This document shows positions 1 to 64,000 of a stretch of 64,000 nucleotides of DNA, piece after piece. The notes beneath the pieces are model-generated. The model was not told the origin of the DNA, did not search any database, and was given only the letters and a program-made list of their open reading frames with translations. Position numbers and translations under genes: made by a program. The stretch's first letter is position 1. Every line of letters starts with the position of its first letter. The stretch is taken from the NCBI GenBank assembly GCA_018402685.1, contig JAGYIJ010000001.1:124001-188000 (forward strand), given 5' to 3'. This stretch comes from Aquiluna sp. (lineage in GTDB: Bacteria > Actinomycetota > Actinomycetes > Actinomycetales > Microbacteriaceae).

Positions 1-2
1 AT

Positions 3-263
3 GGTGGCAAAGAGTTCATTTTTGGCGAGGGTGGCGGTCAGGCAGTTGCCGACCGATTGACAGAGATTTCTGGCAAGAAGGTCGAGCTTTTGGGCCAGCT
101 GCCCCTTAGCTCGAACCTCAGAAGCGAAGCGGATCTGGGAATTCCGATTGTGATTTCCAACCCCAGTGACCCTGCAGCGAGTGAGATCATCAGAATCGCC
201 AAAGTGCTGGCAACCAACCCCAGAGGCCTGGCCGGGAAATCTTTGCCGCTAAATGTGAGTTAA
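3..263 (+). CDS. mrp: Mrp/ApbC-type P-loop ATPase, C-terminal end (partial)
   Basis: This is the C-terminal end of a Mrp/NBP35-type ATPase, a cytosolic family linked to iron-sulfur cluster carriage. Frame 3 is open from the left edge, so the gene starts outside the window. The visible part shows the family's IFGEGGGQAVADRL stretch, the strand LLGQLPL and the segment GIPIVISNPSDPAA, ending in TAA. The nucleotide-binding loop is out of view, so the assignment rests on the C-terminal signature. The TTG at 57 is an internal leucine codon, not a start. Seven bases separate it from the aldehyde dehydrogenase gene downstream. Confidence 0.8.
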   Translation, partial: GGKEFIFGEGGGQAVADRLTEISGKKVELLGQLPLSSNLRSEADLGIPIVISNPSDPAASEIIRIAKVLATNPRGLAGKSLPLNVS

Positions 264-270
264 TAAACCC

Positions 271-1746
271 ATGGCAACCATTGACGTAATTGACCCGCTG
301 ACCGGGTCCAAGCTGCACGAAATCGATTCCCACTCTGCCGCGGATGTCGCGCTGCGTTTCTTAGAGGCTTCTAAGGCACAGCGCAGTTGGGGCAGCACCG
401 ACCCCAAGACCCGAGCCAAGATTGCTGGCAAAATTGCAGATGCCCTCATTGCCAGCCAAGAGCAACTAATGGATGTCCTGCAGCGCGAGACCGGCAAGAG
501 CCGAGCTCACGCCTTTGAAGAGGTCACTGGCGCCCTGGGAGCAATTTCGTACTACGCCAAAATAACCCCGAAGGCCATGCGTCGAAACAAGGTCAAAGCC
601 GGAGTCCCCTTTTTGATTTCTGCCTATGTCGAGCCAGCTCCGGTTGGGGTGGTGGGAATCATCACTCCCTGGAACTACCCGCTCGCTCTCACCATGATGG
701 ATGTCATTCCCGCCCTGATGGCGGGCAATGCCGTGGTCCAAAAGGCGGATAACCAAACCGCACTAACAGTCCAAATGGCAAGAGAGATTGCAGTTAGTGC
801 AGGCATCCCAAGCGATGTTTGGACCGTGGTTCACGGTGATGCGGCAGAGGTTGGCAACGCAGTCACCGATAACGCCGACTACGTGGCGTTCACAGGCTCA
901 ACTCCGACCGGAAAACTTGTTGCCCAAAGAGCTGCCAGCCGTCTGATTGGCTACTCGCTCGAACTCGGCGGCAAAAATCCCATGATCGTGCTCCCGGGAG
1001 CAGACCTTGAGAAGGCGGCGGAATCCGCAATCGGCGGAGCGTTTGGAAACTCCGGCCAGCTTTGCGTTTCGATTGAGCGACTCTATGTCCCAAATCACGC
1101 CATCAAGCAGTTTGAAGAGATCCTCAAGCGCAGGGTGGAGACTCTGACTCTGGGCTCTTCGAACCAGTTCGATTTTGACCTAGGTGCGCTTTCTTCCTCA
1201 AACCAGCTGACCCGAGTCAGCGAGTTCGTTGAGCGAGCAATTGGCGAGGGTGCCAGGTTGGTAACCGGCGGCAAAGTGCTTAGCGACATTGGACCAAACT
1301 TCTATGCTCCGACGGTGCTAACCGATATTCCACTCGGAGCCGAGATTCTGCACAAAGAGGTCTTTGGTCCGGTCATCGCTCTGGTCGGCTACGACTCCTT
1401 GGATGAGGCTGTGGAGCTTGCAAACGCCACCGAGTTTGGTCTAAACGCGGCCGTTTTTGGAGATCGCAAAAAGGGTATTGAGGTTGCCTCAAGGCTGATG
1501 GCTGGCTCTGTGAACGTGAACGAGGGCTATCGCGCCTCGATGGCCTCGATGGCCGCTCCGATGGGTGGCATGAAGCAATCCGGCATGGGGCGCAGATCAG
1601 GCGTCAACGGACTTTTGAGATTCACCGAGTCAAGAACCATTGGTGTTGCCAACGATTCTCCGATTGGACTACCGACCAGGGCAAAGCAGTATAAAAAGAT
1701 GGCTCCGCTAATGACGAAGCTCGCACGATTTATGGGAAAGCTCTAG
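271..1746 (+). CDS. NAD(P)-dependent aldehyde dehydrogenase, succinate-semialdehyde dehydrogenase (GabD2)-like
   Basis: Soluble aldehyde dehydrogenase of 491 residues that oxidises an aldehyde to its acid with NAD(P). The catalytic set is visible: Asn135 in TPWNYP, Glu231 in LELGGKNP and the nucleophile Cys265 in GNSGQLC. The FTGSTPTGK cofactor-binding segment lies near residue 210. The GQLCVSIERLYV stretch resembles actinobacterial GabD2, which would make succinate semialdehyde the substrate, but the substrate cannot be read from sequence alone. It follows mrp by 7 bases. Its TAG stop shares a CTAG with the convergent tatB. Confidence 0.8.
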   Translation: MATIDVIDPLTGSKLHEIDSHSAADVALRFLEASKAQRSWGSTDPKTRAKIAGKIADALIASQEQLMDVLQRETGKSRAHAFEEVTGALGAISYYAKITPKAMRRNKVKAGVPFLISAYVEPAPVGVVGIITPWNYPLALTMMDVIPALMAGNAVVQKADNQTALTVQMAREIAVSAGIPSDVWTVVHGDAAEVGNAVTDNADYVAFTGSTPTGKLVAQRAASRLIGYSLELGGKNPMIVLPGADLEKAAESAIGGAFGNSGQLCVSIERLYVPNHAIKQFEEILKRRVETLTLGSSNQFDFDLGALSSSNQLTRVSEFVERAIGEGARLVTGGKVLSDIGPNFYAPTVLTDIPLGAEILHKEVFGPVIALVGYDSLDEAVELANATEFGLNAAVFGDRKKGIEVASRLMAGSVNVNEGYRASMASMAAPMGGMKQSGMGRRSGVNGLLRFTESRTIGVANDSPIGLPTRAKQYKKMAPLMTKLARFMGKL

Positions 1747-2096
1747 GTAGCCTCAGGGTCAAATGGCGGGGTCTCCCCCAGCTCAAGCTGCTTTTGCGGG
1801 GGCTTAGCTCTGTTTAGTTTCTCAGCAGCGTTTGGATTGCGTTTTTCCTCTTGCAGCGCCTCGCGAACAATTCGCCTTGGGTCGTACTGCCTTGGGTCAA
1901 GTTTCTTCCAGTCCACGTCTTGGAAATCTTCGCCGAGCTCAGATTTGAGTTGGACCTGAGCGTTATCAAACATGCGCTTACCCTTGCGCACCCACTCGCC
2001 CAATTGCTTGGAGTAATAGGGCAGTCGCTCCGGTCCAATGATTAGAACGGCGAGCAGCGCAAGAAGCAATAGTTTCTCTGCGCTAAGACCAAACAT
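1743..2096 (-). CDS. tatB: Sec-independent protein translocase subunit TatB
   Basis: Membrane-anchored subunit of the twin-arginine translocation system, which exports folded proteins. The 117-residue protein starts MFGLSAEKLLLLALLAVLI, followed by IGPERLP: a short N-terminal membrane segment, the Gly-Pro hinge and an amphipathic helix, then a charged cytoplasmic tail. An in-frame start 14 codons upstream exists, but TatB proteins normally begin at MFG, so I use the ATG at 2096. No tatA or tatC is in the window. Stop codons of tatB and the dehydrogenase overlap at CTAG 1743-1746. Confidence 0.85.
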   Translation of the reverse strand: MFGLSAEKLLLLALLAVLIIGPERLPYYSKQLGEWVRKGKRMFDNAQVQLKSELGEDFQDVDWKKLDPRQYDPRRIVREALQEEKRNPNAAEKLNRAKPPQKQLELGETPPFDPEAT

Positions 2097-2162
2097 GTTA
2101 GAGAGTTTAGCTCGTTTGAATGCGGCTAATTCACTCACTGCAGACCTAAGCTTTCACTCAAG

Positions 2163-2792
2163 ATGATTGACAAAATTTCAAGCTGGAAATACGCCGAGGA
2201 CTACGTAACCGAACCGGAGGTGATCCAAGCTGCTCGCCGCAGCGCTGAGGAGCTTGGGGTTGAGGCCATAACCCCCGCAACTGGCAATCAGCTTGCACTC
2301 TTAGCCCGACTTTCAAAGGCAAAGAGCATCGTCGAGGTTGGCACCGGAGCCGGTGTCTCGGGGCTGTGGCTGCTCTCTGCGAGTCAGGACAGCGTCCTAA
2401 CAACCATTGACGATGAGCCCGAGTATCAAAACGTTGCCAAAGAGAACTTCAAGGCCGCCGGTGTTACCCCATCGAGAATCCGCGTGATCGCGGGGCGAGG
2501 CGCCGCAGTGATGGGAAACATGGCCGAGTCTGGCTACGATCTGGTATTTCTAGACGCCGACCCCGAAGACCTCGAATCGATGCTGGGTTCTGCCGTTGCA
2601 CTGGCAAAACCGGGTGCGGGGATAGTGATTTCCCATGCGCTTTGGAGAGATCGGGTGCCAAACCCAGCGCTTAGGGATGATGAAACCGCTGCCTATCGGC
2701 AAGCGATTAGAAACTTTGGCGACAGCGAGGGCTTTATAGCCTCATTGTCGATGGTTGGAGATGGCTTGTTGCTAGTGGTGAAGACCGACTAG
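2163..2792 (+). CDS. Class I SAM-dependent O-methyltransferase (caffeoyl-CoA OMT-like family)
   Basis: Predicted soluble methyltransferase of 209 residues. The SAM-binding motif SIVEVGTGAGVSGLW is at residues 55-68, the acidic ribose-binding position is in the TTIDDE strand, and a YDLVFLDAD segment follows, all typical of the family-3 O-methyltransferases found beside dapE and DUF3117 in actinobacteria. The substrate is unknown. The ATG at 2163 begins MIDKISSWKYAEDYV, the usual N-terminus. The stop TAG abuts the convergent DUF3117 stop without overlap. Confidence 0.75.
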   Translation: MIDKISSWKYAEDYVTEPEVIQAARRSAEELGVEAITPATGNQLALLARLSKAKSIVEVGTGAGVSGLWLLSASQDSVLTTIDDEPEYQNVAKENFKAAGVTPSRIRVIAGRGAAVMGNMAESGYDLVFLDADPEDLESMLGSAVALAKPGAGIVISHALWRDRVPNPALRDDETAAYRQAIRNFGDSEGFIASLSMVGDGLLLVVKTD

Positions 2793-2966
2793 CTACTTCT
2801 TGATAACGCCTGCTAGAACCTTGTGAAGCTCTTTCGCTTCTGTCTCATTTACCGAGACGACTAGGCGACCGCCGCCCTCTAGTGGAACACGAAGAACGAT
2901 AAGGCCACGTGGTTCGCGTTCTGCCTCCATTGGTCCATCACCGGTGCGAGGCTTCATTGCTGCCAT
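2793..2966 (-). CDS. DUF3117 family protein (57 aa)
   Basis: Small conserved actinobacterial protein of unknown function. The minus strand from ATG 2966 reads MAAMKPRTGDGPMEAEREPR then GLIVLRVPLEGGGRLVV and ends HKVLAGVIKK, the near-invariant DUF3117 sequence. A clear AGGAG ribosome-binding site lies 8 bases before the ATG. A promoter-like pair lies about 35-65 bases upstream. In related genomes this gene sits in the same place between an O-methyltransferase and dapE. Confidence 0.9.
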   Translation of the reverse strand: MAAMKPRTGDGPMEAEREPRGLIVLRVPLEGGGRLVVSVNETEAKELHKVLAGVIKK

Positions 2967-3000
2967 GAGTCTTGACTCCTAGAAATTTGTGCAAAGCCCA

Positions 3001-3030
3001 ATTATTCCAGAAATCGCGGGCAATAGCCAA
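3001..3030 (-). promoter_or_regulatory. Candidate housekeeping promoter for the DUF3117 gene
   Basis: On the minus strand TTGGCT (3025-3030) is separated by 18 bases from AATAAT (3001-3006), resembling -35 and -10 boxes, and the DUF3117 start lies 35 bases downstream of the -10. This is pattern reading only. Confidence 0.35.
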
Positions 3031-3035
3031 CCCGA

Positions 3036-4106
3036 TTAGTTGCTAAGCCAGCCTTTTAGGCCTTCATAGCAATCGTGAATCTGCCCCACGGGAACGTTTT
3101 CGTTGTCCGCGTGTGCCAAAGATGGGTCTCCAGGGCCGTAGTTCACGGCTGGGATTCCGAGTGAGGAGAACCTTGCGACATCGGTCCAGCCATACTTTGG
3201 GTTCACACTTGCGCCGGTGGCATCGATAAATGCCGCCGCCAGTTCGGTATTCAACCCAGGCCTTGCCCCCTCGGCGGCATCCACCACTTTGATCTCGTAG
3301 CCTTCAAACCATTCCCGCAACAGCTGCTCTGCCTCGCTCGCGGACTTATCTGGAGCGAAGCGGTAGTTGATCATCAGAGTCGCAGCATCTGGGATGACAT
3401 TGGTCGCGATTCCGGCATTCGCCATCACCGCGTTCAGACTCTCTTTGTAGTCCAGGCCATCAACATTCACCACCGCTGGTTCGTAGTCCTTCAATAGCTG
3501 GAGGGCTGGCAGTAGCTCGTGGATGGCGTTTTTCCCCATCCAAGGTCTTGCGGAGTGAGCCTTCTTGCCAGTTGCCTTGAGCTCGATTCGGATGGTGCCA
3601 TTGCAACCACCCTCGACCATCGCGCTGGTCGGTTCGCACAACACCGCAAAGCTCCCCTGAAGCAGTTCCGGACTGTTTCTCGAGATCCTCCCAAGACCAT
3701 TTAGGTGGGAGTCAACCTCTTCGTTGTCATAGAAGATCCAGCTCACATCCACAATCGGGTTGGTTACCTCTACCGCTAGCTTCAGCATCAGGGCGACCCC
3801 GGCCTTCATGTCCACGGTGCCGCGGCCAAAGATGACCTGCTCGCGCTCAAAGTGGTGCAGCGCGGTGGGCAGGTTATCTGCGATCGGCACGGTGTCGATA
3901 TGACCTGCAATCAGCACTCGGTCTAGGCCCTGGTTGGTGCTGGCAACGATCGCGTTGCCATCTCTTGTGACGCTCAGGTGATTGCAGGAAGCAAGCACCG
4001 CTTCGATTTCATCGGCCAGCTTTGCTTCGTTTCCAGACACCGACTCGATATCGCAAATGGCCATGGTGAGTTCGGTGAGTGTTGCACTGGTATCCAAAGC
4101 TGCCAT
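3036..4106 (-). CDS. dapE: Succinyl-diaminopimelate desuccinylase DapE
   Basis: M20 metallopeptidase-family enzyme of 356 residues that removes succinate from N-succinyl-LL-diaminopimelate in lysine and peptidoglycan synthesis. Zinc ligands and catalytic residues are visible: His69 and Asp71 in AGHIDTVP, Asp99 in [10 protein letters not shown], and the Glu129-Glu130 pair in [14 protein letters not shown], the place where the family usually reads EE(V/I). Start ATG 4106 gives a normal N-terminus. It is divergent from dapD across 31 bases, so both pathway genes probably fire from overlapping promoters. Confidence 0.92.
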
Positions 4107-4137
4107 AGCAAAAAAGGCTACCTGTATTCTTGGGGGC

Positions 4138-5085
4138 GTGAGTGCGGAAAACAGTAATCAGGCCTGGGGGCACGGTCTTGCCACCATTTCAAGCGATGGC
4201 AGCGTGCTGGATGTCTTTTACCCCAGCCCTGAACTAGGCCCCGCACCAAAGTCAGACCTGCAGTGGTTTCCCCCAAAGGAGCTGGATGAGAAGGCGGGGC
4301 GTGATGAACTGCGCAACGTTAGAACCGAGGTTGTGAGATGTGAAATCGACCTTGGCTCCGAGGTTTCCTCCACTCAAGACGCCTATCTCAGGCTCCACCT
4401 GCTCTCACACCTCTTGGTTCAGCCAAACCAGCTCAACCTAGATGGTTTGATTCCTAACCTGCCGATCGTGGCATTCACAAACAAGGGAGTCATCGCACTC
4501 GACGAGTTTGAATCCAGGGCCTTTGAACTGCGCTCCGCTGGCGTGGTTGCTCACTCAATAGACAAGTTCCCCAGGCTGATTGACTACGTGGTTCCCAAAA
4601 AGGTTCGCATCGCAGATGGCAACCGAGTGCGACTTGGCGCCCACCTCGCACCCGGCACCACCGTCATGCACGAGGGCTTTGTGAACTTCAACGCAGGCAC
4701 TTTGGGGGCATCGATGGTGGAGGGCCGCATCTCACAGGGAGTAACCGTGGGCGATGGCTCCGACATCGGCGGTGGCGCTTCAATCATGGGAACCCTCTCG
4801 GGTGGCGGTAAGCACAAGGTTTCAATCGGCAAGCGCTCGCTGCTTGGAGCTAACTCCGGCATCGGGATCTCAATTGGCGATGATTGCATAGTCGAAGCAG
4901 GGCTCTATCTAACCGGCGGCAGCAAGCTAACCCTGATTGTTGAGGGCAAGACTCAGGTGGTAAAGGCCAGCGAACTTAGTGGTCTGAACAAAATGCTGTT
5001 TCGCCGAAACTCACTAACTGGTGGCATAGAGGCGATTGCTCGCGAAGGTGTCGGGGTTGAACTCAACTCCGATCTACACGCCTAG
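4138..5085 (+). CDS. dapD: 2,3,4,5-tetrahydropyridine-2,6-dicarboxylate N-succinyltransferase DapD (actinobacterial type)
   Basis: Transfers succinyl from succinyl-CoA to tetrahydrodipicolinate, the step that produces the DapE pathway intermediate. The protein (315 aa from GTG 4138) starts [20 protein letters not shown], the typical start of actinobacterial DapD. The C-terminal half is a left-handed beta-helix of hexapeptide repeats ([40 protein letters not shown]). The open frame extends upstream into dapE antisense, but the family length (about 317 aa) supports the GTG. Its stop overlaps the convergent thiL stop at CTAG 5082-5085. Confidence 0.92.
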
Positions 5086-6074
5086 GAACTAACCGAGTCC
5101 CAGCCCTTGATTTCAAGGGGCTTGCCATCTAAAAGCACGACAGGCTCTTTTGCCGCCACCACTTCACCAACCGCCTTGAACCCTCTTGGCAACACGAAGT
5201 CCTGCGGGAAGGTGGTCAAAAAGCTGTGATCCTCACCCCCGTAGAGCACCCAGTCCACTTCGCTGACCTGGGCACTGCCGCGAGAATTAATCGACTGCGC
5301 AGCCAACTCGAGAACGGCCTGGTAACCAAAGAGCTTGCTGGAGTGAAGATCAATCCCAACCTCGGAAGCCTTTGCCATTCGATTGGCATCGAGCGCCAAA
5401 GAATCAGAAACATCCATCATCGCGGTGGCGTGCTCGGAAACGCTCAGAGCCAGCTCGATAGGAGGTGTTGGCCTGAGCTGCACATCAACCAGCTCGGGAT
5501 AGCTAGCGGCCAGCGTTCTATCCTCGTGCATCAGTAGTGCCAATCCGGCCGCTGCTTTCCCCAAGGTTCCACCAATTGCCACCTGGTCACCGACCTTTGC
5601 CCCTGAGCGCAATACGGGCTCTGCCAACAACTCTCCATGGGCAGCGACTGCAATCACAATCTGTTTTCCCGCTGCCAAATCTCCCCCGACTATCTCAGCG
5701 GTTGGTGCCAACTCATCAAGTCCAGCCTGCAGACCGCGAGCAAAGTCCTCCAGCCAGGCCTGGGTGGTATCTCTGGTGACAACCATCGCAACTGTTAGTG
5801 CAATTGGTCTAGCACCCATTGCCGCAACATCTGCGATGTTGCTGGCGACCGCCTTGAATCCAAGGTCGTAACCGGTGGAGAAATCGAGCCTGAAATCGTG
5901 GTCTTGAACTAGCGTGTCGGTCGTGACAACAAACCTGGGGTCACCAAGGGCTATCACAGCTGCATCATCTCCGGAACCAACCAGGGTCGATTCAACGGGT
6001 TTGAAAACGCTAAGCGCTTGTTTCAGCGCCTGATTCTCACCAAGCTCGAAGATAGTTGGGCCCGTATATTCCAC
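5082..6074 (-). CDS. thiL: Thiamine-monophosphate kinase ThiL
   Basis: Phosphorylates thiamine monophosphate to thiamine diphosphate with ATP (PurM/ThiL fold, 330 aa). N-terminal metal and nucleotide-binding signatures are GDDAAVI and [19 protein letters not shown], followed by [15 protein letters not shown] with the conserved SDIAAMGA-like motif, a GDLAAGK segment and a C-terminal GGEDHSFL. No thiamine riboswitch-like structure is apparent upstream; the start is only 23 bases from the divergent DUF3515 gene. Confidence 0.9.
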
Positions 6075-6097
6075 CTCACAACGCTAGCCTTAAACAG

Positions 6098-6541
6098 ATG
6101 CGTAAATTGACCCTGATTCCAGTTTTGTTTCTACTCAGCGGCTGCGCCGCAATCGTGAACATTGAGGCGGCCGAAGATGCCAATGATCCGCTTTGTGCAG
6201 AGGTCTCGGTGCGCTACCCAGACCAAATTGGCGATTTAGCGCAGCGTTGGACCAACGCTCAGGCCACCACCGCCTATGGGGACCCGGCAGCGGTTTTGGT
6301 GCGCTGTGGCCTCGAGCCCGTCTACGCCTCGACCCTGCCGTGTGTGAGCGCTAGCAACATCGACTGGTTGGTTGATGACTCCAACGCGCCAAACTTTAGG
6401 TTTATAACCTTTGCCCGGTCACCCGCAGTCGAGGTGATTGTTGATTCGGAAAATGCCAGTGGCATCTCGGCACTCGATTCCCTTGCCCAGGCGGTAAGCA
6501 AACTGGAGCCGAGCGCCTTCTGCAGTGAGATTACGAACTAG
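6098..6541 (+). CDS. DUF3515 family lipoprotein
   Basis: Predicted cell-surface lipoprotein of 147 residues and unknown function. ATG 6098 gives MRKLTLIPVLFLLSGC, a short signal peptide with lipobox LLSG and lipidated Cys16. The mature part has a conserved cysteine-containing fold (LCAEVSVRYP, LVRCGLEP, LPCVSASNIDWL) typical of DUF3515, which commonly lies between ddl and thiL in actinobacteria. An earlier in-frame start at 6056 would put 14 unlikely residues ahead of the signal peptide. Its stop shares CTAG with ddl. Confidence 0.8.
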   Translation: MRKLTLIPVLFLLSGCAAIVNIEAAEDANDPLCAEVSVRYPDQIGDLAQRWTNAQATTAYGDPAAVLVRCGLEPVYASTLPCVSASNIDWLVDDSNAPNFRFITFARSPAVEVIVDSENASGISALDSLAQAVSKLEPSAFCSEITN

Positions 6542-7602
6542 CGCGGATCTGAACCAAAACTGATTCCGGTTTGAATCAGGTGTTCAATGAGCGTTGGGTA
6601 GGAAATGCCGGAAGCTCCCCAAAGTGCCGGATACATAGAAATCGGCGTGAACCCAGGCATCGTGTTCACCTCAGTAATCACAAAGCCATCCTTGGTTAGG
6701 AAAAAGTCTGTCCTTGCTAACCCTTGGCAACCCAGAGCCTCAAAGGCTCTGGTGGCAAGGTCTTGCATCTCACCGAGCTCTTTATTGGTGAGATCCGTGG
6801 GAACCCTGAGCTCTGCAGAACCATCAAGGTATTTCGCCTCGTAGTCGTAGAACTCACGCCCAGAAACGATAATCTCGCCGGCCAGTGAAACCACTACCTC
6901 GCCGGTCTTTTTTTCCAGCACCGAGCACTCGACCTCGCGACCCAAAATTCGCTCTTCGACCAAGCAGGTGTGGTCATAACTCAAGGCCAACTCAATGGCG
7001 ATCTTGAGATCCTGCTCGGATTTCGCAAGGCTCACACCAACGGAGGAGCCGGATCTTGATGGCTTCACAAAGCAGTCTGGGCTCAGCATGGTCTTGGCTT
7101 TTTCCAGCTGCGCAGCTGGATCGAGTAGGTAATTAGCTCTTGTGATGCGAACGTCTTTGGCGACGCTTAGACCAGCGTTACTCAGAACCGCCTTGGCCCT
7201 GGCCTTGTCCATCGCGAGCGCCGATGCCATCACGCCGTTACCGACATAGGGAATATGGCACAGCTGCATCAGACCCTGAATAGAGCCATCTTCACCATTT
7301 GGGCCGTGCAGGACGGGAAAGACCAAATCGATCTTGCCCAAGGAAATACCCGATGCCATTCGGAGCTCTCCGCCACCGACCGGCCATATCAGCTCGGGGG
7401 CGTCCTCTGGCACCTCTGGCGATACTGCCAGCTGCCACTCGGAGTCGATCGGGCTCAGCACAAACCTGCCGGTCTTAGTGATTCCGACTTCGATGACTTC
7501 GTAGCTGTCGTTATCGATTGCTCGTCTCACTCCGAGCGCGGAAACGCAAGAGACCGAGTGCTCCTCGGACTCTCCGCCATAAAGCAGTGCGATTCTTAGC
7601 AT
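6538..7602 (-). CDS. ddl: D-alanine--D-alanine ligase
   Basis: ATP-grasp enzyme of 354 residues that joins two D-alanines for the peptidoglycan stem peptide. Visible marks: the N-terminal LLYGGESEEHSVSCVSA, the HGPNGEDGSIQG loop, KPSRSGSSVGVS for ATP binding, and the metal-binding end FVITEVNTMPGFTPISMYP. Its ATG overlaps the gpsA stop (ATGA), so the two are probably translationally coupled in the plsC-gpsA-ddl run. Confidence 0.95.
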   Translation of the reverse strand: MLRIALLYGGESEEHSVSCVSALGVRRAIDNDSYEVIEVGITKTGRFVLSPIDSEWQLAVSPEVPEDAPELIWPVGGGELRMASGISLGKIDLVFPVLHGPNGEDGSIQGLMQLCHIPYVGNGVMASALAMDKARAKAVLSNAGLSVAKDVRITRANYLLDPAAQLEKAKTMLSPDCFVKPSRSGSSVGVSLAKSEQDLKIAIELALSYDHTCLVEERILGREVECSVLEKKTGEVVVSLAGEIIVSGREFYDYEAKYLDGSAELRVPTDLTNKELGEMQDLATRAFEALGCQGLARTDFFLTKDGFVITEVNTMPGFTPISMYPALWGASGISYPTLIEHLIQTGISFGSDPR

Positions 7603-8603
7603 CAGAACTCCATCTCAACATCGTCGGCGAGATTTAGCTGACGGCCAAACTCCTTGGGGTTCATCTTCCCCTCCAGAACATCTTTCACCTGGGTCACAAT
7701 CGGCATGTCGATTTCCAACCGCCCAGCAATCTGCAATACCGGCTCCACGGAGCTAAGTCCCTCTGCGGTCTGCTTCATGCGCCTTAGGACCTCCAGCTTG
7801 GAATAACCCTTGCCCAGCATCTCACCAGCCCTAAAGTTTCGCGAGAGCGAGGATTCCGAGGTTGCGATCAGATCCCCGAGTCCTGCCAGGCCAAACATGG
7901 TCCTTCGCCTGGCCCCGTGGGCAATGGCGAAGGCGGTGATCTCGCTGAGTCCACGAGTCATAATCGAAGCCTTGGTGTTTTGGCCATACCCCAAACCATT
8001 CACGATGCCGATTGCCACGGCAATCAGGTTCTTGAGAACACCTCCCAGCTCGGTGCCAATCATGTCCTGGTTGGTAAAGACCGTGAAGTAATCACTCGAA
8101 CACACTCTGGCAACCTCGGTGGTGCGCTCAGCGCTCTCACCTGCACAAACAGCGGCAGCCGGTTCCTTTTTGGCGATTTCAAGCGCTAGGTTCGGGCCAG
8201 ATATGACTGCAACCTGCTCTACATCACACCCCAACACCTCAACGATTACCTCGCTCATCCGAAGACCGGTGTCAAGCTCGAGGCCCTTCATCAAAGAAAT
8301 CAGGGTTGCGTCTTTAGGGATCATGGGCTGCCAAACCAAGAGAGATTCTCTTAGCGATTGCGATGGAATCGCTAGGTAGATCTGCTTGGCACCCTGAAGG
8401 GCGGCTTCAATGTCTGAGGTTGCAGAAAGACCTGAGGGAAGATCAATACCTGGCAAATACTCGCCGTTGCGACCGGTCTGAGCAATCTCCTGGGCGAGCT
8501 CAAGTCGCCTTGACCACAGCGTCACCTCGTTGCCGCCATCGGCAATCACCTTGGCGATTGTGGTGCCCCAACTTCCGGCACCTAAAACAACTATCTCGCT
8601 CAA
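7602..8603 (-). CDS. gpsA: Glycerol-3-phosphate dehydrogenase [NAD(P)+]
   Basis: Makes sn-glycerol-3-phosphate from dihydroxyacetone phosphate for phospholipid synthesis (333 aa, cytosol). The N-terminal Rossmann motif is VLGAGSWGTTIAKVIA, followed by LAIPSQSLRE, the ISGPNLALEIAKKEPAA substrate region and the GLAGLGDLIATSESSLSRNF signature. Start ATG 8603 overlaps the end of the upstream acyltransferase by four bases, which places the two consecutive glycerolipid steps in one transcript. Confidence 0.95.
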   Translation of the reverse strand: MSEIVVLGAGSWGTTIAKVIADGGNEVTLWSRRLELAQEIAQTGRNGEYLPGIDLPSGLSATSDIEAALQGAKQIYLAIPSQSLRESLLVWQPMIPKDATLISLMKGLELDTGLRMSEVIVEVLGCDVEQVAVISGPNLALEIAKKEPAAAVCAGESAERTTEVARVCSSDYFTVFTNQDMIGTELGGVLKNLIAVAIGIVNGLGYGQNTKASIMTRGLSEITAFAIAHGARRRTMFGLAGLGDLIATSESSLSRNFRAGEMLGKGYSKLEVLRRMKQTAEGLSSVEPVLQIAGRLEIDMPIVTQVKDVLEGKMNPKEFGRQLNLADDVEMEF

Positions 8604-9361
8604 GCTTGCTTCCTGTAGTTACCGATTTCGCTCTGGCCAACCTTGGTTGGATCCCAGAGCTCTTTTGGTGGAGTTTCTCCGCGTAGTTCGCCAACAATCT
8701 TGGAAATCTCTCGCATCACCTTGTCGGTGGCATCTGCGATCTCCTTTGCTGAGAGAGTCTTGCCACGGAGCTCTTCGAAGTTCATCGGCTTGCCGATCTT
8801 GACCCGAACCACGTGAAAAGGGTTGGGACGGAACTTCTTTGAATAGTTCCCCAAGACCTTCTCCACTCCCCACTGACCGCAGGGAACAATCGGTAAACCA
8901 AGCTCTACTGCCAGGCGAATTGCCCCGGCCTTGCCGCGCATTGGCCACTGATCGGGGTCACGGGTGAGCGTTCCCTCCGGAAAGACCACGACCACCTGTC
9001 CGGCCTTTAGGTACTCCTTGGCTGCCCGAAGTGGCTCCTCGTTGGACTTGCCTCCGCGATAGACCGGAATCTGACCGACGTGCGGCAGGATTTTGCCAAT
9101 GATTGGAATCCGAAAGATTGATTCTTTTGCCAAGTAGTGCGGCACCCGCTTCATGTGAATGTAGACCGAGTAGGCAAAAGAAAAGGGGTCCAGGTAGCTC
9201 AGGTGATTTCCAACCAGGATGTAGCCGCCCTCGGGGAGATTCTCTTTGCCACTGGTTTTGATGTTGAACATCAATCGAAGTATTGGAGCCAGCACCATCG
9301 CCACCAAGACAAAGGCGAAGTTGCTCTCTCGCTTGATCTTCGGGAGATTCTTCTCAGCCAT
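8600..9361 (-). CDS. plsC: 1-acyl-sn-glycerol-3-phosphate acyltransferase (PlsC family)
   Basis: Membrane-associated acyltransferase of 253 residues that acylates lysophosphatidate. The catalytic HX4D motif is His53/Asp58 in VGNHLSYLDPF and the glycerophosphate-binding FPEGTLTRDP motif follows. One N-terminal hydrophobic segment (about residues 14-32) suggests membrane anchoring. It is downstream of murA by 2 bases and overlaps gpsA by 4, consistent with a wall and lipid operon. Acceptor specificity is inferred. Confidence 0.85.
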   Translation of the reverse strand: MAEKNLPKIKRESNFAFVLVAMVLAPILRLMFNIKTSGKENLPEGGYILVGNHLSYLDPFSFAYSVYIHMKRVPHYLAKESIFRIPIIGKILPHVGQIPVYRGGKSNEEPLRAAKEYLKAGQVVVVFPEGTLTRDPDQWPMRGKAGAIRLAVELGLPIVPCGQWGVEKVLGNYSKKFRPNPFHVVRVKIGKPMNFEELRGKTLSAKEIADATDKVMREISKIVGELRGETPPKELWDPTKVGQSEIGNYRKQA

Positions 9362-9363
9362 GC

Positions 9364-10681
9364 TCAGGCCTCAAACTGGAAATCTGCACCGAGATCCTCA
9401 AGCTTTTGAATAAAGCGTTCATATCCCCTAGAGATTAGCTGCACATTCGAGACATTTGAGGTACCGCTGGCGGCCAAGGCCGCCACCACGTGACTAAATC
9501 CACCGCGGAGATCGGGAACCCTGATGTCTGCACCCTTCAAAGGCGTTGGTCCCGAAATAACCGCCGAGTGATTGAAGTTGCGCTGACCAAAGCGGCAGGG
9601 GTTACCACCCAAACACTCCCGATAGATCTGAATCTGAGCACCCATCTGATTCAGCGCATCGGTGAAACCGAAGCGCTGCTCATAAACGGTCTCGTGAACA
9701 ATCGAAAGCCCCTGGGCCTGAGTGAGTGCAACAACCAGCGGTTGTTGCCAGTCGGTCATAAATCCTGGGTGAACATCGGTCTCAATCACAACCGGCTGCA
9801 ACTGAGTGCCGGGGTGGAAAAAGCGAATGCCGTCATCAGCGATATCGAAACCGCCACCGACCTTGCGGAAGACATTCAAGAAGGTCATCATCTCAACCTG
9901 AGATGCTCCCCCAACAAAGATGTCGCCGCCGGTCGCGAGGGCTGCCGATGCCCAGGAGGCGGCCTCATTGCGGTCAAAGAGTGCTCGGTGGGTAAAGCCC
10001 TTGAGAACTTTCACGCCCTCGATGCGAATCACTCGATCGGTATCGACAGAGATCACGGCACCCATCTTTTGCAAAATCGCAATCAGGTCAACGATTTCGG
10101 GTTCGATAGCGGCCCCGCGCAGCTCAGTGACACCCTGGGCAGCTACTGCTGAGAGCAAGACCTGCTCGGTTGCGCCAACCGATGGATAGGGAAGCTCGAT
10201 CTTTGCGCCAACAAGGCCATCTGGTGCGCTGAGCCTGGTGCCGGTTGGCAGCTTTTCAATCACGGCACCAAAAGACCGCAGCACGTCAAAGTGAAAATCA
10301 ACCGGACGATTGCCAATCTCACAACCACCCAGACCCGGGATGAACGCTTCTCCGAGGCGGTGCAAGAGCGGACCGCAGAACAAAATTGGAATCCGTCGAT
10401 GATCCGGCGTGGGCATCGATGTCGGTCATCCTGGCCTGCTCGACATTCGAAGGGTCTAAAACCATGTCGCCGGTTTTGTCATCGTGGGAGATGCTGACCC
10501 CGTGCAGGTTTAGAAGTCTTGAGACCACCTCGACATCGGAGATGTGGGGAACGTCTAACAAGGTGGAGGGGGTTTCTCCGAGCAAAGCGGCAACCATTGC
10601 CTTGGTGACAAGGTTCTTAGCGCCCTTGAGGTCGACTCGACCGCTTAGCGGCTTGCCACCATTGATGGTGATCTGAGACAC
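9364..10681 (-). CDS. murA: UDP-N-acetylglucosamine 1-carboxyvinyltransferase MurA (frameshifted)
   Basis: First committed enzyme of peptidoglycan synthesis, moving enolpyruvate from PEP onto UDP-GlcNAc. GTG 10681 opens MSQITINGGKPLSGRVDLKGAKN with the substrate-binding GAKN motif and runs in frame to DIDAHAGSS; the rest, from RIPILFCGPLLHRLGEAF to the C-terminus DLGADFQFEA, continues in another frame. Removing one base (the T at about 10396 of the plus strand) restores HAGSSRIPILFCGPLL, the normal sequence. Both halves are otherwise intact, so a sequencing error is likelier than decay. It starts directly after the leuD stop. Confidence 0.9.
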
Positions 10682-11284
10682 TCAGACTCCTTTTGCAGGG
10701 AGAGTGGTGGGTTTCCACGACTCTCTTTTCGCCTCGTAAGAGGCTATTGCATCGGCGCTCTGCATTGTGATGCCGATGTCATCTAGGCCCTCCATGAGGC
10801 GCCACTTAGTGTATTCGTCAATCTCAAAAGGCACGATGACATCTCCCAGGCTCAGCTGTTGCGCCGGCAAGTCCACCCTGACCTGCACCCCGGGATTGGC
10901 CTCGATTAGCGACCAGAGCAGCTCGGTATCCGCATCGGAGATCTCGCCTGCGATAAGCCCCTGCTTACCCGAGTTGCCTCGGAAGATATCTGCAAACTTG
11001 GGGCTAAACACGGCCTTGAAACCAAAATCACGAAGTGCCCAAACCGCATGCTCACGTGAGGAACCGGTTCCAAAATCGGAACCGGCAATCATCACGGCCG
11101 CGCCCTGATAGGCGGGCTGGTTCAGAACAAACTCAGGGTCTTGCCTCCAGGAGGCAAACAGTCCGTCCTCAAAACCAGTCTTTGTAATGCGCTTGAGGTA
11201 GACAGCTGGGATGATCTGATCGGTGTCAACATTGCTGCGCTTCAGGGGAGCTGCGATGCCCTCGAAAACTGATATCCGCTCCAT
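10682..11284 (-). CDS. leuD: 3-isopropylmalate dehydratase small subunit
   Basis: Swivel-domain subunit (200 aa) that with LeuC isomerises 2-isopropylmalate to 3-isopropylmalate in leucine synthesis. Visible: [18 protein letters not shown] near the start, then [17 protein letters not shown], the substrate-recognition motif. It overlaps the end of leuC by one base and is followed without a gap by murA. Confidence 0.95.
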
Positions 11285-12699
11285 TAGCTCTCCAAATCTG
11301 CAGGTGCCGAGAGGGTTCCGCGCACCGCGGTGGCAGCTGCCACAACTGGTGAAACCAGGTGGGTTCTAGCGCCCTTGCCCTGACGACCCTCAAAGTTACG
11401 GTTTGAAGTGCTGGCCGCACGCTCACCCGAGGCGAGTTGATCTGGGTTCATCCCCAAACACATCGAGCAACCGGCAAAGCGCCACTCTGCTCCGAAGTCT
11501 TTAAAGATCTGATCCAGACCCTCTTCCTCTGCCTGCATGCGAACTCGCTGCGAACCAGGGACAACCATCATGCGAATGCCATCGGCCTTTTTGCGTCCCT
11601 TGATGATTGAGGCGGCGGCTCGCAAGTCCTCGATGCGAGCATTGGTGCAAGAACCAAGGAACACGGTGTTCACCGCAATATCCTTCATCTTGGTTCCAGC
11701 CTTCAAATCCATATATTCGAGCGCTCGCTCTGCAGCTGCACGCTCATTTGGGTTCTCGTAGTCGGCAGGGTTTGGAACCGAGTCCATCAGCGAAACGCCC
11801 TGACCGGGGTTGGTGCCCCAGGTGACAAATGGGTCGAGGGTGTTCGCATCAATAAACACCTCGGCATCAAAGACCGCGTCGTCGTCGGTCTTCAGAAGCT
11901 TCCAGTCCTCCATTGCCGCATCCCAGTCAGCCCCCTCGGGTGCGTGTGGGCGACCCTTGAGGTATTCGAAAGTAATCTCATCGGGTGCAACAAGGCCCGC
12001 CCTGGCACCAGCCTCAATGGACATGTTGCAAATAGTCATGCGGCCCTCCATCGATAGCGATCGAATAGCGCTACCGCGGTATTCGAGCACGTAGCCCTGG
12101 CCGCCTCCGGTTGAGATCTTTGCAATCACGGCCAAGATGATGTCCTTGGCGCTGACTCCTGGGCGCAACGTGCCCTCAACATTGATTGCCATGGTCTTAA
12201 AGGGCTGCAATGGCAAGGTCTGGGTTGCCAGCACGTGCTCAACCTCGCTGGTTCCGATGCCCATCGCCAAAGAGCCGAAGGCGCCGTGGGTGGAAGTGTG
12301 GGAATCACCACAAACAATCGTCAGTCCGGGCATCGTTAGGCCAAGTTGCGGTCCAACCACGTGCACGATGCCCTGGTTCTTGTCTCCCAAGGAGTGAATG
12401 CGAACACCAAACTCCTTGGTGTTATCCCTCAAAGCCTGCACCTGAGCCCGAGAAGTTGGCTCTGCGATAGGCAGGTGGATGTCCTGGGTTGGGGTGTTGT
12501 GATCCTCGGTTGCGATCGTCAGGTCTTTGCGTCGAATGTCGCGGCCAGCCTGTCGCAAGCCGTCAAAGGCCTGCGGGCTTGTCACCTCGTGAATCAGGTG
12601 GAGGTCGATGTAAAGAAGATCGGGTGCGCCGTTTTCTCCCTCGACCACTAAGTGGTCGCGCCATAGCTTCTCGGCCAGGGTCATTGGCTTATCGGACAT
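11284..12699 (-). CDS. leuC: 3-isopropylmalate dehydratase large subunit
   Basis: Aconitase-family [4Fe-4S] subunit of isopropylmalate isomerase, 471 residues. Cluster cysteines sit in [13 protein letters not shown] and in [27 protein letters not shown] and the C-terminal [20 protein letters not shown] are also typical. The start ATG 12699 is preceded by a purine-rich GAGGTGAG. The 55 bases up to the divergent MFS gene hold the promoters; no leader peptide or T-box-like structure was apparent. Confidence 0.95.
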
Positions 12700-12754
12700 T
12701 TACTCACCTCGCGATTGCGTCCCTAGAGTTTAGCCCAAGCGCTAGTGTTGGACG

Positions 12755-13990
12755 GTGTCTCACAATTCACTTGAAGCACTAGTTCAAATGCAGCGCCGCA
12801 CCGTAAAGGTGCTGGCGGCTGGCCAAGCACTGGGCGGCTTTGGCTTAGGCGCAACCCTCTCGGTTGGGGCTCTTCTAGCAGTGGACCTCTCAGGTTCACC
12901 GGCCTGGTCCGGCGCCGCCGCAACGCTTTCAACCCTGGGTGCAGCGGCGGTTGCAATGCCGCTTGCCAATCTGGCATATCGAAAAGGCCGAAGAGTTGCG
13001 CTGGCATCCGGAGCCTTTTTGGCAATCCTTGGCGCAATCTTGATGATTGTCGCCACCTACACCAGGCTATTCCCAGTTGAGATTGTTGCTCTGATGCTCT
13101 TGGGATCTGGGTCAGCGGTTTCACTGCAGGCAAGATTTGCGGCCGCAGATATCCCAACCGGCAAGCCAAAGGGTAAAGATCTCTCGATTGTTGTCTGGGC
13201 AACGACGCTCGGTGCTGTGATTGGGCCGAATCTAATCGCTCCAGGGGAAGCTCTGGGCCTTTGGCTTGGAATGCCTCATCTGGCAGGACCCTTTATTTTC
13301 ACGATCATCGCTCAGCTATCTTCAACACTGGTGTTCTGGTTTGGTCTGCGTCCTGACCCGCTGATCGTGGCCCGTGATATTGCTGGATTACCCGAAAAAC
13401 GAACCAATCCCGGCATAGCCGGAGCGCTCGTTGTGATTCGGCAGTACCCGATTGCCGGTTTCTCGGTTTTGACAATTGCCCTTAGCCACATGGTCATGGT
13501 CTCGGTAATGGCAATGACCCCCGCCCACCTTGATTCAGAGGGCCACTCGCTTGCTGAAGTTGGCTTCACGATCTCACTTCACATTGCCGGCATGTATGCC
13601 TTTGCTCCCATTTTTGGAAACCTCTCGGATCGACTTGGAGCCAAAAGAGTTATTGCCATTGGTCAACTGATCTTCCTGGTCTCGCTAGGCGTCTCTGGTT
13701 TTGGCCAATCCGATTTCACCGCGGTAGTCATTGGCTTGTTTCTTCTAGGTTTGGGCTGGTCAGCCACAACCGTGGCTGCCAGCGCACTGTTGTCTGAGTC
13801 GCTGGACACCGGTGACCGCAGCAAGGTTCAGGGCTTTAGCGACTCTCTGATGAACCTATCGGGAGCATTTGGCGGGGCTGTGGCGGGGACGATTCTCACC
13901 CTCTACACCTTTGGTGGGCTAAATGCCGCTGCCCTATTCCCCGTGGTGTTTATTGCAATCGCGACACTGTATTCGAGGCGTTGGCGCTAA
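12755..13990 (+). CDS. MFS transporter
   Basis: Major facilitator superfamily transporter of 411 residues with about twelve hydrophobic segments. The loop between segments 2 and 3 carries the shortened family motif LAYRKGRRVALASG, and a second copy in the C-terminal half reads FGNLSDRLGAKRV. GTG 12755 is the start with the best length. The substrate is unknown; neighbours (leuC divergent, tRNA-Glu downstream) do not indicate one. The C-terminus ends SRRWR just before the bidirectional hairpin that terminates the convergent tRNA. Confidence 0.8.
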   Translation: MSHNSLEALVQMQRRTVKVLAAGQALGGFGLGATLSVGALLAVDLSGSPAWSGAAATLSTLGAAAVAMPLANLAYRKGRRVALASGAFLAILGAILMIVATYTRLFPVEIVALMLLGSGSAVSLQARFAAADIPTGKPKGKDLSIVVWATTLGAVIGPNLIAPGEALGLWLGMPHLAGPFIFTIIAQLSSTLVFWFGLRPDPLIVARDIAGLPEKRTNPGIAGALVVIRQYPIAGFSVLTIALSHMVMVSVMAMTPAHLDSEGHSLAEVGFTISLHIAGMYAFAPIFGNLSDRLGAKRVIAIGQLIFLVSLGVSGFGQSDFTAVVIGLFLLGLGWSATTVAASALLSESLDTGDRSKVQGFSDSLMNLSGAFGGAVAGTILTLYTFGGLNAAALFPVVFIAIATLYSRRWR

Positions 13991-14035
13991 AAAAGAAATC
14001 TCGCTCCCGAGATTTTGTCATCAAGAGCGAGATTT
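13989..14035 (-). terminator. Intrinsic terminator of tRNA-Glu
   Basis: A perfect 11-bp inverted repeat, AAATCTCGCTC (13996-14006) and GAGCGAGATTT (14025-14035), with an 18-base loop. On the minus strand it starts two bases past the tRNA 3' end and is followed by a run CTTTTTTAG. It could also slow transcripts from the MFS gene on the plus strand. Confidence 0.75.
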
Positions 14036-14036
14036 G

Positions 14037-14109
14037 TGACCCCAGCGGGATTTGAACCCGCGCTACTGCCGTGAGAGGGCAGCGTCCTAGGCCGCTAAAC
14101 GATGGGGCC
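14037..14109 (-). tRNA. tRNA-Glu (CTC)
   Basis: A 73-base cloverleaf on the minus strand beginning GGCCCCATCG. The acceptor arm GGCCCCA pairs with TGGGGTC (one G-T pair), the discriminator is A, the anticodon stem-loop GCTGCCCTCTCACGGCAG presents CTC, and the T arm is GCGGGTTCAAATCCCGC. CCA is not encoded. Confidence 0.95.
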
Positions 14110-14157
14110 GAAGAGCAACCCGAGAATTCTGCCATAAATGCAGCCTCTTAGCAATGC

Positions 14158-15048
14158 CTAGGCAAACACCTGCAGAGCTCCAGGGTGGAGCTCAGCACTG
14201 AACGGTGCAGGGCCAATCAACTCTCCATCACAGGTCATTGGGAATGAGTCATTTGCTATCGAAACGCTTCTTGCCTTGAAGATTTCAATCTCGGGAAAAG
14301 CCAAGTGCTTGCCCTCGTAAACAGTGGGGAAAATCCGCAGGAGTCTTCTCCTTGAGACCTCGTGCAGGATAAAGACCTCGAGCTCACCGTCGGTGATTTC
14401 GGATTCAGGTGAGATCTTCATGCCACCGCCAAAGTTCTTCACATTTGCCACCCCGCACAGCATCGCTTTCAGGGTTCGCTTCTCGCCATCGACGTCCAGG
14501 TGATATTCAATGGGTTCAAATTTGGGCAGCTCCAAAAGCATGGCTGCCACATAGCTGTTGGAGCCCTTTGGCCACCTAAGTCCATTGGCACGCTGAGCAC
14601 AAAGCGCATCAAAGCCGGCAGAGATTGAACCTAGCGACCAGAACTCCCTGGTGTTGGTTTTCACTCGCATGACATCCACTCGGCGCGGTGATTCCAGGTG
14701 CTGAACCAAGTGGTTCACCGCAGCGGTGATTGAGTTTCTTGGAACCCCGAGCTCCCTGGCCTGATCGTTTCCCGAACCAGCCGGGATCAGGCCCATTGGC
14801 AGCTGATTTGGAACGCAGAGATTGACTGCCAACTGGGCGGTGCCATCTCCCCCGACCGCAACTATGCCCGAGAGATCCTGCTCTGAAATGGCTAACTGAC
14901 CTTTTTCGAGTGCGCTAATGGCATCTGGTCCAGAGAGATTAATGGCTGCGATGCCGCGCTTTGCTAGCTCCGCAAAGACCTCTTCACCGCTTTGTTTGCC
15001 CTTGCCGCGGTTGGCCTTGGGATTGACGATTACTCCGATTGGCTTCAT
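14158..15048 (-). CDS. Diacylglycerol kinase family lipid kinase (YegS/DgkB-like)
   Basis: Soluble lipid kinase of 296 residues with the DAGK catalytic fold. The N-terminus VIVNPKANRGKG carries the nucleotide-binding start, GIVAVGGDGTAQLAV is the GGDG active-site loop, and LIPAGSGNDQARELGVP is the third family motif. The likely role is phosphorylation of diacylglycerol or another membrane lipid; the exact lipid is not determined. Its start overlaps the upstream open frame of the divergent Sua5 gene but not that gene's likely start. Confidence 0.8.
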   Translation of the reverse strand: MKPIGVIVNPKANRGKGKQSGEEVFAELAKRGIAAINLSGPDAISALEKGQLAISEQDLSGIVAVGGDGTAQLAVNLCVPNQLPMGLIPAGSGNDQARELGVPRNSITAAVNHLVQHLESPRRVDVMRVKTNTREFWSLGSISAGFDALCAQRANGLRWPKGSNSYVAAMLLELPKFEPIEYHLDVDGEKRTLKAMLCGVANVKNFGGGMKISPESEITDGELEVFILHEVSRRRLLRIFPTVYEGKHLAFPEIEIFKARSVSIANDSFPMTCDGELIGPAPFSAELHPGALQVFA

Positions 15049-15116
15049 TGCCTCTCTTGCCTTTCAAATCTGCGGATAAACATAGACCCTTTTTGGCTTT
15101 GGCCTACGCTTTTAGG

Positions 15117-16073
15117 GTGAGCAAAAACCCAGCCGAGTTTCTTCAGGCTCTAACCCAGGCCGCTTCTCGCCTAATGGCAGGCGGTCTGGTGGCGTTTCCG
15201 ACCGAGACCGTTTATGGCCTTGGCGCTAATGCCGAGGATGAGGCGGGAGTGAAAAGAATCTATTTGGCAAAAAATCGGCCTGCAGATCACCCCCTGATTG
15301 TTCACATTGCTCACCCAAGTGATCTAGATCACTTTGCTTCAGCAGTTCCCGACTACGCAAATGACCTAATGCGGGATTTTTGGCCAGGGCCCATGACTCT
15401 GATTTTGCCCCGCACCAAAAACGCAAAAGACTTCATCACCGGCAACCAAGAAACCGTTGGGTTGCGCATACCAAATCACCCAGTGGCCCTTGCTCTATTG
15501 CTGGCATACAAAAACCAAGGTGGTCACGGCATAGCCGCTCCAAGCGCAAATAGATATGGCTCGGTCTCCCCCACCGATGCCAAAGCGGTTGAGACAGAGC
15601 TCGGAGATCACCTCGATGCGGACGACATGATTCTCGATGGTGGAACATCCGAGGTCGGTCTGGAATCCACCATCATTGATTGCACCGGCCTCAGCCCCAA
15701 GATCCTAAGACCGGGAGCCATAACGGCCGAGATGATCGAAGGGTCAACCTCCATGGTGGTTGCCGACCCATCCACAAACAGCATTCGGGTTTCCGGCTCT
15801 CACGCGAAGCACTACTCCCCAAAAGCAAGAGTCATTGTTGGCTCAGAGGCGCAAGCGGGTGAGGGATTTATCGCACTCTCCGATCACCCAACACCTATAG
15901 GTGCAATACGCCTAGCTGAACCCAGCAACAATGATGAATTCGCAGCCGTGTTGTATTCGGCCCTCAGGGCCGCGGACGAGCAGAACTTGAATGTGGTTCA
16001 TGTATTGCCCCCCGAAGGCGATGGGATCGCGATAGCAATTCGGGACCGGATCCAAAGAGCTGCCGCAGGCTAA
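15117..16073 (+). CDS. L-threonylcarbamoyladenylate synthase, long Sua5-type
   Basis: Makes threonylcarbamoyl-AMP from threonine, bicarbonate and ATP for the t6A modification of tRNA. The YrdC domain covers roughly residues 10-210 (GGLVAFPTETVYGLGANA, KNRPADHPLIVHI, SANRYGSVSPTDA, DGGTSEVGLESTIID) and a shorter Sua5 domain follows (SGSHAKHYSPKARVIVG). I choose GTG 15117 (318 aa), because the 26 codons before it overlap the lipid kinase gene and look non-coding. Seven TsaB/TsaD partners are not in this window. Confidence 0.85.
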   Translation: MSKNPAEFLQALTQAASRLMAGGLVAFPTETVYGLGANAEDEAGVKRIYLAKNRPADHPLIVHIAHPSDLDHFASAVPDYANDLMRDFWPGPMTLILPRTKNAKDFITGNQETVGLRIPNHPVALALLLAYKNQGGHGIAAPSANRYGSVSPTDAKAVETELGDHLDADDMILDGGTSEVGLESTIIDCTGLSPKILRPGAITAEMIEGSTSMVVADPSTNSIRVSGSHAKHYSPKARVIVGSEAQAGEGFIALSDHPTPIGAIRLAEPSNNDEFAAVLYSALRAADEQNLNVVHVLPPEGDGIAIAIRDRIQRAAAG

Positions 16074-16077
16074 GAGC

Positions 16078-16921
16078 GTGAATAGCTATCGCGGAAGAAC
16101 CGCTTGGCTCAGCACCAAGCATGAGAAGCTCGACCTCATTGCCCCGGCAATGCTCGAGCAAGCAGGCCTAGTGGTGGAGGCGGTAGAAATCGACACCGAT
16201 CTGCTTGGAACCTTTAGCGGGGAAACCCCAAGGACTGACACCCCGCTGAACACCGCAATTGCCAAGGCCAAGATGGGTCTTGGCGAATCCAATCAAACCC
16301 TCGGCATTGCATCGGAGGGCTCAATCGGACCGGATCTCCAAAACCCCTTTTTGGTGTCCAATGTTGAGACGGTGGTTTTTGTTGACCTCAGTGAGGACCT
16401 GTTGATTCATGAGTCCTATCGCTCGTTCGAGATTGTCGCGGGCAGCAAAGATGTTGCGAAAGGCGATGACCTAACGCAATTTTTATCCTCAATTGATTTC
16501 CCGAATCACGCCCTGATTGCCTCTGTTCCGACTTCGCCAAAACTGCCAATCACCAAGGGCATAAAGAGTTATGACCACCTGGTTCAAGTAATTGCAGAGC
16601 TCTCTAAAGATTCAAGCGGTGAAAGGGTTCGTCTCGAGACCGATTTCCGCGCTCATAGTGAGCCCTTCGAGAAGGAAAAACATCCAGCTAGCTGCAAACA
16701 AGCTAGCGATGCGAATCGCTAGTCACTGCCCCAAGTGCAATGTGCCAGGGTTTGGGCTCGTGCGCTACCAAACCGGCTTGAAATGCAGTGAGTGCGGCAT
16801 TGTGCAGCAAGATGCGATAGCCAGCGAGCTGCTTTGCTGCGTGAGGTGTGAGCACGAAGAGAGCGGCATGATGATTGCAACCTCAGTCCTGCCAGAGCGC
16901 TGTGAGTGGTGCAATCCCTAG
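16078..16921 (+). CDS. DUF6671-like protein with C-terminal zinc ribbons (frameshifted)
   Basis: Conserved protein of unknown function. The N-terminal part from GTG 16078 has TKHEKLDLIAP, DTDLLGTFSGETPRTDTP and ASEGSIGPDLQNPF, which I associate with DUF6671. The frame breaks after ETDFRAHSEP; removing one C from the CCC at 16663-16665 joins it to SRRKNIQLAANKLAMRIASH and a cysteine-rich tail with CPKC, CSEC, CVRC and CEWC pairs. Two zinc-ribbon-like knuckles suggest nucleic-acid or protein binding. Translation of the two frames overlaps, so annotation pipelines will report two proteins. The stop overlaps the next gene at CTAG. Confidence 0.6.
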
Positions 16922-17307
16922 AGAGCGACCAAGATTGCCGAGAGCAGCATGGCAATGGTTAGTGAACCAAAAACCCGCTTTTGTTTCTCATTCTTTGAAA
17001 GGTTGCTCAAAACCGCAGTGAGCGCAAAAAAGCCAGCAAACCCCCAGTTGGCGATCGCATTTCCTGCTTCATCTAGTAGCGGGGAGAAAAGTCCAATTTG
17101 TGCCAGGTAGTGACCTGCCACGGCCAAAAACACCAGCATCAAAGCAAAACTTAGGGACCTGTATTTGGCAGGCAATTTTTCTTTCGAAACAGACCCGAAT
17201 GCGTAATCTCCGACCGGGGCGCCCAGCACGATGGCCAGCTGCAGAAGAGCCACTGCGAGGGTTGAAAAGACCAGAAAACCGGAGGCGAAATCTGCCAGCA
17301 TGCTCAC
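16918..17307 (-). CDS. Small membrane protein, four predicted TM segments
   Basis: A 129-residue hydrophobic protein I do not recognise. Four hydrophobic segments are visible, at about residues 10-30 (FLVFSTLAVALLQLAIVLGA), 50-70, 84-103 and 112-128. Between segments 3 and 4 is a charged loop NLSKNEKQKRV. It lies directly upstream of the tRNA-Gln hairpin on the same strand as gltX but is probably its own unit. Function unknown. Confidence 0.6.
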   Translation of the reverse strand: MSMLADFASGFLVFSTLAVALLQLAIVLGAPVGDYAFGSVSKEKLPAKYRSLSFALMLVFLAVAGHYLAQIGLFSPLLDEAGNAIANWGFAGFFALTAVLSNLSKNEKQKRVFGSLTIAMLLSAILVAL

Positions 17308-17329
17308 TCCGAATCAGATCTAAATGGAA

Positions 17330-17357
17330 ATAAGCACCAGCGAATGCTGATGCTTAT
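17330..17357 (-). terminator. Probable terminator hairpin of tRNA-Gln
   Basis: ATAAGCACCAGC (17330-17341) and GCTGATGCTTAT (17346-17357) pair with one mismatch around a GAAT loop. On the minus strand it begins 9 bases past the tRNA 3' end and is followed by TTTCCATTT, a weak U-tract. Confidence 0.5.
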
Positions 17358-17365
17358 CTAACTTG

Positions 17366-17437
17366 CTGGGGTACCTGGACTCGAACCAAGAACAAAGGTA
17401 CCAGAAACCTCCGTGTTGCCAATTACACCATACCCCA
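17366..17437 (-). tRNA. tRNA-Gln (CTG)
   Basis: A 72-base cloverleaf on the minus strand beginning TGGGGTATGG. The acceptor TGGGGTA pairs with TACCCCA, the discriminator is G, the anticodon stem GAGGT/ACCTT holds loop TTCTGGT with CTG, and the T arm follows. It lies 24 bases downstream of gltX, the Glu-tRNA synthetase gene that in many actinobacteria also charges tRNA-Gln. Confidence 0.93.
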
Positions 17438-17461
17438 AGGGCGAACCCAGGTCGCAAGCCT

Positions 17462-18973
17462 CTATCTTAGTGGGCGGATAAGGAAAGCCTCTAGTCGCCC
17501 TAGCGATAGATCTTTACCCAGGATCTCCATGGACTCAAACAGCGGTGGGGTGACTCTGCGGCCACTAATCGCAACCCGAACCGGACCAAAAGCAATGCGA
17601 GGTTTGAGTTCGAGTCTTTCAACCAGCTCGGCATTCAGTGCTGCTTGAATACTCTGCGCACCAAAGTCTTGGAGCGGCTTCAGGACCTCCAACGCCGCGC
17701 TGACAACCTCTTTGGCGTTCTCGGGAAGCGACTCGATTGCCGCCTGCTCGAACTCCACCTCAGCACTATCGGAGAGCAAAAGCCGAGCATGCCAACCGAC
17801 TCTGAGAGCACGATCATGCGCTCTTTTAGTAGCGGTGCGGCGGTGTTGATGATTTCCAGCTCTCTTGGCCGTGGGGTCTGAGGTGATAAGACCCGCTGAC
17901 TGAAGATAGGGCAGCACTCGGTTGGCAAAATCGGCATCGCTGAGCAACCTGATGTGAGCGGAGTTGATGGCATCTGCCTTTTTCTGATCAAAGCGTGCCG
18001 GGTTTGGATTCACCGAACCAATAGCAAAGCTCTGCTTCATCTCTTCGAGGGTGAAGATATCTCGGTCCGCCGCAATCGACCAACCCAAAAGCGCGAGGTA
18101 ATTCAGAAGCCCCTCGGGGATGAAGCCCCGGTCTCTGTGCAAAAAGAGGTTTGATTCAGGGTTACGCTTCGAGAGCTTTTTATTGCCCTCCCCCATGACA
18201 AACGGTAGGTGACCAAACTGCGGGATGAACTTGGCAACTCCAATGTCATACATTGCGTTGTAGAGGACGATCTGCCGAGGGGTTGAAGACAACAGGTCTT
18301 CTCCCCTGAGCACGTGAGTGATGCCCATCAGGGCATCATCAACCGGGTTCACCAGCGTGTAGAGCGGCTGGCCACCGGGTCTAACCAAAACAAAGTCTGG
18401 GAAGGAGCCCTTCGGGAATGTAATCTCACCGCGAACCAGGTCGGTAAAGCTGATGTCCTGATCCGGAACTCGCAGCCTGAGGGCTGGCTCTCGACCCTCA
18501 GCGATGTAGCGCTCGCGCTCGGAATCGCTGAGCTCGCGCTCCGAGTTGTCATAGCCCATCTGCGGGTCTCTGCCAGCTGCCAGGTTGCGCTCTTTGATCT
18601 CGTCGGCGTTGAGGTAGCTCTCATAGAGGTGCCCGGCTGCCTTTAGCTTTTGAATTACGTCCTGGTAGACCTCGCCGCGCTGAGACTGACGATATGGCTC
18701 GTGGGGTCCTCCGACATCGATACCCTCGTCCCAGTCCAAACCAAGCCAGCGCAAAGCCTCAACTAGTTGTTCGTAGCTTTCCTCTGAGTCCCTCGATGCA
18801 TCGGTGTCCTCAATACGAAAGATGAATGTGCCGCCGGTCTTTCTGGCATAGGCCCAGTTAAACAGCGCGGTTCTAATCAAACCAACGTGTGGGGTTCCAG
18901 TTGGGGACGGGCAAAACCGAACGCGAACCTCGTTACCGGTGGCGTTGGTGGTTGGGGCAGTAATCAAATCCAT
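17462..18973 (-). CDS. gltX: Glutamyl-tRNA synthetase (two compensating frameshifts)
   Basis: Charges tRNA-Glu, and probably tRNA-Gln where GatCAB is used. Class I signatures are clear: [21 protein letters not shown] with the HIGH-like motif, [10 protein letters not shown], and the KMSKS-like KKLSKRNPE. The open frame is full length (503 codons), but about 30 residues after [11 protein letters not shown] make no sense in this frame. The neighbouring frame there reads [20 protein letters not shown], the normal anticodon-binding sequence. One extra A:T pair at 17865-17866 and one missing at 17778-17781 explain it. The local residues in the database-style translation are therefore wrong. Confidence 0.92.
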
Positions 18974-18985
18974 AGCGGCTAAAGC

Positions 18986-19737
18986 TTAGGCCACGGGGTT
19001 TGAAAGCACTCCGATGCCCTCTATCTCGCACTCCACAAAATCTCCCGCGGAGATCTTGGAAATGCCAGCTGGCGAACCGGTCAGGATGATATCTCCCGGC
19101 ATCAGCGTGACGTTTTCACTGACGTAAGAAACCAGGGTGGCAACATCAAAGTTCATGTCCTCAGTGGTTGCGCTCTGACGCACCTCATCGTTGATGCGAG
19201 ATTGCACCAGCTTGCCTGCTGGAGAAAACTCGGTCTCTATCCATGGGCCCAAGGGGCAGAAGGTGTCAAAACCCTTTGACCTTGCCCACTGCAGATCCGA
19301 GAACTGCAGGTCTCTTGCGGTCACATCGTTTGCGATGGTGTAGCCAAAGATGTGCTCTGCGGCCTGCTCGATAGAGATGTCCTTGGCCCTCTTGCCAATC
19401 ACGATGGTTAGCTCGGCCTCCAGCTCAACCTTTTTGACTGATGCGGCAAGACAATGCTCTGACCTGGGCCAATGATTGCGCTGATCGGTTTGAAGAACAT
19501 CAGCGGCTCATCCGGGACGCTTTGGGAAATCTCGGCGGCGTGAGCGGCGTAATTCATTCCGATGCAAATTGCCTTTGAGGGTTCCACCGGTGCCAACAGC
19601 TCACACTCGGCCAAAGAGACAACCTGGTCAGTTAGCCTGGCCCCGGCAATTGGGTCACCATCAAAAAAGGTGACCTGGTCGTTTTCCAATTTTCCAAACT
19701 GAATCTTGTCAGCATGGAGGACTCTAACTACTCGCAT
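18986..19737 (-). CDS. Fumarylacetoacetate hydrolase family protein (frameshifted)
   Basis: FAH-fold enzyme of about 250 residues, a family including 2-hydroxyhepta-diene-dioate isomerases and acylpyruvate hydrolases; the substrate is unknown. The N-terminal part starts MRVVRVLHADKIQFGKL and has ICIGMNYAAHAAE; the C-terminal part has GYTIANDVTARDLQ, GFDTFCPLGPW and GDIILTGSPAGI. They are in different frames. Restoring one A in the minus-strand A run (plus-strand TTTTT 19431-19435) rebuilds PHQSKKVELEAELTIVIG with the metal-binding ExE. This gene sits between ilvE and gltX as in many Microbacteriaceae. Confidence 0.82.
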
Positions 19738-19740
19738 CCC

Positions 19741-20822
19741 TTAGTCCGCCAACTTATGCATCCAGCCATGGCGGTCTTCCAAAAGACCGTATTGGATGCC
19801 GGTCAACTCGGACCTGATCGATGCCGTCAGCTCTCCTGGCTCGTCTGAGATCTTGATCTCTTCCTCGCGTGATTTCAACAATCCAACCGGAGTCACCACG
19901 GCAGCAGTTCCGCACGCAAAGACCTCGGCGAGCTCGCCGCTGGCAGCTGCCTGACGAATCTCAGCCAAAGTGACCTTGCGCTCACTCAAATTGACACCGC
20001 GGTCCCTCAAAGGGCAATCACGCTATCGCGAGTAATTCCACGCAGGATCGTGCCATCAAGCGATGGCGTGAGGACCGAACCGTCCTTGAAGACAAAGAAC
20101 AGGTTCATGCCGCCAAGTTCCTCGATGTAGCTTCCGGTTTCGGCATCTAGGAACATCACCTGAGAGCAACCCTCGGCATTGCCTTCGGCCTGGGCGAGTA
20201 AAGAGGCTGCGTAGTTGCCGCCGGTCTTAGCCTCGCCGGTGCCGTGCTTGCCAGCCCTGGCTGAATCAAGTGCAATCCAAATCGAAACTGGCTTCAGCCC
20301 CCCGGTGAAATAAGGTCCAACCGGCGATGCAATCACCCGGTACTCAGCGCGCTTTGCAGCCCTCACGCCTAAGAAGTTCTCCGCCGCAATCTCAAAGGGG
20401 CGGAAATAAAGGGTCTTTTCGTTCTCCGGTTTTGGTACCCACGCTCCATCGACGGCTATCAACTGCTTGAGCGAATCGACAAAGACCTCGGTGGGGACCT
20501 CAGGCAGCGCCATGCGCTGAGCTGAGCGCTGCAAGCGCGCAGCGTTGGCGGTTGGTCGGAAAGTCCAGATGGAGCCATCCTGGTGACGGTAGGCCTTGAT
20601 TCCCTCAAAGATCTCTTGGCCGTAGTGCAAAACAGATGATGATGGGTCCATCATGATTGGGCCATAGGGCAAAACCTCTGCCGAGTGCCAACCCTTGCCC
20701 TCTTCCCAGACCACGACCACCTGGTGGTCGGTGAAGTGGGTGCCAAAAGTTGGGTTCGCGATCAGCGCTTCGCGCTCGAGATCTGGAACCGGGTTCGGGT
20801 TTTTCGTGACGCTGAATTCCAT
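19741..20822 (-). CDS. ilvE: Branched-chain amino acid aminotransferase IlvE (frameshifted)
   Basis: PLP fold-type IV transaminase doing the last step of Val, Leu and Ile synthesis. The first frame covers residues 1-271: HYGQEIFEGIKAYRH, RPFEIAAENFLGV, KTGGNYAASLLAQAE with the PLP lysine and LDAETGSYIEELGGMNLF. It ends at a stop just after DSVIAL. The C-terminal 89 residues (RDRGVNLSERKVTL to HGWMHKLAD, including the GTAAVVTPV loop) are one frame away. One missing T (plus-strand AAA 20009-20011) restores VIALLRDRGVN. It is 5 bases downstream of leuB. Confidence 0.92.
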
Positions 20823-20827
20823 GAGAC

Positions 20828-21868
20828 CTAAATCATTTCCAAGATTGCAGCTGCCACCTGATCTGTTGTGCGACCCTTTTGGGCGCTCAACAGGTCATTG
20901 GCAACAGCCTGCCTAATTTTTGATGCGGCCTGAGTGTGGCCGAGCGTTTCCGCCAACAACGCCGCGGAAAGGATTGCCGCGGTTGGGTCTGCCAGGTTTT
21001 TTCCAGCAATGTCTGGTGCCGAGCCATGAACGGGTTCGAACATGGACGGATAGGCACCGGTTGGGTTTAGATTAGCCGATGCAGCCAGTCCAATGCCACC
21101 GGAAATAGCCGCTGCTAGATCAGTAATGATGTCGCCAAAGAGGTTGTCGGTGACAATTACGTCAAAGCGCTCCGGTGATTGCACCATGTGGATGGTGGCT
21201 GCATCGATGTGCATGTAGTCGTGAGAGATTTCCGGGTGGTCTTTAGAAACCTCTTCGACCAGCCTTGCCCAGAGCGATCCGGCATGCACCAGAACATTGG
21301 TTTTGTGAACCAGGGTCACATGCTTGCGAGCTCTAGTCTGAGCTAACTCAAAGGCGTATTCAACGGCCCTTCGAACACCAAAGGCGGTGTTGACCGAAAC
21401 CTCATTGGCAACCTCCTGGTCGGAGCCCACCCGAATCGCTCCGCCATTGCCAACATAGGGACCCTCGGTTCCCTCCCGCACCACGACAAAGTCAACATCA
21501 CGCTCACCTGCCAAAACAGACTCAACTCCCGGATACAACTTGGAGGGCCTGAGGTTGATGTGATGGTCAAAACTAAAGCGAAGCTTTAGCAGCAAACCGC
21601 GCTCTAGGACCCCGGATGGAACCCTTGGGTCACCGATCGCACCAAGCAAAATGGCGTCGTGGTTTCGAAGCGCTGCCAGATCTTGATCCGTGAGGGCTTC
21701 ACCGGTTTCCAGATAGCGGTTTGAACCAAGATCGTAGTTGGTGGTTTTTAGCTCCACGCTTTGCCCCAGCGCCTTTTCGAGCGCGGCCAAAGCGACAGTG
21801 GTGACCTCGGGTCCAATGCCATCGCCAGCGATGACAGCTAGGTTAAGGGTGCTCAAGATTTGCCTCAC
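20828..21868 (-). CDS. leuB: 3-isopropylmalate dehydrogenase
   Basis: Oxidatively decarboxylates 3-isopropylmalate in leucine synthesis (346 aa, cytosol). Visible: [13 protein letters not shown] at the N-terminus, [20 protein letters not shown] with substrate-binding arginines, [14 protein letters not shown], and the metal-binding [21 protein letters not shown]-binding [14 protein letters not shown] follows. It leads the leuB-ilvE-FAH-gltX run on the minus strand. Confidence 0.95.
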
Positions 21869-21886
21869 AGGTTGACTAAGACAACC

Positions 21887-22546
21887 CTATTCGCTTTTGG
21901 CTAGCTGACCCTTCAAGATAACGTCGATGGCGACCCGCTTCGCTCCGTCTTTTTCAACGATTCGCTCGACTTCAAACACCTCGTGATTCACAAGGTTTTG
22001 CTTGGCCCAAATCTCTAATTCCTCGGGAGTTGGCAATACCTCTGGCATTGGAGGACCCCCAAAGCCCTCGGTGAGATTGCGCTTGGCATGCCAGACACCA
22101 AAGACCATTGCCCCCGGAGTAAGTTGATTGCAAGCGTTATCTAACGCCTTTGCCAAAGACGCCGCCGGCAGCTGCAAGTAGGCCACAACTAGCAGGTCAG
22201 CTTGCAGTTCGAACTTGGCGCTCAGGGCATCGCCGTGAGTGGCGATAGTGTTTTCGGCTAACTCAGCGTGCTTGGCACGCTTGAGAAATTTATCCAGCGC
22301 GACTTGGGAGATTTCAACGTTCTCCACCTGCCAGCCCCTTTGAGCAAACCAGAGTGCGTTTCGACCCTCGCCTCCGGCGAGGTCGATCATCTTTGAAGGC
22401 GCTAGGTGCTCGAGGTGCTCGACCACGAACTGGTTAGGTTCTAAAGACCAAACAAGCTCCTGAGATGCATAGCGTGCATCCCAGGAGCTTGCGTCAGAAT
22501 TAGGGCCTGACAACCGCAAGGCCCAGCTGGTTTGAAGCGTTGGCAA
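21887..22546 (-). CDS. Class I SAM-dependent methyltransferase (TehB-like)
   Basis: Predicted small-molecule methyltransferase. After WDARYASQELVWSLEPNQF come the SAM motif MIDLAGGEGRNALWFAQRG and the post-motif VENVEISQVALDKF; the protein ends GQLAKSE. The start is uncertain: the first possible start (22546) lies inside the 3' end of the rhodanese lipoprotein gene, giving 219 aa, and no ATG or GTG lies between that gene's stop and the conserved WDARYA. The WDARYA coding region is also a 17-bp palindrome. Substrate unknown. Confidence 0.65.
   Translation of the reverse strand: MPTLQTSWALRLSGPNSDASSWDARYASQELVWSLEPNQFVVEHLEHLAPSKMIDLAGGEGRNALWFAQRGWQVENVEISQVALDKFLKRAKHAELAENTIATHGDALSAKFELQADLLVVAYLQLPAASLAKALDNACNQLTPGAMVFGVWHAKRNLTEGFGGPPMPEVLPTPEELEIWAKQNLVNHEVFEVERIVEKDGAKRVAIDVILKGQLAKSE
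22453..22491. repeat. Near-perfect 17-bp inverted repeat at the start of the methyltransferase gene
   Basis: AAGCTCCTGAGATGCA (22454-22469) and TGCATCCCAGGAGCTT (22475-22490) pair with one G-T-type mismatch around TAGCG, and the flanking C/G at 22453/22491 extends it. It begins 9 bases beyond the rhodanese stop on the minus strand and is followed there by GTTTGGTCTTT, so it could act as a weak terminator or attenuator for the rhodanese transcript. Confidence 0.6.
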
Positions 22547-22874
22547 CGGAACCGCCGTTTACCAACTCACCGCTGAAGCCCATGTCGCGCATGATGTTAA
22601 TTGCCTGTCCCGCTCTGTTACCGGAGCGGCAGTAGATGTAGTAATCCTCGGATAGGTCCAGGGTGGAAAGCTGCTGGCGGAAATCGGAGTCAGCAATTCC
22701 AATCAGAACTGCACCCTCTAGGTAGCCGGAGTTCCACTCCTCTACGGTGCGAACATCAATGACTGATGCGTAGTCCGCTGCATTCATTGGCTCTGCCTCG
22801 GCGCAGGCGGTAAGCCCGGAAACTGCAAATACGGCAACGATGCTGGCGATCAAAAACTTCAAAAGCTTGTTCAA
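22500..22874 (-). CDS. Rhodanese-domain lipoprotein
   Basis: Predicted extracytoplasmic sulfurtransferase of 124 residues. The signal peptide ends SGLTAC with lipidated Cys24. A single rhodanese domain follows: VIDVRTVEEWNSGYLEGA, then the active-site loop YCRSGNRAG with Cys82 and the closing MGFSGELVNGGSV. It is divergent from the CstR-like regulator gene across a 73-base region holding a palindromic operator, so it is probably controlled by that regulator. It would act on sulfane sulfur outside the membrane while the plus-strand genes act inside. Confidence 0.85.
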   Translation of the reverse strand: MNKLLKFLIASIVAVFAVSGLTACAEAEPMNAADYASVIDVRTVEEWNSGYLEGAVLIGIADSDFRQQLSTLDLSEDYYIYCRSGNRAGQAINIMRDMGFSGELVNGGSVANASNQLGLAVVRP

Positions 22875-22890
22875 CGTGGTGTCCTTTCAG

Positions 22891-22906
22891 ATACCCCCTA
22901 GGGTAT
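22891..22906. promoter_or_regulatory. CsoR/CstR-type operator 1
   Basis: The palindrome ATACCCCCTAGGGTAT lies between the divergent rhodanese lipoprotein and regulator genes, 16 bases from the former start and 41 from the latter. C-tract/G-tract palindromes flanked by AT are the known operator type for the CsoR/RcnR/CstR family. A near-identical copy occurs at 27356-27371, and no other copy was noticed in the window. Confidence 0.75.
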
Positions 22907-22947
22907 GTGCTACAGTAACACAAGTCAAGCCAATCAAGGAGCGCGCC

Positions 22948-23205
22948 GTGCAAATTCCTCAGGAAGAACTAGAGGCAGTCAAGAAGCGACTAGCCAGGGC
23001 CCAGGGTCAACTTGGTGGAATCCAAAAGATGCTGGAAGAGGGTCGGGAGTGCACTGACGTGCTCATGCAACTCTCAGCAGCGCAGGCTGCTATCAGCCGC
23101 GCAGCCTTTGCGCTAATCACCACCGGCATCACCCACTGCGCAGCGGATGAGCAGGGCCAACAAGACCTCAAGAAGCTTGAAAAAGCCTTCTTGTCACTGA
23201 GCTAG
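22948..23205 (+). CDS. CsoR-family repressor, CstR-like (persulfide-sensing type)
   Basis: All-helical DUF156 repressor of 85 residues. GTG 22948 is preceded by AAGGAG at good spacing; earlier in-frame codons have no coding support. KKRLARAQGQLGGIQKMLEEGREC is typical of the family. Copper-sensing CsoR uses Cys-x24-His-x3-Cys. Here Cys35 and Cys64 are kept 29 residues apart but position 60, where the histidine should be, is Gly. That pattern matches CstR, which senses per- and polysulfides through two cysteines. The rhodanese genes directly downstream agree with sulfur sensing; copper genes are absent. Confidence 0.8.
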   Translation: MQIPQEELEAVKKRLARAQGQLGGIQKMLEEGRECTDVLMQLSAAQAAISRAAFALITTGITHCAADEQGQQDLKKLEKAFLSLS

Positions 23206-23221
23206 AAAAGAAAGAGGAGTA

Positions 23222-23539
23222 ATGGCTGAGGAAGTATCCATCAACGAGTTAGAGGCCGCAATCGCTCAAGGAGCTTATGTTCTTGACGTCCGCGAAGCGT
23301 GGGAGTTTGAATCGGGTCACGCGCCAACGGCCCACCACATCGCACTGAACTCGGTGCCAGACCAACTGAACGAGATTCCAAAGGACCAGCAGGTCTGGGT
23401 CATTTGCCAGTCTGGTGGCAGGTCAATGACGGCAGCTAACTACCTAGAGGCCAATGGCTTTGACGCAGTTTCGGTAGCCGGTGGCACCGGTGCCTGGATT
23501 GGTGCCGGCAAAGACGTTTCATTTGAGGCAGCTCTCTAA
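23222..23539 (+). CDS. Single-domain rhodanese (sulfurtransferase)
   Basis: Cytosolic rhodanese-fold protein of 105 residues that carries sulfane sulfur as a cysteine persulfide. VLDVREAWEFESGHAPTAHHI is the N-terminal half and VICQSGGRSM the active-site loop with Cys62; it ends with the usual VAGGTGAWIGAG segment. AGAGGAG precedes the ATG. It lies 16 bases after the regulator gene, and its TAA overlaps the next ATG (TAATG), suggesting translational coupling. Confidence 0.88.
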   Translation: MAEEVSINELEAAIAQGAYVLDVREAWEFESGHAPTAHHIALNSVPDQLNEIPKDQQVWVICQSGGRSMTAANYLEANGFDAVSVAGGTGAWIGAGKDVSFEAAL

Positions 23540-23872
23540 TGGGCCTTTTTGACATCTTCAAGAAAAAGTTTGAATCCGTCGCTCCTCAAAAGGCGAAGGA
23601 GCTCCAAGATGCGGGCGCGGTTCTAATCGACGTTCGCGAATCTCACGAGTACCGCTCGGGACACGCGCCCGGAGCCAAAGCACATGGCTCTCGGGGTAAT
23701 TGAGCGCAGGCTCAAAGAGATCCCCAAGGAGCGCCAGATTCTAGTTATTTGCCAGTCCGGCATGCGCTCCTCGCAGGCCGCAAAGATGCTGGCAACAAAT
23801 GGCTATCAGGTAGTAAACGTATCGGGCGGCATGACCAATTGGCAGCGCTCAGGATTGAAGGTAATTAGGTAA
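23539..23872 (+). CDS. Second single-domain rhodanese (frameshifted)
   Basis: Another cytosolic rhodanese, about 110 residues. ATG 23539 gives MGLFDIFKKKFESVAPQKAK and then VLIDVRESHEYRSGHAPGAK; the frame then fails. Removing one A from AAA 23677-23679 gives GAKHMALGVIERRLKEIPKE and the active-site loop ICQSGMRSSQAA, ending VSGGMTNWQRSGLKVIR. The short N-terminal extension before the domain is lysine-rich. Start and stop both overlap neighbours as TAATG, so three genes appear coupled. The indel lies in a short A run, so it is probably an error. Confidence 0.82.
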
Positions 23873-25515
23873 TGAAGGTTCTAATCGTCGGTGGCGTAGC
23901 CGGCGGCATGTCTGCCGCGACCAGGCTAAGAAGACTCAAGGAAGACGCTGAAATCATCGTCTTCGAACAAGGTCCCCACGTCTCCTATGCAAACTGCGGT
24001 TTGCCATATCACATTGGTGAGGTCATCAAAGAAGAAAGCGATCTGCTACTGCAGACTCCAAAGTCTCTGCACGATCGCTTCCGACTCGATGTGAGGGTGA
24101 ATAACCGAGTTGAAAGCATCAACCTAGAGAACAAGACCGTCACCGTTTCAAACCTCGAGACTTCTCAGAGCTATGAAGAGAGCTACGACAAGCTGATTCT
24201 CTCCACCGGAGCAAAGCCAAGAATGGTGCCAATCCCAGGCCTTGAGCGAGCTCACGTGCTTCGCGACGTGCAGGACGCCGTCAAGATCAAAAAACTGGTG
24301 GATGAAAAACAGATCAAAAGTGCCGCAATCATCGGCGCTGGCTTCATTGGTGTCGAGCTAGCTGAAAACCTTCAGCACCGCGGCATCGAGACCACCATCG
24401 TCGAGTTCCGCGAGAACATCCTGCCTCAGTTTGACCCAGAGATGATTGAGCCAATGCAACAGGTGCTGGTTGAAAACGGCATCAAGCTGGCACTGAGTGC
24501 AGAGACCGAAGCGGTGTTAGAAGACACTCTGAAACTAAAGGACGGCAGGGTCATCCCAGCCGATCTAGTGGTCGCCGCAATTGGCGTGGTGGCAGATAAC
24601 CGTCTGGCCATCGACGCTGGATTGGACATCGGCTCAGCCGGAGGCATATTGGTCAACGACCAGATGCAAACCTCCAACGAGCATGTCTATGCCGTTGGCG
24701 ATGCCGCAGAGAAGACCAGCTTTATCACCGGTCAAAACCAGATGATCTGGCTGGCAAACCTTGCCAACCGTCACGGCCGCTTGGTTGCAGATGTCATTGC
24801 CGGCGAAACCGTGAAGGCAAGGCCCTCGATAGGCACCGGCATCATTGGTGCCTACGGCATGGCCGCCGCCCTCACCGGAATCACCGAGGGGCTTGCAATT
24901 CGAATGGGCATTCCCCACCAAATCATCCACCTGCACCCAAGCAATCACGCCGGCTACTACCCCGGGGTTGAGCGGGTGAGCCTAAAGGTCTTGTTTGATC
25001 CAGCAACCGGCAAGATTCTCGGAGCCCAGGGCATCGGTCGTGATGGAGTCGACAAGCGGATTGACGTGATTGCAACAGCAATCTATGCAGGTCTCACCAT
25101 CGACGACCTAATGAACCTAGAGCTCTCCTACGCACCAGCCTTTGGATCCGCCAAGGATGCCATCAACCAGACCGGATATGTTGGCAACAACATCAGAACC
25201 GGAAAGACCGAGAACATTCAGTGGCACGAGCTCGAAAAAGCTCAGGCCGATGGCGCAATGGTCGTTGATGTCAGGACCGATGGTGAGCACCAAGAGGGCA
25301 ATATTCCAAACACCAAGCTGATCCCAGTCGATGTATTGCGTGAGCACGTTGATGAGCTAAAGGGCAAGGAAATCATTGTTACCTGCGCTGTTGGACAGCG
25401 CGGTCACACCGCAGTCCAACTACTTCGCGGTTACGGCATCAAAGCAAGAAACCTAGATGGTGGCTACACCACCTGGCGAACTGCCATGGATGCTCGTCAA
25501 AGAGCTAGCACATAA
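23872..25515 (+). CDS. CoA-disulfide/persulfide reductase-like flavoprotein with C-terminal rhodanese domain
   Basis: FAD- and NAD(P)H-dependent oxidoreductase of 547 residues with the CoADR-rhodanese architecture. FAD binding: VLIVGGVAGGMSAATRLRRL; the single active-site cysteine is Cys42 in SYANCGLPYHIG; NAD(P) binding: AAIIGAGFIGVELAENL; second FAD motif: HVYAVGDAAE. The dimerisation domain is followed by a rhodanese domain (about 455-540) with Cys505 in TCAVGQRGH. Characterised relatives reduce CoA-disulfide, CoA-persulfide or polysulfide; here it probably takes sulfur handed over by the upstream rhodaneses. Direct assay would be needed to choose the substrate. Confidence 0.85.
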   Translation: MKVLIVGGVAGGMSAATRLRRLKEDAEIIVFEQGPHVSYANCGLPYHIGEVIKEESDLLLQTPKSLHDRFRLDVRVNNRVESINLENKTVTVSNLETSQSYEESYDKLILSTGAKPRMVPIPGLERAHVLRDVQDAVKIKKLVDEKQIKSAAIIGAGFIGVELAENLQHRGIETTIVEFRENILPQFDPEMIEPMQQVLVENGIKLALSAETEAVLEDTLKLKDGRVIPADLVVAAIGVVADNRLAIDAGLDIGSAGGILVNDQMQTSNEHVYAVGDAAEKTSFITGQNQMIWLANLANRHGRLVADVIAGETVKARPSIGTGIIGAYGMAAALTGITEGLAIRMGIPHQIIHLHPSNHAGYYPGVERVSLKVLFDPATGKILGAQGIGRDGVDKRIDVIATAIYAGLTIDDLMNLELSYAPAFGSAKDAINQTGYVGNNIRTGKTENIQWHELEKAQADGAMVVDVRTDGEHQEGNIPNTKLIPVDVLREHVDELKGKEIIVTCAVGQRGHTAVQLLRGYGIKARNLDGGYTTWRTAMDARQRAST

Positions 25516-25518
25516 AGC

Positions 25519-25545
25519 AAAAGGTCCCTTAGGGGGCCTTTTTCT
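25519..25545 (+). terminator. Intrinsic terminator of the sulfur operon
   Basis: AAAAGGTCCC, loop TTA, then GGGGGCCTTTTT (with one G-T pair) followed by CTTT, directly after the flavoprotein stop and just before the convergent serA stop. It also looks usable on the minus strand for serA, where A and T runs flank the stem. Confidence 0.75.
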
Positions 25546-27141
25546 TTAGTACTGCTCCACTAGCGCTACGGCCCTGACGGTGTCGGCCTCAATGGCACTA
25601 CGTAGTTGTTCCAAGACATCAGGTTCGACAGGTGAGTCGATAGTGATGACGCTCAGAGCTTTGCCGCCCTTTTGCTGACGCGCAATCGTCATTGCTGCAA
25701 TGTTGATGTTGGCCTCAGCGAATGCCTTGCCATAGACGGCAACGATTCCGGGTCGGTCCTGGTAGACCATAACGACCAGGTTCTCTGCCATCGCAAGCTC
25801 AACGTCATAGCCATTGATGGAAACGATCTTCTGGTGGTGCTTGGGGCCAATTACTGTTCCACCAGCCGAAACCACACTGCCATCAGACAGCACCGCCTTC
25901 AACGTGGTGACGTTGCGATATTCATCGCTAACGGTGTCCTGAACCAAACGAACATCAACCCCGCGCTGCTCTGCCATTAGTGGTGCGTTGACGTAGGAAA
26001 CCTGCTCGGTCACCATGGTCTGGAACAGCCCCTTGAGTGCAGCCAACTTCAAAACAGTTACATCGTGTGCGGCGATCTCTCCCCTGGCCTCGAACTCAAT
26101 CGAGACGATTGAGGTGTGGGCAAGGCCTGCCACCAACTGGCCGAGCTTCTCGGCCAGTGGGATACCAGGCTTGACCGAAGAATCGATTTCGCCACCCGCA
26201 ACATTCACCGCATCCGGGACCAAGTCCCCAGCGAGTGCGAGACGAACCGATCTTGCTACCGAGACACCGGCCTTCTCTTGGGCCTCATCGGTGGAGGCAC
26301 CAAGGTGAGGGGTGACCAAAATGTTGTCCAGGGTTAGAAGTGGTGAATCCTTTGGTGGCTCGTTCACAAAAACATCCAGGCCGGCTGCGCCGATCTGGTT
26401 GTTCTTCAAAGCCTCATAAAGAGCGTCCTCGTCGATGATGCCACCGCGAGAGCAGTTGACGATGCGCAAAGAAGGCTTTGCGATCTTGAATTCGTTGGTG
26501 GAGATCATTCCAGTGGTCTCGGGAGTCTTTGGGATGTGGATAGTGATGAAGTCACTGCGCTTCATCATCTGCTCCATGTCCACAAGCTCAACACCGATTT
26601 GCTCGGCCCTGGCCTGGGTCACGTAAGGGTCATAGCCAATCAAAGTGGCACCAAAACCAGCGAGTCTTTGCGCAACCAGGGTTCCGATGCGGCCAAGGCC
26701 AATGATTCCAATGGTCTTTTCATATAGCTCGATGCCGGTGTATTGGCTTCGCTTCCAAGCTCCGGCCTTCAACGATGCGTGGGCATCAGGGATGTGACGG
26801 GCGAGACCCATGATGTGAGCAATTGCAAGCTCTGCGGCAGAAATAACGTTGGAGGTTGGCGCATTGACGACCATCACACCGTGGGTGGTTGCCGCCTTGA
26901 TATCAACGTTGTCTAGACCAACGCCGGCCCTAGCAATGACCTTGAGCTTTGGAGCTGCGGCGATTGCCTCGGCATCCATCTTTGTGGCGGAGCGAATCAA
27001 AACCGCATTGGCGTCTTTTAGAGCAGGCAAAAGTGCGGAGCGATCAGCTCCGTCGACGTTGCGCACCTCGAAATCGGGACCGAGGGCTTCAAGAGTTGCC
27101 GGGGATAGTTCCTCAGCGATTAAAACGACTGGCTTAGACAA
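25546..27141 (-). CDS. serA: D-3-phosphoglycerate dehydrogenase
   Basis: First enzyme of serine synthesis, long form with ACT domain (531 aa from TTG 27141). Substrate and NAD domains include RAGVGLDNVDIKAA, GIIGLGRIGTLVAQRLAG, the catalytic VNCSRGGIIDEDAL and VTPHLGASTDEAQ; an intervening ASB domain and a C-terminal ACT domain (VMVYQDRPGIVAVYGKAF) follow. No ATG is available. TTG 27141 opens SKPVVLIAEELSP, the usual N-terminus; a TTG 15 codons upstream would add an odd extension. In this genome it lies between the two halves of the sulfur regulon. Confidence 0.93.
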   Translation of the reverse strand: MSKPVVLIAEELSPATLEALGPDFEVRNVDGADRSALLPALKDANAVLIRSATKMDAEAIAAAPKLKVIARAGVGLDNVDIKAATTHGVMVVNAPTSNVISAAELAIAHIMGLARHIPDAHASLKAGAWKRSQYTGIELYEKTIGIIGLGRIGTLVAQRLAGFGATLIGYDPYVTQARAEQIGVELVDMEQMMKRSDFITIHIPKTPETTGMISTNEFKIAKPSLRIVNCSRGGIIDEDALYEALKNNQIGAAGLDVFVNEPPKDSPLLTLDNILVTPHLGASTDEAQEKAGVSVARSVRLALAGDLVPDAVNVAGGEIDSSVKPGIPLAEKLGQLVAGLAHTSIVSIEFEARGEIAAHDVTVLKLAALKGLFQTMVTEQVSYVNAPLMAEQRGVDVRLVQDTVSDEYRNVTTLKAVLSDGSVVSAGGTVIGPKHHQKIVSINGYDVELAMAENLVVMVYQDRPGIVAVYGKAFAEANINIAAMTIARQQKGGKALSVITIDSPVEPDVLEQLRSAIEADTVRAVALVEQY

Positions 27142-27208
27142 TGGCTGACCTAACGGTGCAATCTTCGGTGATGGGATTGCCGCCAAGTCTAGCGAGAAAA
27201 AGTTTTAG

Positions 27209-27331
27209 TTAGTCTCTTTCGCACTGGCAGCGGTCGGACTCTGGAATACCGTCGAGAGCTTCTTCGATGTGTTGTCCGCAACCTTGCCAGGTTGGCTTTG
27301 AGCATTCGTAGCACATAACTGCTGAGCACAT
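27209..27331 (-). CDS. 40-aa cysteine-rich protein (possible metal/redox knuckle)
   Basis: A short frame from ATG 27331 that reads MCSAVMCYECSKPTWQGCGQ followed by HIEEALDGIPESDRCQCERD. It has six cysteines plus His21, in the pattern C-x4-C-x2-C-x7-C-x2-H then C-x-C. I recognise similar short MC-A-V-C-x2-C-x-K-x-TW-x-GCGQH proteins in actinobacteria, all without known function. A zinc or iron binding knuckle or a thiol redox role is inferred. GAAAGG lies 13 bases upstream, rather far. The CstR-type operator 2 begins 25 bases upstream, shared with the divergent DUF6069 gene. Confidence 0.7.
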   Translation of the reverse strand: MCSAVMCYECSKPTWQGCGQHIEEALDGIPESDRCQCERD

Positions 27332-27355
27332 ATTTGGAAATAAACCTTTCAATAG

Positions 27356-27371
27356 ATACCCCCAGGGGTAT
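27356..27371. promoter_or_regulatory. CsoR/CstR-type operator 2
   Basis: ATACCCCCAGGGGTAT matches operator 1 at 14 of 16 positions and has 7-bp arms. It lies between the divergent cysteine-rich mini-gene and the DUF6069 gene. A -10-like TAATAG follows on the plus strand, so binding here would block both promoters. Confidence 0.75.
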
Positions 27372-27426
27372 AGTGGCAATAATAGTGTAAGACTCGTTGC
27401 ACTACAAACAAAGAAACGGAGTTTTT

Positions 27427-27813
27427 ATGACTCGCAAAGATCTTCTAAAGCCTTTCGCAATTGCGACCGGCATGGGCATTGTCGCCGTGCTAGCGGTTTG
27501 GGCAATTGCAGTAGCACTGGGAGTTGATTTCACCGTCTCCACTCTCGGCATGCCAATTCCGGTTGCTGCCTTCGTTATTTTCTCGGTATTTGGTGGGCTG
27601 GGAGCCTGGTTGGTGAGCGGTTACCTGCTCAAGACAGCCACCCCAAAAAAGACCGGCCAGATCGTTGGCTGGTTCGTGCTGATCGCTTCAATTGCAACGC
27701 CGCTTTCCGGCACAACCGACTTTGCCGCCATTTTCTGGATCCAAGCAACTCACTTCGCAATCGGTGTGCCGCTAATTATGGCGATGGCAAAGCACCTGCC
27801 AGAAACCAAATAG
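27427..27813 (+). CDS. DUF6069-like membrane protein
   Basis: Integral membrane protein of 128 residues with four hydrophobic segments (about 9-32, 42-67, 77-95 and 105-120). The arrangement, with a GVDFTVSTLGMP loop after the first segment and a THFAIGVPLIMAM last segment, resembles DUF6069 proteins, function unknown. I take ATG 27427 with CGGAG 6 bases upstream; a TTG 10 codons earlier is less likely. Control by the operator at 27356 links it to the sulfur module, where a transport or sulfur-stress role is possible but unproven. Confidence 0.65.
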   Translation: MTRKDLLKPFAIATGMGIVAVLAVWAIAVALGVDFTVSTLGMPIPVAAFVIFSVFGGLGAWLVSGYLLKTATPKKTGQIVGWFVLIASIATPLSGTTDFAAIFWIQATHFAIGVPLIMAMAKHLPETK

Positions 27814-27824
27814 TAGGGAACGAA

Positions 27825-27856
27825 AAAGGCCTCGGATTTCTCCGAGGCCTTTATCT
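27825..27856. terminator. Bidirectional terminator between the DUF6069 gene and ilvC
   Basis: A perfect 12-bp stem, AAAGGCCTCGGA (27825-27836) and TCCGAGGCCTTT (27841-27852), with loop TTTC. T-rich sequence follows on the plus strand and AAAAA precedes it, so it can end both convergent transcripts. Confidence 0.85.
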
Positions 27857-27863
27857 TTAGTCT

Positions 27864-28919
<1,056 letters not shown>

Positions 28920-29426
28920 CTAGCGCAGGACTTTTTCGCTCATTGACTTAGAACCCCGCGAAATAGCAATTGCGCCGGACTGAACCAATTCTTTGATGCC
29001 AAATGGCTCCAAGACCTTGATAAAGGCCTGGCACTTGGCGCTGTCTCCGGTGACCTCAATAACCACGGAGTCGCTAACGACATCAATGACTCGGGCGCGG
29101 AAAAGGGTAACGGCTTCTAGGACCTGTGATCTTGTAGAGGCATCGGTTCTAACCTTCACCAGCATGTGGTCACGTGCAACAGCATTGTCGTTTTCCAATT
29201 CAACGATTTTTAGAACATTCACCAGCTTGTTGAGCTGCTTGGTGACCTGCTCAAGCGGTTGACCGTCAAGTGAAACAACCACGGTCATGCGGGAGACACC
29301 CTCGACCTCTGTGGTTCCCACCGCAAGTGACTGGATGTTGTATCCACGACGAGCAAACAAAGCTGCAACGCGGGTCAAGATACCTGGCTTGTCTTCAACC
29401 AGAAGTGATAGCACGTGCTGAGTCAT
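28920..29426 (-). CDS. ilvN: Acetolactate synthase small (regulatory) subunit
   Basis: Regulatory subunit (168 aa) of acetohydroxyacid synthase, giving valine feedback. It begins MTQHVLSLLVEDKPGILTRV, the ACT domain signature with the conserved GxL loop, and a C-terminal ALS_ss domain follows (MLVKVRTDASTRSQVLE). ATG 29426 is favoured; an in-frame codon 7 residues upstream falls inside ilvB. It begins 2 bases after the ilvB stop, giving 1:1 co-expression. Confidence 0.94.
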   Translation of the reverse strand: MTQHVLSLLVEDKPGILTRVAALFARRGYNIQSLAVGTTEVEGVSRMTVVVSLDGQPLEQVTKQLNKLVNVLKIVELENDNAVARDHMLVKVRTDASTRSQVLEAVTLFRARVIDVVSDSVVIEVTGDSAKCQAFIKVLEPFGIKELVQSGAIAISRGSKSMSEKVLR

Positions 29427-29428
29427 GA

Positions 29429-31183
29429 TTACTCGTCCCCATCCCAAATCGGAGCGGCATCTCTTGCATACTGCACGGCATCGTTGGAGACACCGGCTGG
29501 AACCATTGGCCAGACCATAGCGTCTCTTCCAACGATGAAGTCGACAACAACGGGTCTGTCATTGGTTTCCATCGCAAGCTTGATGGCCGCATCAACATCT
29601 TCGGGCTTTTCAACCCTGATTCCCAGGCAGCCATAGGAATCCGCCATCTTGACAAAGTCCGGAATCATCACGGTGTCGGTGCCGGTGTGCAAATCGGTGT
29701 TTGAGTAGCGCTCGTTGTAGAACAGCGTTTGCCACTGCCTAACCATTCCCAGTGAAGAGTTGTTGATAATCGCAACCTTGATTGGAATGTTGTTGATAGC
29801 GCAGGTGGCAAGTTCCTGATTGGTCATCTGGAAGCAGCCATCGCCATCAATAGCCCAAACCAAACGCTCCGGTTGAGCGACCTTCGCACCCATCGCCGCT
29901 GGGACCGCATAACCCATGGTGCCAGCACCACCGGAGTTCAACCAGGAATTGGGGCGCTCGTAGCTAATAAACTGCGCCGCCCACATTTGGTGCTGGCCAA
30001 CACCGGCAGTGAAGATTGCCTCCGGGCCCGAAAGCTCACCAATGCGCTCGATTACATACTGCGGAGCAAGCTTGCCGTCATCAAGATCGTTGTAGCCAAG
30101 TGGGTACTTCTCCAATAAGCCATTGATGAAATCCCACCAGGCCGAGTAGTCCGGCTTTTTGTTGCCCAGCTGCTTCTTGAGCTCGTCGTAGAGCATGCCA
30201 ATAACCACCTTGGCATCGCCAACGATTGGGACATCAGCGTGACGAACCTTGCCGATCTCGGCAGGGTCGATATCGACGTGGATAACCTTCGCACCCTTGG
30301 CAAAGCTCTTGATGTCTCCGGTGACTCTGTCATCAAAGCGAGCGCCGAGCGTGATCAACAGATCTGCTTTTTGCAAGCCCGTCACCGCAGGGACGGTGCC
30401 GTGCATGCCGGGCATGCCCAAGTGCTGCGGGTGAGAGTCAGGGAATGCACCGCGTGCCATCAAAGTGGTTGTGAGCGGAGCTCCAATGAGCTCAGCTAGC
30501 TTCAAAAGCTCCTTGTGAGCACCGGCACGAATAACTCCGCCGCCAACATAGAGAATCGGCTTCTCAGAAGCGAGGATCATCTCCGCTGCGGCTTGAACCT
30601 GCTTGCCGTGCGGGTCGGTCACCGGCTTGTAGCCAGGAAGATCAATCTTTGGTGGCCAGGAGAATTCAAACTTGGCGTTCTGTGCGTCTTTAGCAACATC
30701 AACCAAGACCGGTCCCGGCCTGCCGGTTGTCGCTAGCTCGTAGGCCGCTGCCACGACCCCTGGGATGTCCTCGGCCTTGGTGACCAGGAAGCTGTGCTTG
30801 GTAATAGGCATCGTGATACCGACGATGTCGGCCTCTTGGAAAGCGTCAGTTCCAATCGCGTGCGAGTTCACCTGACCGGTAATTGCCATCAGCGGCACCG
30901 AGTCCATCATCGCGTCCATGATCGGAGTCACCAGGTTGGTAGCTCCCGGGCCGCTGGTTGCGATGCAGACACCGAGCTTGCCGCTGGCTGCGGCGTAGCC
31001 TTCGGCTGCGTGACCTGCGCCCTGCTCGTGACGGACGAGAATGTGGCGAATCTTTTGGGAATCCATCAAAGGGTCGTAGGTAGGCAAAATTGCTCCACCT
31101 GGTAGGCCGAAGACCGTGTCAATCCCGAGCATCTCCAGTGAACGGATGATGCCCTGAGCCCCGGTCAGGGTTTCTGTAGCCAT
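29429..31183 (-). CDS. ilvB: Acetolactate synthase large (catalytic) subunit
   Basis: Thiamine-diphosphate enzyme of 584 residues that condenses pyruvate to acetolactate. The catalytic glutamate is in [18 protein letters not shown], the FAD-binding middle domain follows, and the thiamine-diphosphate motif [19 protein letters not shown] is at the C-terminal domain. N-terminal start [19 protein letters not shown]-like sequence is typical. ilvD is 27 bases upstream. Confidence 0.95.
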
Positions 31184-31210
31184 TAGATCCTTCTTGTAGA
31201 ACTGCGGTTT

Positions 31211-32902
31211 CTATCCGCAGTAGGCGCCCTCTGCGGCAGAACGGAAAAGCTTTGAGTACTTGCCTAAAACGCCGCGAGTGTAGCGCGGGGGCAAGGGTTG
31301 CCAGTTTTGTCTCCTGGCTTCCAGCTCACTGGCATCGACGAGTAGGTCAATGGATCGAGCCTCGATGTCGACCCGAATAAGGTCTCCATCTTGTACCAGG
31401 GCTATTGGTCCGCCATCGGTAGCTTCTGGTGCGACGTGGCCGATGCTCAGTCCGGTTGTGCCGCCCGAGAACCTGCCGTCGGTCAATAGTAGGACATCTT
31501 TACCCAATCCCGCACCTTTGATTGCCCCGGTGACGGCCAGCATCTCGCGCATTCCAGGGCCGCCCTTGGGCCCCTCGTAGCGAATAACAACCACGTCACC
31601 AGCGCCAATCTTGCCCTCTGAAAGAGCTTCCATTGCAGAACCTTCTCGGTCAAACACCCTGGCTGGGCCCTCAAACTTCTCTAGGTCAAAACCAGCGGTC
31701 TTCACAACCGCGCCCTCGGGAGCGAGGGTTCCCTGCAATACAGAGATGCCGCCAACTTTGTGAATTGGGTTATTCATGGCCCGGATGATCTTGCCATCTG
31801 GGTCCGGTGGAGAAATGTCAGCCAGGTTCTCTGCCAGCGTCTTTCCGGTAACGGTCATGACATCACCGTGCATCAGACCTGCATCCAGCAAGGCCTTCAT
31901 CAAAACAGGCACTCCGCCAACTCGGTCAACATCGTTCATCACGAACTGACCAAATGGCTTTAGGTCACCTAGGTGCGGCACCTTGTCCGAGATGCGGTTA
32001 AAGTCGTCAAGCTGCAGATCCACTTCAGCCTCGCGAGCAATCGCGAGCAGGTGCAATACGGCATTGGTGGAACCACCAAATGCCATCAGAACCGCAATTG
32101 CGTTCTCGAAAGCCTCCTTGGTCATGATGTCGCGAGCGGTAATGCCCTTGGCAATTAGATTCACAACTGCTTCCCCAGAGCGGTGAGCCCAGACATCACG
32201 CCTACGGTCTGCCGATGGCGGAGCGGCGGAGCCTGGAAGGCTCATGCCCAGTGCTTCACCAATCGAGGCCATGGTGTTTGCGGTGTACATGCCGCCACAA
32301 GCACCCTCACCGGGACAAATTGCTCGCTCAATGCGACCTAGATCCTCTTCGCTCATCTTGCCGGCCTTGCAGGCACCAACCGCCTCAAAGGCATCGATGA
32401 TGGTCACCTGCTTCTCGGTGCCGTCTGTGAGCTTGACCCAACCTGGAGCAATCGAACCCGCATAGAGAAAAACGGAAGCCAAATCTAGTCTCGCAGCGGC
32501 CATCAGCATGCCAGGGAGTGACTTGTCACAACCTGCTAGCAAAACAGAACCGTCCAAGCGCTCGGCCTGCATCACGGTCTCTACCGAGTCCGCAATCACC
32601 TCTCGGCTCACGAGTGAAAAGTGCATGCCCTCGTGGCCCATCGAAATACCATCGGAGACCGAGATGGTTCCAAACTGCATCGGCCAACCATGGGCTTGGT
32701 GCACGCCCTGCTTTGCTGCCTTTGCTAGGCGATCAAGCGAGAGGTTGCAAGGGGTGACCTCATTCCAACTGGAAGCGATGCCGATTTGTGGCTTCTCCCA
32801 GTCGTCATCACCCATTCCAACTGCCCGAAGCATTCCGCGCGCTGCTGCGCGCTCAATACCGTCGGTAACTTCAAACGAGCGAGGCTTCATTGGATTTGGC
32901 AT
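31211..32902 (-). CDS. ilvD: Dihydroxy-acid dehydratase
   Basis: Iron-sulfur dehydratase of 563 residues for valine and isoleucine synthesis. Cluster cysteines are visible in [27 protein letters not shown] and [16 protein letters not shown]. The C-terminal domain has [19 protein letters not shown]. It is the first gene of the ilv run and diverges from crtB across only 39 bases, so promoters for branched-chain amino acids and pigment overlap. Confidence 0.95.
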
Positions 32903-32941
32903 AGCCCAATCATAGTTTCTCTAAAGCGGTAGCCTGAAGGG

Positions 32942-33836
32942 GTGGAACGAGAAGACACAACCCATAACCCAACGGGGCTAGCCCTCTATTCTCAAGCCGC
33001 ACATCGTGCGGCCAGAGAGGTCATCTACAGCTACTCCACATCTTTTGGTCTTGCCACCAGAATCCTCGGCAAGACAATCCGCCCTCACGTTGAAAATATC
33101 TACGCGCTTGTAAGGGTCGCCGACGAGATTGTTGACGGCTCTGCGGCAGAGGCTGCACTGGTCGAGTCAAGTGTGGATCCAGGGAAGCTGCTTGATGAGT
33201 TTGAACAAGAGACCTACCGGGCAATGGCGCTTGGATACTCGACAAACCTCGTTATTCACGCCTTCGCCCAGACCGCCAGAGAAGTTGCGATTGGCAAGGA
33301 CATAGTCGAGCCATTTTTTTACTCAATGCGACAAGATCTGAACCAAAAAGAGCATGACCAGGCTTCCTTTGAAAGATACGTCTATGGCTCTGCCGAGGTC
33401 GTGGGCCTGATGTGTTTGGCGGTTTTTGTTCACGGCAAGCAATACACCAAGGAACAAAAGATCACCCTTGTGGCAGGCGCGAGGGCATTGGGAGCTGCGT
33501 TCCAGAAGGTGAATTTTCTCAGAGACTCTAGCAGCTGATTTCAAAAGGCTCGGACGAAGTTATTTCCCTGGAGTAAATGTTGAAAGCTTCGATGAGGACA
33601 CCAAGCTTCGCTTGGTGATCGACATCAGGAAAGATCTCGAACAGTCCGCGAAGACGCTGCCGTTATTGGACCCCGCAGCCAGAAGAGCCGTCACCGCAGC
33701 CCAGCTTTTGTTTCAGGAACTCAACGAAAAAATTGCCAATACCAGCGCCTCGGAACTTATTTCGACCCGCATATCGGTTAGCAATGCAAAGAAACTAATT
33801 CTTTTGATCAAGTCCTACCTAGGAGCAAAGCCCTAA
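32942..33836 (+). CDS. crtB: Phytoene synthase CrtB (frameshifted)
   Basis: Condenses two geranylgeranyl diphosphates to phytoene, the first carotenoid step. GTG 32942 opens MEREDTTHNPTGLALYSQAA. The first Asp-rich motif is DEIVD (residues 61-65) and RQDLNQKEHDQASFERYVYGSAEVVGLM is typical. The frame breaks exactly in the second Asp-rich motif: removing one T near 33527 restores FLRDLAADFKRLGRSYFPGVN, and the protein then runs to SYLGAKP. It overlaps crtI by one base. No crtE for the substrate is present in the window. Confidence 0.88.
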
Positions 33837-35411
33837 TGCAAAAAACAGCTGTCGTTATCGGAGGCGGAATCGCAGGTCTTGCCACCGCCGCCCTCTTGGC
33901 CAAATCAGGCATGCAGGTGAAGCTGTTTGAGGCCAAGGATGTGCTTGGCGGCCGCGCCTATCTCTGGGAGAAAGATGGCTTCCGCTTTGACATGGGACCG
34001 AGCTGGTATTTGATGCCCGATGCCTTCGAGCAGTTTTTTAACCTGATGGGCACCACTGCCGACAAAGAACTAAACCTGCAAAGACTCAGCCCCGCGTATC
34101 AAACCCGAAATGAAGGCATGAACGACCGGCTCGAGATGCCCGACAACGTCGAGGGCATCAAGGAGCTGTTTGAATCAATCGAGACCGGTGCCGGCAAAAA
34201 CCTGGAGCGCTACCTAAAGAGCTCGCAGGAAGCATATGACCTCTCAATCAAGCACTTCTTGTACACAAACTTCCGCGATGCTCGCAGCTTTGTCCAACCC
34301 GAAGTGTTGGCCAAGCTGCCGACCTTCATAAAGCTCTTGCTGAAATCGCTTTACAACTTCTCTGGCGAGTACGTAAAAGATGACCGACTCAAAAAGATGC
34401 TGAACTTCCCGGCGGTGTTCTTGGGAGCATCCCCCTATGACACCCCGAGTATGTATCACCTGATGACTCACGTGGACATGAACCAGGGAGTTTTCTACCC
34501 CCAGGGCGGCGTCTACACCGTGATTGAGGCCATCGAGAGACTGGCAAAGGCCAATGGCGTGGAGATCCACACCGGCTCTCCAGTGACCAAGATTCTGTCC
34601 CAGGACGGCAAAGCGGTCGGGGTCCAGGTTGGCAAGATTGAGCATCGGGCAGACGTCGTGGTTGCAACCGCTGATCTACACCACGTTGAGACCAAGCTCC
34701 TAGAGCCCGCGCACCAGACCTACCCGCAGTCCTGGTGGGACAAGAAGGTCCCCGGCCCTTCTGGCCTACTTATGTATCTGGGGATCAAGGGCAAAATCGA
34801 TCAGCTCGACCACCACACCCTTTTGTATACCAAGGACTGGGATAAAAACTTTGCTGAGGTCTTCCACAAGGCCGATGGCAAGCGCAAGGTGCCAAGCCCG
34901 GCATCGCTGTATTTGTGCATGCCTTCAAAGACCGACAAGACCGTCGCACCCGAGGGTTACGAAAACGTCTTCGTCCTGGTGCCAATCGCAGCCGATGTCT
35001 CAATTGGTCGCGGTGGCATCAACGGCGATGGTGACCCGGCCTTTGAGGCAGAGGCCGACCGCATCCTGGACCAGATCTCTGAGTGGTGTGAGATTCCAGA
35101 CCTGAAAGAGCGCATCGTGCTGCGCAGGACCGTAGGGTCCTGCAAACTTCGAAAGTGAACTTAACGCCTGGAGTGGAACAGCTTTGGGAATGGCCCACAC
35201 CCTCACCCAGAGTGCATTTTTCCGGCCCAAGAACTTTTCTAAGAAGCTTAAAAACCTCTACTACTCGGGACACAACACAATCCCGGGCATTGGTTTGCCA
35301 ATGTGTCTGATTGGTGCCGAGTTGGTCTACAAACACCTGGTTGATGACCGCAGCTCAGGGCCGATCAAGGGCGAACTCAAAACCGAGAAAGAGCTTCAAG
35401 GGCATCAAGTA
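33836..35411 (+). CDS. crtI: Phytoene desaturase CrtI (frameshifted; 3' end uncertain)
   Basis: FAD-dependent desaturase turning phytoene into lycopene. The dinucleotide-binding start VVIGGGIAGLATAALLAKSG and LGGRAYLWEKDGFRFDMGPSWY are clear. The frame ends early at TGA 35156; deleting one G from GGG 35135-35137 gives RRTVGPANFESELNAWSG and the typical C-terminus SGHNTIPGIGLPMCLIGAELV. In this restored frame no stop occurs before crtYe; TAA 35410-35412 is in another frame. Either a further indel hides the natural stop, or CrtI and CrtYe are fused. I end it at the TAATG junction. Confidence 0.85.
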
Positions 35412-35732
35412 ATGGACATTGTTCCCTACCTGTATTTGATTGCCCTGATCGTTTCGATCATGGGTCTGGGACTGCTGGACTTCAAACACGATTTGGCACT
35501 GAAGCGCTATCCGCTCCCAACGCTATTGAGCGTAGGTATTGCGGTCGTGGTGTTTCTAATCTGGGATTTGGTTGGCATTTACTTTGGAATCTTTTTCCGG
35601 GGCGATGCCCCGCATCTGACCGGGATCACACTGGCTCCCGAGTTGCCCCTGGAAGAAGTCTTCTTTCTTATTCTCCTGAGCTACAACGCGCTTTTGGCGT
35701 ATCAGTTTTTTGCAAAGCGGGTGAGTAAATGA
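35412..35732 (+). CDS. crtYe: Lycopene cyclase domain protein, CrtYe/CrtYc-type subunit
   Basis: Small membrane subunit (106 aa) of a heterodimeric lycopene cyclase. MDIVPYLYLIALIVSIMGLG begins the first of three hydrophobic segments and the conserved acidic motif PELPLEEVFF is near residue 78. ATG 35412 is inferred from alignment with family starts; the frame is open into the crtI 3' end, which could mean a fusion. Its TGA overlaps the next ATG (ATGA). Confidence 0.8.
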   Translation: MDIVPYLYLIALIVSIMGLGLLDFKHDLALKRYPLPTLLSVGIAVVVFLIWDLVGIYFGIFFRGDAPHLTGITLAPELPLEEVFFLILLSYNALLAYQFFAKRVSK

Positions 35733-36016
35733 GCTATCCGCTTTTGACGATCATTGTCTTGGGAATCTTTGCGGTTTACGCAATCCTGATGCGCCGCTGG
35801 CTAAACATCAGACCACTAACCTTTGCAGCGATTGTGATGTTCACCCTCACCGCAATTTTTGACAACGTGATTATTGGTACCGGCATCGTCGCCTACGACG
35901 ATGAGCTATTGCTGGGGGTGAAGATTCTTTACGCACCAATTGAGGATTTCGCCTACACGGCCGTGGCACTAGTTTTAGTCCCGACGCTGTTTAATCTGTT
36001 TAGGACGAAATTGTGA
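35729..36016 (+). CDS. crtYf: Lycopene cyclase domain protein, CrtYf/CrtYd-type subunit
   Basis: Partner cyclase subunit of 95 residues with three hydrophobic segments. The motif APIEDFAYTA holds the acidic pair expected in this subunit, and the LGIFAVYAILMRRWLNIRP start is typical. It overlaps both crtYe (ATGA) and the elongase gene (GTGA). Whether the rings formed are beta, epsilon or gamma cannot be told from sequence. Confidence 0.8.
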   Translation: MSYPLLTIIVLGIFAVYAILMRRWLNIRPLTFAAIVMFTLTAIFDNVIIGTGIVAYDDELLLGVKILYAPIEDFAYTAVALVLVPTLFNLFRTKL

Positions 36017-36867
36017 TTCCAAAGTTGTTTTGGTCTTCTAGGCCAATCTCCTGGATCAACACAGCCTTTCCATTTGCAGCCGGATACTTTCTAGTTTTGG
36101 GTGAGCTCAATCTGACCCTCGCCGTTGGCTTTCTGTTCTTCCTTATCCCCTACAACCTGCTGATGTATGGGGTGAACGACGTCTTTGACTACGAGTCTGA
36201 TTTGCGCAACCCCAGAAAGGGTGGCATCGAGGGTGCCCTTTTAGAACCGAAGTATCACCTGCCGATGCTGCTGGTTTCGCTGCATTTGCCGGTGCCGTTT
36301 GTTTGGTACCTGGCCCTTCAAGGTGATGCCCAATCAAACCTGATTTTGGCAGTGGTGCTGTTTAGCGTTTTGGCCTATTCGTTGAAGTATTTGCGGTTCA
36401 AAGAGATTCCGTTTTTGGACTCCATAACCTCCGCCGCCCACTTTGTTGGACCCCTGGTCTATGGCATCTCACTAGCCGGTGGAGATCTTGGTAATCAAAC
36501 TTTGATTTTGATAATTGCGGCTTTTGCCCTTTGGGGAATGGCCTCGCACGCTTTTGGGGCGGTGCAGGACATCAAGGCAGATCGCGAAGCAAACATCTCC
36601 TCAATTGGAACCTTGCTTGGAGCAAGGTCAACCGTAAGGCTTGCAATGCTCGGATACGTGATTGCGGGAGCGATGACACTGTTTATTGGAGATCGCTACT
36701 CCTGGGCAATTCTTGCCGCCCTTCCCTACCTGTTCGTGGTTGGTCGGGAGTGGAACATTGATGATGCCAATTGTGAGAGAGCGAACCGTGGCTGGAAGAG
36801 ATTTATCTGGTTGAACTTCTTGGCTGGCGCAATAATCAGCTCGCTGATTATTGGCCCTACCTGGTAG
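36013..36867 (+). CDS. crtEb: Lycopene elongase / UbiA-type prenyltransferase (CrtEb-like)
   Basis: Membrane prenyltransferase of 284 residues adding C5 units to lycopene ends, which marks a C50 carotenoid pathway. The first Asp-rich motif is NDVFDYESD (near residue 55) and the second is in AVQDIKADREANI. About eight hydrophobic segments are visible. GTG 36013 overlaps the crtYf stop. With split cyclases next door, a decaprenoxanthin- or sarcinaxanthin-like pigment is expected. The 3' end overlaps the convergent SprT-like gene by 11 bases. Confidence 0.8.
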   Translation: MIPKLFWSSRPISWINTAFPFAAGYFLVLGELNLTLAVGFLFFLIPYNLLMYGVNDVFDYESDLRNPRKGGIEGALLEPKYHLPMLLVSLHLPVPFVWYLALQGDAQSNLILAVVLFSVLAYSLKYLRFKEIPFLDSITSAAHFVGPLVYGISLAGGDLGNQTLILIIAAFALWGMASHAFGAVQDIKADREANISSIGTLLGARSTVRLAMLGYVIAGAMTLFIGDRYSWAILAALPYLFVVGREWNIDDANCERANRGWKRFIWLNFLAGAIISSLIIGPTW

Positions 36868-37297
36868 TCCAGGAAATCAGATAGGCCCTAGAAAACCTCG
36901 GAGCGCAGTGCTTGCAGCTAAGCGGCCTGGTCGGCTTTCGCATTCGATAGTGCGTGTGATCGTTTGGACAAAGCCCCACCCACTTGGCCGCTGATTTTGA
37001 AATCTCGTCTCCGGATAGCTTCTCGTGACGGTAGCCGATCTCCGAGGCCTTTTGCTTCCACAAAAACCCATGACCTGCACTTTGGCCCGCTAACGCGTGA
37101 GCAATCTCATGAAGTAAGACCTGCTCGATGGCGTCTAAATCGGAATTGGCAACAAAGTGCTTTGAGAGTGTGATTCTTTTCTGGGTGTAATTGCAAAGGC
37201 CCGCTCTGCGGACCGCTCTGTCAAAACCAAACGAGTAATTAACCAGGCCATGTTTCTGAAAAAGTCGGCTTGCTAGCTGATTCACCTCGACTGACAC
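36857..37297 (-). CDS. SprT-like zinc metallopeptidase domain protein
   Basis: A 146-residue protein with the SprT fold. The zinc-binding HEIAH motif is His63-Glu64-His67 in LLHEIAHALAGQSAGHG, and a C-terminal cysteine pair (CPNDH and CKHC) suggests the usual zinc ribbon. Eukaryotic relatives such as Spartan cleave DNA-protein crosslinks; bacterial function is not established. It is convergent with crtEb and divergent from metZ. Confidence 0.75.
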   Translation of the reverse strand: MSVEVNQLASRLFQKHGLVNYSFGFDRAVRRAGLCNYTQKRITLSKHFVANSDLDAIEQVLLHEIAHALAGQSAGHGFLWKQKASEIGYRHEKLSGDEISKSAAKWVGLCPNDHTHYRMRKPTRPLSCKHCAPRFSRAYLISWTTR

Positions 37298-37334
37298 AAC
37301 AAAAGGTTAGCTCAGGGCACTATCTTTTAGAGCT

Positions 37335-38560
37335 ATGACCAAACCTTCAAAACCTTGGGGCTACGTGGCGCCAAATGCTCGCAAGAGCAAAAGGGTGCTC
37401 AGGCCCCAGACTCTGGCGGTTCGTGGTGAGCTGACCAGAACCGGCTTTGGGGAAACCTCGGAGGCGCTGTTTCTAAACTCCGGCTTCACCTACCCGTCGG
37501 CGCAAGCGGCTGAAGCTGCCTTTCAGCAAACCGAAGAGCACCACGTCTACTCAAGGTTTTCTAACCCCACGGTCCAAATGTTCGAGCAAAGGCTTGCCCT
37601 GATGGAGGGTGCCGAGGCTGCAATAGCCACCGGCACCGGCATGGCAGCAATGTTCACCTCGGTTGCCGCGGTGGTCTCCCAGGGTGACCGGGTTGTGATT
37701 TCAAGAGCGATGTTCACCTCCTGCTTCGTGGTGTTGACCGAGTTCATTCCGCGCTGGGGTATTGAGGTTGTGGTGGTCGATGAGAACACCGAGGAAGCCT
37801 GGTCCAAAGCGCTAGCTGAAAAGACCAAGCTGGTCTTTATTGAAACCCCTCCAACCCCCTGCTTGAGGTTTTGGACATTGAACTAATTGCAGATCTTTCT
37901 CACAAAGCCGGTGCCATGCTGATTGTCGACAACGTAATGGCGACCGGTCTGTTGCAAAAGCCACTCGAGCTTGGAGCGGATGCAGTGATGTATTCGGCAA
38001 CCAAGCACATCGATGGTCAAGGTCGAGTGCTTGGTGGAGCGATTATTGGAAGCTCGGACTACATCAACAACACCGTGAGGCTCTTTGCCCGTCACACCGG
38101 CCCAACCATGAGCCCATTCAATGCCTGGGTGTTATTGAAATCTCTAGAGACCTATGAGCTGCGAGTGAGCCAAATGACCAAGAGCGCTCAGTATCTGGCC
38201 GAGCAGCTCTCGGTCGCCAAGGGCGTCAAAAGAGTCATCTACCCACACCTTGACTCCCACCCCGATTTCGCTCTCGCCAAAAAACAAATGAGCGCTGGCG
38301 GAACCACAATCGCAATTGAGCTTGCGGGTAACAAGAAAGCTGCCTTCAAACTAATTGACGCTCTCGAGGTCATCGACATCTCAAACAATCTCGGGGACTC
38401 GAGGTCTTTGATTACTCACCCGGCAACCACCACGCACCACCGCCTCGACCCAGAGGTCAGACAAAAACTCGGTATTAGCGATTCGATGTTGCGAATCTCA
38501 GTGGGGCTTGAGGATCAAGAAGACCTCCTCGAGGATCTTCTTTTAGCCCTCAAGAACTGA
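37335..38560 (+). CDS. metZ: O-succinylhomoserine sulfhydrylase / trans-sulfuration PLP enzyme (frameshifted)
   Basis: Cys/Met metabolism PLP enzyme, probably direct sulfhydrylation of activated homoserine to homocysteine. The N-terminal ORF (RKSKRVLRPQTLAVRGELTR, YSRFSNPTVQMFEQRLALMEG, GTGMAAMFTSVAAVV) ends early; one missing T near 37850 restores IETPSNPLLEVLDIELIADL. After that come MYSATKHIDGQGRVLGG with the PLP lysine and LITHPATTTHHRL. CGS-type functions cannot be excluded, but the short N-terminus and sequence resemble MetZ. It pairs with the convergent C-S lyase. Confidence 0.85.
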
Positions 38561-39682
38561 GGCGATTCTTCTAACCGCCTCGGTGATTCTTGGTTTTGAA
38601 GTTGCGAAGTTAAAGCGGATGTAGCCCTGATATTGCTCCCCGCCATGGTCTTGACCTGGGACGACCCCGACTCTGCCCTCATCAAGGATTACCTGCTGCG
38701 GATTAGCGACTCGGTAGCCGTTGAGGTCCACCCATGCCAAATAGGTTGCTTCCATCTCAAAAAGCCTTGCCTTGGGTAACTGGGTTGCAACCTCTTGGTG
38801 CAGGTGAGAGAGGTTCTCCTGCAGGGTGGCAACGGTTTGATCTAGCCAATCTTGGCCCTGGGAGTAGGCGGCAACCATCGAGAAAGCTCCAAGAATTGAG
38901 CTTCGCCACTGCATGGCATCAGGCAGGTTTTTCAGCCTGATTCTTACGGCCTCGGACTGCGTAATGGCAAAACCTGCCTTGAGCCCGGCGGTGTTCCAAG
39001 CCTTCGAGCTGGAGGTAATAGTGACTCCGGTCTGCACCGCATCGTCTGAGACCATCAAATAGGGAGTGAATGGCACCCAGGACAGCGGTGCGTGGATCTC
39101 ATCCGAGATGACCAAAACTCCATACTCCTTAGCAAGCCTTGCAACCTCGGCAAGCTCCTTTGCGGTGTGGACGGTGCCGACCGGGTTCTGCGGCGAGCAG
39201 AGCATGTAGACCTTCACGCCATCTCGGAACTGATCCTCGATTGCGGCAAGGTCCAGCTGCCAGCGATCGCCCTCCAAGCTCAGTGGAGCATCGGCAACTT
39301 CACACTCGACTTCTTTGATCCAGCCAAAAAACGAGGAGTAAACCGGGGTATTGATAAGCACCTTGTCGCCCGGGCGAGTTACCGAGCGCAAAATCTCCGT
39401 CGCGGCAACACCGACATCGGTGGCCATTTTGATTTGGTTGGGATCTATCTGCCAACCCCAGCGCTCCAGGGAAAAGCCTTCAAACGCTGGCCCTAGCTCG
39501 GGCAGTGCTCCTAGGTAGCCAATGTCCGATGCGGCCACCATTTCTAGGAGTTTTTCTCTTATTGGTGCTGCGACCTCGTAGTCCATCTCCGCGACGTGCA
39601 TTGGGAGAACATCCTCGGGAAACCTTCGCCACTTTGAACTTGATCGATTTGCGAAATTGCCAAAACTATCTGGATCATTCAT
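38543..39682 (-). CDS. MalY/PatB-type aminotransferase, putative cystathionine beta-lyase
   Basis: Fold-type I PLP enzyme of 379 residues. LPMHVAEMDYEVAAPIREKL and IGYLGALPELGPAFEGFSLERWGW are PatB/MalY features, and the PLP lysine is in TSSSKAWNTAGLKAGF. Members cleave C-S bonds of cystathionine or cysteine conjugates. Its end overlaps the convergent metZ by 18 bases, consistent with a homocysteine-related role. Confidence 0.82.
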   Translation of the reverse strand: MNDPDSFGNFANRSSSKWRRFPEDVLPMHVAEMDYEVAAPIREKLLEMVAASDIGYLGALPELGPAFEGFSLERWGWQIDPNQIKMATDVGVAATEILRSVTRPGDKVLINTPVYSSFFGWIKEVECEVADAPLSLEGDRWQLDLAAIEDQFRDGVKVYMLCSPQNPVGTVHTAKELAEVARLAKEYGVLVISDEIHAPLSWVPFTPYLMVSDDAVQTGVTITSSSKAWNTAGLKAGFAITQSEAVRIRLKNLPDAMQWRSSILGAFSMVAAYSQGQDWLDQTVATLQENLSHLHQEVATQLPKARLFEMEATYLAWVDLNGYRVANPQQVILDEGRVGVVPGQDHGGEQYQGYIRFNFATSKPRITEAVRRIASVLEG

Positions 39683-39703
39683 CCTTCGATTATGGCAGTG
39701 AAT

Positions 39704-40339
39704 CTATTTCAATGGGCTGAATATCAGAGTTAGCGCGATAGCAATCATTACCACCGCAACCAAGGACTCAAACACTCGCCAAAACATCTTGTTTCCCACA
39801 AACCTCGATAGCGTGGTCGCTAGATAACCCAGCGAGAAAAACCAAACAACACTGCCTATTGCAGCCCCCAGTCCAAACAGCAGTCGATCATCACCAAACT
39901 GATTGCCAATTGTTCCTAGGAGCAACACGGTGTCGATATAGACGTGAGGGTTTAGGTAGGTGAGGGCGGCAATGGTGCCAAGCACCTTCCAGCGATTTGA
40001 TTCGACCTTCTCCCCCGGCACTAACACCTCCGGGTTCATCGCCCTTCGAATGGCGCCATAGGCAAACCACAATAGATACGCAGCGCCTGCAAATCTCAGA
40101 ATCTCTAACAAATAGGGAACAGAGGTAATTAGCTGCCCAAGACCCAAGATGCCTGCAAAGACCAACAGCGCATCGCTCAGCGATGCGAACACGACCACCA
40201 TCAGAATGTAGTCACGGCGCAGCCCCTGGCGCAGCACAAAGGCATTTTGTGCGCCAATTGCAATGATGAGGGTGAGGCCAGTTAGAAAGCCTGTAGCGAC
40301 AGCGAGAATCTGATCAACTTTCTCAAGTGGGAACCTCAA
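39704..40339 (-). CDS. LysE/ArgO family amino-acid exporter
   Basis: Membrane exporter of 211 residues with about six hydrophobic segments. GFLTGLTLIIAIGAQNAFVLRQGLRRDY is the LysE/ArgO signature; ALTYLNPHVYIDTVLLLGTIG contains the conserved NPH motif. Basic amino acids such as lysine or arginine are the probable cargo. No LysG-type regulator adjoins it; it is divergent from bcp. Confidence 0.82.
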   Translation of the reverse strand: MRFPLEKVDQILAVATGFLTGLTLIIAIGAQNAFVLRQGLRRDYILMVVVFASLSDALLVFAGILGLGQLITSVPYLLEILRFAGAAYLLWFAYGAIRRAMNPEVLVPGEKVESNRWKVLGTIAALTYLNPHVYIDTVLLLGTIGNQFGDDRLLFGLGAAIGSVVWFFSLGYLATTLSRFVGNKMFWRVFESLVAVVMIAIALTLIFSPLK

Positions 40340-40348
40340 AACATTAGC

Positions 40349-40367
40349 AGGAGCGCAAAGCGCTCCT
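40349..40367. repeat. 8-bp perfect palindrome between the exporter and bcp genes
   Basis: AGGAGCGC, loop AAA, GCGCTCCT in the 68-base divergent region. A second pair CCTCAG (40365-40370) and CTGAGG (40390-40395) overlaps it. There is no T-tract, so it is more like an operator or a leader hairpin than a terminator. Confidence 0.5.
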
Positions 40368-40407
40368 CAGCGGAATAACCTCGCTAGCCCTGAGGGTTTA
40401 GAAAAAC

Positions 40408-40869
40408 ATGACTTTAGAAACCGGAAACCCTGCACCAACCTTCACCCTTGTAAACCAGGATGGCGAGCACGTATCACTAGCTGACCACGCGGGTCAGAAG
40501 GTAATTGTTTATTTCTACCCAGCCGCCTCCACCCCCGGCTGCACCACCCAGGCCTGCGAGCTTCGCGACAACATCAACTCCCTCAAGTCCCTCGGCTACA
40601 CGGTCCTAGGAATATCACCTGACGAGCCTAAGAAGCTAAAGAAGTTCCAGGAAAAAGAGGGATTGAACTTCGAACTTTTAAGCGACCCAGACAATGCGAT
40701 CCAGCAGGCCTATGGCGCCTATGGCAAAAAGAGCATGTATGGCAAGGAGTACATGGGAACCATTCGCTCCACCTTTGTTGTCGACGAGGCTGGAAGAATC
40801 TCCCACGCCTTCTACAACGTCAAGGCCAAGGGCCACATCGACATGCTTCGCACCAAACTAGGCATCTAG
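40408..40869 (+). CDS. bcp: Thioredoxin-dependent thiol peroxidase (BCP-type peroxiredoxin)
   Basis: Atypical two-cysteine peroxiredoxin of 153 residues that reduces peroxides in the cytosol. The peroxidatic Cys45 and resolving Cys50 are in the STPGCTTQACELRD motif; IRSTFVVDEAGRI and YNVKAKGHIDML are typical. A paralogue lies at 50861. Its TAG shares CTAG with the convergent RhtB-family gene. Confidence 0.92.
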   Translation: MTLETGNPAPTFTLVNQDGEHVSLADHAGQKVIVYFYPAASTPGCTTQACELRDNINSLKSLGYTVLGISPDEPKKLKKFQEKEGLNFELLSDPDNAIQQAYGAYGKKSMYGKEYMGTIRSTFVVDEAGRISHAFYNVKAKGHIDMLRTKLGI

Positions 40870-41471
40870 CGCAGCGGCAACAACACCCCTAGAACACCAA
40901 ACACTCCGCCAAAGAACCGGTTGAAGTTTTTGCCAGCGCGCTTTAGAAATGGCTGCACCTTGGTGGCAAAAAACGCAACGCCATATTCGTAGCAAAACTC
41001 CACGAACAAAAACGTTCCGGCCATGATCAAAAACTGCAGCCAAAGCGAGCGCGCGGGATCAACAAACTGCGGCAAGAAGGCCACGAAGAACAAGATGCCC
41101 TTCGGGTTACTCACCGCAGACAGCAGCCCCTGGCTGAAGAGATTCTTTGAGCCTCCGGAAGAAGGCTTGGCTGGAGTGTCACCAATGGGATCACTGCGCC
41201 AGATCTGAACACCTAAAAACACCAGGTACGCACCACCCAGCCACTTCAACCAGGTCAACAAACCCGCATTGGCCGCCAAAATCGCACCGATTCCAAACAG
41301 CGATGCGGCAATCACCAGAGCAAAGCCGGTGAGGCCACCAAAGATGGTGGCAATGGTTCTTCTAGACCCGTAGAGCGCTCCGTGAGTTAGAGCTAGAAGC
41401 CCGTTTGGCCCAGGGGTGAGACTCAAACCAATTGCCGCGAGTGCATAAAGTGTCCAGGTCGATAGCTCCAC
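40866..41471 (-). CDS. LysE/RhtB family amino-acid exporter
   Basis: Membrane protein of 201 residues with six hydrophobic segments. LSLTPGPNGLLALTHGALYGSRR is the RhtB-family start and VSNPKGILFFVAFLPQF carries the conserved NPK motif. Cargo (for example neutral amino acids or homoserine lactone) is not determinable. Its first base overlaps the stop of the upstream hydroxyacid dehydrogenase gene, so the two may be co-transcribed. Confidence 0.82.
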   Translation of the reverse strand: MELSTWTLYALAAIGLSLTPGPNGLLALTHGALYGSRRTIATIFGGLTGFALVIAASLFGIGAILAANAGLLTWLKWLGGAYLVFLGVQIWRSDPIGDTPAKPSSGGSKNLFSQGLLSAVSNPKGILFFVAFLPQFVDPARSLWLQFLIMAGTFLFVEFCYEYGVAFFATKVQPFLKRAGKNFNRFFGGVFGVLGVLLPLR

Positions 41472-42397
41472 TAGTAGCCAAGCTCCCTGTCCACAACGCC
41501 AACTAGCTCGCGTCCAGCGATCCAGGCCGCAACGTTTTCCTTGAGGCGCATCGCGAATAGCCCGGTGACAATCTGCATGGTGTCGGCGGTGTGAGGGGTG
41601 ATGATCAGATTCTCTTGTTCCCAGAGCGGATGCCCATCGGGCAGCGGCTCTGGGTAGGTGACATCAATCGCAGCGCCCGCAAGCTTGCCGCTATCTAAAG
41701 CCCTCATTAGGGCATCCTGATCGATTACCTCACCACGCGAGACATTCACCAAATAAGAACCCTCAGCCATCACCAAGAAGCGCTCGTCATTGAACAAAAA
41801 CCGGGTCTCATGGGTTAGAGCGCAAGCAAGAATCACAAACTGAGACTCAGCGAGATAGCTATCGAGCTGATCAAAGCCGACAACTTCTGTGGTTCCCACT
41901 TTCTCAAATGGCTCCTCAGGCCGCTTTCGAACCACTGTCACGTTCGACCTGAATGGAGCCAGCAAATGGACCAGCTCCTGAGCGATCCCGCCTCCGCCGA
42001 CAATTAATACGTTTGCGTCATAGAGGGAATCGGCATGCTTTTTGCCCCAACTCTTTGCGAGCGAGCGCTGTTTGATAACTCTTCCAAGTGCCATCGACAG
42101 CATTAGCGCGTGCTCGGCAACGGGCTCGGAGTAGGAGCGCTTGGCGCTGGTGAAGATGACATCGTGACCCAGAAGCTCTTGAAATGCATCCACTCCAGCA
42201 AAAGGCAGCTGCACCCAACGAAGCTGAGGATTCTCAGCAAGGGTCTTTGCCAAAAGATCGGGTCTTGCGTAGTCAGTCCAGACCAGTGCCTCGACCTCAG
42301 TTGTTAGCGCCGTGATTACTGCCCCAGCAGACTCAATAGCCGCAGAGTAGGCGGGAAATTGTCTTGGCTCGAGGGCTATCAGGTTGTTGCTATTCAT
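41471..42397 (-). CDS. D-2-hydroxyacid dehydrogenase family protein
   Basis: NAD(P)-dependent oxidoreductase of 308 residues interconverting 2-keto and D-2-hydroxy acids. The Rossmann motif VLIVGGGGIAQELVHLL, the catalytic arginine in VNVSRGEVIDQDAL and the histidine in NLIITPHTADTM are visible. It resembles the glyoxylate/hydroxypyruvate reductase branch, but the substrate is unknown. The 111 bases to the ABC ATPase gene hold no gene I can support. Confidence 0.8.
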   Translation of the reverse strand: MNSNNLIALEPRQFPAYSAAIESAGAVITALTTEVEALVWTDYARPDLLAKTLAENPQLRWVQLPFAGVDAFQELLGHDVIFTSAKRSYSEPVAEHALMLSMALGRVIKQRSLAKSWGKKHADSLYDANVLIVGGGGIAQELVHLLAPFRSNVTVVRKRPEEPFEKVGTTEVVGFDQLDSYLAESQFVILACALTHETRFLFNDERFLVMAEGSYLVNVSRGEVIDQDALMRALDSGKLAGAAIDVTYPEPLPDGHPLWEQENLIITPHTADTMQIVTGLFAMRLKENVAAWIAGRELVGVVDRELGY

Positions 42398-42508
42398 CAG
42401 AATTTACCTCTACTGACACAGCAGGAAGGAACGCTCGAGCCATGGCCAAAGAATACAACTTCGACAGTGCTGAATCGTCGAATAAATTAGCGGCTTGGTC
42501 TAACACCC

Positions 42509-43294
42509 CTAAAGGATTTGCGCCAGGAACTTTTGGGTTCTGGGCTCCTTGGGTGAGTCAAATAGTTCTGTAGGGGTCCCCACCTCAACTATTTCACCAT
42601 CGGCCATAAACACCACTCGGTCAGCAACCTCGCGAGCAAAGCCCATTTCATGGGTGACCACGACCATGGTCATTCCCTCACTGGCCAACTGCTTGATTGA
42701 GTCCAGCACCTCGTTGATCATCTCAGGATCCAGAGCGGAGGTGGGTTCATCAAAAAGCATCACCTTTGGCTTCATCGCTAGCGAGCGTGCTATCGCAACT
42801 CGCTGCTGTTGACCACCAGATAACTGAGCTGGAAACTTATCGGCCTGCTCGGGAATCTTTACCCGCTCCAGAAGCTCCCGAGAGAGCTCTTCGGCCTCAG
42901 CCTTTGGCATACCGCGAACCTGCCTCGGAGCAAGGGAGATGTTATCGAGCACGGTTAGGTGCGGGAAGAGATTGAAGCTCTGGAAGACCATTCCGGTCTC
43001 CTTGCGAATCTCCTGGATGTTTTTGACATCCATGGTGAGCTCGGTGCCATCCACGATGATCTCACCCTGGTCGTGCTCCTCGAGCCGATTGATGCATCTA
43101 ATCAGGGTGGACTTTCCAGAACCACTCGGACCAATGACTACAACCACCTCTTGCCTGCCAACAGCAAAGTCAATTTGCTTGAGGGCCACGAAGTCCTTGA
43201 ACTTCTTCACAACTCCGCGCATAACAACAATCGCGTCCTCCGCCTTGCGGTCCCCGGACATTTTGGTTGCATCCGTAAAAACTGATTCACTCAC
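42509..43294 (-). CDS. aapP: Amino-acid ABC transporter ATP-binding protein (AapP-like)
   Basis: ATPase of a polar amino-acid importer, 261 residues. Walker [14 protein letters not shown], the Q-loop in [15 protein letters not shown], signature [15 protein letters not shown], Walker [15 protein letters not shown] and the switch histidine in [10 protein letters not shown] are all present. A 20-residue N-terminal tail precedes the domain. It overlaps the second permease gene by four bases. Confidence 0.93.
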
Positions 43295-44478
43295 CTGATA
43301 CCAACTCCCAATCGCTTTTCAAGCCTTTGGCTTTCCTTGCTCATTACGTACGAAACTACCCAGAACAAAAGACCCACAAATATCAATGACTCGTAGATCA
43401 ACCCCTGGCCCAAAAAGTCGTCCTGCTTAGTTATGACCTTGCCGACAGTCATGACATCAAACAAATTCAGCGCAACACCGGCGAGGGTGGTGTCCTTGAA
43501 CAGGCTAATGAATTGTCCAATTTGAGCGGGGATAACGCTTCTTAGTGCCTGCGGCAAAGTAATCAGGGAATTGATTTTCACGGTGCTAAGGCCCAGTGCC
43601 TTGCCAGCCTCGATCTGGCCACTTGGAATACCCTGCAACCCGCCCCTGACTATCTCGGCTAGGTAGGCAGCGGTGAACAGGGTGAAGACCGTGATGCCGC
43701 GGAACACTGCGTCAGGAGAAATCGTTGGGGGGATAAAAAACTCAAGAGCAACTCCTGCAAGCAACAGCAGCACGAACAGTGGTGCCCCGCGAATCAACTC
43801 AATGTATGCAGTGCAAATAAAACGAATTACCGGGAAGGATGATCGCCTTCCAAGCGCCAGCAAAAGACCCAGCGGGAAACACAAAATGATGCTGATTAGC
43901 GCCATGTAGAAATTGATTAGGAACCCACCCCAAAGCTCCAGGGTAGATTCCAGCAGGGTAAAAATCACCAGTGCGATCGCCGGGGTTGCAATCATGGGCT
44001 GCCAAATGATGCCTGGAAGCTTTTGGATGATTTTGTTATCCCTGCGCATCCGACCCACCACACGGCCCGCGAAGACGCCAATTCCTAACAGGCCAACCCA
44101 CAAAAGTGAGTCGAGGCTATTCGAGAGCACGACAAGCAAGATAGCCAGCGCGAATATCAACCCAAAGCGGCGAACGTAGTCAACGATTCGTTCGGCTAGT
44201 CTCAACCTGGGCTCAGTGCCAAGTGGTGAACCGCCGGCAACTGCAGCAACCCAAAAAGCGATTGCCACCATTGATGCGCCAATCAACCACATCAGCTCTT
44301 CGGGGAAACGGCCCACCAAAAATAGCTTGAGGTTAACCTCAACGATTTCCCAGCGTCCAGTAATAAAAACGAACTCGATCGAAATCCAAATAAACCAAAG
44401 CGCGATACCGCCAAACACGATTGTGGTGATGGAGTCCCAAATAGACCTGAAGAGGTTTCTGCGCAGCCACAAAATCAT
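43291..44478 (-). CDS. aapM: Amino-acid ABC transporter permease (AapM-like)
   Basis: Integral membrane permease of 395 residues. It is about twice as long as ordinary HisM-type permeases because of N-terminal hydrophobic segments, a feature of the AapQ/AapM group. The EAA loop that docks the ATPase is in [19 protein letters not shown]. It overlaps aapQ by four bases and aapP by four, so the three are probably coupled. Confidence 0.87.
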
Positions 44479-45638
44479 CGCTCCACCAAAGCCAATCTTC
44501 TATTAAAGAAGTTCACAATCAACGATGTGACCAACGATATTGCCAGGTAGATAAAGAGTGTCAGCGTGAAAGCGGGGACCGCTGGAGAACCATTACCAAC
44601 GGTAATTTGAGCAATTTGGGTCAGTTCGAAATAGCTGATGGTTGCGCCCAGCGAAGAGTTCTTGGTGAGGTTTAGATACTGGTTTCCAATCGCTGGCATA
44701 GCGATTCGGAAAGCCTGCGGCAAGATGATGATTCGCATTTTTTGCCCAGGAGAAAGCGCCAGGGCGTCGGCTGCCTCACCCTGGCCCTTATGAACCGCCT
44801 GAATCGAACCACGAACAATCTCGGCTACGTGGCTACTGGTGTAGAGCACCAGAGCAACAATCAAGGCGAAGAACGATGGGTCCATTCGCAGTCCGCCGGT
44901 TGTGCCGCGGCCATCAACGAACGGAAGGGTCCAGCTGTAATCGAGCAACATCCAGCCGACCAACAAGAAACCAAAAATTATCAAGATTGCAAAGATTCCG
45001 GCTCGAGACTTTTGACCGGTGCGGTCCGCTCTGGCTCGCTCGATTTTCATAACTACCAGGCTCACGACAATTGATGCAGCAAAGATGAGCAGGAGAATCA
45101 GCCCTGATCCCTCAAACCAAGGCAGGGCCAAGCCGCGGTTGGAAATCACGAATAGGTCAAAGGGCTGCCAGGCATTTTCGATGCGAGGAAATGTCTGTAA
45201 TACAACAGCCAAGTTCATGAATGTGATCAGAAGAAGAAGTGGGAGATTACGAATAATCTCAACGTAGGCCGACGCGAGAGTCTTAACAAGAAAGTTCTTT
45301 GAGAGTCGGGCTATGCCGACCAGGGTTCCGACAATCGTCGAGAAGATGATGCCGACAACCGCAACCAGCATGGTGTTCTGAAAGCCTCGAACAAAGGCAG
45401 CAGAAACTGGAGAACTCTGATCAAAGTCGGTGCCGGGGATGGTGAAGCTAGCGGGGTTATCTAAAAAGCCAAAGTCTGTCGGTACGGCGCTTCGCTCAAC
45501 GTTGGTCTGGTAGTTGCCATAGATCCAGTAAAGAATCCCGAATACCACCGCCAGCACGAGAAGTTGAAAAACCCAACGCAAAAATCTGACATCGCGCCAA
45601 AACTTGGGTCTTGCGCTAACACTTGAGAGGGGACTCAT
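44475..45638 (-). CDS. aapQ: Amino-acid ABC transporter permease (AapQ-like)
   Basis: Partner permease of 387 residues, also long. It has a hydrophobic N-terminal anchor, a periplasmic stretch (NYQTNVERSAVPTDFGF), a transmembrane domain and a C-terminal domain with the EAA loop VHKGQGEAADALALSPGQK. ASAYVEIIRNLPLLLLITFM is typical of the HisM family. Its start codon and ribosome-binding region sit inside a 13-bp hairpin (45620-45661), which may lower permease expression relative to the binding protein. Confidence 0.87.
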   Translation of the reverse strand: MSPLSSVSARPKFWRDVRFLRWVFQLLVLAVVFGILYWIYGNYQTNVERSAVPTDFGFLDNPASFTIPGTDFDQSSPVSAAFVRGFQNTMLVAVVGIIFSTIVGTLVGIARLSKNFLVKTLASAYVEIIRNLPLLLLITFMNLAVVLQTFPRIENAWQPFDLFVISNRGLALPWFEGSGLILLLIFAASIVVSLVVMKIERARADRTGQKSRAGIFAILIIFGFLLVGWMLLDYSWTLPFVDGRGTTGGLRMDPSFFALIVALVLYTSSHVAEIVRGSIQAVHKGQGEAADALALSPGQKMRIIILPQAFRIAMPAIGNQYLNLTKNSSLGATISYFELTQIAQITVGNGSPAVPAFTLTLFIYLAISLVTSLIVNFFNRRLALVER

Positions 45639-45661
45639 GGTTTAAAGACCCCTCTCAAGTG
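45620..45661 (-). promoter_or_regulatory. Hairpin enclosing the aapQ start codon
   Basis: A perfect 13-bp inverted repeat, CACTTGAGAGGGG and CCCCTCTCAAGTG in transcript order, with a 16-base loop holding the aapQ ATG (45638). The only Shine-Dalgarno-like sequence, GAGAGGGG, is in the 5' arm, 10 bases before the ATG. No U-tract follows, so it looks like a translational or mRNA-stability element rather than a terminator. Confidence 0.7.
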
Positions 45662-45686
45662 CAGCATTGCAATTTATTTTTACAGT

Positions 45687-46808
45687 TTATGGATTTAACG
45701 GAATGGTGGTGAGTAGAGCAGATCCACCATCAGACCAGATGGAGTTGACTCCTCGCTCTAGACCCAAAGGTGTTAGGTGACGCTCGAAGATCTCTCCGTA
45801 GTTACCGACCTGCTTTACAACCTGGTAGGCGAAGTCAGTTGGAAGACCTAGGCCTGGATCCAAAACTGCGGAACCGTCGCTGGTCTCAATTTCAACACCA
45901 AGGAAGCGCTGGATGCCAATATCAGTGGTGGAGCTTCTGATGCTGTCAACGTTTGCGCTGGTAAGACCAAACTCCTCAGCCTGAATGGTTGCGAGGACTG
46001 CCCACTGAACAGCGGTTGCCCATGCGGTGTCACCATCTAGAACGGCTGGGGCCAATGGCTCCTTTGAGAACACCTCTGGAAGGATCTTCAAGGCATTGGT
46101 GCCATCTGGGTATGCGCTTCTTAGACCAGTTAGCTGGCTAACGTCCGAAGACCAGCCATCACACTGTCCAGCTAGGAAGGCCTCAAGAATCAGATCGACC
46201 TCGTCAAATGCGCGAACTTCCCAGTTCAATCCGAGTCTTGATGACTCCTGAGCTGCGTTGCCCTCTGTGGTGGTTCCCTTTGCAACACAAACGATTGCGC
46301 CGTTCATGTCAGACACGGAGTTGTAGCCGCTGTTGGTAGCAACCATGACACCCTGACCATCGTAGAAGGTTGGCTGCAAGAACGTGGAGGCTTCAGCGCC
46401 GTCACGAGTTGCAGTCCAGGTGGTGTTGCGAACTAGGACATCAATTGAGCCATTCTGAAGCGCGGTAAAGCGGTCAGAGGTCTCCAAGTCGACCATGTCA
46501 ACTGCACCTGCGTCACCCAAAACGGCGGCCGCAATAACGCGACAGAAGTCGGAGTCGAATCCAACGTGCTCACCGGAAGAGTCAAGAACCGCAAAACCAG
46601 GAAGTGCGTCACGAGTTCCACATCGAACCGTGCCAGCTGCCTTAACGCTCTCAAGAAGTGAGACCTGGGCTCCTCCATCAGTGGATCCGTCCGCCTGGAC
46701 TGTGACTGTAGTGGTGGCACTGGGCTGGGATCCATCATCAGCGGCGCATCCTGCCAACACCAACGCCGCAACCGCGAGGGTTGACAGCAGAGTTAATTCT
46801 TTCTTCAT
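45687..46808 (-). CDS. aapJ: Amino-acid ABC transporter substrate-binding lipoprotein (AapJ-like)
   Basis: Solute-binding protein of 373 residues. Signal peptide MKKELTLLSTLAVAALVLAG with lipidated Cys21, then a Ser/Thr-rich linker and a type II binding domain (VKAAGTVRCGTRDALPGF, GFDSDFCRVIAAAVLGD, TTWTATRDGAE). These motifs match AapJ, the broad-specificity L-amino-acid binding protein best known in alphaproteobacteria. AGGGGAA lies 5-6 bases before the ATG. A hairpin follows before aapQ, fitting an excess of binding protein over permease. Confidence 0.88.
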   Translation of the reverse strand: MKKELTLLSTLAVAALVLAGCAADDGSQPSATTTVTVQADGSTDGGAQVSLLESVKAAGTVRCGTRDALPGFAVLDSSGEHVGFDSDFCRVIAAAVLGDAGAVDMVDLETSDRFTALQNGSIDVLVRNTTWTATRDGAEASTFLQPTFYDGQGVMVATNSGYNSVSDMNGAIVCVAKGTTTEGNAAQESSRLGLNWEVRAFDEVDLILEAFLAGQCDGWSSDVSQLTGLRSAYPDGTNALKILPEVFSKEPLAPAVLDGDTAWATAVQWAVLATIQAEEFGLTSANVDSIRSSTTDIGIQRFLGVEIETSDGSAVLDPGLGLPTDFAYQVVKQVGNYGEIFERHLTPLGLERGVNSIWSDGGSALLTTIPLNP

Positions 46809-46974
46809 TTAATTCCCCTTTCAAGAAATTAGGTAGAGCGCATGGCAGCCGGGTCTCGGCTGGTTACGCTCCCCAAAAACTAAGCTAGGGGTGGACTGAG
46901 CTCGGCACCTCATCGATGCCTCATCGTTACAGAAACTTAATTACGAGAATTAGGCTCTTAATTCAGCTTTATTT
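46809..46974. other. Intergenic region upstream of aapJ
   Basis: 166 bases with the aapJ ribosome-binding site at its lower end. CCTCATCG is repeated in direct orientation near 46908-46926, and a T/A-rich stretch flanks GAATTAGGCTCTTAATTC near 46950. I could not recognise a regulator box or assign a promoter with confidence. Confidence 0.3.
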
Positions 46975-47346
46975 CTAGAGAATGACCAGAGCGAAGCTAG
47001 CGAACACAATCAGACTGAAGGCAATCATTAGCCCCAAGGTCATGGTCAGATAGCGACCACTCTGAGCAATGGTGCTAGCAACAGGTCCTGGGTTCTCGTG
47101 AGTAGCAAGCTCTGCAACAACGCTTTGAGCCTCACGAATAATTGCGAACTGGGTGAGGTTCCCCAAAACGCCAACGGTCACTAGAAATGCGGTTGCAAAA
47201 AGCTTCGCTTCCATGCTTGCGATCTGCAGGTCGCCCAAAGCTGCAACGTATGCGAGAACAGCAATCGCGATAACGGAGTGAAGCTGTGCGCGGGTGAGCT
47301 GAGAGCGCTTGGAGTTCCAAAGCTCTACTAAATCCTTTTCTGACAT
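46975..47346 (-). CDS. Small membrane protein, three predicted TM segments
   Basis: A 123-residue protein I do not recognise. A charged N-terminus (MSEKDLVELWNSKRSQ) precedes hydrophobic segments at about 22-40, 45-64 and 102-123. It stands alone, 166 bases from aapJ and 126 from the upstream gene. In the latter gap CAAAGCC/GGCTTTG (47401-47419) forms a small hairpin of unknown use. Confidence 0.5.
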   Translation of the reverse strand: MSEKDLVELWNSKRSQLTRAQLHSVIAIAVLAYVAALGDLQIASMEAKLFATAFLVTVGVLGNLTQFAIIREAQSVVAELATHENPGPVASTIAQSGRYLTMTLGLMIAFSLIVFASFALVIL

Positions 47347-47472
47347 GCCATCCTCTTTCTCCCGGGAGTTCCACCTTGGTCGCTCCGCTTATGGATAGTT
47401 CAAAGCCTAAGTGGCTTTGGGTCAGTAGTCGGGCCATAAGACCCCAACTCTGACGTTTTAAGAAAGACCCAA

Positions 47473-48060
47473 TCAGGCTCCCACGACTCGCCAAGATGCG
47501 ATCAGACCCCAACCAAACATCCTTACTCCCATGCTCCTTAGCCAACCCGCGATCACACTCGATGAGTTGTGACCCCAGAAATAATCAACTGGATGCGGAG
47601 AAAAGACCAAACCATATGCCGGAACGTCGATGTGCTCGGCAGGTGTGCGAGCGTGAATTTCATCTAACTCCAAGATCAGTTGATCTGCGCTATCTCCCTC
47701 GACCTGAAGTTCATAAATAATCTCCACCACGACCCTCAGCTGATTTTCAAGAACCTGTTTTGTTGCCGGCCCTTCGAGTTCCGCTCTCCCAAGAGTGGAG
47801 GGTGTTGGCCAGAGCAGCGCTGCTGCGCCAGCACCAAGACTGGTGTCGCGGTTTGCGTAGTAGCGCAAGTCTCCGTAGGCGTAGCGCATCATTTCGCCAG
47901 ACCCAGTCTCAATTGCAACACTCGAGTGCGTGCCGTGGTCTATGACGAATACAGTTCTGGGATCCTGCACCTCGTTGGGCGCTAATAGAACTGTCGGGGT
48001 GAAGGCCGATAAAAACAACAGACCCGAAATGGTGAACGCCAACCAAATGAGGCGTTGCAC
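47473..48060 (-). CDS. DUF2459-like exported protein
   Basis: Protein of 195 residues with an N-terminal hydrophobic segment (about 4-27, possibly an uncleaved signal anchor). VFVIDHGTHSSVAIETGSG, RYAYGDLRYYANRDTSLGAG and a C-terminal GHNSSSVIAGWLRSMGV match the layout of DUF2459 proteins (unknown function), including the conserved His after the first strand. The assignment is moderate. It is divergent from the heliorhodopsin gene. Confidence 0.5.
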   Translation of the reverse strand: MQRLIWLAFTISGLLFLSAFTPTVLLAPNEVQDPRTVFVIDHGTHSSVAIETGSGEMMRYAYGDLRYYANRDTSLGAGAAALLWPTPSTLGRAELEGPATKQVLENQLRVVVEIIYELQVEGDSADQLILELDEIHARTPAEHIDVPAYGLVFSPHPVDYFWGHNSSSVIAGWLRSMGVRMFGWGLIASWRVVGA

Positions 48061-48095
48061 TTAGAACCCACCCTGAGACATTTTGCAATTATCCC

Positions 48096-48122
48096 AGCGG
48101 GCCAAATTGCCCGCTCTTTTTT
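48096..48122 (+). terminator. Strong intrinsic terminator 90 bases upstream of the heliorhodopsin gene
   Basis: AGCGGGC (48096-48102), loop CAAATT, GCCCGCT (48109-48115), then CTTTTTT. It points along the plus strand, although no plus-strand gene lies upstream for more than 7 kb. It may insulate the heliorhodopsin gene from antisense read-through or act as a leader attenuator. Confidence 0.75.
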
Positions 48123-48212
48123 GACCTTGCCGCTCACATGAACTTCTCAGGGTTTCTATCCGCAACCATTTAGAGTGGAGCGAAAAGCAATAGAGCCTGA
48201 GAGGTCAAAGTA

Positions 48213-48983
48213 ATGAAGCCGGAAACAAAACTTGGTAAGCAGCTGCAAACTTTCAACAGATTTGCAGGCATTTTCCACCTTATTCAAGCCGTCGTGCTGT
48301 TTTTCATCCTCAACGATGAAACCAAAATCCCGGTCATCACCCGCTTCTTCAATGACACCCCCGAGGGAATTCGCCCGCTAACCGAGACCCTGTTCGATTT
48401 TCCCGTCGCACTGATTGCACCGATCTTCTTATTGCTTTCAGCAGTAGCGCACCTACTTATCTCCGCACCTTTCTACATCCAGCGCTACGAGCAAAACATT
48501 GCCAAGGGCATCAACCCACCGCGCTGGTGGGAGTACTCAATTAGCTCCTCACTCATGCTGGTTGTGCTACTGATGCTTGGCGGTCTGATCGAGCTTTCTG
48601 CAGTCGTATTCGTCTTCACACTGAACTTCATCATGAACCTGATGGGGCTCATGATGGAAAAGCACAACCAGCTAACCGACAAGGTCAGCTGGTTGCCATT
48701 CAACATTGGTGTTGTTGCCGGAATCGTTCCATGGATTATGGGTGGCCTTTACTTCTGGGTCTCCACCAACAACATTGCTGACGCGATCCCTGTTTACGCA
48801 CAACTTGGCTTCCTGTTGACCTTTATCTTCTTCAACACCTTCGCCATCAACATGTTCTTGCAATACAAGAAGGTCGGGCCGTGGAAGAACTACCCATATG
48901 GTGAGAAGGCATACATCGTCCTCAGCCTGGTATCCAAATCAGTTCTTGGTTGGGTCATCGTTCTTGGAACGATGAACATCTAG
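48213..48983 (+). CDS. Heliorhodopsin
   Basis: Seven-helix retinal protein of 256 residues. The retinal-binding lysine is Lys242 in the last helix (LSLVSKSVLGW), a signature of heliorhodopsins. The counterion is Glu107 in RWWEYSISSS, at the same number as in the founding protein 48C12, and His22 and His80 match its conserved histidines. Heliorhodopsins face the opposite way in the membrane from type 1 rhodopsins and do not obviously pump ions. GAGAGG lies 8 bases before ATG 48213. Neither a retinal-forming oxygenase nor an ion-pumping rhodopsin is in this window. Confidence 0.93.
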   Translation: MKPETKLGKQLQTFNRFAGIFHLIQAVVLFFILNDETKIPVITRFFNDTPEGIRPLTETLFDFPVALIAPIFLLLSAVAHLLISAPFYIQRYEQNIAKGINPPRWWEYSISSSLMLVVLLMLGGLIELSAVVFVFTLNFIMNLMGLMMEKHNQLTDKVSWLPFNIGVVAGIVPWIMGGLYFWVSTNNIADAIPVYAQLGFLLTFIFFNTFAINMFLQYKKVGPWKNYPYGEKAYIVLSLVSKSVLGWVIVLGTMNI

Positions 48984-49002
48984 CTCCATACCCAACAGGC
49001 TC

Positions 49003-49806
49003 TTAGGATCCTTGCGCCTGGATTGGAACTCCAGCGACAGCTGGCTGCCTCAACCATTTGACGAATGCTCCGATACTCACGAGCACCAACACCGGTAGAA
49101 GGATCTGGACCGCAAGTATTATCGCCGGGTACTGCTGATTCCATTCAGTTTCAGCCATGTGCCGAGAGTAAATGCCCCAGAATGCCCAAACCAGCACCAT
49201 GGAGTATGCGGGCGAGGCATTCACCAGCGCGGTGGCGGAGCCAATAAGAACTGCAACAACCAAGATCACCACGGTCCATGACTCTGCAGTTAGGCCAAAG
49301 CCATCCCCCAAACCCTGCTGCACCAGCAGGGATGAGATGTTGGCAATGGTGGCTACAGTCACCCAACCGAAGTAGATGGCAAAAGGGATTCGAATTGTGA
49401 GAGTGCTCGCCAGGTCTTCACGCTTCGCAGTTGTTGCCTGATTGATTTTGAAGAGGCAAAAAAGTAGCAGCGCAAGAATGAGTGCCGAGACCCATAAGAG
49501 CTCTAAACGCCATGCAATGATCCAGGACCCGTTTAGCAAGTTGGCAGCAATAAACCAAGGTGTTATGGCCCTAATGGCTGGTGTATCAGTGGCCAACTGA
49601 GTGAGGCTGTAGACAGTTAGCCCAAGGTAGATCAAACCCCAGATTCCGAATGTGAAATCAATCGGTGCAAACAAAGTGTCGTATCGCCTTGAGACTGCAC
49701 CAACTGAAAGACCACTTAGGGGAAGCGCTGTTGCAACTGCGTTCATCACCAACACAAAGCCAAAGCTCGCTAGAGCAAGAATGCGTTGCGGCAGAAACTT
49801 AGCCAT
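49003..49806 (-). CDS. TspO/MBR-related tryptophan-rich sensory protein
   Basis: Membrane protein of 267 residues, longer than the 160-residue core TspO. Features include LFAPIDFTFGIWGLIYLGL, matching the family's TPPGWVFGxxW-like motif, RLELLWVSALILALL, and a YFGWVTVATIANIS segment; about seven hydrophobic segments are visible. TspO proteins bind tetrapyrroles and respond to light or oxygen in some bacteria. It is convergent with the heliorhodopsin gene, 19 bases apart. Confidence 0.7.
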   Translation of the reverse strand: MAKFLPQRILALASFGFVLVMNAVATALPLSGLSVGAVSRRYDTLFAPIDFTFGIWGLIYLGLTVYSLTQLATDTPAIRAITPWFIAANLLNGSWIIAWRLELLWVSALILALLLFCLFKINQATTAKREDLASTLTIRIPFAIYFGWVTVATIANISSLLVQQGLGDGFGLTAESWTVVILVVAVLIGSATALVNASPAYSMVLVWAFWGIYSRHMAETEWNQQYPAIILAVQILLPVLVLVSIGAFVKWLRQPAVAGVPIQAQGS

Positions 49807-49888
49807 GCCCTTGAGTAAACCACAGCTAAGCGGGGTTCTCTATCGCTCGTGACTCGAGGTTTGAGGGTTTATCGCATTATTTTCCTGG

Positions 49889-49961
49889 TGCACCCCCTGG
49901 GACTTGAACCCAGAACCCACTGATTAAGAGTCAGTTGCTCTGCCGATTGAGCTAGAGGTGC
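49889..49961 (-). tRNA. tRNA-Lys (CTT)
   Basis: A 73-base cloverleaf on the minus strand beginning GCACCTCTAGC. The anticodon arm ACTGACTCTTAATCAGT presents CTT, the T arm is CTGGGTTCAAGTCCCAG, and the acceptor stem closes GCACCTC with GGGGTGC, discriminator A. No clear terminator hairpin follows. Confidence 0.95.
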
Positions 49962-50028
49962 GACAGCCAGAAATACTAGCACTTATCGCCTTGCGCTTAC
50001 AGTTTCTAAGCCTTGTTAGCCTTGGCAG

Positions 50029-50463
50029 ATGGGTAATTACAGCATTACAAACATTGGCTCAATGGATTCATGGCGAGACCACTTTGGTGGGTTTGTTGAG
50101 GCCACCAACAAACAGGGCCGCCGGGTTGTCGATCACGAACTTGATGCCGAGATTATTGGGATTTCGGTGACCGCTTATGAACCAGGCGAGGAAGCTGGCT
50201 ACTGGCACTCCCACTCTGAGTTGGAGGAGGTCTATGTCTTTTTAGATGGCTATGGCCAGATGGGTCTAGATGACGAGGTCGTTGATACTGAGCCGGGAAC
50301 AGTGATTCATGTTGGCACCGGAGTGATGCGAACCTGGAGATGCAAACCGGATAGCCCCTCTCAACTGAGGTGGCTGTGTATCAGAGCAGGAACTGGACCC
50401 CTCGAAGCCATTCCTTCCGATGCGGTGCCCATAAGAGACATCCCGATGCCCTGGGCAAGGTAA
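50029..50463 (+). CDS. Cupin domain protein
   Basis: Single-domain cupin of 144 residues. The first metal-binding motif is HSHSELEEVYVFLDGYG and the second half includes DTEPGTVIHVGTGVMRTW. The metal and substrate are unknown. It is followed 10 bases later by the zinc-ribbon membrane protein on the same strand. Confidence 0.7.
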   Translation: MGNYSITNIGSMDSWRDHFGGFVEATNKQGRRVVDHELDAEIIGISVTAYEPGEEAGYWHSHSELEEVYVFLDGYGQMGLDDEVVDTEPGTVIHVGTGVMRTWRCKPDSPSQLRWLCIRAGTGPLEAIPSDAVPIRDIPMPWAR

Positions 50464-50472
50464 TCTCGAAGC

Positions 50473-50754
50473 ATGAACTGTTCAAGCTGTAACGCGGAGA
50501 ATGACCCCCAAGAACTTAGCTGTCGCGAATGCGGCAAGAGCCTTGCGAGATCTGAGGAAGACCTGCAAAAGGTCGACCCCAAGTCGACGGCACTGATTGG
50601 CTACGCAATCGGTGGTGTTGGTTTTGTCACCCTGTTTTTCGTCACCATCAACCTTGAGGCCTTGACTCTTTCTAGCCAGGACTACCTCATCCCACTGCTG
50701 CTTACAGCACTGGGAGCCGGCATCGTCTTTTACGCAAGAACACTAAAAAAGTAG
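50473..50754 (+). CDS. Zinc-ribbon membrane protein
   Basis: A 93-residue protein of unknown function: a rubredoxin-like knuckle (CSSC at 3-6, CREC at 17-20) followed by two hydrophobic segments (about 41-60 and 69-87). Proteins of this layout are common and unassigned. Confidence 0.55.
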   Translation: MNCSSCNAENDPQELSCRECGKSLARSEEDLQKVDPKSTALIGYAIGGVGFVTLFFVTINLEALTLSSQDYLIPLLLTALGAGIVFYARTLKK

Positions 50755-50860
50755 CAGCGCAAAACCCGCGTCCCAAAATGTTTCTGAACGCTTTTGGCGA
50801 AATCGAGTTTGGGGCACCAGCTCTGCTAATAACCTTGAGTAAATCGCCTAAGGAGCAGTG

Positions 50861-51334
50861 TTGACCGAGCAAGTTCAAAGGCTTCAAGCAGGACAGGATG
50901 TCCCTGAGTTTGAGCTGCAGGACCAAAACGGAGTGCTCAGACGCGCTAGCGAACTAACAAAGACCCCAACGATTCTCTACTTCTTCCCCGCGGCCGGTTC
51001 TCCGGGCTGCACCAAAGAGGCAAGCGACTTTGAAGCTAACCTCGACGAATTCAGCTCCCTTGGCTTTCAAATAGTCGGTGTCTCACCCGATTCAGTCGAA
51101 AAGCTAAAGAATTTTGAAGAGTCACACGAGCTCACATTTACCTTGCTCAGCGACCCGGATGTGGTCGCTCACAAGGCTTTTGGCGCTCACGGCGAGAAGA
51201 GTCTTTACGGAAGGCTCTACAAAGGCGTCTTGCGCTCAACCATTTTGATCAAGGACGGCAAGGTTTTAGAGGCGCTCTACAACGTCAAAGCCACCGGCCA
51301 CACAAACATGCTTCTGAGGCGATTAGGGAACTAG
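50861..51334 (+). CDS. BCP-type peroxiredoxin lacking the usual resolving cysteine
   Basis: Second bcp-like peroxidase, 157 residues from TTG 50861. That start is set by AAGGAG (50850-50855) at 5-base spacing; GTG 50858 would be too near. Peroxidatic Cys50 sits in GSPGCTKEASDF; where the paralogue has the resolving Cys, this protein has Ser55, so it is probably a one-cysteine enzyme or uses an external thiol. Other family stretches (STILIKDGKVLEALYNVKA) are normal. Its stop shares CTAG with the next gene. Confidence 0.88.
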   Translation: MTEQVQRLQAGQDVPEFELQDQNGVLRRASELTKTPTILYFFPAAGSPGCTKEASDFEANLDEFSSLGFQIVGVSPDSVEKLKNFEESHELTFTLLSDPDVVAHKAFGAHGEKSLYGRLYKGVLRSTILIKDGKVLEALYNVKATGHTNMLLRRLGN

Positions 51335-51714
51335 TTCTTCCCAAAGGCTGCCCGGGTTGCCTTTGACAAAAGCAAGAAAAAGGCGATTGTGCTGGGCAAG
51401 ATTGCCAGCCACCCAATCAGCAAGTTCCCAAACTCCCCACCAAAACTGGCAGCACCTATTGAGGCAATCAAAAGCTGAATCACCATGGCAGGGGTGTGGG
51501 CAGAGGGTCGAAGCCTGATTACCCCATAAGCGATATTGCTCACCCAAACAGTGGCTAAAAACACAATAAATGTGAGGCCCACGGCACTGATGAAAGAGGC
51601 CGAATCACCCGTAATTACTGAGTAAATCGACCATCCGAGCAATGCCCACAAAACCAGCGCCTGAAGCGAGAGCACTATGGCAATAGTGAGGTGACTTTTG
51701 GTCGGCATTGGCAA
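51331..51714 (-). CDS. Small membrane protein, four predicted TM segments
   Basis: A 127-residue hydrophobic protein I do not recognise. Segments are visible at about 10-33, 41-62, 76-92 and 98-117. It is divergent from whiB1 and convergent with the one-cysteine peroxiredoxin. No function can be assigned. Confidence 0.55.
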   Translation of the reverse strand: MPMPTKSHLTIAIVLSLQALVLWALLGWSIYSVITGDSASFISAVGLTFIVFLATVWVSNIAYGVIRLRPSAHTPAMVIQLLIASIGAASFGGEFGNLLIGWLAILPSTIAFFLLLSKATRAAFGKN

Positions 51715-51765
51715 TTGGGTATTGATTTCTGAGTTGGCCTGTGAAACGATTTTGGGGTTGCTAAA

Positions 51766-51780
51766 AGGATGTTACATCCT
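51766..51780. promoter_or_regulatory. Palindrome upstream of whiB1
   Basis: AGGATGTTACATCCT, 6-bp arms around TTA, 43 bases before the whiB1 start and 51 bases from the divergent gene. A regulator site is plausible; I cannot name the regulator. Confidence 0.4.
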
Positions 51781-51822
51781 GAACCGGCCTGACCAGTATC
51801 GACCTTAGGAATAACAGAACAT

Positions 51823-52077
51823 ATGGATATGCAGTGGCTAAATAAGGCCCGATGCCTCAACGAGGATCCAGAGCTTTTCTTCCCAGTGGGAAACACTGGG
51901 CCAGCTCTAGAGCAAATCGAGCAGGCCAAAACAATCTGCCGCCAATGTGATGTCTCCGCCCAGTGCCTCGAGTATGCAATCAAAGAAAACCAGGACACCG
52001 GTGTTTGGGGTGGCCTATCCGAGGATGAGCGCCGCTCGCTAAAGCGCCGCTACGCTCGCGCTCGTCGCGCAGGCTAG
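51823..52077 (+). CDS. whiB1: WhiB1-type [4Fe-4S] transcription factor
   Basis: WhiB-family protein of 84 residues whose iron-sulfur cluster tunes transcription through the housekeeping sigma factor. Four cysteines, Cys11, Cys39, Cys42 and Cys48, hold the cluster (C-x27-C-x2-C-x5-C). DPELFFPVGNTGPAL, the turn GVWGGLSEDERR and a basic tail KRRYARARR follow. The sequence and its position beside PdtaS match WhiB1 of mycobacteria. A second ATG two codons in (51829) is possible. Its stop overlaps pdtaS at CTAG. Confidence 0.93.
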   Translation: MDMQWLNKARCLNEDPELFFPVGNTGPALEQIEQAKTICRQCDVSAQCLEYAIKENQDTGVWGGLSEDERRSLKRRYARARRAG

Positions 52078-53504
52078 AGCGGAACCTCTAAAACAACCTT
52101 TGTTCCACCCCTAATTGGTGATGTCCAGGCAATGGTTCCACGCAGCTCTGACTCGACCAAGGTTCTGACAATTTGAGTCCCAAGCCCGGAACCAACTTTG
52201 CCCTCAGGTAAACCGACCCCGTCGTCAACCACCTCAATATGAAGTGTCTTTTTGTCGCGCTGGGCGCGGACAGAGATCTTTCCGGATCGGTCAACGATGC
52301 CGTGTTCAACTGCATTTGCAACGATTTCGGTCAGCACCAGAGCCAGCGTCGTGCTTCGCTCAGCGCTGAGATCGCCGAATGAGCCCTCAAGCTCCGAAGT
52401 AATTGTGTTGTGGTAGCTGGAGGTGGTTTCAGGAATCAGTTGCAAAATTCTCTTGAAGATCTGATCAAACGGCACCTCTTGGTCCACTCCCTCGGAGAGC
52501 ACGTCGTGGACCACGGCAATAGCGCTCACACGTCGTTGAGCCTGTTGCAGCGATGCCTTCACCTCCTCGGAGGAAGACTGCCTGGACTGAATTCTCAAAA
52601 GCGAGGAGACCGTTTGCAGGTTGTTTTTCACCCGATGGTGAATCTCCCGAATGGTTGCGTCTTTGGTGATCAGTTCGCGCTCTCTAAAGCGGAGCTCCGA
52701 AACGTCGCGGCAGAGCACAAAAGCGCCAATGCGTTTGCCGTTATCCATCAGCGGCACCGAGCGAACCGCAATTGTTAGGGCCTCAAACTCCAGATCGGTG
52801 CGCCAAGCACCCTTACCCGTTAGCACCAGCGGCAGACCCTCATCGACAGCACCAAAGCCAACCGGAACATTGTTCACCGTCTCTGAGAACAGCCTTCCCT
52901 CGAGTTCACCCACCACCCCGGCTCGACTAAAAATAGATAGCGCGGAGGGGCTAGCAAATAGCACTCGACCCGCTTCATCGAGCCGCACAAAACCATCATT
53001 CGCTCTTGGGGCGCCTCGCCGCTGCGCGGTGCCCGCCTCGCTCATTGGGAACTCTCCGGTTGCCACCATCTTGAGAAGCTGCTCCCCCGCTGCCACAAAG
53101 CTCAGCTGCAGTCTGTTCGGGAGCCTGGCCTCTCCCAGGTTGGTGTGCTTGGTGATGATGGCCAAGGGTCGATCTGGCGACTTCGACCCTTTTGAAAAAA
53201 CTGGATAGGCACTCACTCGGGTGGTACTGCCCTCATACTGTGCGACCTGCTGCGGCACAGCCACTGAACCAAGCTCCCAGGCCTGGTTTATGGTTTCCTC
53301 CCAATCGGACCGGGGCAGGTTTCCCGTGATATCTCTATAGAAGATCGTTGCCGCTGCAGCTGGGCGGGCGTGAGCGTGAGCCACCAGCTTTTTGCGCTGG
53401 GGCACCCACAGCACCAAATCCGAAAACGCCAGATCAGCAATTAGCTGCCAGTCGCCCAATAAGGAGCGCACCCAACTTTCATCGACCTGATTTTTTTCCA
53501 CCAC
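52074..53504 (-). CDS. pdtaS: PdtaS-type sensor histidine kinase
   Basis: Soluble kinase of 476 residues. There is no membrane segment. The N-terminal half is a GAF-like sensor, the middle a PAS domain (LDEAGRVLFASPSALSIF), and the HisKA_2 box is IREIHHRVKNNLQTVSSLLRI. The HATPase domain shows the N box (IVANAVEHGI) and G boxes (DDGVGLP, GSGLGTQIV). The known partner is the antiterminator PdtaR, not seen here. Synteny with whiB1 matches mycobacteria. Confidence 0.88.
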   Translation of the reverse strand: MVEKNQVDESWVRSLLGDWQLIADLAFSDLVLWVPQRKKLVAHAHARPAAAATIFYRDITGNLPRSDWEETINQAWELGSVAVPQQVAQYEGSTTRVSAYPVFSKGSKSPDRPLAIITKHTNLGEARLPNRLQLSFVAAGEQLLKMVATGEFPMSEAGTAQRRGAPRANDGFVRLDEAGRVLFASPSALSIFSRAGVVGELEGRLFSETVNNVPVGFGAVDEGLPLVLTGKGAWRTDLEFEALTIAVRSVPLMDNGKRIGAFVLCRDVSELRFRERELITKDATIREIHHRVKNNLQTVSSLLRIQSRQSSSEEVKASLQQAQRRVSAIAVVHDVLSEGVDQEVPFDQIFKRILQLIPETTSSYHNTITSELEGSFGDLSAERSTTLALVLTEIVANAVEHGIVDRSGKISVRAQRDKKTLHIEVVDDGVGLPEGKVGSGLGTQIVRTLVESELRGTIAWTSPIRGGTKVVLEVPL

Positions 53505-53524
53505 GAGTGTCGAGTTTAGCCTCG

Positions 53525-54370
53525 CTAGAGGTCCGCAATCTCAAGAGCGAGCAGTCTTAGCGCCTCTCTGGCCTTGGAGGATTTGGCAGCCATGAGAAGA
53601 GGCTGGCCTCGCTGCTGAGCGATGTCCATGGCTGCCCCGTCCTCGGCAATTGTTGTGTGAATCTTTAGTTGTGCGATTTGAAACATGGTGTCCCTCACCT
53701 GCCGTTCCGGATTTCTACCAAGCACCGAAGAGCGAACCCGATTGGCAATCGGCCAAAACTCAAAACCAGCCTCACGCAAGTCAGAGAGAAATCTATTCAC
53801 CCCCACCGGATCCGCTGCAAAGAAGCCAAGGGCTAGGTCTGAGAGCCTTATTGCCTCCGAGGCCGCAAAGTTCCTTGGGACATCGCTGGTTTGGCTAAAG
53901 AGCCCCTCTTCCAACTCGGATGCGACATCCACCAGGATGAAATCAAAGTTTTCCCTTGCGAACCGAAACAGCTCCGAGATGCCATCGCCATCAAGCTCTG
54001 GCCAGCGCGTGGGTGACTTTAGACCGGTCACCACTTGGAGCGAGGTCTTGCCAAACGAGAGCTCCTCGCCCAAGCGCTCCAGTTCGTCAAGTGTCAAGCG
54101 GCCGGTCTTTGCCAAGCGCAATACCGCGGTGATGCCAGGACCGGAATTCACTAGCCCAAGAAGCGCTGCGATTGAGGGTCGATAGCTATCGAGATCAATA
54201 ATCAGCACCCGCTTACCCAGTGATGCCAACTCAAAGCCGAGGTTCACCGTGGCAGTGGTTTTGCCGCTCCCCGCCGCTCCCCAGCAACTGACCACTCGGC
54301 CTCCGACCATGCGGTCAGTAACCAGCTGAAGCCTGGTGTCCGGCTGCTCAATCAGCGCTGCGGTGCTCAT
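53525..54370 (-). CDS. MinD/CpaE-like ATPase
   Basis: P-loop ATPase of 281 residues. The Walker A is a SIMIBI-type GAAGSGKTTATVNLG and the second motif is VLIIDLDSYRPSIAALLG. In pilus or Tad systems CpaE-like proteins place the secretion machine. Only a CpaB-like partner adjoins here; no CpaF ATPase or pilin is in the window. It overlaps the CpaB-like gene by 4 bases. Confidence 0.72.
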   Translation of the reverse strand: MSTAALIEQPDTRLQLVTDRMVGGRVVSCWGAAGSGKTTATVNLGFELASLGKRVLIIDLDSYRPSIAALLGLVNSGPGITAVLRLAKTGRLTLDELERLGEELSFGKTSLQVVTGLKSPTRWPELDGDGISELFRFARENFDFILVDVASELEEGLFSQTSDVPRNFAASEAIRLSDLALGFFAADPVGVNRFLSDLREAGFEFWPIANRVRSSVLGRNPERQVRDTMFQIAQLKIHTTIAEDGAAMDIAQQRGQPLLMAAKSSKAREALRLLALEIADL

Positions 54371-54948
54371 GACAGCGGCAACAGGTAGATTGCGGCCTCT
54401 TCGGTGAGTGCTTGCAGGACCAGGGTGGCTTGCTCCCTGGTGATTACAAGCTCTACCTCGGGAACCTCACCGGCAAACAGGCCCTCGCCATAAACCAAGT
54501 CTGTAACCAGTGCCGATGGCACCAAAAGCTGAGACTGGAACCCATCCTCGACCTCAACAACTTGCCAGATTGCCACCCTCGCGCCGGAAACTATTTGGCT
54601 TGCGGGTTTCAGGTTAGGCACAATCCGGATTGAAGTTTGATTCTGTCCCAGTGCTTGGCCCAGAGCTCTTTTGGGAATGAGCTCTCCGGCCGCCACCGGC
54701 AAAACCAAATAGCTGTCTCCAAGCTCTTCTGAGGTGACATAGTTCTGGGCTATGGAGCCTAGATCCAAGGCTTCGCTAGTTAGCGACTCGGCCCGCAACT
54801 GAGTACCGGGGGCTAGGTTGCTGGCTGCAATTAGGTAGCTGGGAAGTGGTCGATTTAGCCCGGCGATTGCAACCAGAACGAGAATTAGAAAGCTCCCCAC
54901 GATCAGGATCATTGTGTTGCTGGGCCTGGCCCTAAGTCTTTTTGCCAT
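54367..54948 (-). CDS. SAF-domain protein, CpaB-like
   Basis: Membrane-anchored protein of 193 residues with one N-terminal hydrophobic segment (about 12-30) and a SAF domain (YLIAASNLAPGTQLRAESL, VLPVAAGELIPKRALGQ). SAF domains occur in the pilus-assembly protein CpaB. It is coupled to the CpaE-like ATPase gene. A clear GGAG lies 4-6 bases before the ATG. Function in this genome is unknown. Confidence 0.65.
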   Translation of the reverse strand: MAKRLRARPSNTMILIVGSFLILVLVAIAGLNRPLPSYLIAASNLAPGTQLRAESLTSEALDLGSIAQNYVTSEELGDSYLVLPVAAGELIPKRALGQALGQNQTSIRIVPNLKPASQIVSGARVAIWQVVEVEDGFQSQLLVPSALVTDLVYGEGLFAGEVPEVELVITREQATLVLQALTEEAAIYLLPLS

Positions 54949-54987
54949 TTATGTCTCCTTTGGTAAAAAGCTCTCAGATTTTCTAAA

Positions 54988-55425
54988 TCAGTGATTTGAG
55001 TTATCCACAGCCACTATCTCGAGGCTCCTGATGGCGCTAATCGGCACCCAGCCCACACCCTTTGCAATTGCAACTCTGAGCCAGCCATTTTCTAGGTTGA
55101 GCAGCCAGCAGCTGCTCTGCTGGTCTGAAGTGGTGAGCCGCAGCCTTATCGGGGTGCGCTGCCTGGCCAGAAAATCCTGCAGCGTGAGCTCGGTGCGAAT
55201 TGGTAGATAGCTGCCCATGACCTGAGAGATTGTTTGCACTGGCAAGACCAACACCACCCCATGGTGCAGGCCGGCAACAAAGTCGAGTCCCAGCTGGGGT
55301 AGTCGTAACTCATACTCTCTGTCCTTTGTTGCCACCCTCACCAGATTTGGAGTGAGTGCTTCACCGAGACTGACAAATTCTTTTTCTAGTTCACTAATTA
55401 GATTCATGAGGCCATAGTTCAGCAT
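54988..55425 (-). CDS. Hypothetical protein upstream of the CpaB/CpaE-like pair
   Basis: A 145-residue soluble protein I do not recognise. It may start at ATG 55425 or six codons later at 55407 (MNLISELEKEFVSLG). It is rich in beta-strand-like segments (IRLRLTTSD, GWLRVAIAKGVGWVPISAI). Its spacing of 39 bases to the CpaB-like gene on the same strand suggests a unit. Function unknown. Confidence 0.5.
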   Translation of the reverse strand: MLNYGLMNLISELEKEFVSLGEALTPNLVRVATKDREYELRLPQLGLDFVAGLHHGVVLVLPVQTISQVMGSYLPIRTELTLQDFLARQRTPIRLRLTTSDQQSSCWLLNLENGWLRVAIAKGVGWVPISAIRSLEIVAVDNSNH

Positions 55426-55535
55426 TTTCAGAAACTCGAAAAAGAGTTATCCACAGGCCAAATATTTTGCTTTTTATATTTCCCACTAAAGCCGAGAATT
55501 CTAAAACCAATAACTATTTGATCCAGGGGGTTCAA

Positions 55536-55913
55536 GTGGCACAGCTAACAGCACCAGCAAAGACAATAATCAAGCAGCAGCCTGATCCTGCGCAGTTCTT
55601 CGCTCAGATTTCAGCTGCCTATATCGAAGTCTTGGCAGGGGTGAGAAGACCTGAGCAGCTTGCCCGCTGGTTATCTGATCGGGCCTACTACGACGTTTGT
55701 CAGCGTGCCAAAAGAGAGTCTCGAGCCAGGCAGCTGACGGGCACCAACACTCGCCCAGACATCGTGCTGAGAAACTCCAAAACCTTCCTGACCGACCTAA
55801 TGAGTTATCAAGGCGTTGTCGTGCTCCAGATATCTGGCAGCACCAGAGCGGTCTCTGTCAGAGCAGAGCTGGTCCACTCCCGCTATCGCATAACGGACCT
55901 CTGTCTGATCTAG
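55536..55913 (+). CDS. Rv3235-family protein
   Basis: Actinobacterial protein of 125 residues of unknown function, regularly found beside secA. GTG 55536 has AGGGGG 5 bases upstream; the longer upstream frame lacks such support. [34 protein letters not shown] is the family's core. It is convergent with secA, sharing CTAG. Confidence 0.72.
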
Positions 55914-58572
55914 TTTTTAAAGAAGCTGCTGCCCTGACCCGAGGGTTTTGGCTTTTGAGGGGCTACTGGCGCCTGCTTCTTTTGCTGCGGAGCGCGCTTC
56001 ACCTCGGCAACACCCTGTTCAGTGGGTGCCGAGTAGGTGAGCTGCGTTGGTGGTGTTTGAGGTATCTCAGGAGTGTTCTGCCTGACCTCAACGTTGAACA
56101 AGAACTGCACGGCCTCCTCGCGAACCCCCGCCATCATCTCGGAGAACATTGAGTACCCCTCTCGCTGATATTCGATTAGGGGTCACGTTGCGCCATGGCG
56201 CGAAGTCCGATTCCCTCTTTGAGGTAGTCCATCTCGTAGAGGTGGTCTCGCCACTTTCTATCAATCACAGAGAGCATTACACGACGCTCTAGCTCGCGCA
56301 TCAGCTCCTCACCGATCTCACTGGTTCTGCGCTGATAAGCCAGTCGAGCATCACTGAGGACCTCCTCAACCAGCCAATCCGCGGAAATCTTCGAACGAGA
56401 ACCGGCCTCTTCCAGGACCTCATCGATTCCCAGGGTGATCGGGTAGATCACCTTGAGCTGGGTCCACAAGGACTCCAGATCCCAATCCGCTGCGTTGGTG
56501 TCAGAGACGCCCTCAAGCACGGTCTCGGAAATCACCTGCTCCAAAAACTCCTGGAAGGTTTTGGAAATGTCCTCGCCCTGCAAAATAGCTCGGCGGTCGG
56601 TATAGATGGCTTCACGTTGACGATTCATCACGTCGTCATATTTCAAGATGTTCTTTCGAATCTCAGCGTTTCGGGCCTCGACCTGAGACTGTGCTGAGGC
56701 GATGGCCCTCGAAACCACCTTGGACTCGATTGCGGAATCGTCGGGAACTGAGGAGCGGTTCATTAGCGCTGCCGCTGCACCGGAGTTGAACAACCGCATT
56801 AGATCATCAGTAAGCGATAGGTAGAATCTGGATTCACCGGGATCACCCTGACGACCAGCGCGACCACGCAGCTGGTTGTCGATTCGCCTAGATTCGTGTC
56901 GCTCGGTGCCCAAAACGTAGAGGCCACCGACCTCTAAAACCTTTTGGGCTTCCTGCTCCACCTCTTTACGAATCGAATCGAAAACTTCGTTCCACCTGGC
57001 CTCGTACTCCACCGGGTTCTCTTCGGGATCGAGCCCCAGCTTCGACATTTGCTGAACGGCGAGGAACTCGGCGTTACCACCGAGCATGATGTCTGTTCCA
57101 CGACCCGCCATGTTGGTAGCGACCGTCACGGCAGCGAAGCGACCAGCCTGGGCAACAATCACCGCCTCACGGGCGTTGTTCTTGGCGTTCAAGACCTCGT
57201 GCTTAACACCGCGCTTGGCCAACAGCTTGGAGAGGTATTCGCTCTTTTCGACGCTCGTGGTTCCAACCAAAACCGGCTGGCCCTTCTCGTTGCGTTCGAA
57301 GATGTCCTCCACAACCATCTTGAACTTGACCTCTTCGTTTTTGAAGATGAGGTCAGACTCGTCCTTGCGAATCATTGGATTGTTGGTTGGAATTGGCACG
57401 ACTCCGAGGGAGTAGGTCGACATAAACTCAGCGGCCTCGGTCTCCGCAGTACCGGTCATGCCGGCCAGTTTGTCGTAGAGCCTGAAGTAGTTCTGGAGGG
57501 TGACGGTCGCAAGGGTTTGGTTTTCAGCCTTGATGGCTACGCCCTCTTTGGCTTCAATCGCCTGGTGCATACCCTCGTTGTAGCGCCTTCCGGCAAGCAG
57601 TCGGCCGGTGTGCTCATCAACAATCTGAACCTCACCATCGACGACCACGTAGTCCTTGTCCTTGCGGAAGAGCTCCTTGGCTCTAATGGAGTTGTTCAAA
57701 AAGGAAATCAGTGGTGTGTTTGCAGTCTCGTAGAGGTTGTTGATGCCCAAATAGTCTTCGACCTTGTCGATACCTGGTTCCAAGACACCGATGGTGCGCT
57801 TTTTCTCATCAACCTCGTAGTCCTCATCACGAACCAGAGTTTGCGAAAGCTTGGCAAAAATGCCAAACCAGCGATTGACATCCTGGGCCGCAGGACCAGA
57901 GATGATCAGTGGGGTTCTGGCCTCATCAATCAAAATCGAGTCAACCTCATCGACCAGTGCGTAGAAGTGACCGCGTTGAACTAGATCGGCTTGGTTCAGG
58001 GCCATATTGTCGCGAAGATAGTCAAAACCAAATTCGTTGTTGGTGCCGTAGGTGATGTCGCACTCATACTGAGCGCGTCGCTCTTGAGGGTCTTGACCAC
58101 TGATGATGCATCCGGTGGTCATGCCCAGCGCCCTAAAGATTCGACCCATCAACTCTGACTGATAACCAGCCAAAAAGTCATTCACCGTTACGACGTGAAC
58201 TCCACGGCCTGGGATTGCGTTCAAATAGCTAGCCAGGGTGGCAACCAGGGTCTTACCCTCACCGGTTTTCATTTCAGCGATGTTGCCCCGGTGCAAAGCG
58301 GCTCCACCCATGATCTGGACGTCGAAGTGCCTTAGTCCAATCGTTCTAACCGAGGCCTCGCGGACGGCCGCAAATGCCTCGGGCAACATTTCATCCAGGC
58401 TCTCCCCGGCTGAGTAGCGCTCTCTCAGGTTTGCAGTCTCACCGAGCAATTCTTCGTCACTGAGTGCCTGATAGTTGGGCTCTAGGGCATTGACCTCACG
58501 GGAAATAGATTCCAGTTTTTTTAGAATCTTGCCTTCGCCCGCACGCAGCAGGGTGTCGAATATTGAGGCCAA
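55910..58572 (-). CDS. secA: Protein translocase ATPase SecA (frameshifted near the 3' end)
   Basis: Motor ATPase of the Sec pathway. The first frame gives 798 residues: Walker A in [15 protein letters not shown], the [15 protein letters not shown] Walker B, the PPXD region, [30 protein letters not shown], and it ends at MAQRDP. The next frame supplies the rest, from [16 protein letters not shown] to the C-terminal [10 protein letters not shown]. One missing C (plus-strand G run 56179-56182) restores [14 protein letters not shown]. Total about 887 residues. The C-terminus is Gln/Pro-rich and lacks the cysteine zinc motif of proteobacterial SecA, as expected in actinobacteria. Confidence 0.94.
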
Positions 58573-58621
58573 AAGTTACTCCTTGGTTTTCGGGTGCAAT
58601 TCTAGCCCTCGACTGCAAATG

Positions 58622-59248
58622 CTAGCTGAGGGTAATGACCCCGTAGCTGTAGCCATGACGCCGATAAACAACAGCGGGCTTGTCGGAATCAACGTCGTGA
58701 TACAGGTAGAAATCATGTCCGACCAGCTCCATGTGCCCAACTGCATCTTCTCGATTCATCGGCACCTTCTCAAATTCCTTGCTTCTGATCAGAAGCTTGT
58801 TCACTGGCTCTTGTTCCTGGTCCTGCAGATCTATGATCGGGATCTCGCCAGTGAGCAAGTTGTGATCCACCGGTGTCACATCGAGATCAGCAAAGTCTGT
58901 GGCAGCAAGCTCGCTGGTGCCAATCCGCCTGTGATTTCCGCCACGATGGACCTTCTGCTTGTCCGCGTAGCGACGCAGTCGCTCCAACAATTTTCCAAAG
59001 GCAATGTCGAATGCGGCGAACTTGTCTTCGGCTCTAGCCTCGGCTCTTACAACGTGGCCTGGCTCATAGACGGTGAGCTCAACCTGGTCTTCGGGACCAG
59101 CAGTTCTGCTGTGTTCGTAGCGAGTGACCTTGATGTTTAGCTCTTGTGGTCGATGCGAGAACTGCTCAACTTTTCCAGACTTTTCCGAAACGTAATCTCG
59201 AAAACGCTCCGATACCTTGAGGTTTTTGGCTGAAATTCTTAGTTCCAT
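58622..59248 (-). CDS. hpf: Long-form ribosome hibernation promoting factor
   Basis: Makes inactive 100S ribosome dimers in stationary phase. The N-terminal S30AE domain starts MELRISAKNLKVSERFRDYV, and the long-form C-terminal domain ends in GHDFYLYHDVDSDKPAVVYRR, the dimerisation part. Total 208 residues. It lies between comF and secA as in mycobacteria. Confidence 0.92.
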   Translation of the reverse strand: MELRISAKNLKVSERFRDYVSEKSGKVEQFSHRPQELNIKVTRYEHSRTAGPEDQVELTVYEPGHVVRAEARAEDKFAAFDIAFGKLLERLRRYADKQKVHRGGNHRRIGTSELAATDFADLDVTPVDHNLLTGEIPIIDLQDQEQEPVNKLLIRSKEFEKVPMNREDAVGHMELVGHDFYLYHDVDSDKPAVVYRRHGYSYGVITLS

Positions 59249-59293
59249 GTTCTTACCTCCAGTCGGGCTACTGTGCCTAAAAGTAAAATACGC

Positions 59294-59917
59294 CTATTTC
59301 AATTGGCTATGGGCGGAATTGGCAAATCTCCTAGCTAGCACACATTTTCCAACCACCTCGGCACCGGCTTTTTCGAGTGCATCGGTTGCTGCCCTGAGGG
59401 TTGCTCCCGTGGTCATGACGTCGTCAACCAGCAAAACCCGATTAGCTCTAGGTTCTGCTCGGTAGCGCCCCAGAGCGTTTCTTTGACGTCCTGGCCAATT
59501 CAAACCGCGCTGGTCCAGCGGTTGGAAGCTATGAGCCAAGGCGCTGTCAGTCAATGCGATCTTGGAGGTGTTGGCAGCCCTAAAAAGATTTAGTGCGGGA
59601 TTCAGCCCGCGCTTTCTAAAGTTCTTTTTTGAAGACGGCGGGCAAACCAGCAAAGTTGGTTTGCAATCCAAAACGGCTTGTTGAAGCACCGGCCTTAGAC
59701 CGCGGGCCAAAGGTGCAATGAGCGCGGTGCGATTTCGGTCCTTTAATGCCCCGAAAATCGCAGTTAGCTCCGCTGTTAGCTCGGCGGCGTAGTAAACACC
59801 CTGATGATCCTGCTTCACCGCAAACTCCGGAATGCAGCCATCGCAAATCGGTTTGGGTTTGGCCCCGCAGGCCAAACAGACACTGGGAAAGGTGATGTCA
59901 ATTAGTTCTGTAATCAT
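59294..59917 (-). CDS. comF: ComF-family amidophosphoribosyltransferase-like protein
   Basis: Phosphoribosyltransferase-fold protein of 207 residues. The N-terminal zinc knuckle is CLACGAKPKPICDGC and the PRPP-binding loop VLLVDDVMTTGATLRAA. FRKRGLNPA and RNALGRY are family stretches. In naturally competent bacteria ComF helps DNA uptake; no other competence gene is in the window. Confidence 0.87.
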   Translation of the reverse strand: MITELIDITFPSVCLACGAKPKPICDGCIPEFAVKQDHQGVYYAAELTAELTAIFGALKDRNRTALIAPLARGLRPVLQQAVLDCKPTLLVCPPSSKKNFRKRGLNPALNLFRAANTSKIALTDSALAHSFQPLDQRGLNWPGRQRNALGRYRAEPRANRVLLVDDVMTTGATLRAATDALEKAGAEVVGKCVLARRFANSAHSQLK

Positions 59918-59997
59918 CTTGGAAGCATCTCGGAGATTGCCCTCGGGCGAGAGCGAAACCCTCTTGGCTGTGGAGAACTGAGCGAATCAAGGATTTG

Positions 59998-61656
59998 TTA
60001 GCGGAGCGCTGAGAGCGCGATTACACCTGTTGCACCCTGACGCCAGGTGTTGCCGGTCAAGATCCAAAGCTCTCCGTCCTCGGATAGCAGATACGTTGAA
60101 ATAGATGAGCTTCCAGATAGCAACTGCATGCCAACCACCGGAGGCATCGTCAGCGCTCGCCTGGGTCCGGTTAGCGGATACTCGCTCAGCGCGCTCAGCC
60201 CACTCGCGGTTTGCTCAAGCACCCTCAGGGAATTGGAACCGTGCCAGGTCAGCGAGATTGGCTTTCCCACCACTGGTCTTAGCTCTAGACCCTCGTTGGT
60301 TCGAAGCGGAATCATTGCCGAGTCGCGACTAATGGTCTCAACGATTAGCCTCGACTCGCCAGTGGGACGCTCAATAGCCTGCACGAGCCGGCCACCCTCC
60401 GGAGAAATGGCTCCCCATAGACGGGTTCCCTCAAGAGTTGAAACCAAGGTTTTTGTCGAGCCCCGAGGGTCATAGATCTCAATTGGTTCTGCAGCATCCA
60501 GTGGAAAAGCCCAGAGCGAACCAAAACTGTCAAACTCGAGCGAGACAATAGTTTTGGTTTCGCTGAGCTGAGCAATACTCAGCGACTGGCCATCGCGTTC
60601 CAAAAGATAGACGCCGTTTTCATTGCTGAAGCCAACTTTTCTTCCACCGTCAAACAAAGCTAAATGGACCGGGTTGAACCTTTCAACAATGTTGCCCGTG
60701 CCACTCAGGGGAAGCTCTTCAGCGACGCTTAGTCGCTGCACGCCCGAATCCGTGAGGGCGAAGGTCGGTCCCAAGGTTGTGGCATCCGAGAGCTCGGAGG
60801 GTTGAATCTCTTGCGGCGAATCATTTACCGATATCGCAACCTGGGTCACCCCAGAAATTTGCAACAGCGTTGATCGAAGCTGGGTAAGCATGACGCCCCT
60901 CGAAGCGGCGTCAGCAGCTAGTGCATTGGCATCGAAGTCGACTCTCGCGACGCCATCTTGAACGCTCACCGCATTGATCGTCAACCTGGTTCCCTCGGGA
61001 ATTGCAGATGTGACAGCGCTCCCCAGCCACTCAGAGGGTCCCGTCAACAAGGCCGCCACGAGTCTGGTTGGGGTGGAGGCCCTTGATGGGAACCACCTGA
61101 GATCTGGAACTAGATATCGATAGCGAGCATCCACGAAATAGACCGGGAACTCTCGGAACACAACTGAGAAAACTGGCTGGGTTACAACTGTGAGGTTGGG
61201 CGCTGCCGATATCCGCCACTGCCCGGCCTCTTGAACCAGCTGGAAGCGCAAGGTGGTGGCATTGGCCGGTGAGATGTCTGCGTATCGACCATGCTCGTCC
61301 AACCTGGCGGCGACATTCACATCCACCAACTGAACCGTGCTGCCGGTTTCTCGGAAGACCGGTGCGCCACTTCGGATCAGGGTCTCGGTCGCCGGCTGCC
61401 AACGCTGAGCGAAGTCTTCGGAAAGGAACTGCCTGGCAACCGCGTAGTCGCTCTGCGGACCGGTTCCGGCAGCCAAAAAGCCCGACACAATCTCCTGTTC
61501 AGTAGCTCCGCGAACCGGACCGGCAGGTGAGTAGTAGGAGAACTCCTGCCCGGTTGGCGCAACCAGCTCTGGGCCCGCCTGCACATCCAATTCCATTGGC
61601 AACGTTGCGCAGCCTGAAAGCACCAGGGTCGCAAGAACTGCAATTAGACGCCTCAC
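59998..61656 (-). CDS. lpqB: Lipoprotein LpqB (MtrAB accessory)
   Basis: Lipoprotein of 552 residues that modulates MtrB signalling in actinobacteria. The signal peptide MRRLIAVLATLVLSG has lipidated Cys16. A GerMN domain is visible (GTRLTINAVSVQDGVARVDF), followed by a beta-propeller-like C-terminal half. Its start overlaps the mtrB stop by four bases. Confidence 0.88.
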   Translation of the reverse strand: MRRLIAVLATLVLSGCATLPMELDVQAGPELVAPTGQEFSYYSPAGPVRGATEQEIVSGFLAAGTGPQSDYAVARQFLSEDFAQRWQPATETLIRSGAPVFRETGSTVQLVDVNVAARLDEHGRYADISPANATTLRFQLVQEAGQWRISAAPNLTVVTQPVFSVVFREFPVYFVDARYRYLVPDLRWFPSRASTPTRLVAALLTGPSEWLGSAVTSAIPEGTRLTINAVSVQDGVARVDFDANALAADAASRGVMLTQLRSTLLQISGVTQVAISVNDSPQEIQPSELSDATTLGPTFALTDSGVQRLSVAEELPLSGTGNIVERFNPVHLALFDGGRKVGFSNENGVYLLERDGQSLSIAQLSETKTIVSLEFDSFGSLWAFPLDAAEPIEIYDPRGSTKTLVSTLEGTRLWGAISPEGGRLVQAIERPTGESRLIVETISRDSAMIPLRTNEGLELRPVVGKPISLTWHGSNSLRVLEQTASGLSALSEYPLTGPRRALTMPPVVGMQLLSGSSSISTYLLSEDGELWILTGNTWRQGATGVIALSALR

Positions 61657-63194
61657 TTTTCGACCCCCTCGGGTGGCAAGGCGATTGGCGAGTTTGCAAT
61701 CACTGAGCCGCGCTGTCTTGGAAGGGTGAGCCTAAAACTGGTCCCGCTGTCTGGCTTAGACCAAACCTGCAGCCAACCGCGGTGCAAAGTGGCGTCCTCC
61801 TTGGAAATTGCCAGACCGAGACCGGTTCCACCCACCGAGCGCTGGCGCGCTGGATCAGCCCGCCAGAAGCGGTCAAAGACGCGCTCCAACTGGGCTCTTG
61901 ACATACCAACGCCCTCGTCCGAAACGCAAACCGCAACCGCCTGATCGTTTTGGCCAACCCGCACCGTAATCGGCTTGCCTTCGCCGTGCTCAACGGCATT
62001 TGAGAGCAGATTGCGCAGCAGTCGCTCGATTCGCTTGCCGTCAATCTCCGCCTCCACCGCACCTGGCGGCAATGCAATCTTGATTTCTGTGCTCTTGGAT
62101 CTGGCTAGCGGCTCAATTGATGCGATCGCAGCACCAACCACTGCATTGAGATCCTGGGTTTCTAGCTCTGGGGTGACCGCTCCGGCGTCATAGCGTGAAA
62201 TCTCCAATAGGTCCGCCAACAGCTTCTCGAAGCGCTCGATCTGGTTTTGCATCAACTCAGCAGAGCGCGATAGGGCGGGATCTAACTTCTCTCGATTGCC
62301 AAAGATCACTTCCCCGGCAAGCTTGATTGTGGTCAACGGTGTTCTGAGTTCGTGGGAGACGTCGGAAACGAACCTGCGCTGCATTCTCGAGAGTTGGTCA
62401 AGCTGTTGAATCTGCTGCTGCAAGCTGCCCGCCATCTTGTTGAAGGACTTGGCCAGCTGTGCGATGGAGTCCTCGCCCTTCTCGGGCAGCCTCCGATCGA
62501 GCATGCCGGCTGAGAGTGATTGGGCGGCTTCGGCTGCCTCCTCGACCGGGCGAACCAGGCTCCTGGTGACCAGGTAGCTAACAGCTGCAATCATGCCAAT
62601 CATTATGATTCCGGCGATTGCGAGTGCGTTTTGCACCAGCTCGAGTGACTGCTGTTCGGGGCTTAGGTCAAAGACCAGATAGAGCTCAAAGTCACCCGCG
62701 AGCGGAATGGTGAGCGGAGCTCCGACGGTGATGCCGGGGATTGATACCCCATCTCTAAAGATCGCCACCGGGGTATAGCTCAATACCGACTGGGATTGCC
62801 GGACCTCTTGACGCAGTTCCTCGGGGATTGTGGCCAGATCTAGGTCGATCGAGATTGGGGATTGGAACAGTTGCAACTGCGGCTGGCCCGGGCTGCGCAG
62901 CAGCGCAACCTGCCTGGTCGCTGCGCCATCAGTGATCTCAAGCGATGGCACCACCGAGTTGATCAGGGTTTGCAACGCGGTTTCATCAGTCAGCGAGGCT
63001 GCTGCAACCGTATTTTGAACGGAACTAACAGCCCTCTCGGTCTCAAACAACACCTGCGAAAGTCGGCTTTGATAAAAACCATTGGCAAGTGAATACGACA
63101 AGAACCCACCGAGGGTCACCAGAGCCAGAGCACTCAAAAAGACCGTTGCAAAGACCGTTCTAGCGGTCAGCGAGCGCCGAAAAAGCGAAATCAA
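61653..63194 (-). CDS. mtrB: Sensor histidine kinase MtrB
   Basis: Membrane histidine kinase of 513 residues that responds to envelope growth and osmotic state. Two membrane segments (about 12-36 and 186-208) enclose an extracytoplasmic sensor. HAMP, the phosphoacceptor His in FVSDVSHELRTPLTTIK, N box LLRNLLSNAVEHGEG and G boxes SDEGVGMSR and GGTGLGLAI follow. It overlaps mtrA by four bases. Confidence 0.93.
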   Translation of the reverse strand: MISLFRRSLTARTVFATVFLSALALVTLGGFLSYSLANGFYQSRLSQVLFETERAVSSVQNTVAAASLTDETALQTLINSVVPSLEITDGAATRQVALLRSPGQPQLQLFQSPISIDLDLATIPEELRQEVRQSQSVLSYTPVAIFRDGVSIPGITVGAPLTIPLAGDFELYLVFDLSPEQQSLELVQNALAIAGIIMIGMIAAVSYLVTRSLVRPVEEAAEAAQSLSAGMLDRRLPEKGEDSIAQLAKSFNKMAGSLQQQIQQLDQLSRMQRRFVSDVSHELRTPLTTIKLAGEVIFGNREKLDPALSRSAELMQNQIERFEKLLADLLEISRYDAGAVTPELETQDLNAVVGAAIASIEPLARSKSTEIKIALPPGAVEAEIDGKRIERLLRNLLSNAVEHGEGKPITVRVGQNDQAVAVCVSDEGVGMSRAQLERVFDRFWRADPARQRSVGGTGLGLAISKEDATLHRGWLQVWSKPDSGTSFRLTLPRQRGSVIANSPIALPPEGVEK

Positions 63195-63868
63195 GACTCA
63201 GTGCCGGCTCGATAACCGTGGCCACGAACAGTCATGACGATCTTTGGATTCTCGGGGTCCTGTTCGATTTTTGAGCGCAGCCGCTGGACGTGAACATTCA
63301 CCAACCGGGTGTCAGCCTTGTACTGATAGCCCCAGACCTGCTCCAAGAGCATCTCGCGACTGAAGACCTGATCGGGCTTCGCGGCCAGGGTGTGAAGCAG
63401 TTTGAACTCCAGCGGTGTCAAGGAAAGCGACTGTGTGCCGCGCTTGACCTCAAAGGTCTTGGGGTCCAGGGACAGGCCCGAAACGCTTACCCGCTGAGAA
63501 TCATCACCCATTGGGCGAAGCCTCGCCTTGACCCTTGCAATCAGCTCAACCCCGTTATGAGGTTTTACGACGTAGTCATCGGCACCAGCCTCCAAACCCA
63601 AGACAACGTCTTCGGTCTCACTCTTGGCGCTGAGCATGATGATTGGTACTCCAGAGTGAGCCCTGATCTGCCTGCAGACCTCAATTCCCGATTGACCGGG
63701 AAGCATGATGTCTAGCAAAACCAGATCGGGCTTCGACTCCGAAAATATGGAAACAGCACTTATGCCATCGCTAGCAAACAGGGGTTCGTATCCGGCACCC
63801 GAGAGCACCAAACCGACCATTTCACGCAGTGCATCATCGTCATCTACAACGAGAATCCTCTGGGTCAC
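63191..63868 (-). CDS. mtrA: Response regulator MtrA
   Basis: OmpR-family regulator of 225 residues and usually essential in actinobacteria. The phosphoacceptor is Asp53 in LVLLDIMLPG, with the acidic pocket VVDDDDAL and Lys in VVKPHNG. The winged-helix DNA-binding domain has LTPLEFKLLHTLAAKP and VNVHVQRLRSKIEQDPENPKI. 13 bases separate it from the ahcY stop. Confidence 0.95.
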   Translation of the reverse strand: MTQRILVVDDDDALREMVGLVLSGAGYEPLFASDGISAVSIFSESKPDLVLLDIMLPGQSGIEVCRQIRAHSGVPIIMLSAKSETEDVVLGLEAGADDYVVKPHNGVELIARVKARLRPMGDDSQRVSVSGLSLDPKTFEVKRGTQSLSLTPLEFKLLHTLAAKPDQVFSREMLLEQVWGYQYKADTRLVNVHVQRLRSKIEQDPENPKIVMTVRGHGYRAGTES

Positions 63869-63881
63869 TGCGCCCTCCTAG

Positions 63882-64000
63882 CTAGTAACGGTAGTGGTCT
63901 ACCTTGTAAGGTCCGTTTACTGGAACACCAATGTATCGTGCTTGGCGCTCAGTTAGGTGGGTCAATTCCACGCCGAGGGCATCGAGGTGCAGTCTTGCTA
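63882..64000 (-). CDS. ahcY: S-adenosylhomocysteine hydrolase, C-terminal end (partial)
   Basis: The last 39 codons of adenosylhomocysteinase, which splits S-adenosylhomocysteine into adenosine and homocysteine. The minus strand reads [15 protein letters not shown], then [20 protein letters not shown] and YRY before TAG. The C-terminal YKPDHYRY-like ending with its lysine and tyrosine is diagnostic (it completes the NAD site of the neighbouring subunit). The rest lies outside the window. The ahcY-mtrA order matches mycobacteria. Confidence 0.9.

What the first reader, a model, noticed from the sequence alone, without database searches (positions are those of the whole stretch)
22500..27813. 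Split CstR-like sulfur regulon with two near-identical operators flanking serA
Two 16-base palindromes, ATACCCCCTAGGGTAT (22891) and ATACCCCCAGGGGTAT (27356), lie in the only two divergent intergenic regions of this block. One serves a CsoR-family repressor gene and a rhodanese lipoprotein gene; the other serves a 40-aa cysteine-rich gene and a DUF6069 membrane gene. The structure is seen directly. That C/G-tract palindromes are CsoR/CstR operators is established. That one repressor joins the rhodaneses, persulfide reductase-like enzyme, mini-protein and membrane protein into one sulfane-sulfur response is inference. I have not seen this exact membership described.
Basis: partly seen in the sequence, partly recalled or inferred. 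Interest (0 to 1): 0.8.

Follow-up and report, generated by a model that had tools for sequence, protein, structure and literature searches.

The report
Persulfide-stress regulon with conserved cysteine mini-protein
A freshwater actinobacterium appears to switch on sulfur-detoxifying enzymes together with a tiny, unnamed cysteine-rich protein through one sulfur-sensing repressor, and the same pairing of DNA switch and tiny protein recurs across dozens of related genera, which makes the mini-protein a good candidate for a new sulfur or zinc handling protein.

Summary
Both palindromes are real and exact. The genus is Aquiluna (Microbacteriaceae). The genome shows one CsoR-family protein and three strict operators. 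The third, outside the window, precedes a YgaP-like membrane gene.

The repressor has the two-cysteine CstR pattern without the copper histidine, as do 93 of 93 CsoR-family ORFs (88 distinct) found in related loci. The main operon (repressor, two rhodaneses, CoA-persulfide-reductase-like enzyme) resembles known CstR operons: a known kind.

The new part is the 40-aa cysteine protein. Its genes have the exact operator within 300 bp upstream in 8 of 12 Aquiluna genomes and for 96 of 150 genes elsewhere in the family (at least one case in 34 of 45 genera). No Pfam or NCBIfam family and no significant PDB sequence match was found. After its last invariant Cys comes a Cys or a nearby His in 161 of 161 genes.

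DUF6069 is a local neighbour, not a conserved target. serA is probably co-transcribed with the mini-protein gene. I favour a persulfide-induced, zinc-clamped sulfane-sulfur acceptor or carrier. Control is well supported by comparison; the chemistry is inferred; the structure job never finished.

The parts
22891..22906 (.). Operator 1, 16-bp palindrome ATACCCCCTAGGGTAT between the rhodanese lipoprotein gene and the repressor gene
   Evidence: a matching site lies upstream of csoR in 13 of 14 Aquiluna csoR genes, the 14th (G007) being cut by a contig end
27356..27371 (.). Operator 2, 16-bp palindrome ATACCCCCAGGGGTAT between the mini-protein gene and the DUF6069 gene
   Evidence: conserved upstream of the mini-protein gene in 8 of 12 Aquiluna genomes that have it
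27369..27374 (+). -10-like TATAGT towards DUF6069 that overlaps the right half of operator 2
   Evidence: sequence; over 97 sites upstream of mini-protein genes the three bases after the palindrome run A62% - N - T59%, which makes TAnnnT from inside the right half-site in 58 of 97. A plain sigma-70 consensus scan listed no promoter here
22948..23205 (+). CsoR-family repressor of CstR type, 85 aa, GTG start; Cys35 and Cys64, Gly at the copper-His position
   Evidence: PF02583 4e-22; alignment of 13 genus members; nearest solved chains include CsoR 4m1p and 7mq1
22500..22874 (-). Rhodanese-domain protein with a lipoprotein-like N-terminus (LTAC box, read by eye)
   Evidence: PF00581 1.4e-10
23222..23539 (+). 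Single-domain rhodanese
   Evidence: PF00581 1.9e-15
23539..23872 (+). Second single-domain rhodanese, in two frames in this assembly
   Evidence: one frame in 8 of 8 genus relatives where both halves were found
23872..25515 (+). CoA-disulfide/CoA-persulfide reductase-like flavoprotein with C-terminal rhodanese domain, 547 aa
   Evidence: PDB 3icr E=1.4e-152 and CoAPR 8a56 E=3.8e-147
27209..27331 (-). 40-aa cysteine-rich mini-protein MCSAVMCYECSKPTWQGCGQHIEEALDGIPESDRCQCERD
   Evidence: no Pfam/NCBIfam family at E<=0.1; homologues in 131 of 299 family genomes and beyond (64 of 396 phylum genomes)
25546..27186 (-). serA (D-3-phosphoglycerate dehydrogenase), 22 bp after the mini-protein gene on the same strand; probably read through from operator 2
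   Evidence: same order in all 12 Aquiluna genomes with the mini-protein; no terminator-like site between them
27427..27813 (+). DUF6069 membrane protein, divergent from the mini-protein gene; possibly under operator 2 in this genome
   Evidence: PF19545 7.7e-16; over the cut-off in 2 of 22 Aquiluna genomes

Best explanation
This is a CstR-like, persulfide-responsive regulon spread over three sites. One dithiol repressor (Cys35/Cys64) sits on a 16-bp palindrome whose right half often overlaps the -10 box, and so blocks transcription. When persulfides or polysulfides rise they modify the two cysteines, the repressor lets go, and three sets of genes are made: (1) repressor, rhodaneses, CoA-persulfide-reductase-like enzyme and a rhodanese lipoprotein; (2) the 40-aa mini-protein with serA behind it, and in this genome perhaps DUF6069; (3) a YgaP-like membrane protein. 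The mini-protein is a core target. I propose that Cys7, Cys10, Cys35 and Cys37 (His in other members) hold one zinc as a clamp, and that the invariant Cys2 and Cys18, with His21, take up or pass on sulfane sulfur between rhodaneses and the CoAPR-like enzyme. Shown by sequence comparison: operators, conserved positions, sensor-residue pattern, gene content. Inferred: DNA binding, inducer, zinc, sulfur transfer, serA co-induction.
For: Single PF02583 match in the genome. Three strict sites, all intergenic; the 12 weaker places with up to 2 mismatches all lie inside ORFs. Operator near the mini-protein gene: 8 of 12 genus, 96 of 150 rest of family within 300 bp, nearest site a median 39 bp from the start codon (n=104); at least one case in 34 of 45 genera and 71 of 109 genomes outside the genus. 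Controls in the same loci: 144 of 2445 other mechanical ORFs >=100 aa, 1115 of 25800 random 300-bp stretches. Genome level: 114 both, 13 site only, 17 mini-protein only, 155 neither of 299 (not corrected for phylogeny). CsoR-family ORFs in these loci: 93 of 93 (88 distinct) have Cys-[GAST]-Cys and never His at the copper position; the same script reads Cys-His-Cys in the copper-type CsoR of L352. Neighbours, 150 mechanical ORFs: rhodanese 18, PF02583 7, Pyr_redox_2 7, metallo-beta-lactamase 6, TauE 4. In Aquiluna the CoAPR-like gene (11 of 22) and the YgaP-like gene (8 of 22) were found only in genomes with the mini-protein. S. coelicolor ScCsoR binds ATACCn6GGTAT and is released by polysulfide; its csoR/rhodanese gap carries the site (PMC7533328, passages). 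E. faecalis CstR controls RhdA, RhdB and CoAPR (PMC9405070, passages). Mini-protein after Cys35: C37 71, His 87, both 3, neither 0 of 161 genes; 69, 80, 1, 0 of 150 distinct proteins.
Against: No binding, expression or metal data exist for these proteins. 4 of 12 Aquiluna and 46 of 150 other mini-protein genes have no operator (even the relaxed form) within 300 bp; 31 of 150 have none within 1.5 kb upstream and 19 of 150 none in the fetched locus. In the named set 16 of 80 have it within 300 bp and 36 of 80 anywhere in the locus, and none of the 6 Acidobacteria and Chloroflexi loci has one, so the protein also exists outside this control. Only 51 of 120 family loci and 29 of 80 named loci contain a CsoR-family ORF at all. 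The palindrome is not specific to sulfur sensors: in G148 it stands beside a copper-type CsoR and copper-type genes. The YgaP-like gene has the operator in 3 of 8 genomes. In the window the -10 overlap is better towards DUF6069 (TATAGT) than towards the mini-protein gene (TATCTA). No fold was obtained.
Confidence: 0.72

Rival explanations
1. The mini-protein is a zinc-buffering, metallothionein-like protein: persulfide stress disturbs zinc, and the protein catches or releases zinc rather than carrying sulfur.
For: Cys or His at the presumed fourth ligand in 161 of 161 genes; a zinc-limitation response to sulfide in S. aureus (PMC5480029, abstract sentence seen among passages); metallothionein-3 binds sulfane sulfur and zinc through persulfides (PMC12618007, abstract and outline only).
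Against: The invariant residues suggest one four-ligand site, few for a metallothionein (recalled). Neighbours are rhodaneses, CoAPR-like enzymes and metallo-beta-lactamases; no zinc-transport family is among the 25 commonest of 110 families (the other 85 are not shown). The two readings overlap: zinc and sulfur roles can both be true.
Confidence: 0.25
2. It is a copper (CsoR) regulon and the mini-protein is a small copper binder.
For: The same palindrome lies beside a copper-type CsoR (LLEDHLSHC) and heavy-metal-domain/ATPase-like ORFs in G148 (gene names by eye, not scanned).
Against: 93 of 93 CsoR-family ORFs in the operator/mini-protein loci lack the histidine of the HxxxC motif that makes the Cu(I) site (PMC4528141, passages). 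Neighbours are sulfur enzymes. G148 has no mini-protein match. The window genome shows no second CsoR.
Confidence: 0.06
3. Operator 2 serves DUF6069 (or serA), and the mini-protein is incidental or a leader peptide.
For: The best -10 match inside operator 2 points to DUF6069; the mini-protein gene is directly upstream of serA in all 12 Aquiluna genomes that have it.
Against: DUF6069 was not seen beside operator 2 in the 7 relatives with it. In the 40 family regions no SerA match appears near the mini-protein, and its amino-acid sequence is conserved in Actinomycetota, Acidobacteria and Chloroflexi records, unlike a leader peptide.
Confidence: 0.04

Closest known systems
CstR operons (Staphylococcus aureus cst; Enterococcus faecalis cst-like operon RhdA-RhdB-CoAPR)
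   Same: CsoR-family dithiol repressor, small rhodaneses, CoAPR-like enzyme (PMC9405070 passages)
   Different: Three separated operators here; the mini-protein, YgaP-like gene and serA read-through are not in the passages I read on those operons
Streptomyces coelicolor ScCsoR circuit (csoR, rhodanese, persulfide dioxygenase, sulfite transporter)
   Same: 16-bp ATACCn6GGTAT operator, csoR/rhodanese pair sharing a site, two Cys 29 apart (Cys37/Cys66) (PMC7533328 passages)
   Different: No mini-protein among its four genes; here a CoAPR-like enzyme stands in the main operon. The large-genome family f6 (Streptomycetaceae only by my guess from genome size) shows no mini-protein in the 9 rows printed
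Bacillus licheniformis YrkD cluster
   Same: CstR homologue controlling rhodanese and other sulfur genes (PMC9918477 passages)
   Different: That cluster carries TusA- and DsrE-type proteins, named there as potential sulfur carriers; TusA was not found in 21 of 22 Aquiluna genomes, and the mini-protein may fill that place (inference)
Sulfane-sulfur-binding metallothionein-3
   Same: Small Cys-rich protein combining zinc and sulfane sulfur (PMC12618007 abstract)
   Different: Mammalian and far richer in Cys (recalled); no sequence relation claimed or tested

Membership tests
CstR (CsoR-like sulfurtransferase repressor) | CsoR/RcnR-family domain (PF02583) | tested here: met
   PF02583 4e-22, 78.8 bits, cut-off 22.8
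CstR (CsoR-like sulfurtransferase repressor) | Two conserved cysteines about 29 apart (Cys31/Cys60 in S. aureus, PMC9774590 passage) | tested here: met
   Cys35/Cys64 invariant in 13 of 13 genus members
CstR (CsoR-like sulfurtransferase repressor) | No copper-ligand His four before the second Cys | tested here: met
   Gly in 13 of 13 in the genus; G/A/S/T in 93 of 93 overall; positive control L352 reads His
CstR (CsoR-like sulfurtransferase repressor) | Genetic link to rhodanese/persulfide enzymes | tested here: met
CstR (CsoR-like sulfurtransferase repressor) | Release from DNA by per-/polysulfide with di-, tri- or tetrasulfide links | not testable with these tools
   needs purified protein
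Copper CsoR | Cys plus HxxxC copper site | tested here: not met
   GITHC: Gly in place of His
CoA-persulfide reductase / CoADR-RHD | CoADR flavoprotein with C-terminal rhodanese domain and Cys42 | tested here: met
   Pyr_redox_2, Pyr_redox_dim, rhodanese; 8a56 E=3.8e-147 over 2-537; Cys42 counted. Against: the NCBIfam CoA-disulfide reductase equivalog scores below its cut-off (464.6 of 578.8). Activity not tested
TusA sulfur carriers | TusA (PF01206) match | tested here: not met
   The mini-protein has no Pfam match. DsrE (PF02635) was not searched for
Metallothionein / zinc ribbon | Cys/His metal-ligand set with metal bound | tested here: inconclusive
   Ligand pattern with C/H swap in 161 of 161 genes; no family match, no significant PDB sequence match, fold not obtained

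The most novel reading that the evidence does not exclude
The mini-protein is the founding member of a new, widespread class of about 40-60 aa sulfur carriers: a zinc-clamped persulfide shuttle, induced by a CstR-like sensor, that takes the place of TusA-type carriers between rhodaneses and CoA-persulfide reductase in actinobacteria that lack them, and that couples persulfide stress to serine supply through serA in Aquiluna.
Probability: 0.33. Interest if true: 0.8.

Novelty: new variant of a known kind. Interest (0 to 1): 0.66.

Why it matters
The CstR-type operon itself is known. What is new is a small, unannotated protein family tied to this regulator's DNA site in 34 of 45 sampled genera outside Aquiluna and found in other phyla too. 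It gives a handle on an open question: which small thiol proteins receive and pass on sulfane sulfur in bacteria without TusA. At 40 aa it can be made, titrated with zinc and polysulfide, and its structure solved quickly. It also offers a genome-mining rule (operator plus M-C-x4-CxxC-x4-W-x-GCG-x-H) to find sulfur-stress regulons that annotation misses.

Tried and rejected
Copper reading: rejected as the main one on the missing His and neighbours. DUF6069 as a conserved regulon member: rejected. Weaker sites in the genome as further targets: all 12 places with up to 2 mismatches lie inside ORFs. sigma-70 scan of the block: no promoter listed at either operator. NCBIfam and PDB searches with the mini-protein: nothing significant. 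Structure prediction of the mini-protein from 60 sequences (A2): submitted and still not finished, so no fold search was made. In print: the mini-protein was sought by sequence fragments (one irrelevant paper) and by topic; no listing named such a protein in a CstR/CsoR regulon, but only titles and abstract starts were seen there and only open-licence PMC papers are held, so this is not proof of absence.

Limits: the Fisher test ignores phylogeny. The 299 genomes were drawn by the tool with a completeness floor of 85 that I set. The place list is truncated; of the places it lists, one at a contig edge (G215:C28) was not fetched. One search found 165 genes, kept 162 and dropped 3 that lack the core motif; one search read 161 of the 162. 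The 40 regions were picked by me from mini-protein hits to spread over genera after I had seen some site coordinates; searches then fetched the remaining listed places except that one, and 12 loci came straight. The named set is the best 80 of at least 584 matches and shares organisms with the family set. Many ORFs used as controls or neighbours are mechanical.
Full report
Observation. The two 16-bp palindromes are present at 22891-22906 and 27356-27371, in the two divergent gaps of the block. Gene identities: rhodanese with a lipoprotein-like leader, CsoR-family protein (PF02583), rhodanese, a second rhodanese in two frames, CoADR-RHD flavoprotein, SerA, a 40-aa cysteine protein without a family, and DUF6069. 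In the 1.48-Mb genome the strict form ATACCCN4GGGTAT occurs three times and the reversed-pattern control never. The third copy lies 10 bp before the likely start of a YgaP-like transmembrane protein, PF11127. The 12 weaker places with up to 2 mismatches all lie inside ORFs. The genome shows one PF02583 protein (completeness 93), so all three sites most likely belong to it.

Which sensor. In 13 Aquiluna members Cys35 and Cys64 are invariant and the residue four before Cys64 is Gly. Copper CsoR uses a Cys plus an HxxxC motif (PMC4528141, passages). A motif script over the operator/mini-protein loci found 93 CsoR-family ORFs (13 in 14 genus loci, 51 in 120 family loci, 29 in 80 named loci; 88 distinct), and 93 of 93 have Cys...[GAST]...Cys with no His. 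The same script reads His in the copper-type CsoR of L352, so it can see the other type. The closest solved chains include 7mq1, of the same sequence as 7mq2, which a review legend names as CstR (PMC9774590, passages); the best hit, 4m1p, is a copper CsoR that keeps the His in the alignment. In G148, a genome with the palindrome but no mini-protein match, the site stands beside a CsoR with the HxxxC histidine and copper-type genes. So the palindrome alone does not tell the sensor; sensor residues and gene content do.

Conservation of operator 1. 14 of 22 Aquiluna genomes have the repressor gene, one copy each. 13 have the palindrome directly upstream; the 14th gene (G007) is cut by a contig end. 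The order repressor-rhodanese-rhodanese-CoAPR with a divergent rhodanese lipoprotein recurs, with losses: G004 and G011 lack both small rhodaneses beside it, and G013, G018 and G019 lack the second rhodanese and CoAPR. This half is a known kind: the S. coelicolor circuit has the same type of 16-bp site in a csoR/rhodanese gap and release by polysulfide (PMC7533328, passages), and E. faecalis CstR controls two rhodaneses and CoAPR (PMC9405070, passages).

Conservation of operator 2. The mini-protein is in 12 of 22 Aquiluna genomes, each time just upstream of serA. 8 of 12 have the exact operator within 300 bp; the other four (G002, G005, G006, G014) do not. In the 7 relatives with operator 2 the ORFs beyond it do not look like DUF6069, and PF19545 passes its cut-off in only 2 of 22 genomes. 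So the conserved target is the mini-protein, and DUF6069 is a local neighbour. The CoAPR-like gene (E<=1e-50) is in 11 of 22 genomes, all with the mini-protein; the twelfth mini-protein genome, G016, is in 120 contigs. The YgaP-like gene is in 8 of 22, again all with the mini-protein, with an operator in 3 of 8. These genomes are related, so the small-sample tests are only indicative.

Beyond the genus. Among 299 family genomes (7 of them Aquiluna) the operator occurs in 127 and the mini-protein in 131; 114 have both, 155 neither (odds ratio 80, not corrected for phylogeny). The reversed-pattern control occurs in 1 of 299. For 150 mini-protein genes outside the genus, 96 have the exact site within 300 bp upstream, 104 a relaxed one, 119 one within 1.5 kb, and 131 one somewhere in the fetched locus; the nearest exact site ends a median 39 bp before the start codon (n=104 with the genus). 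Controls in the same loci: 144 of 2445 other mechanical ORFs and 1115 of 25800 random 300-bp stretches. 34 of 45 genera and 71 of 109 genomes have at least one exact case. In 80 named loci, mostly actinobacteria with 3 Acidobacteria and 3 Chloroflexi records, 16 have a relaxed site within 300 bp and 36 one somewhere in the locus, none of them in the six non-actinobacterial loci; one mononucleotide shuffle of all 80 loci gave 3 sites. Two contigs in this set match survey genomes by exact length (G006:C2, G002:C2), which names the genus. A Pfam scan of 150 neighbouring mechanical ORFs gave rhodanese 18, PF02583 7, Pyr_redox_2 7, metallo-beta-lactamase 6, TauE 4: a sulfur neighbourhood. The tool shows 25 of 110 families.

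Promoter architecture. Aligning 97 of the 104 exact sites on the mini-protein strand gives ATACCCC[CT]NGGGTAT followed by A (62%), N, T (59%), so that in 58 of 97 a TAnnnT begins inside the right half-site. The repressor would then cover the -10 box (inference). In the window this match is good towards DUF6069 (TATAGT) and weaker towards the mini-protein gene (TATCTA). A plain sigma-70 scan listed neither.

The mini-protein. Pattern: M-C2-x4-C7-x2-C10-x4-W15-x-G17-C18-G19-x-H21-x13-C35. Among 161 genes, the residues after C35 give C37 in 71, a His within the next five residues in 87, both in 3, neither in 0; among the 150 distinct proteins 69, 80, 1 and 0. Exchange of Cys and His at one place while the other three Cys never change is what a metal ligand does (general knowledge), so I infer one zinc on C7, C10, C35 and C37/His. 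C2, C18 and H21 are then left over and invariant in the 60-sequence alignment A2. Carrier analogy: YrkE (DsrE-like) and YrkI (TusA-like) are the potential carriers in the B. licheniformis CstR-type cluster (PMC9918477, passages). TusA was not found in 21 of 22 Aquiluna genomes, some of them incomplete. The exception, G006, has it inside an 831-aa protein that begins as a second CoAPR-like enzyme, and its mini-protein gene lacks the operator. This fits the idea that the mini-protein does a carrier's work beside CoAPR, but it is one case and an inference. DsrE was not searched for.

serA. The 22-bp gap and the absence of a terminator-like site between the genes suggest that operator 2 also affects serA in Aquiluna. 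Serine is the carbon skeleton for cysteine, which would trap sulfide released by CoAPR (general knowledge, inference). No SerA match appears in the 40 family regions, so this is a genus-level feature.

Verdict. Its enzymes are a known kind; its mini-protein is a new, broadly conserved member. Confidence is high for the anatomy, moderate for one repressor acting at all three sites, and lower for the mini-protein's chemistry. No experiment was done, and the requested fold never came back.

Noticed in passing
23539-23872; L007:5064-6972 and L007:8504-9578: Rhodanese 2 is split over two frames in this genome, and typA and ychF look split too (by eye); 8 of 8 genus relatives with both halves read rhodanese 2 in one frame, which points to assembly indels rather than biology.
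   Followed up: partly
L003:1501-1784 (G000:C2:497077): Third exact operator, 10 bp before the likely start codon of a YgaP-like TM protein, so perhaps a leaderless transcript with the -10 inside the palindrome.
   Followed up: partly
L351:1698-4193: 831-aa CoAPR-rhodanese-TusA protein with a further C-terminal part (DsrE-like by eye) in Aquiluna G006, the only TusA match in 22 genomes of the genus.
   Followed up: partly
L352:3896-4217: In G148 the same palindrome stands beside a copper-type CsoR (LLEDHLSHC) and heavy-metal genes (by eye), so CstR-like and copper sensors of this family can share one operator sequence.
   Followed up: partly
L353:3305-4079: In G229 an operator stands at the head of a thioredoxin-like gene (by eye) and a two-Cys CsoR-family gene without a mini-protein match.
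   Followed up: no
L125, L127, L132 and similar loci: Several genomes carry two mini-protein paralogues, a short form and a longer one, the latter often with a GFFxRLFGR-like tail; genes over 46 aa have a relaxed operator within 300 bp in 69 of 83, shorter ones in 35 of 67.
   Followed up: partly
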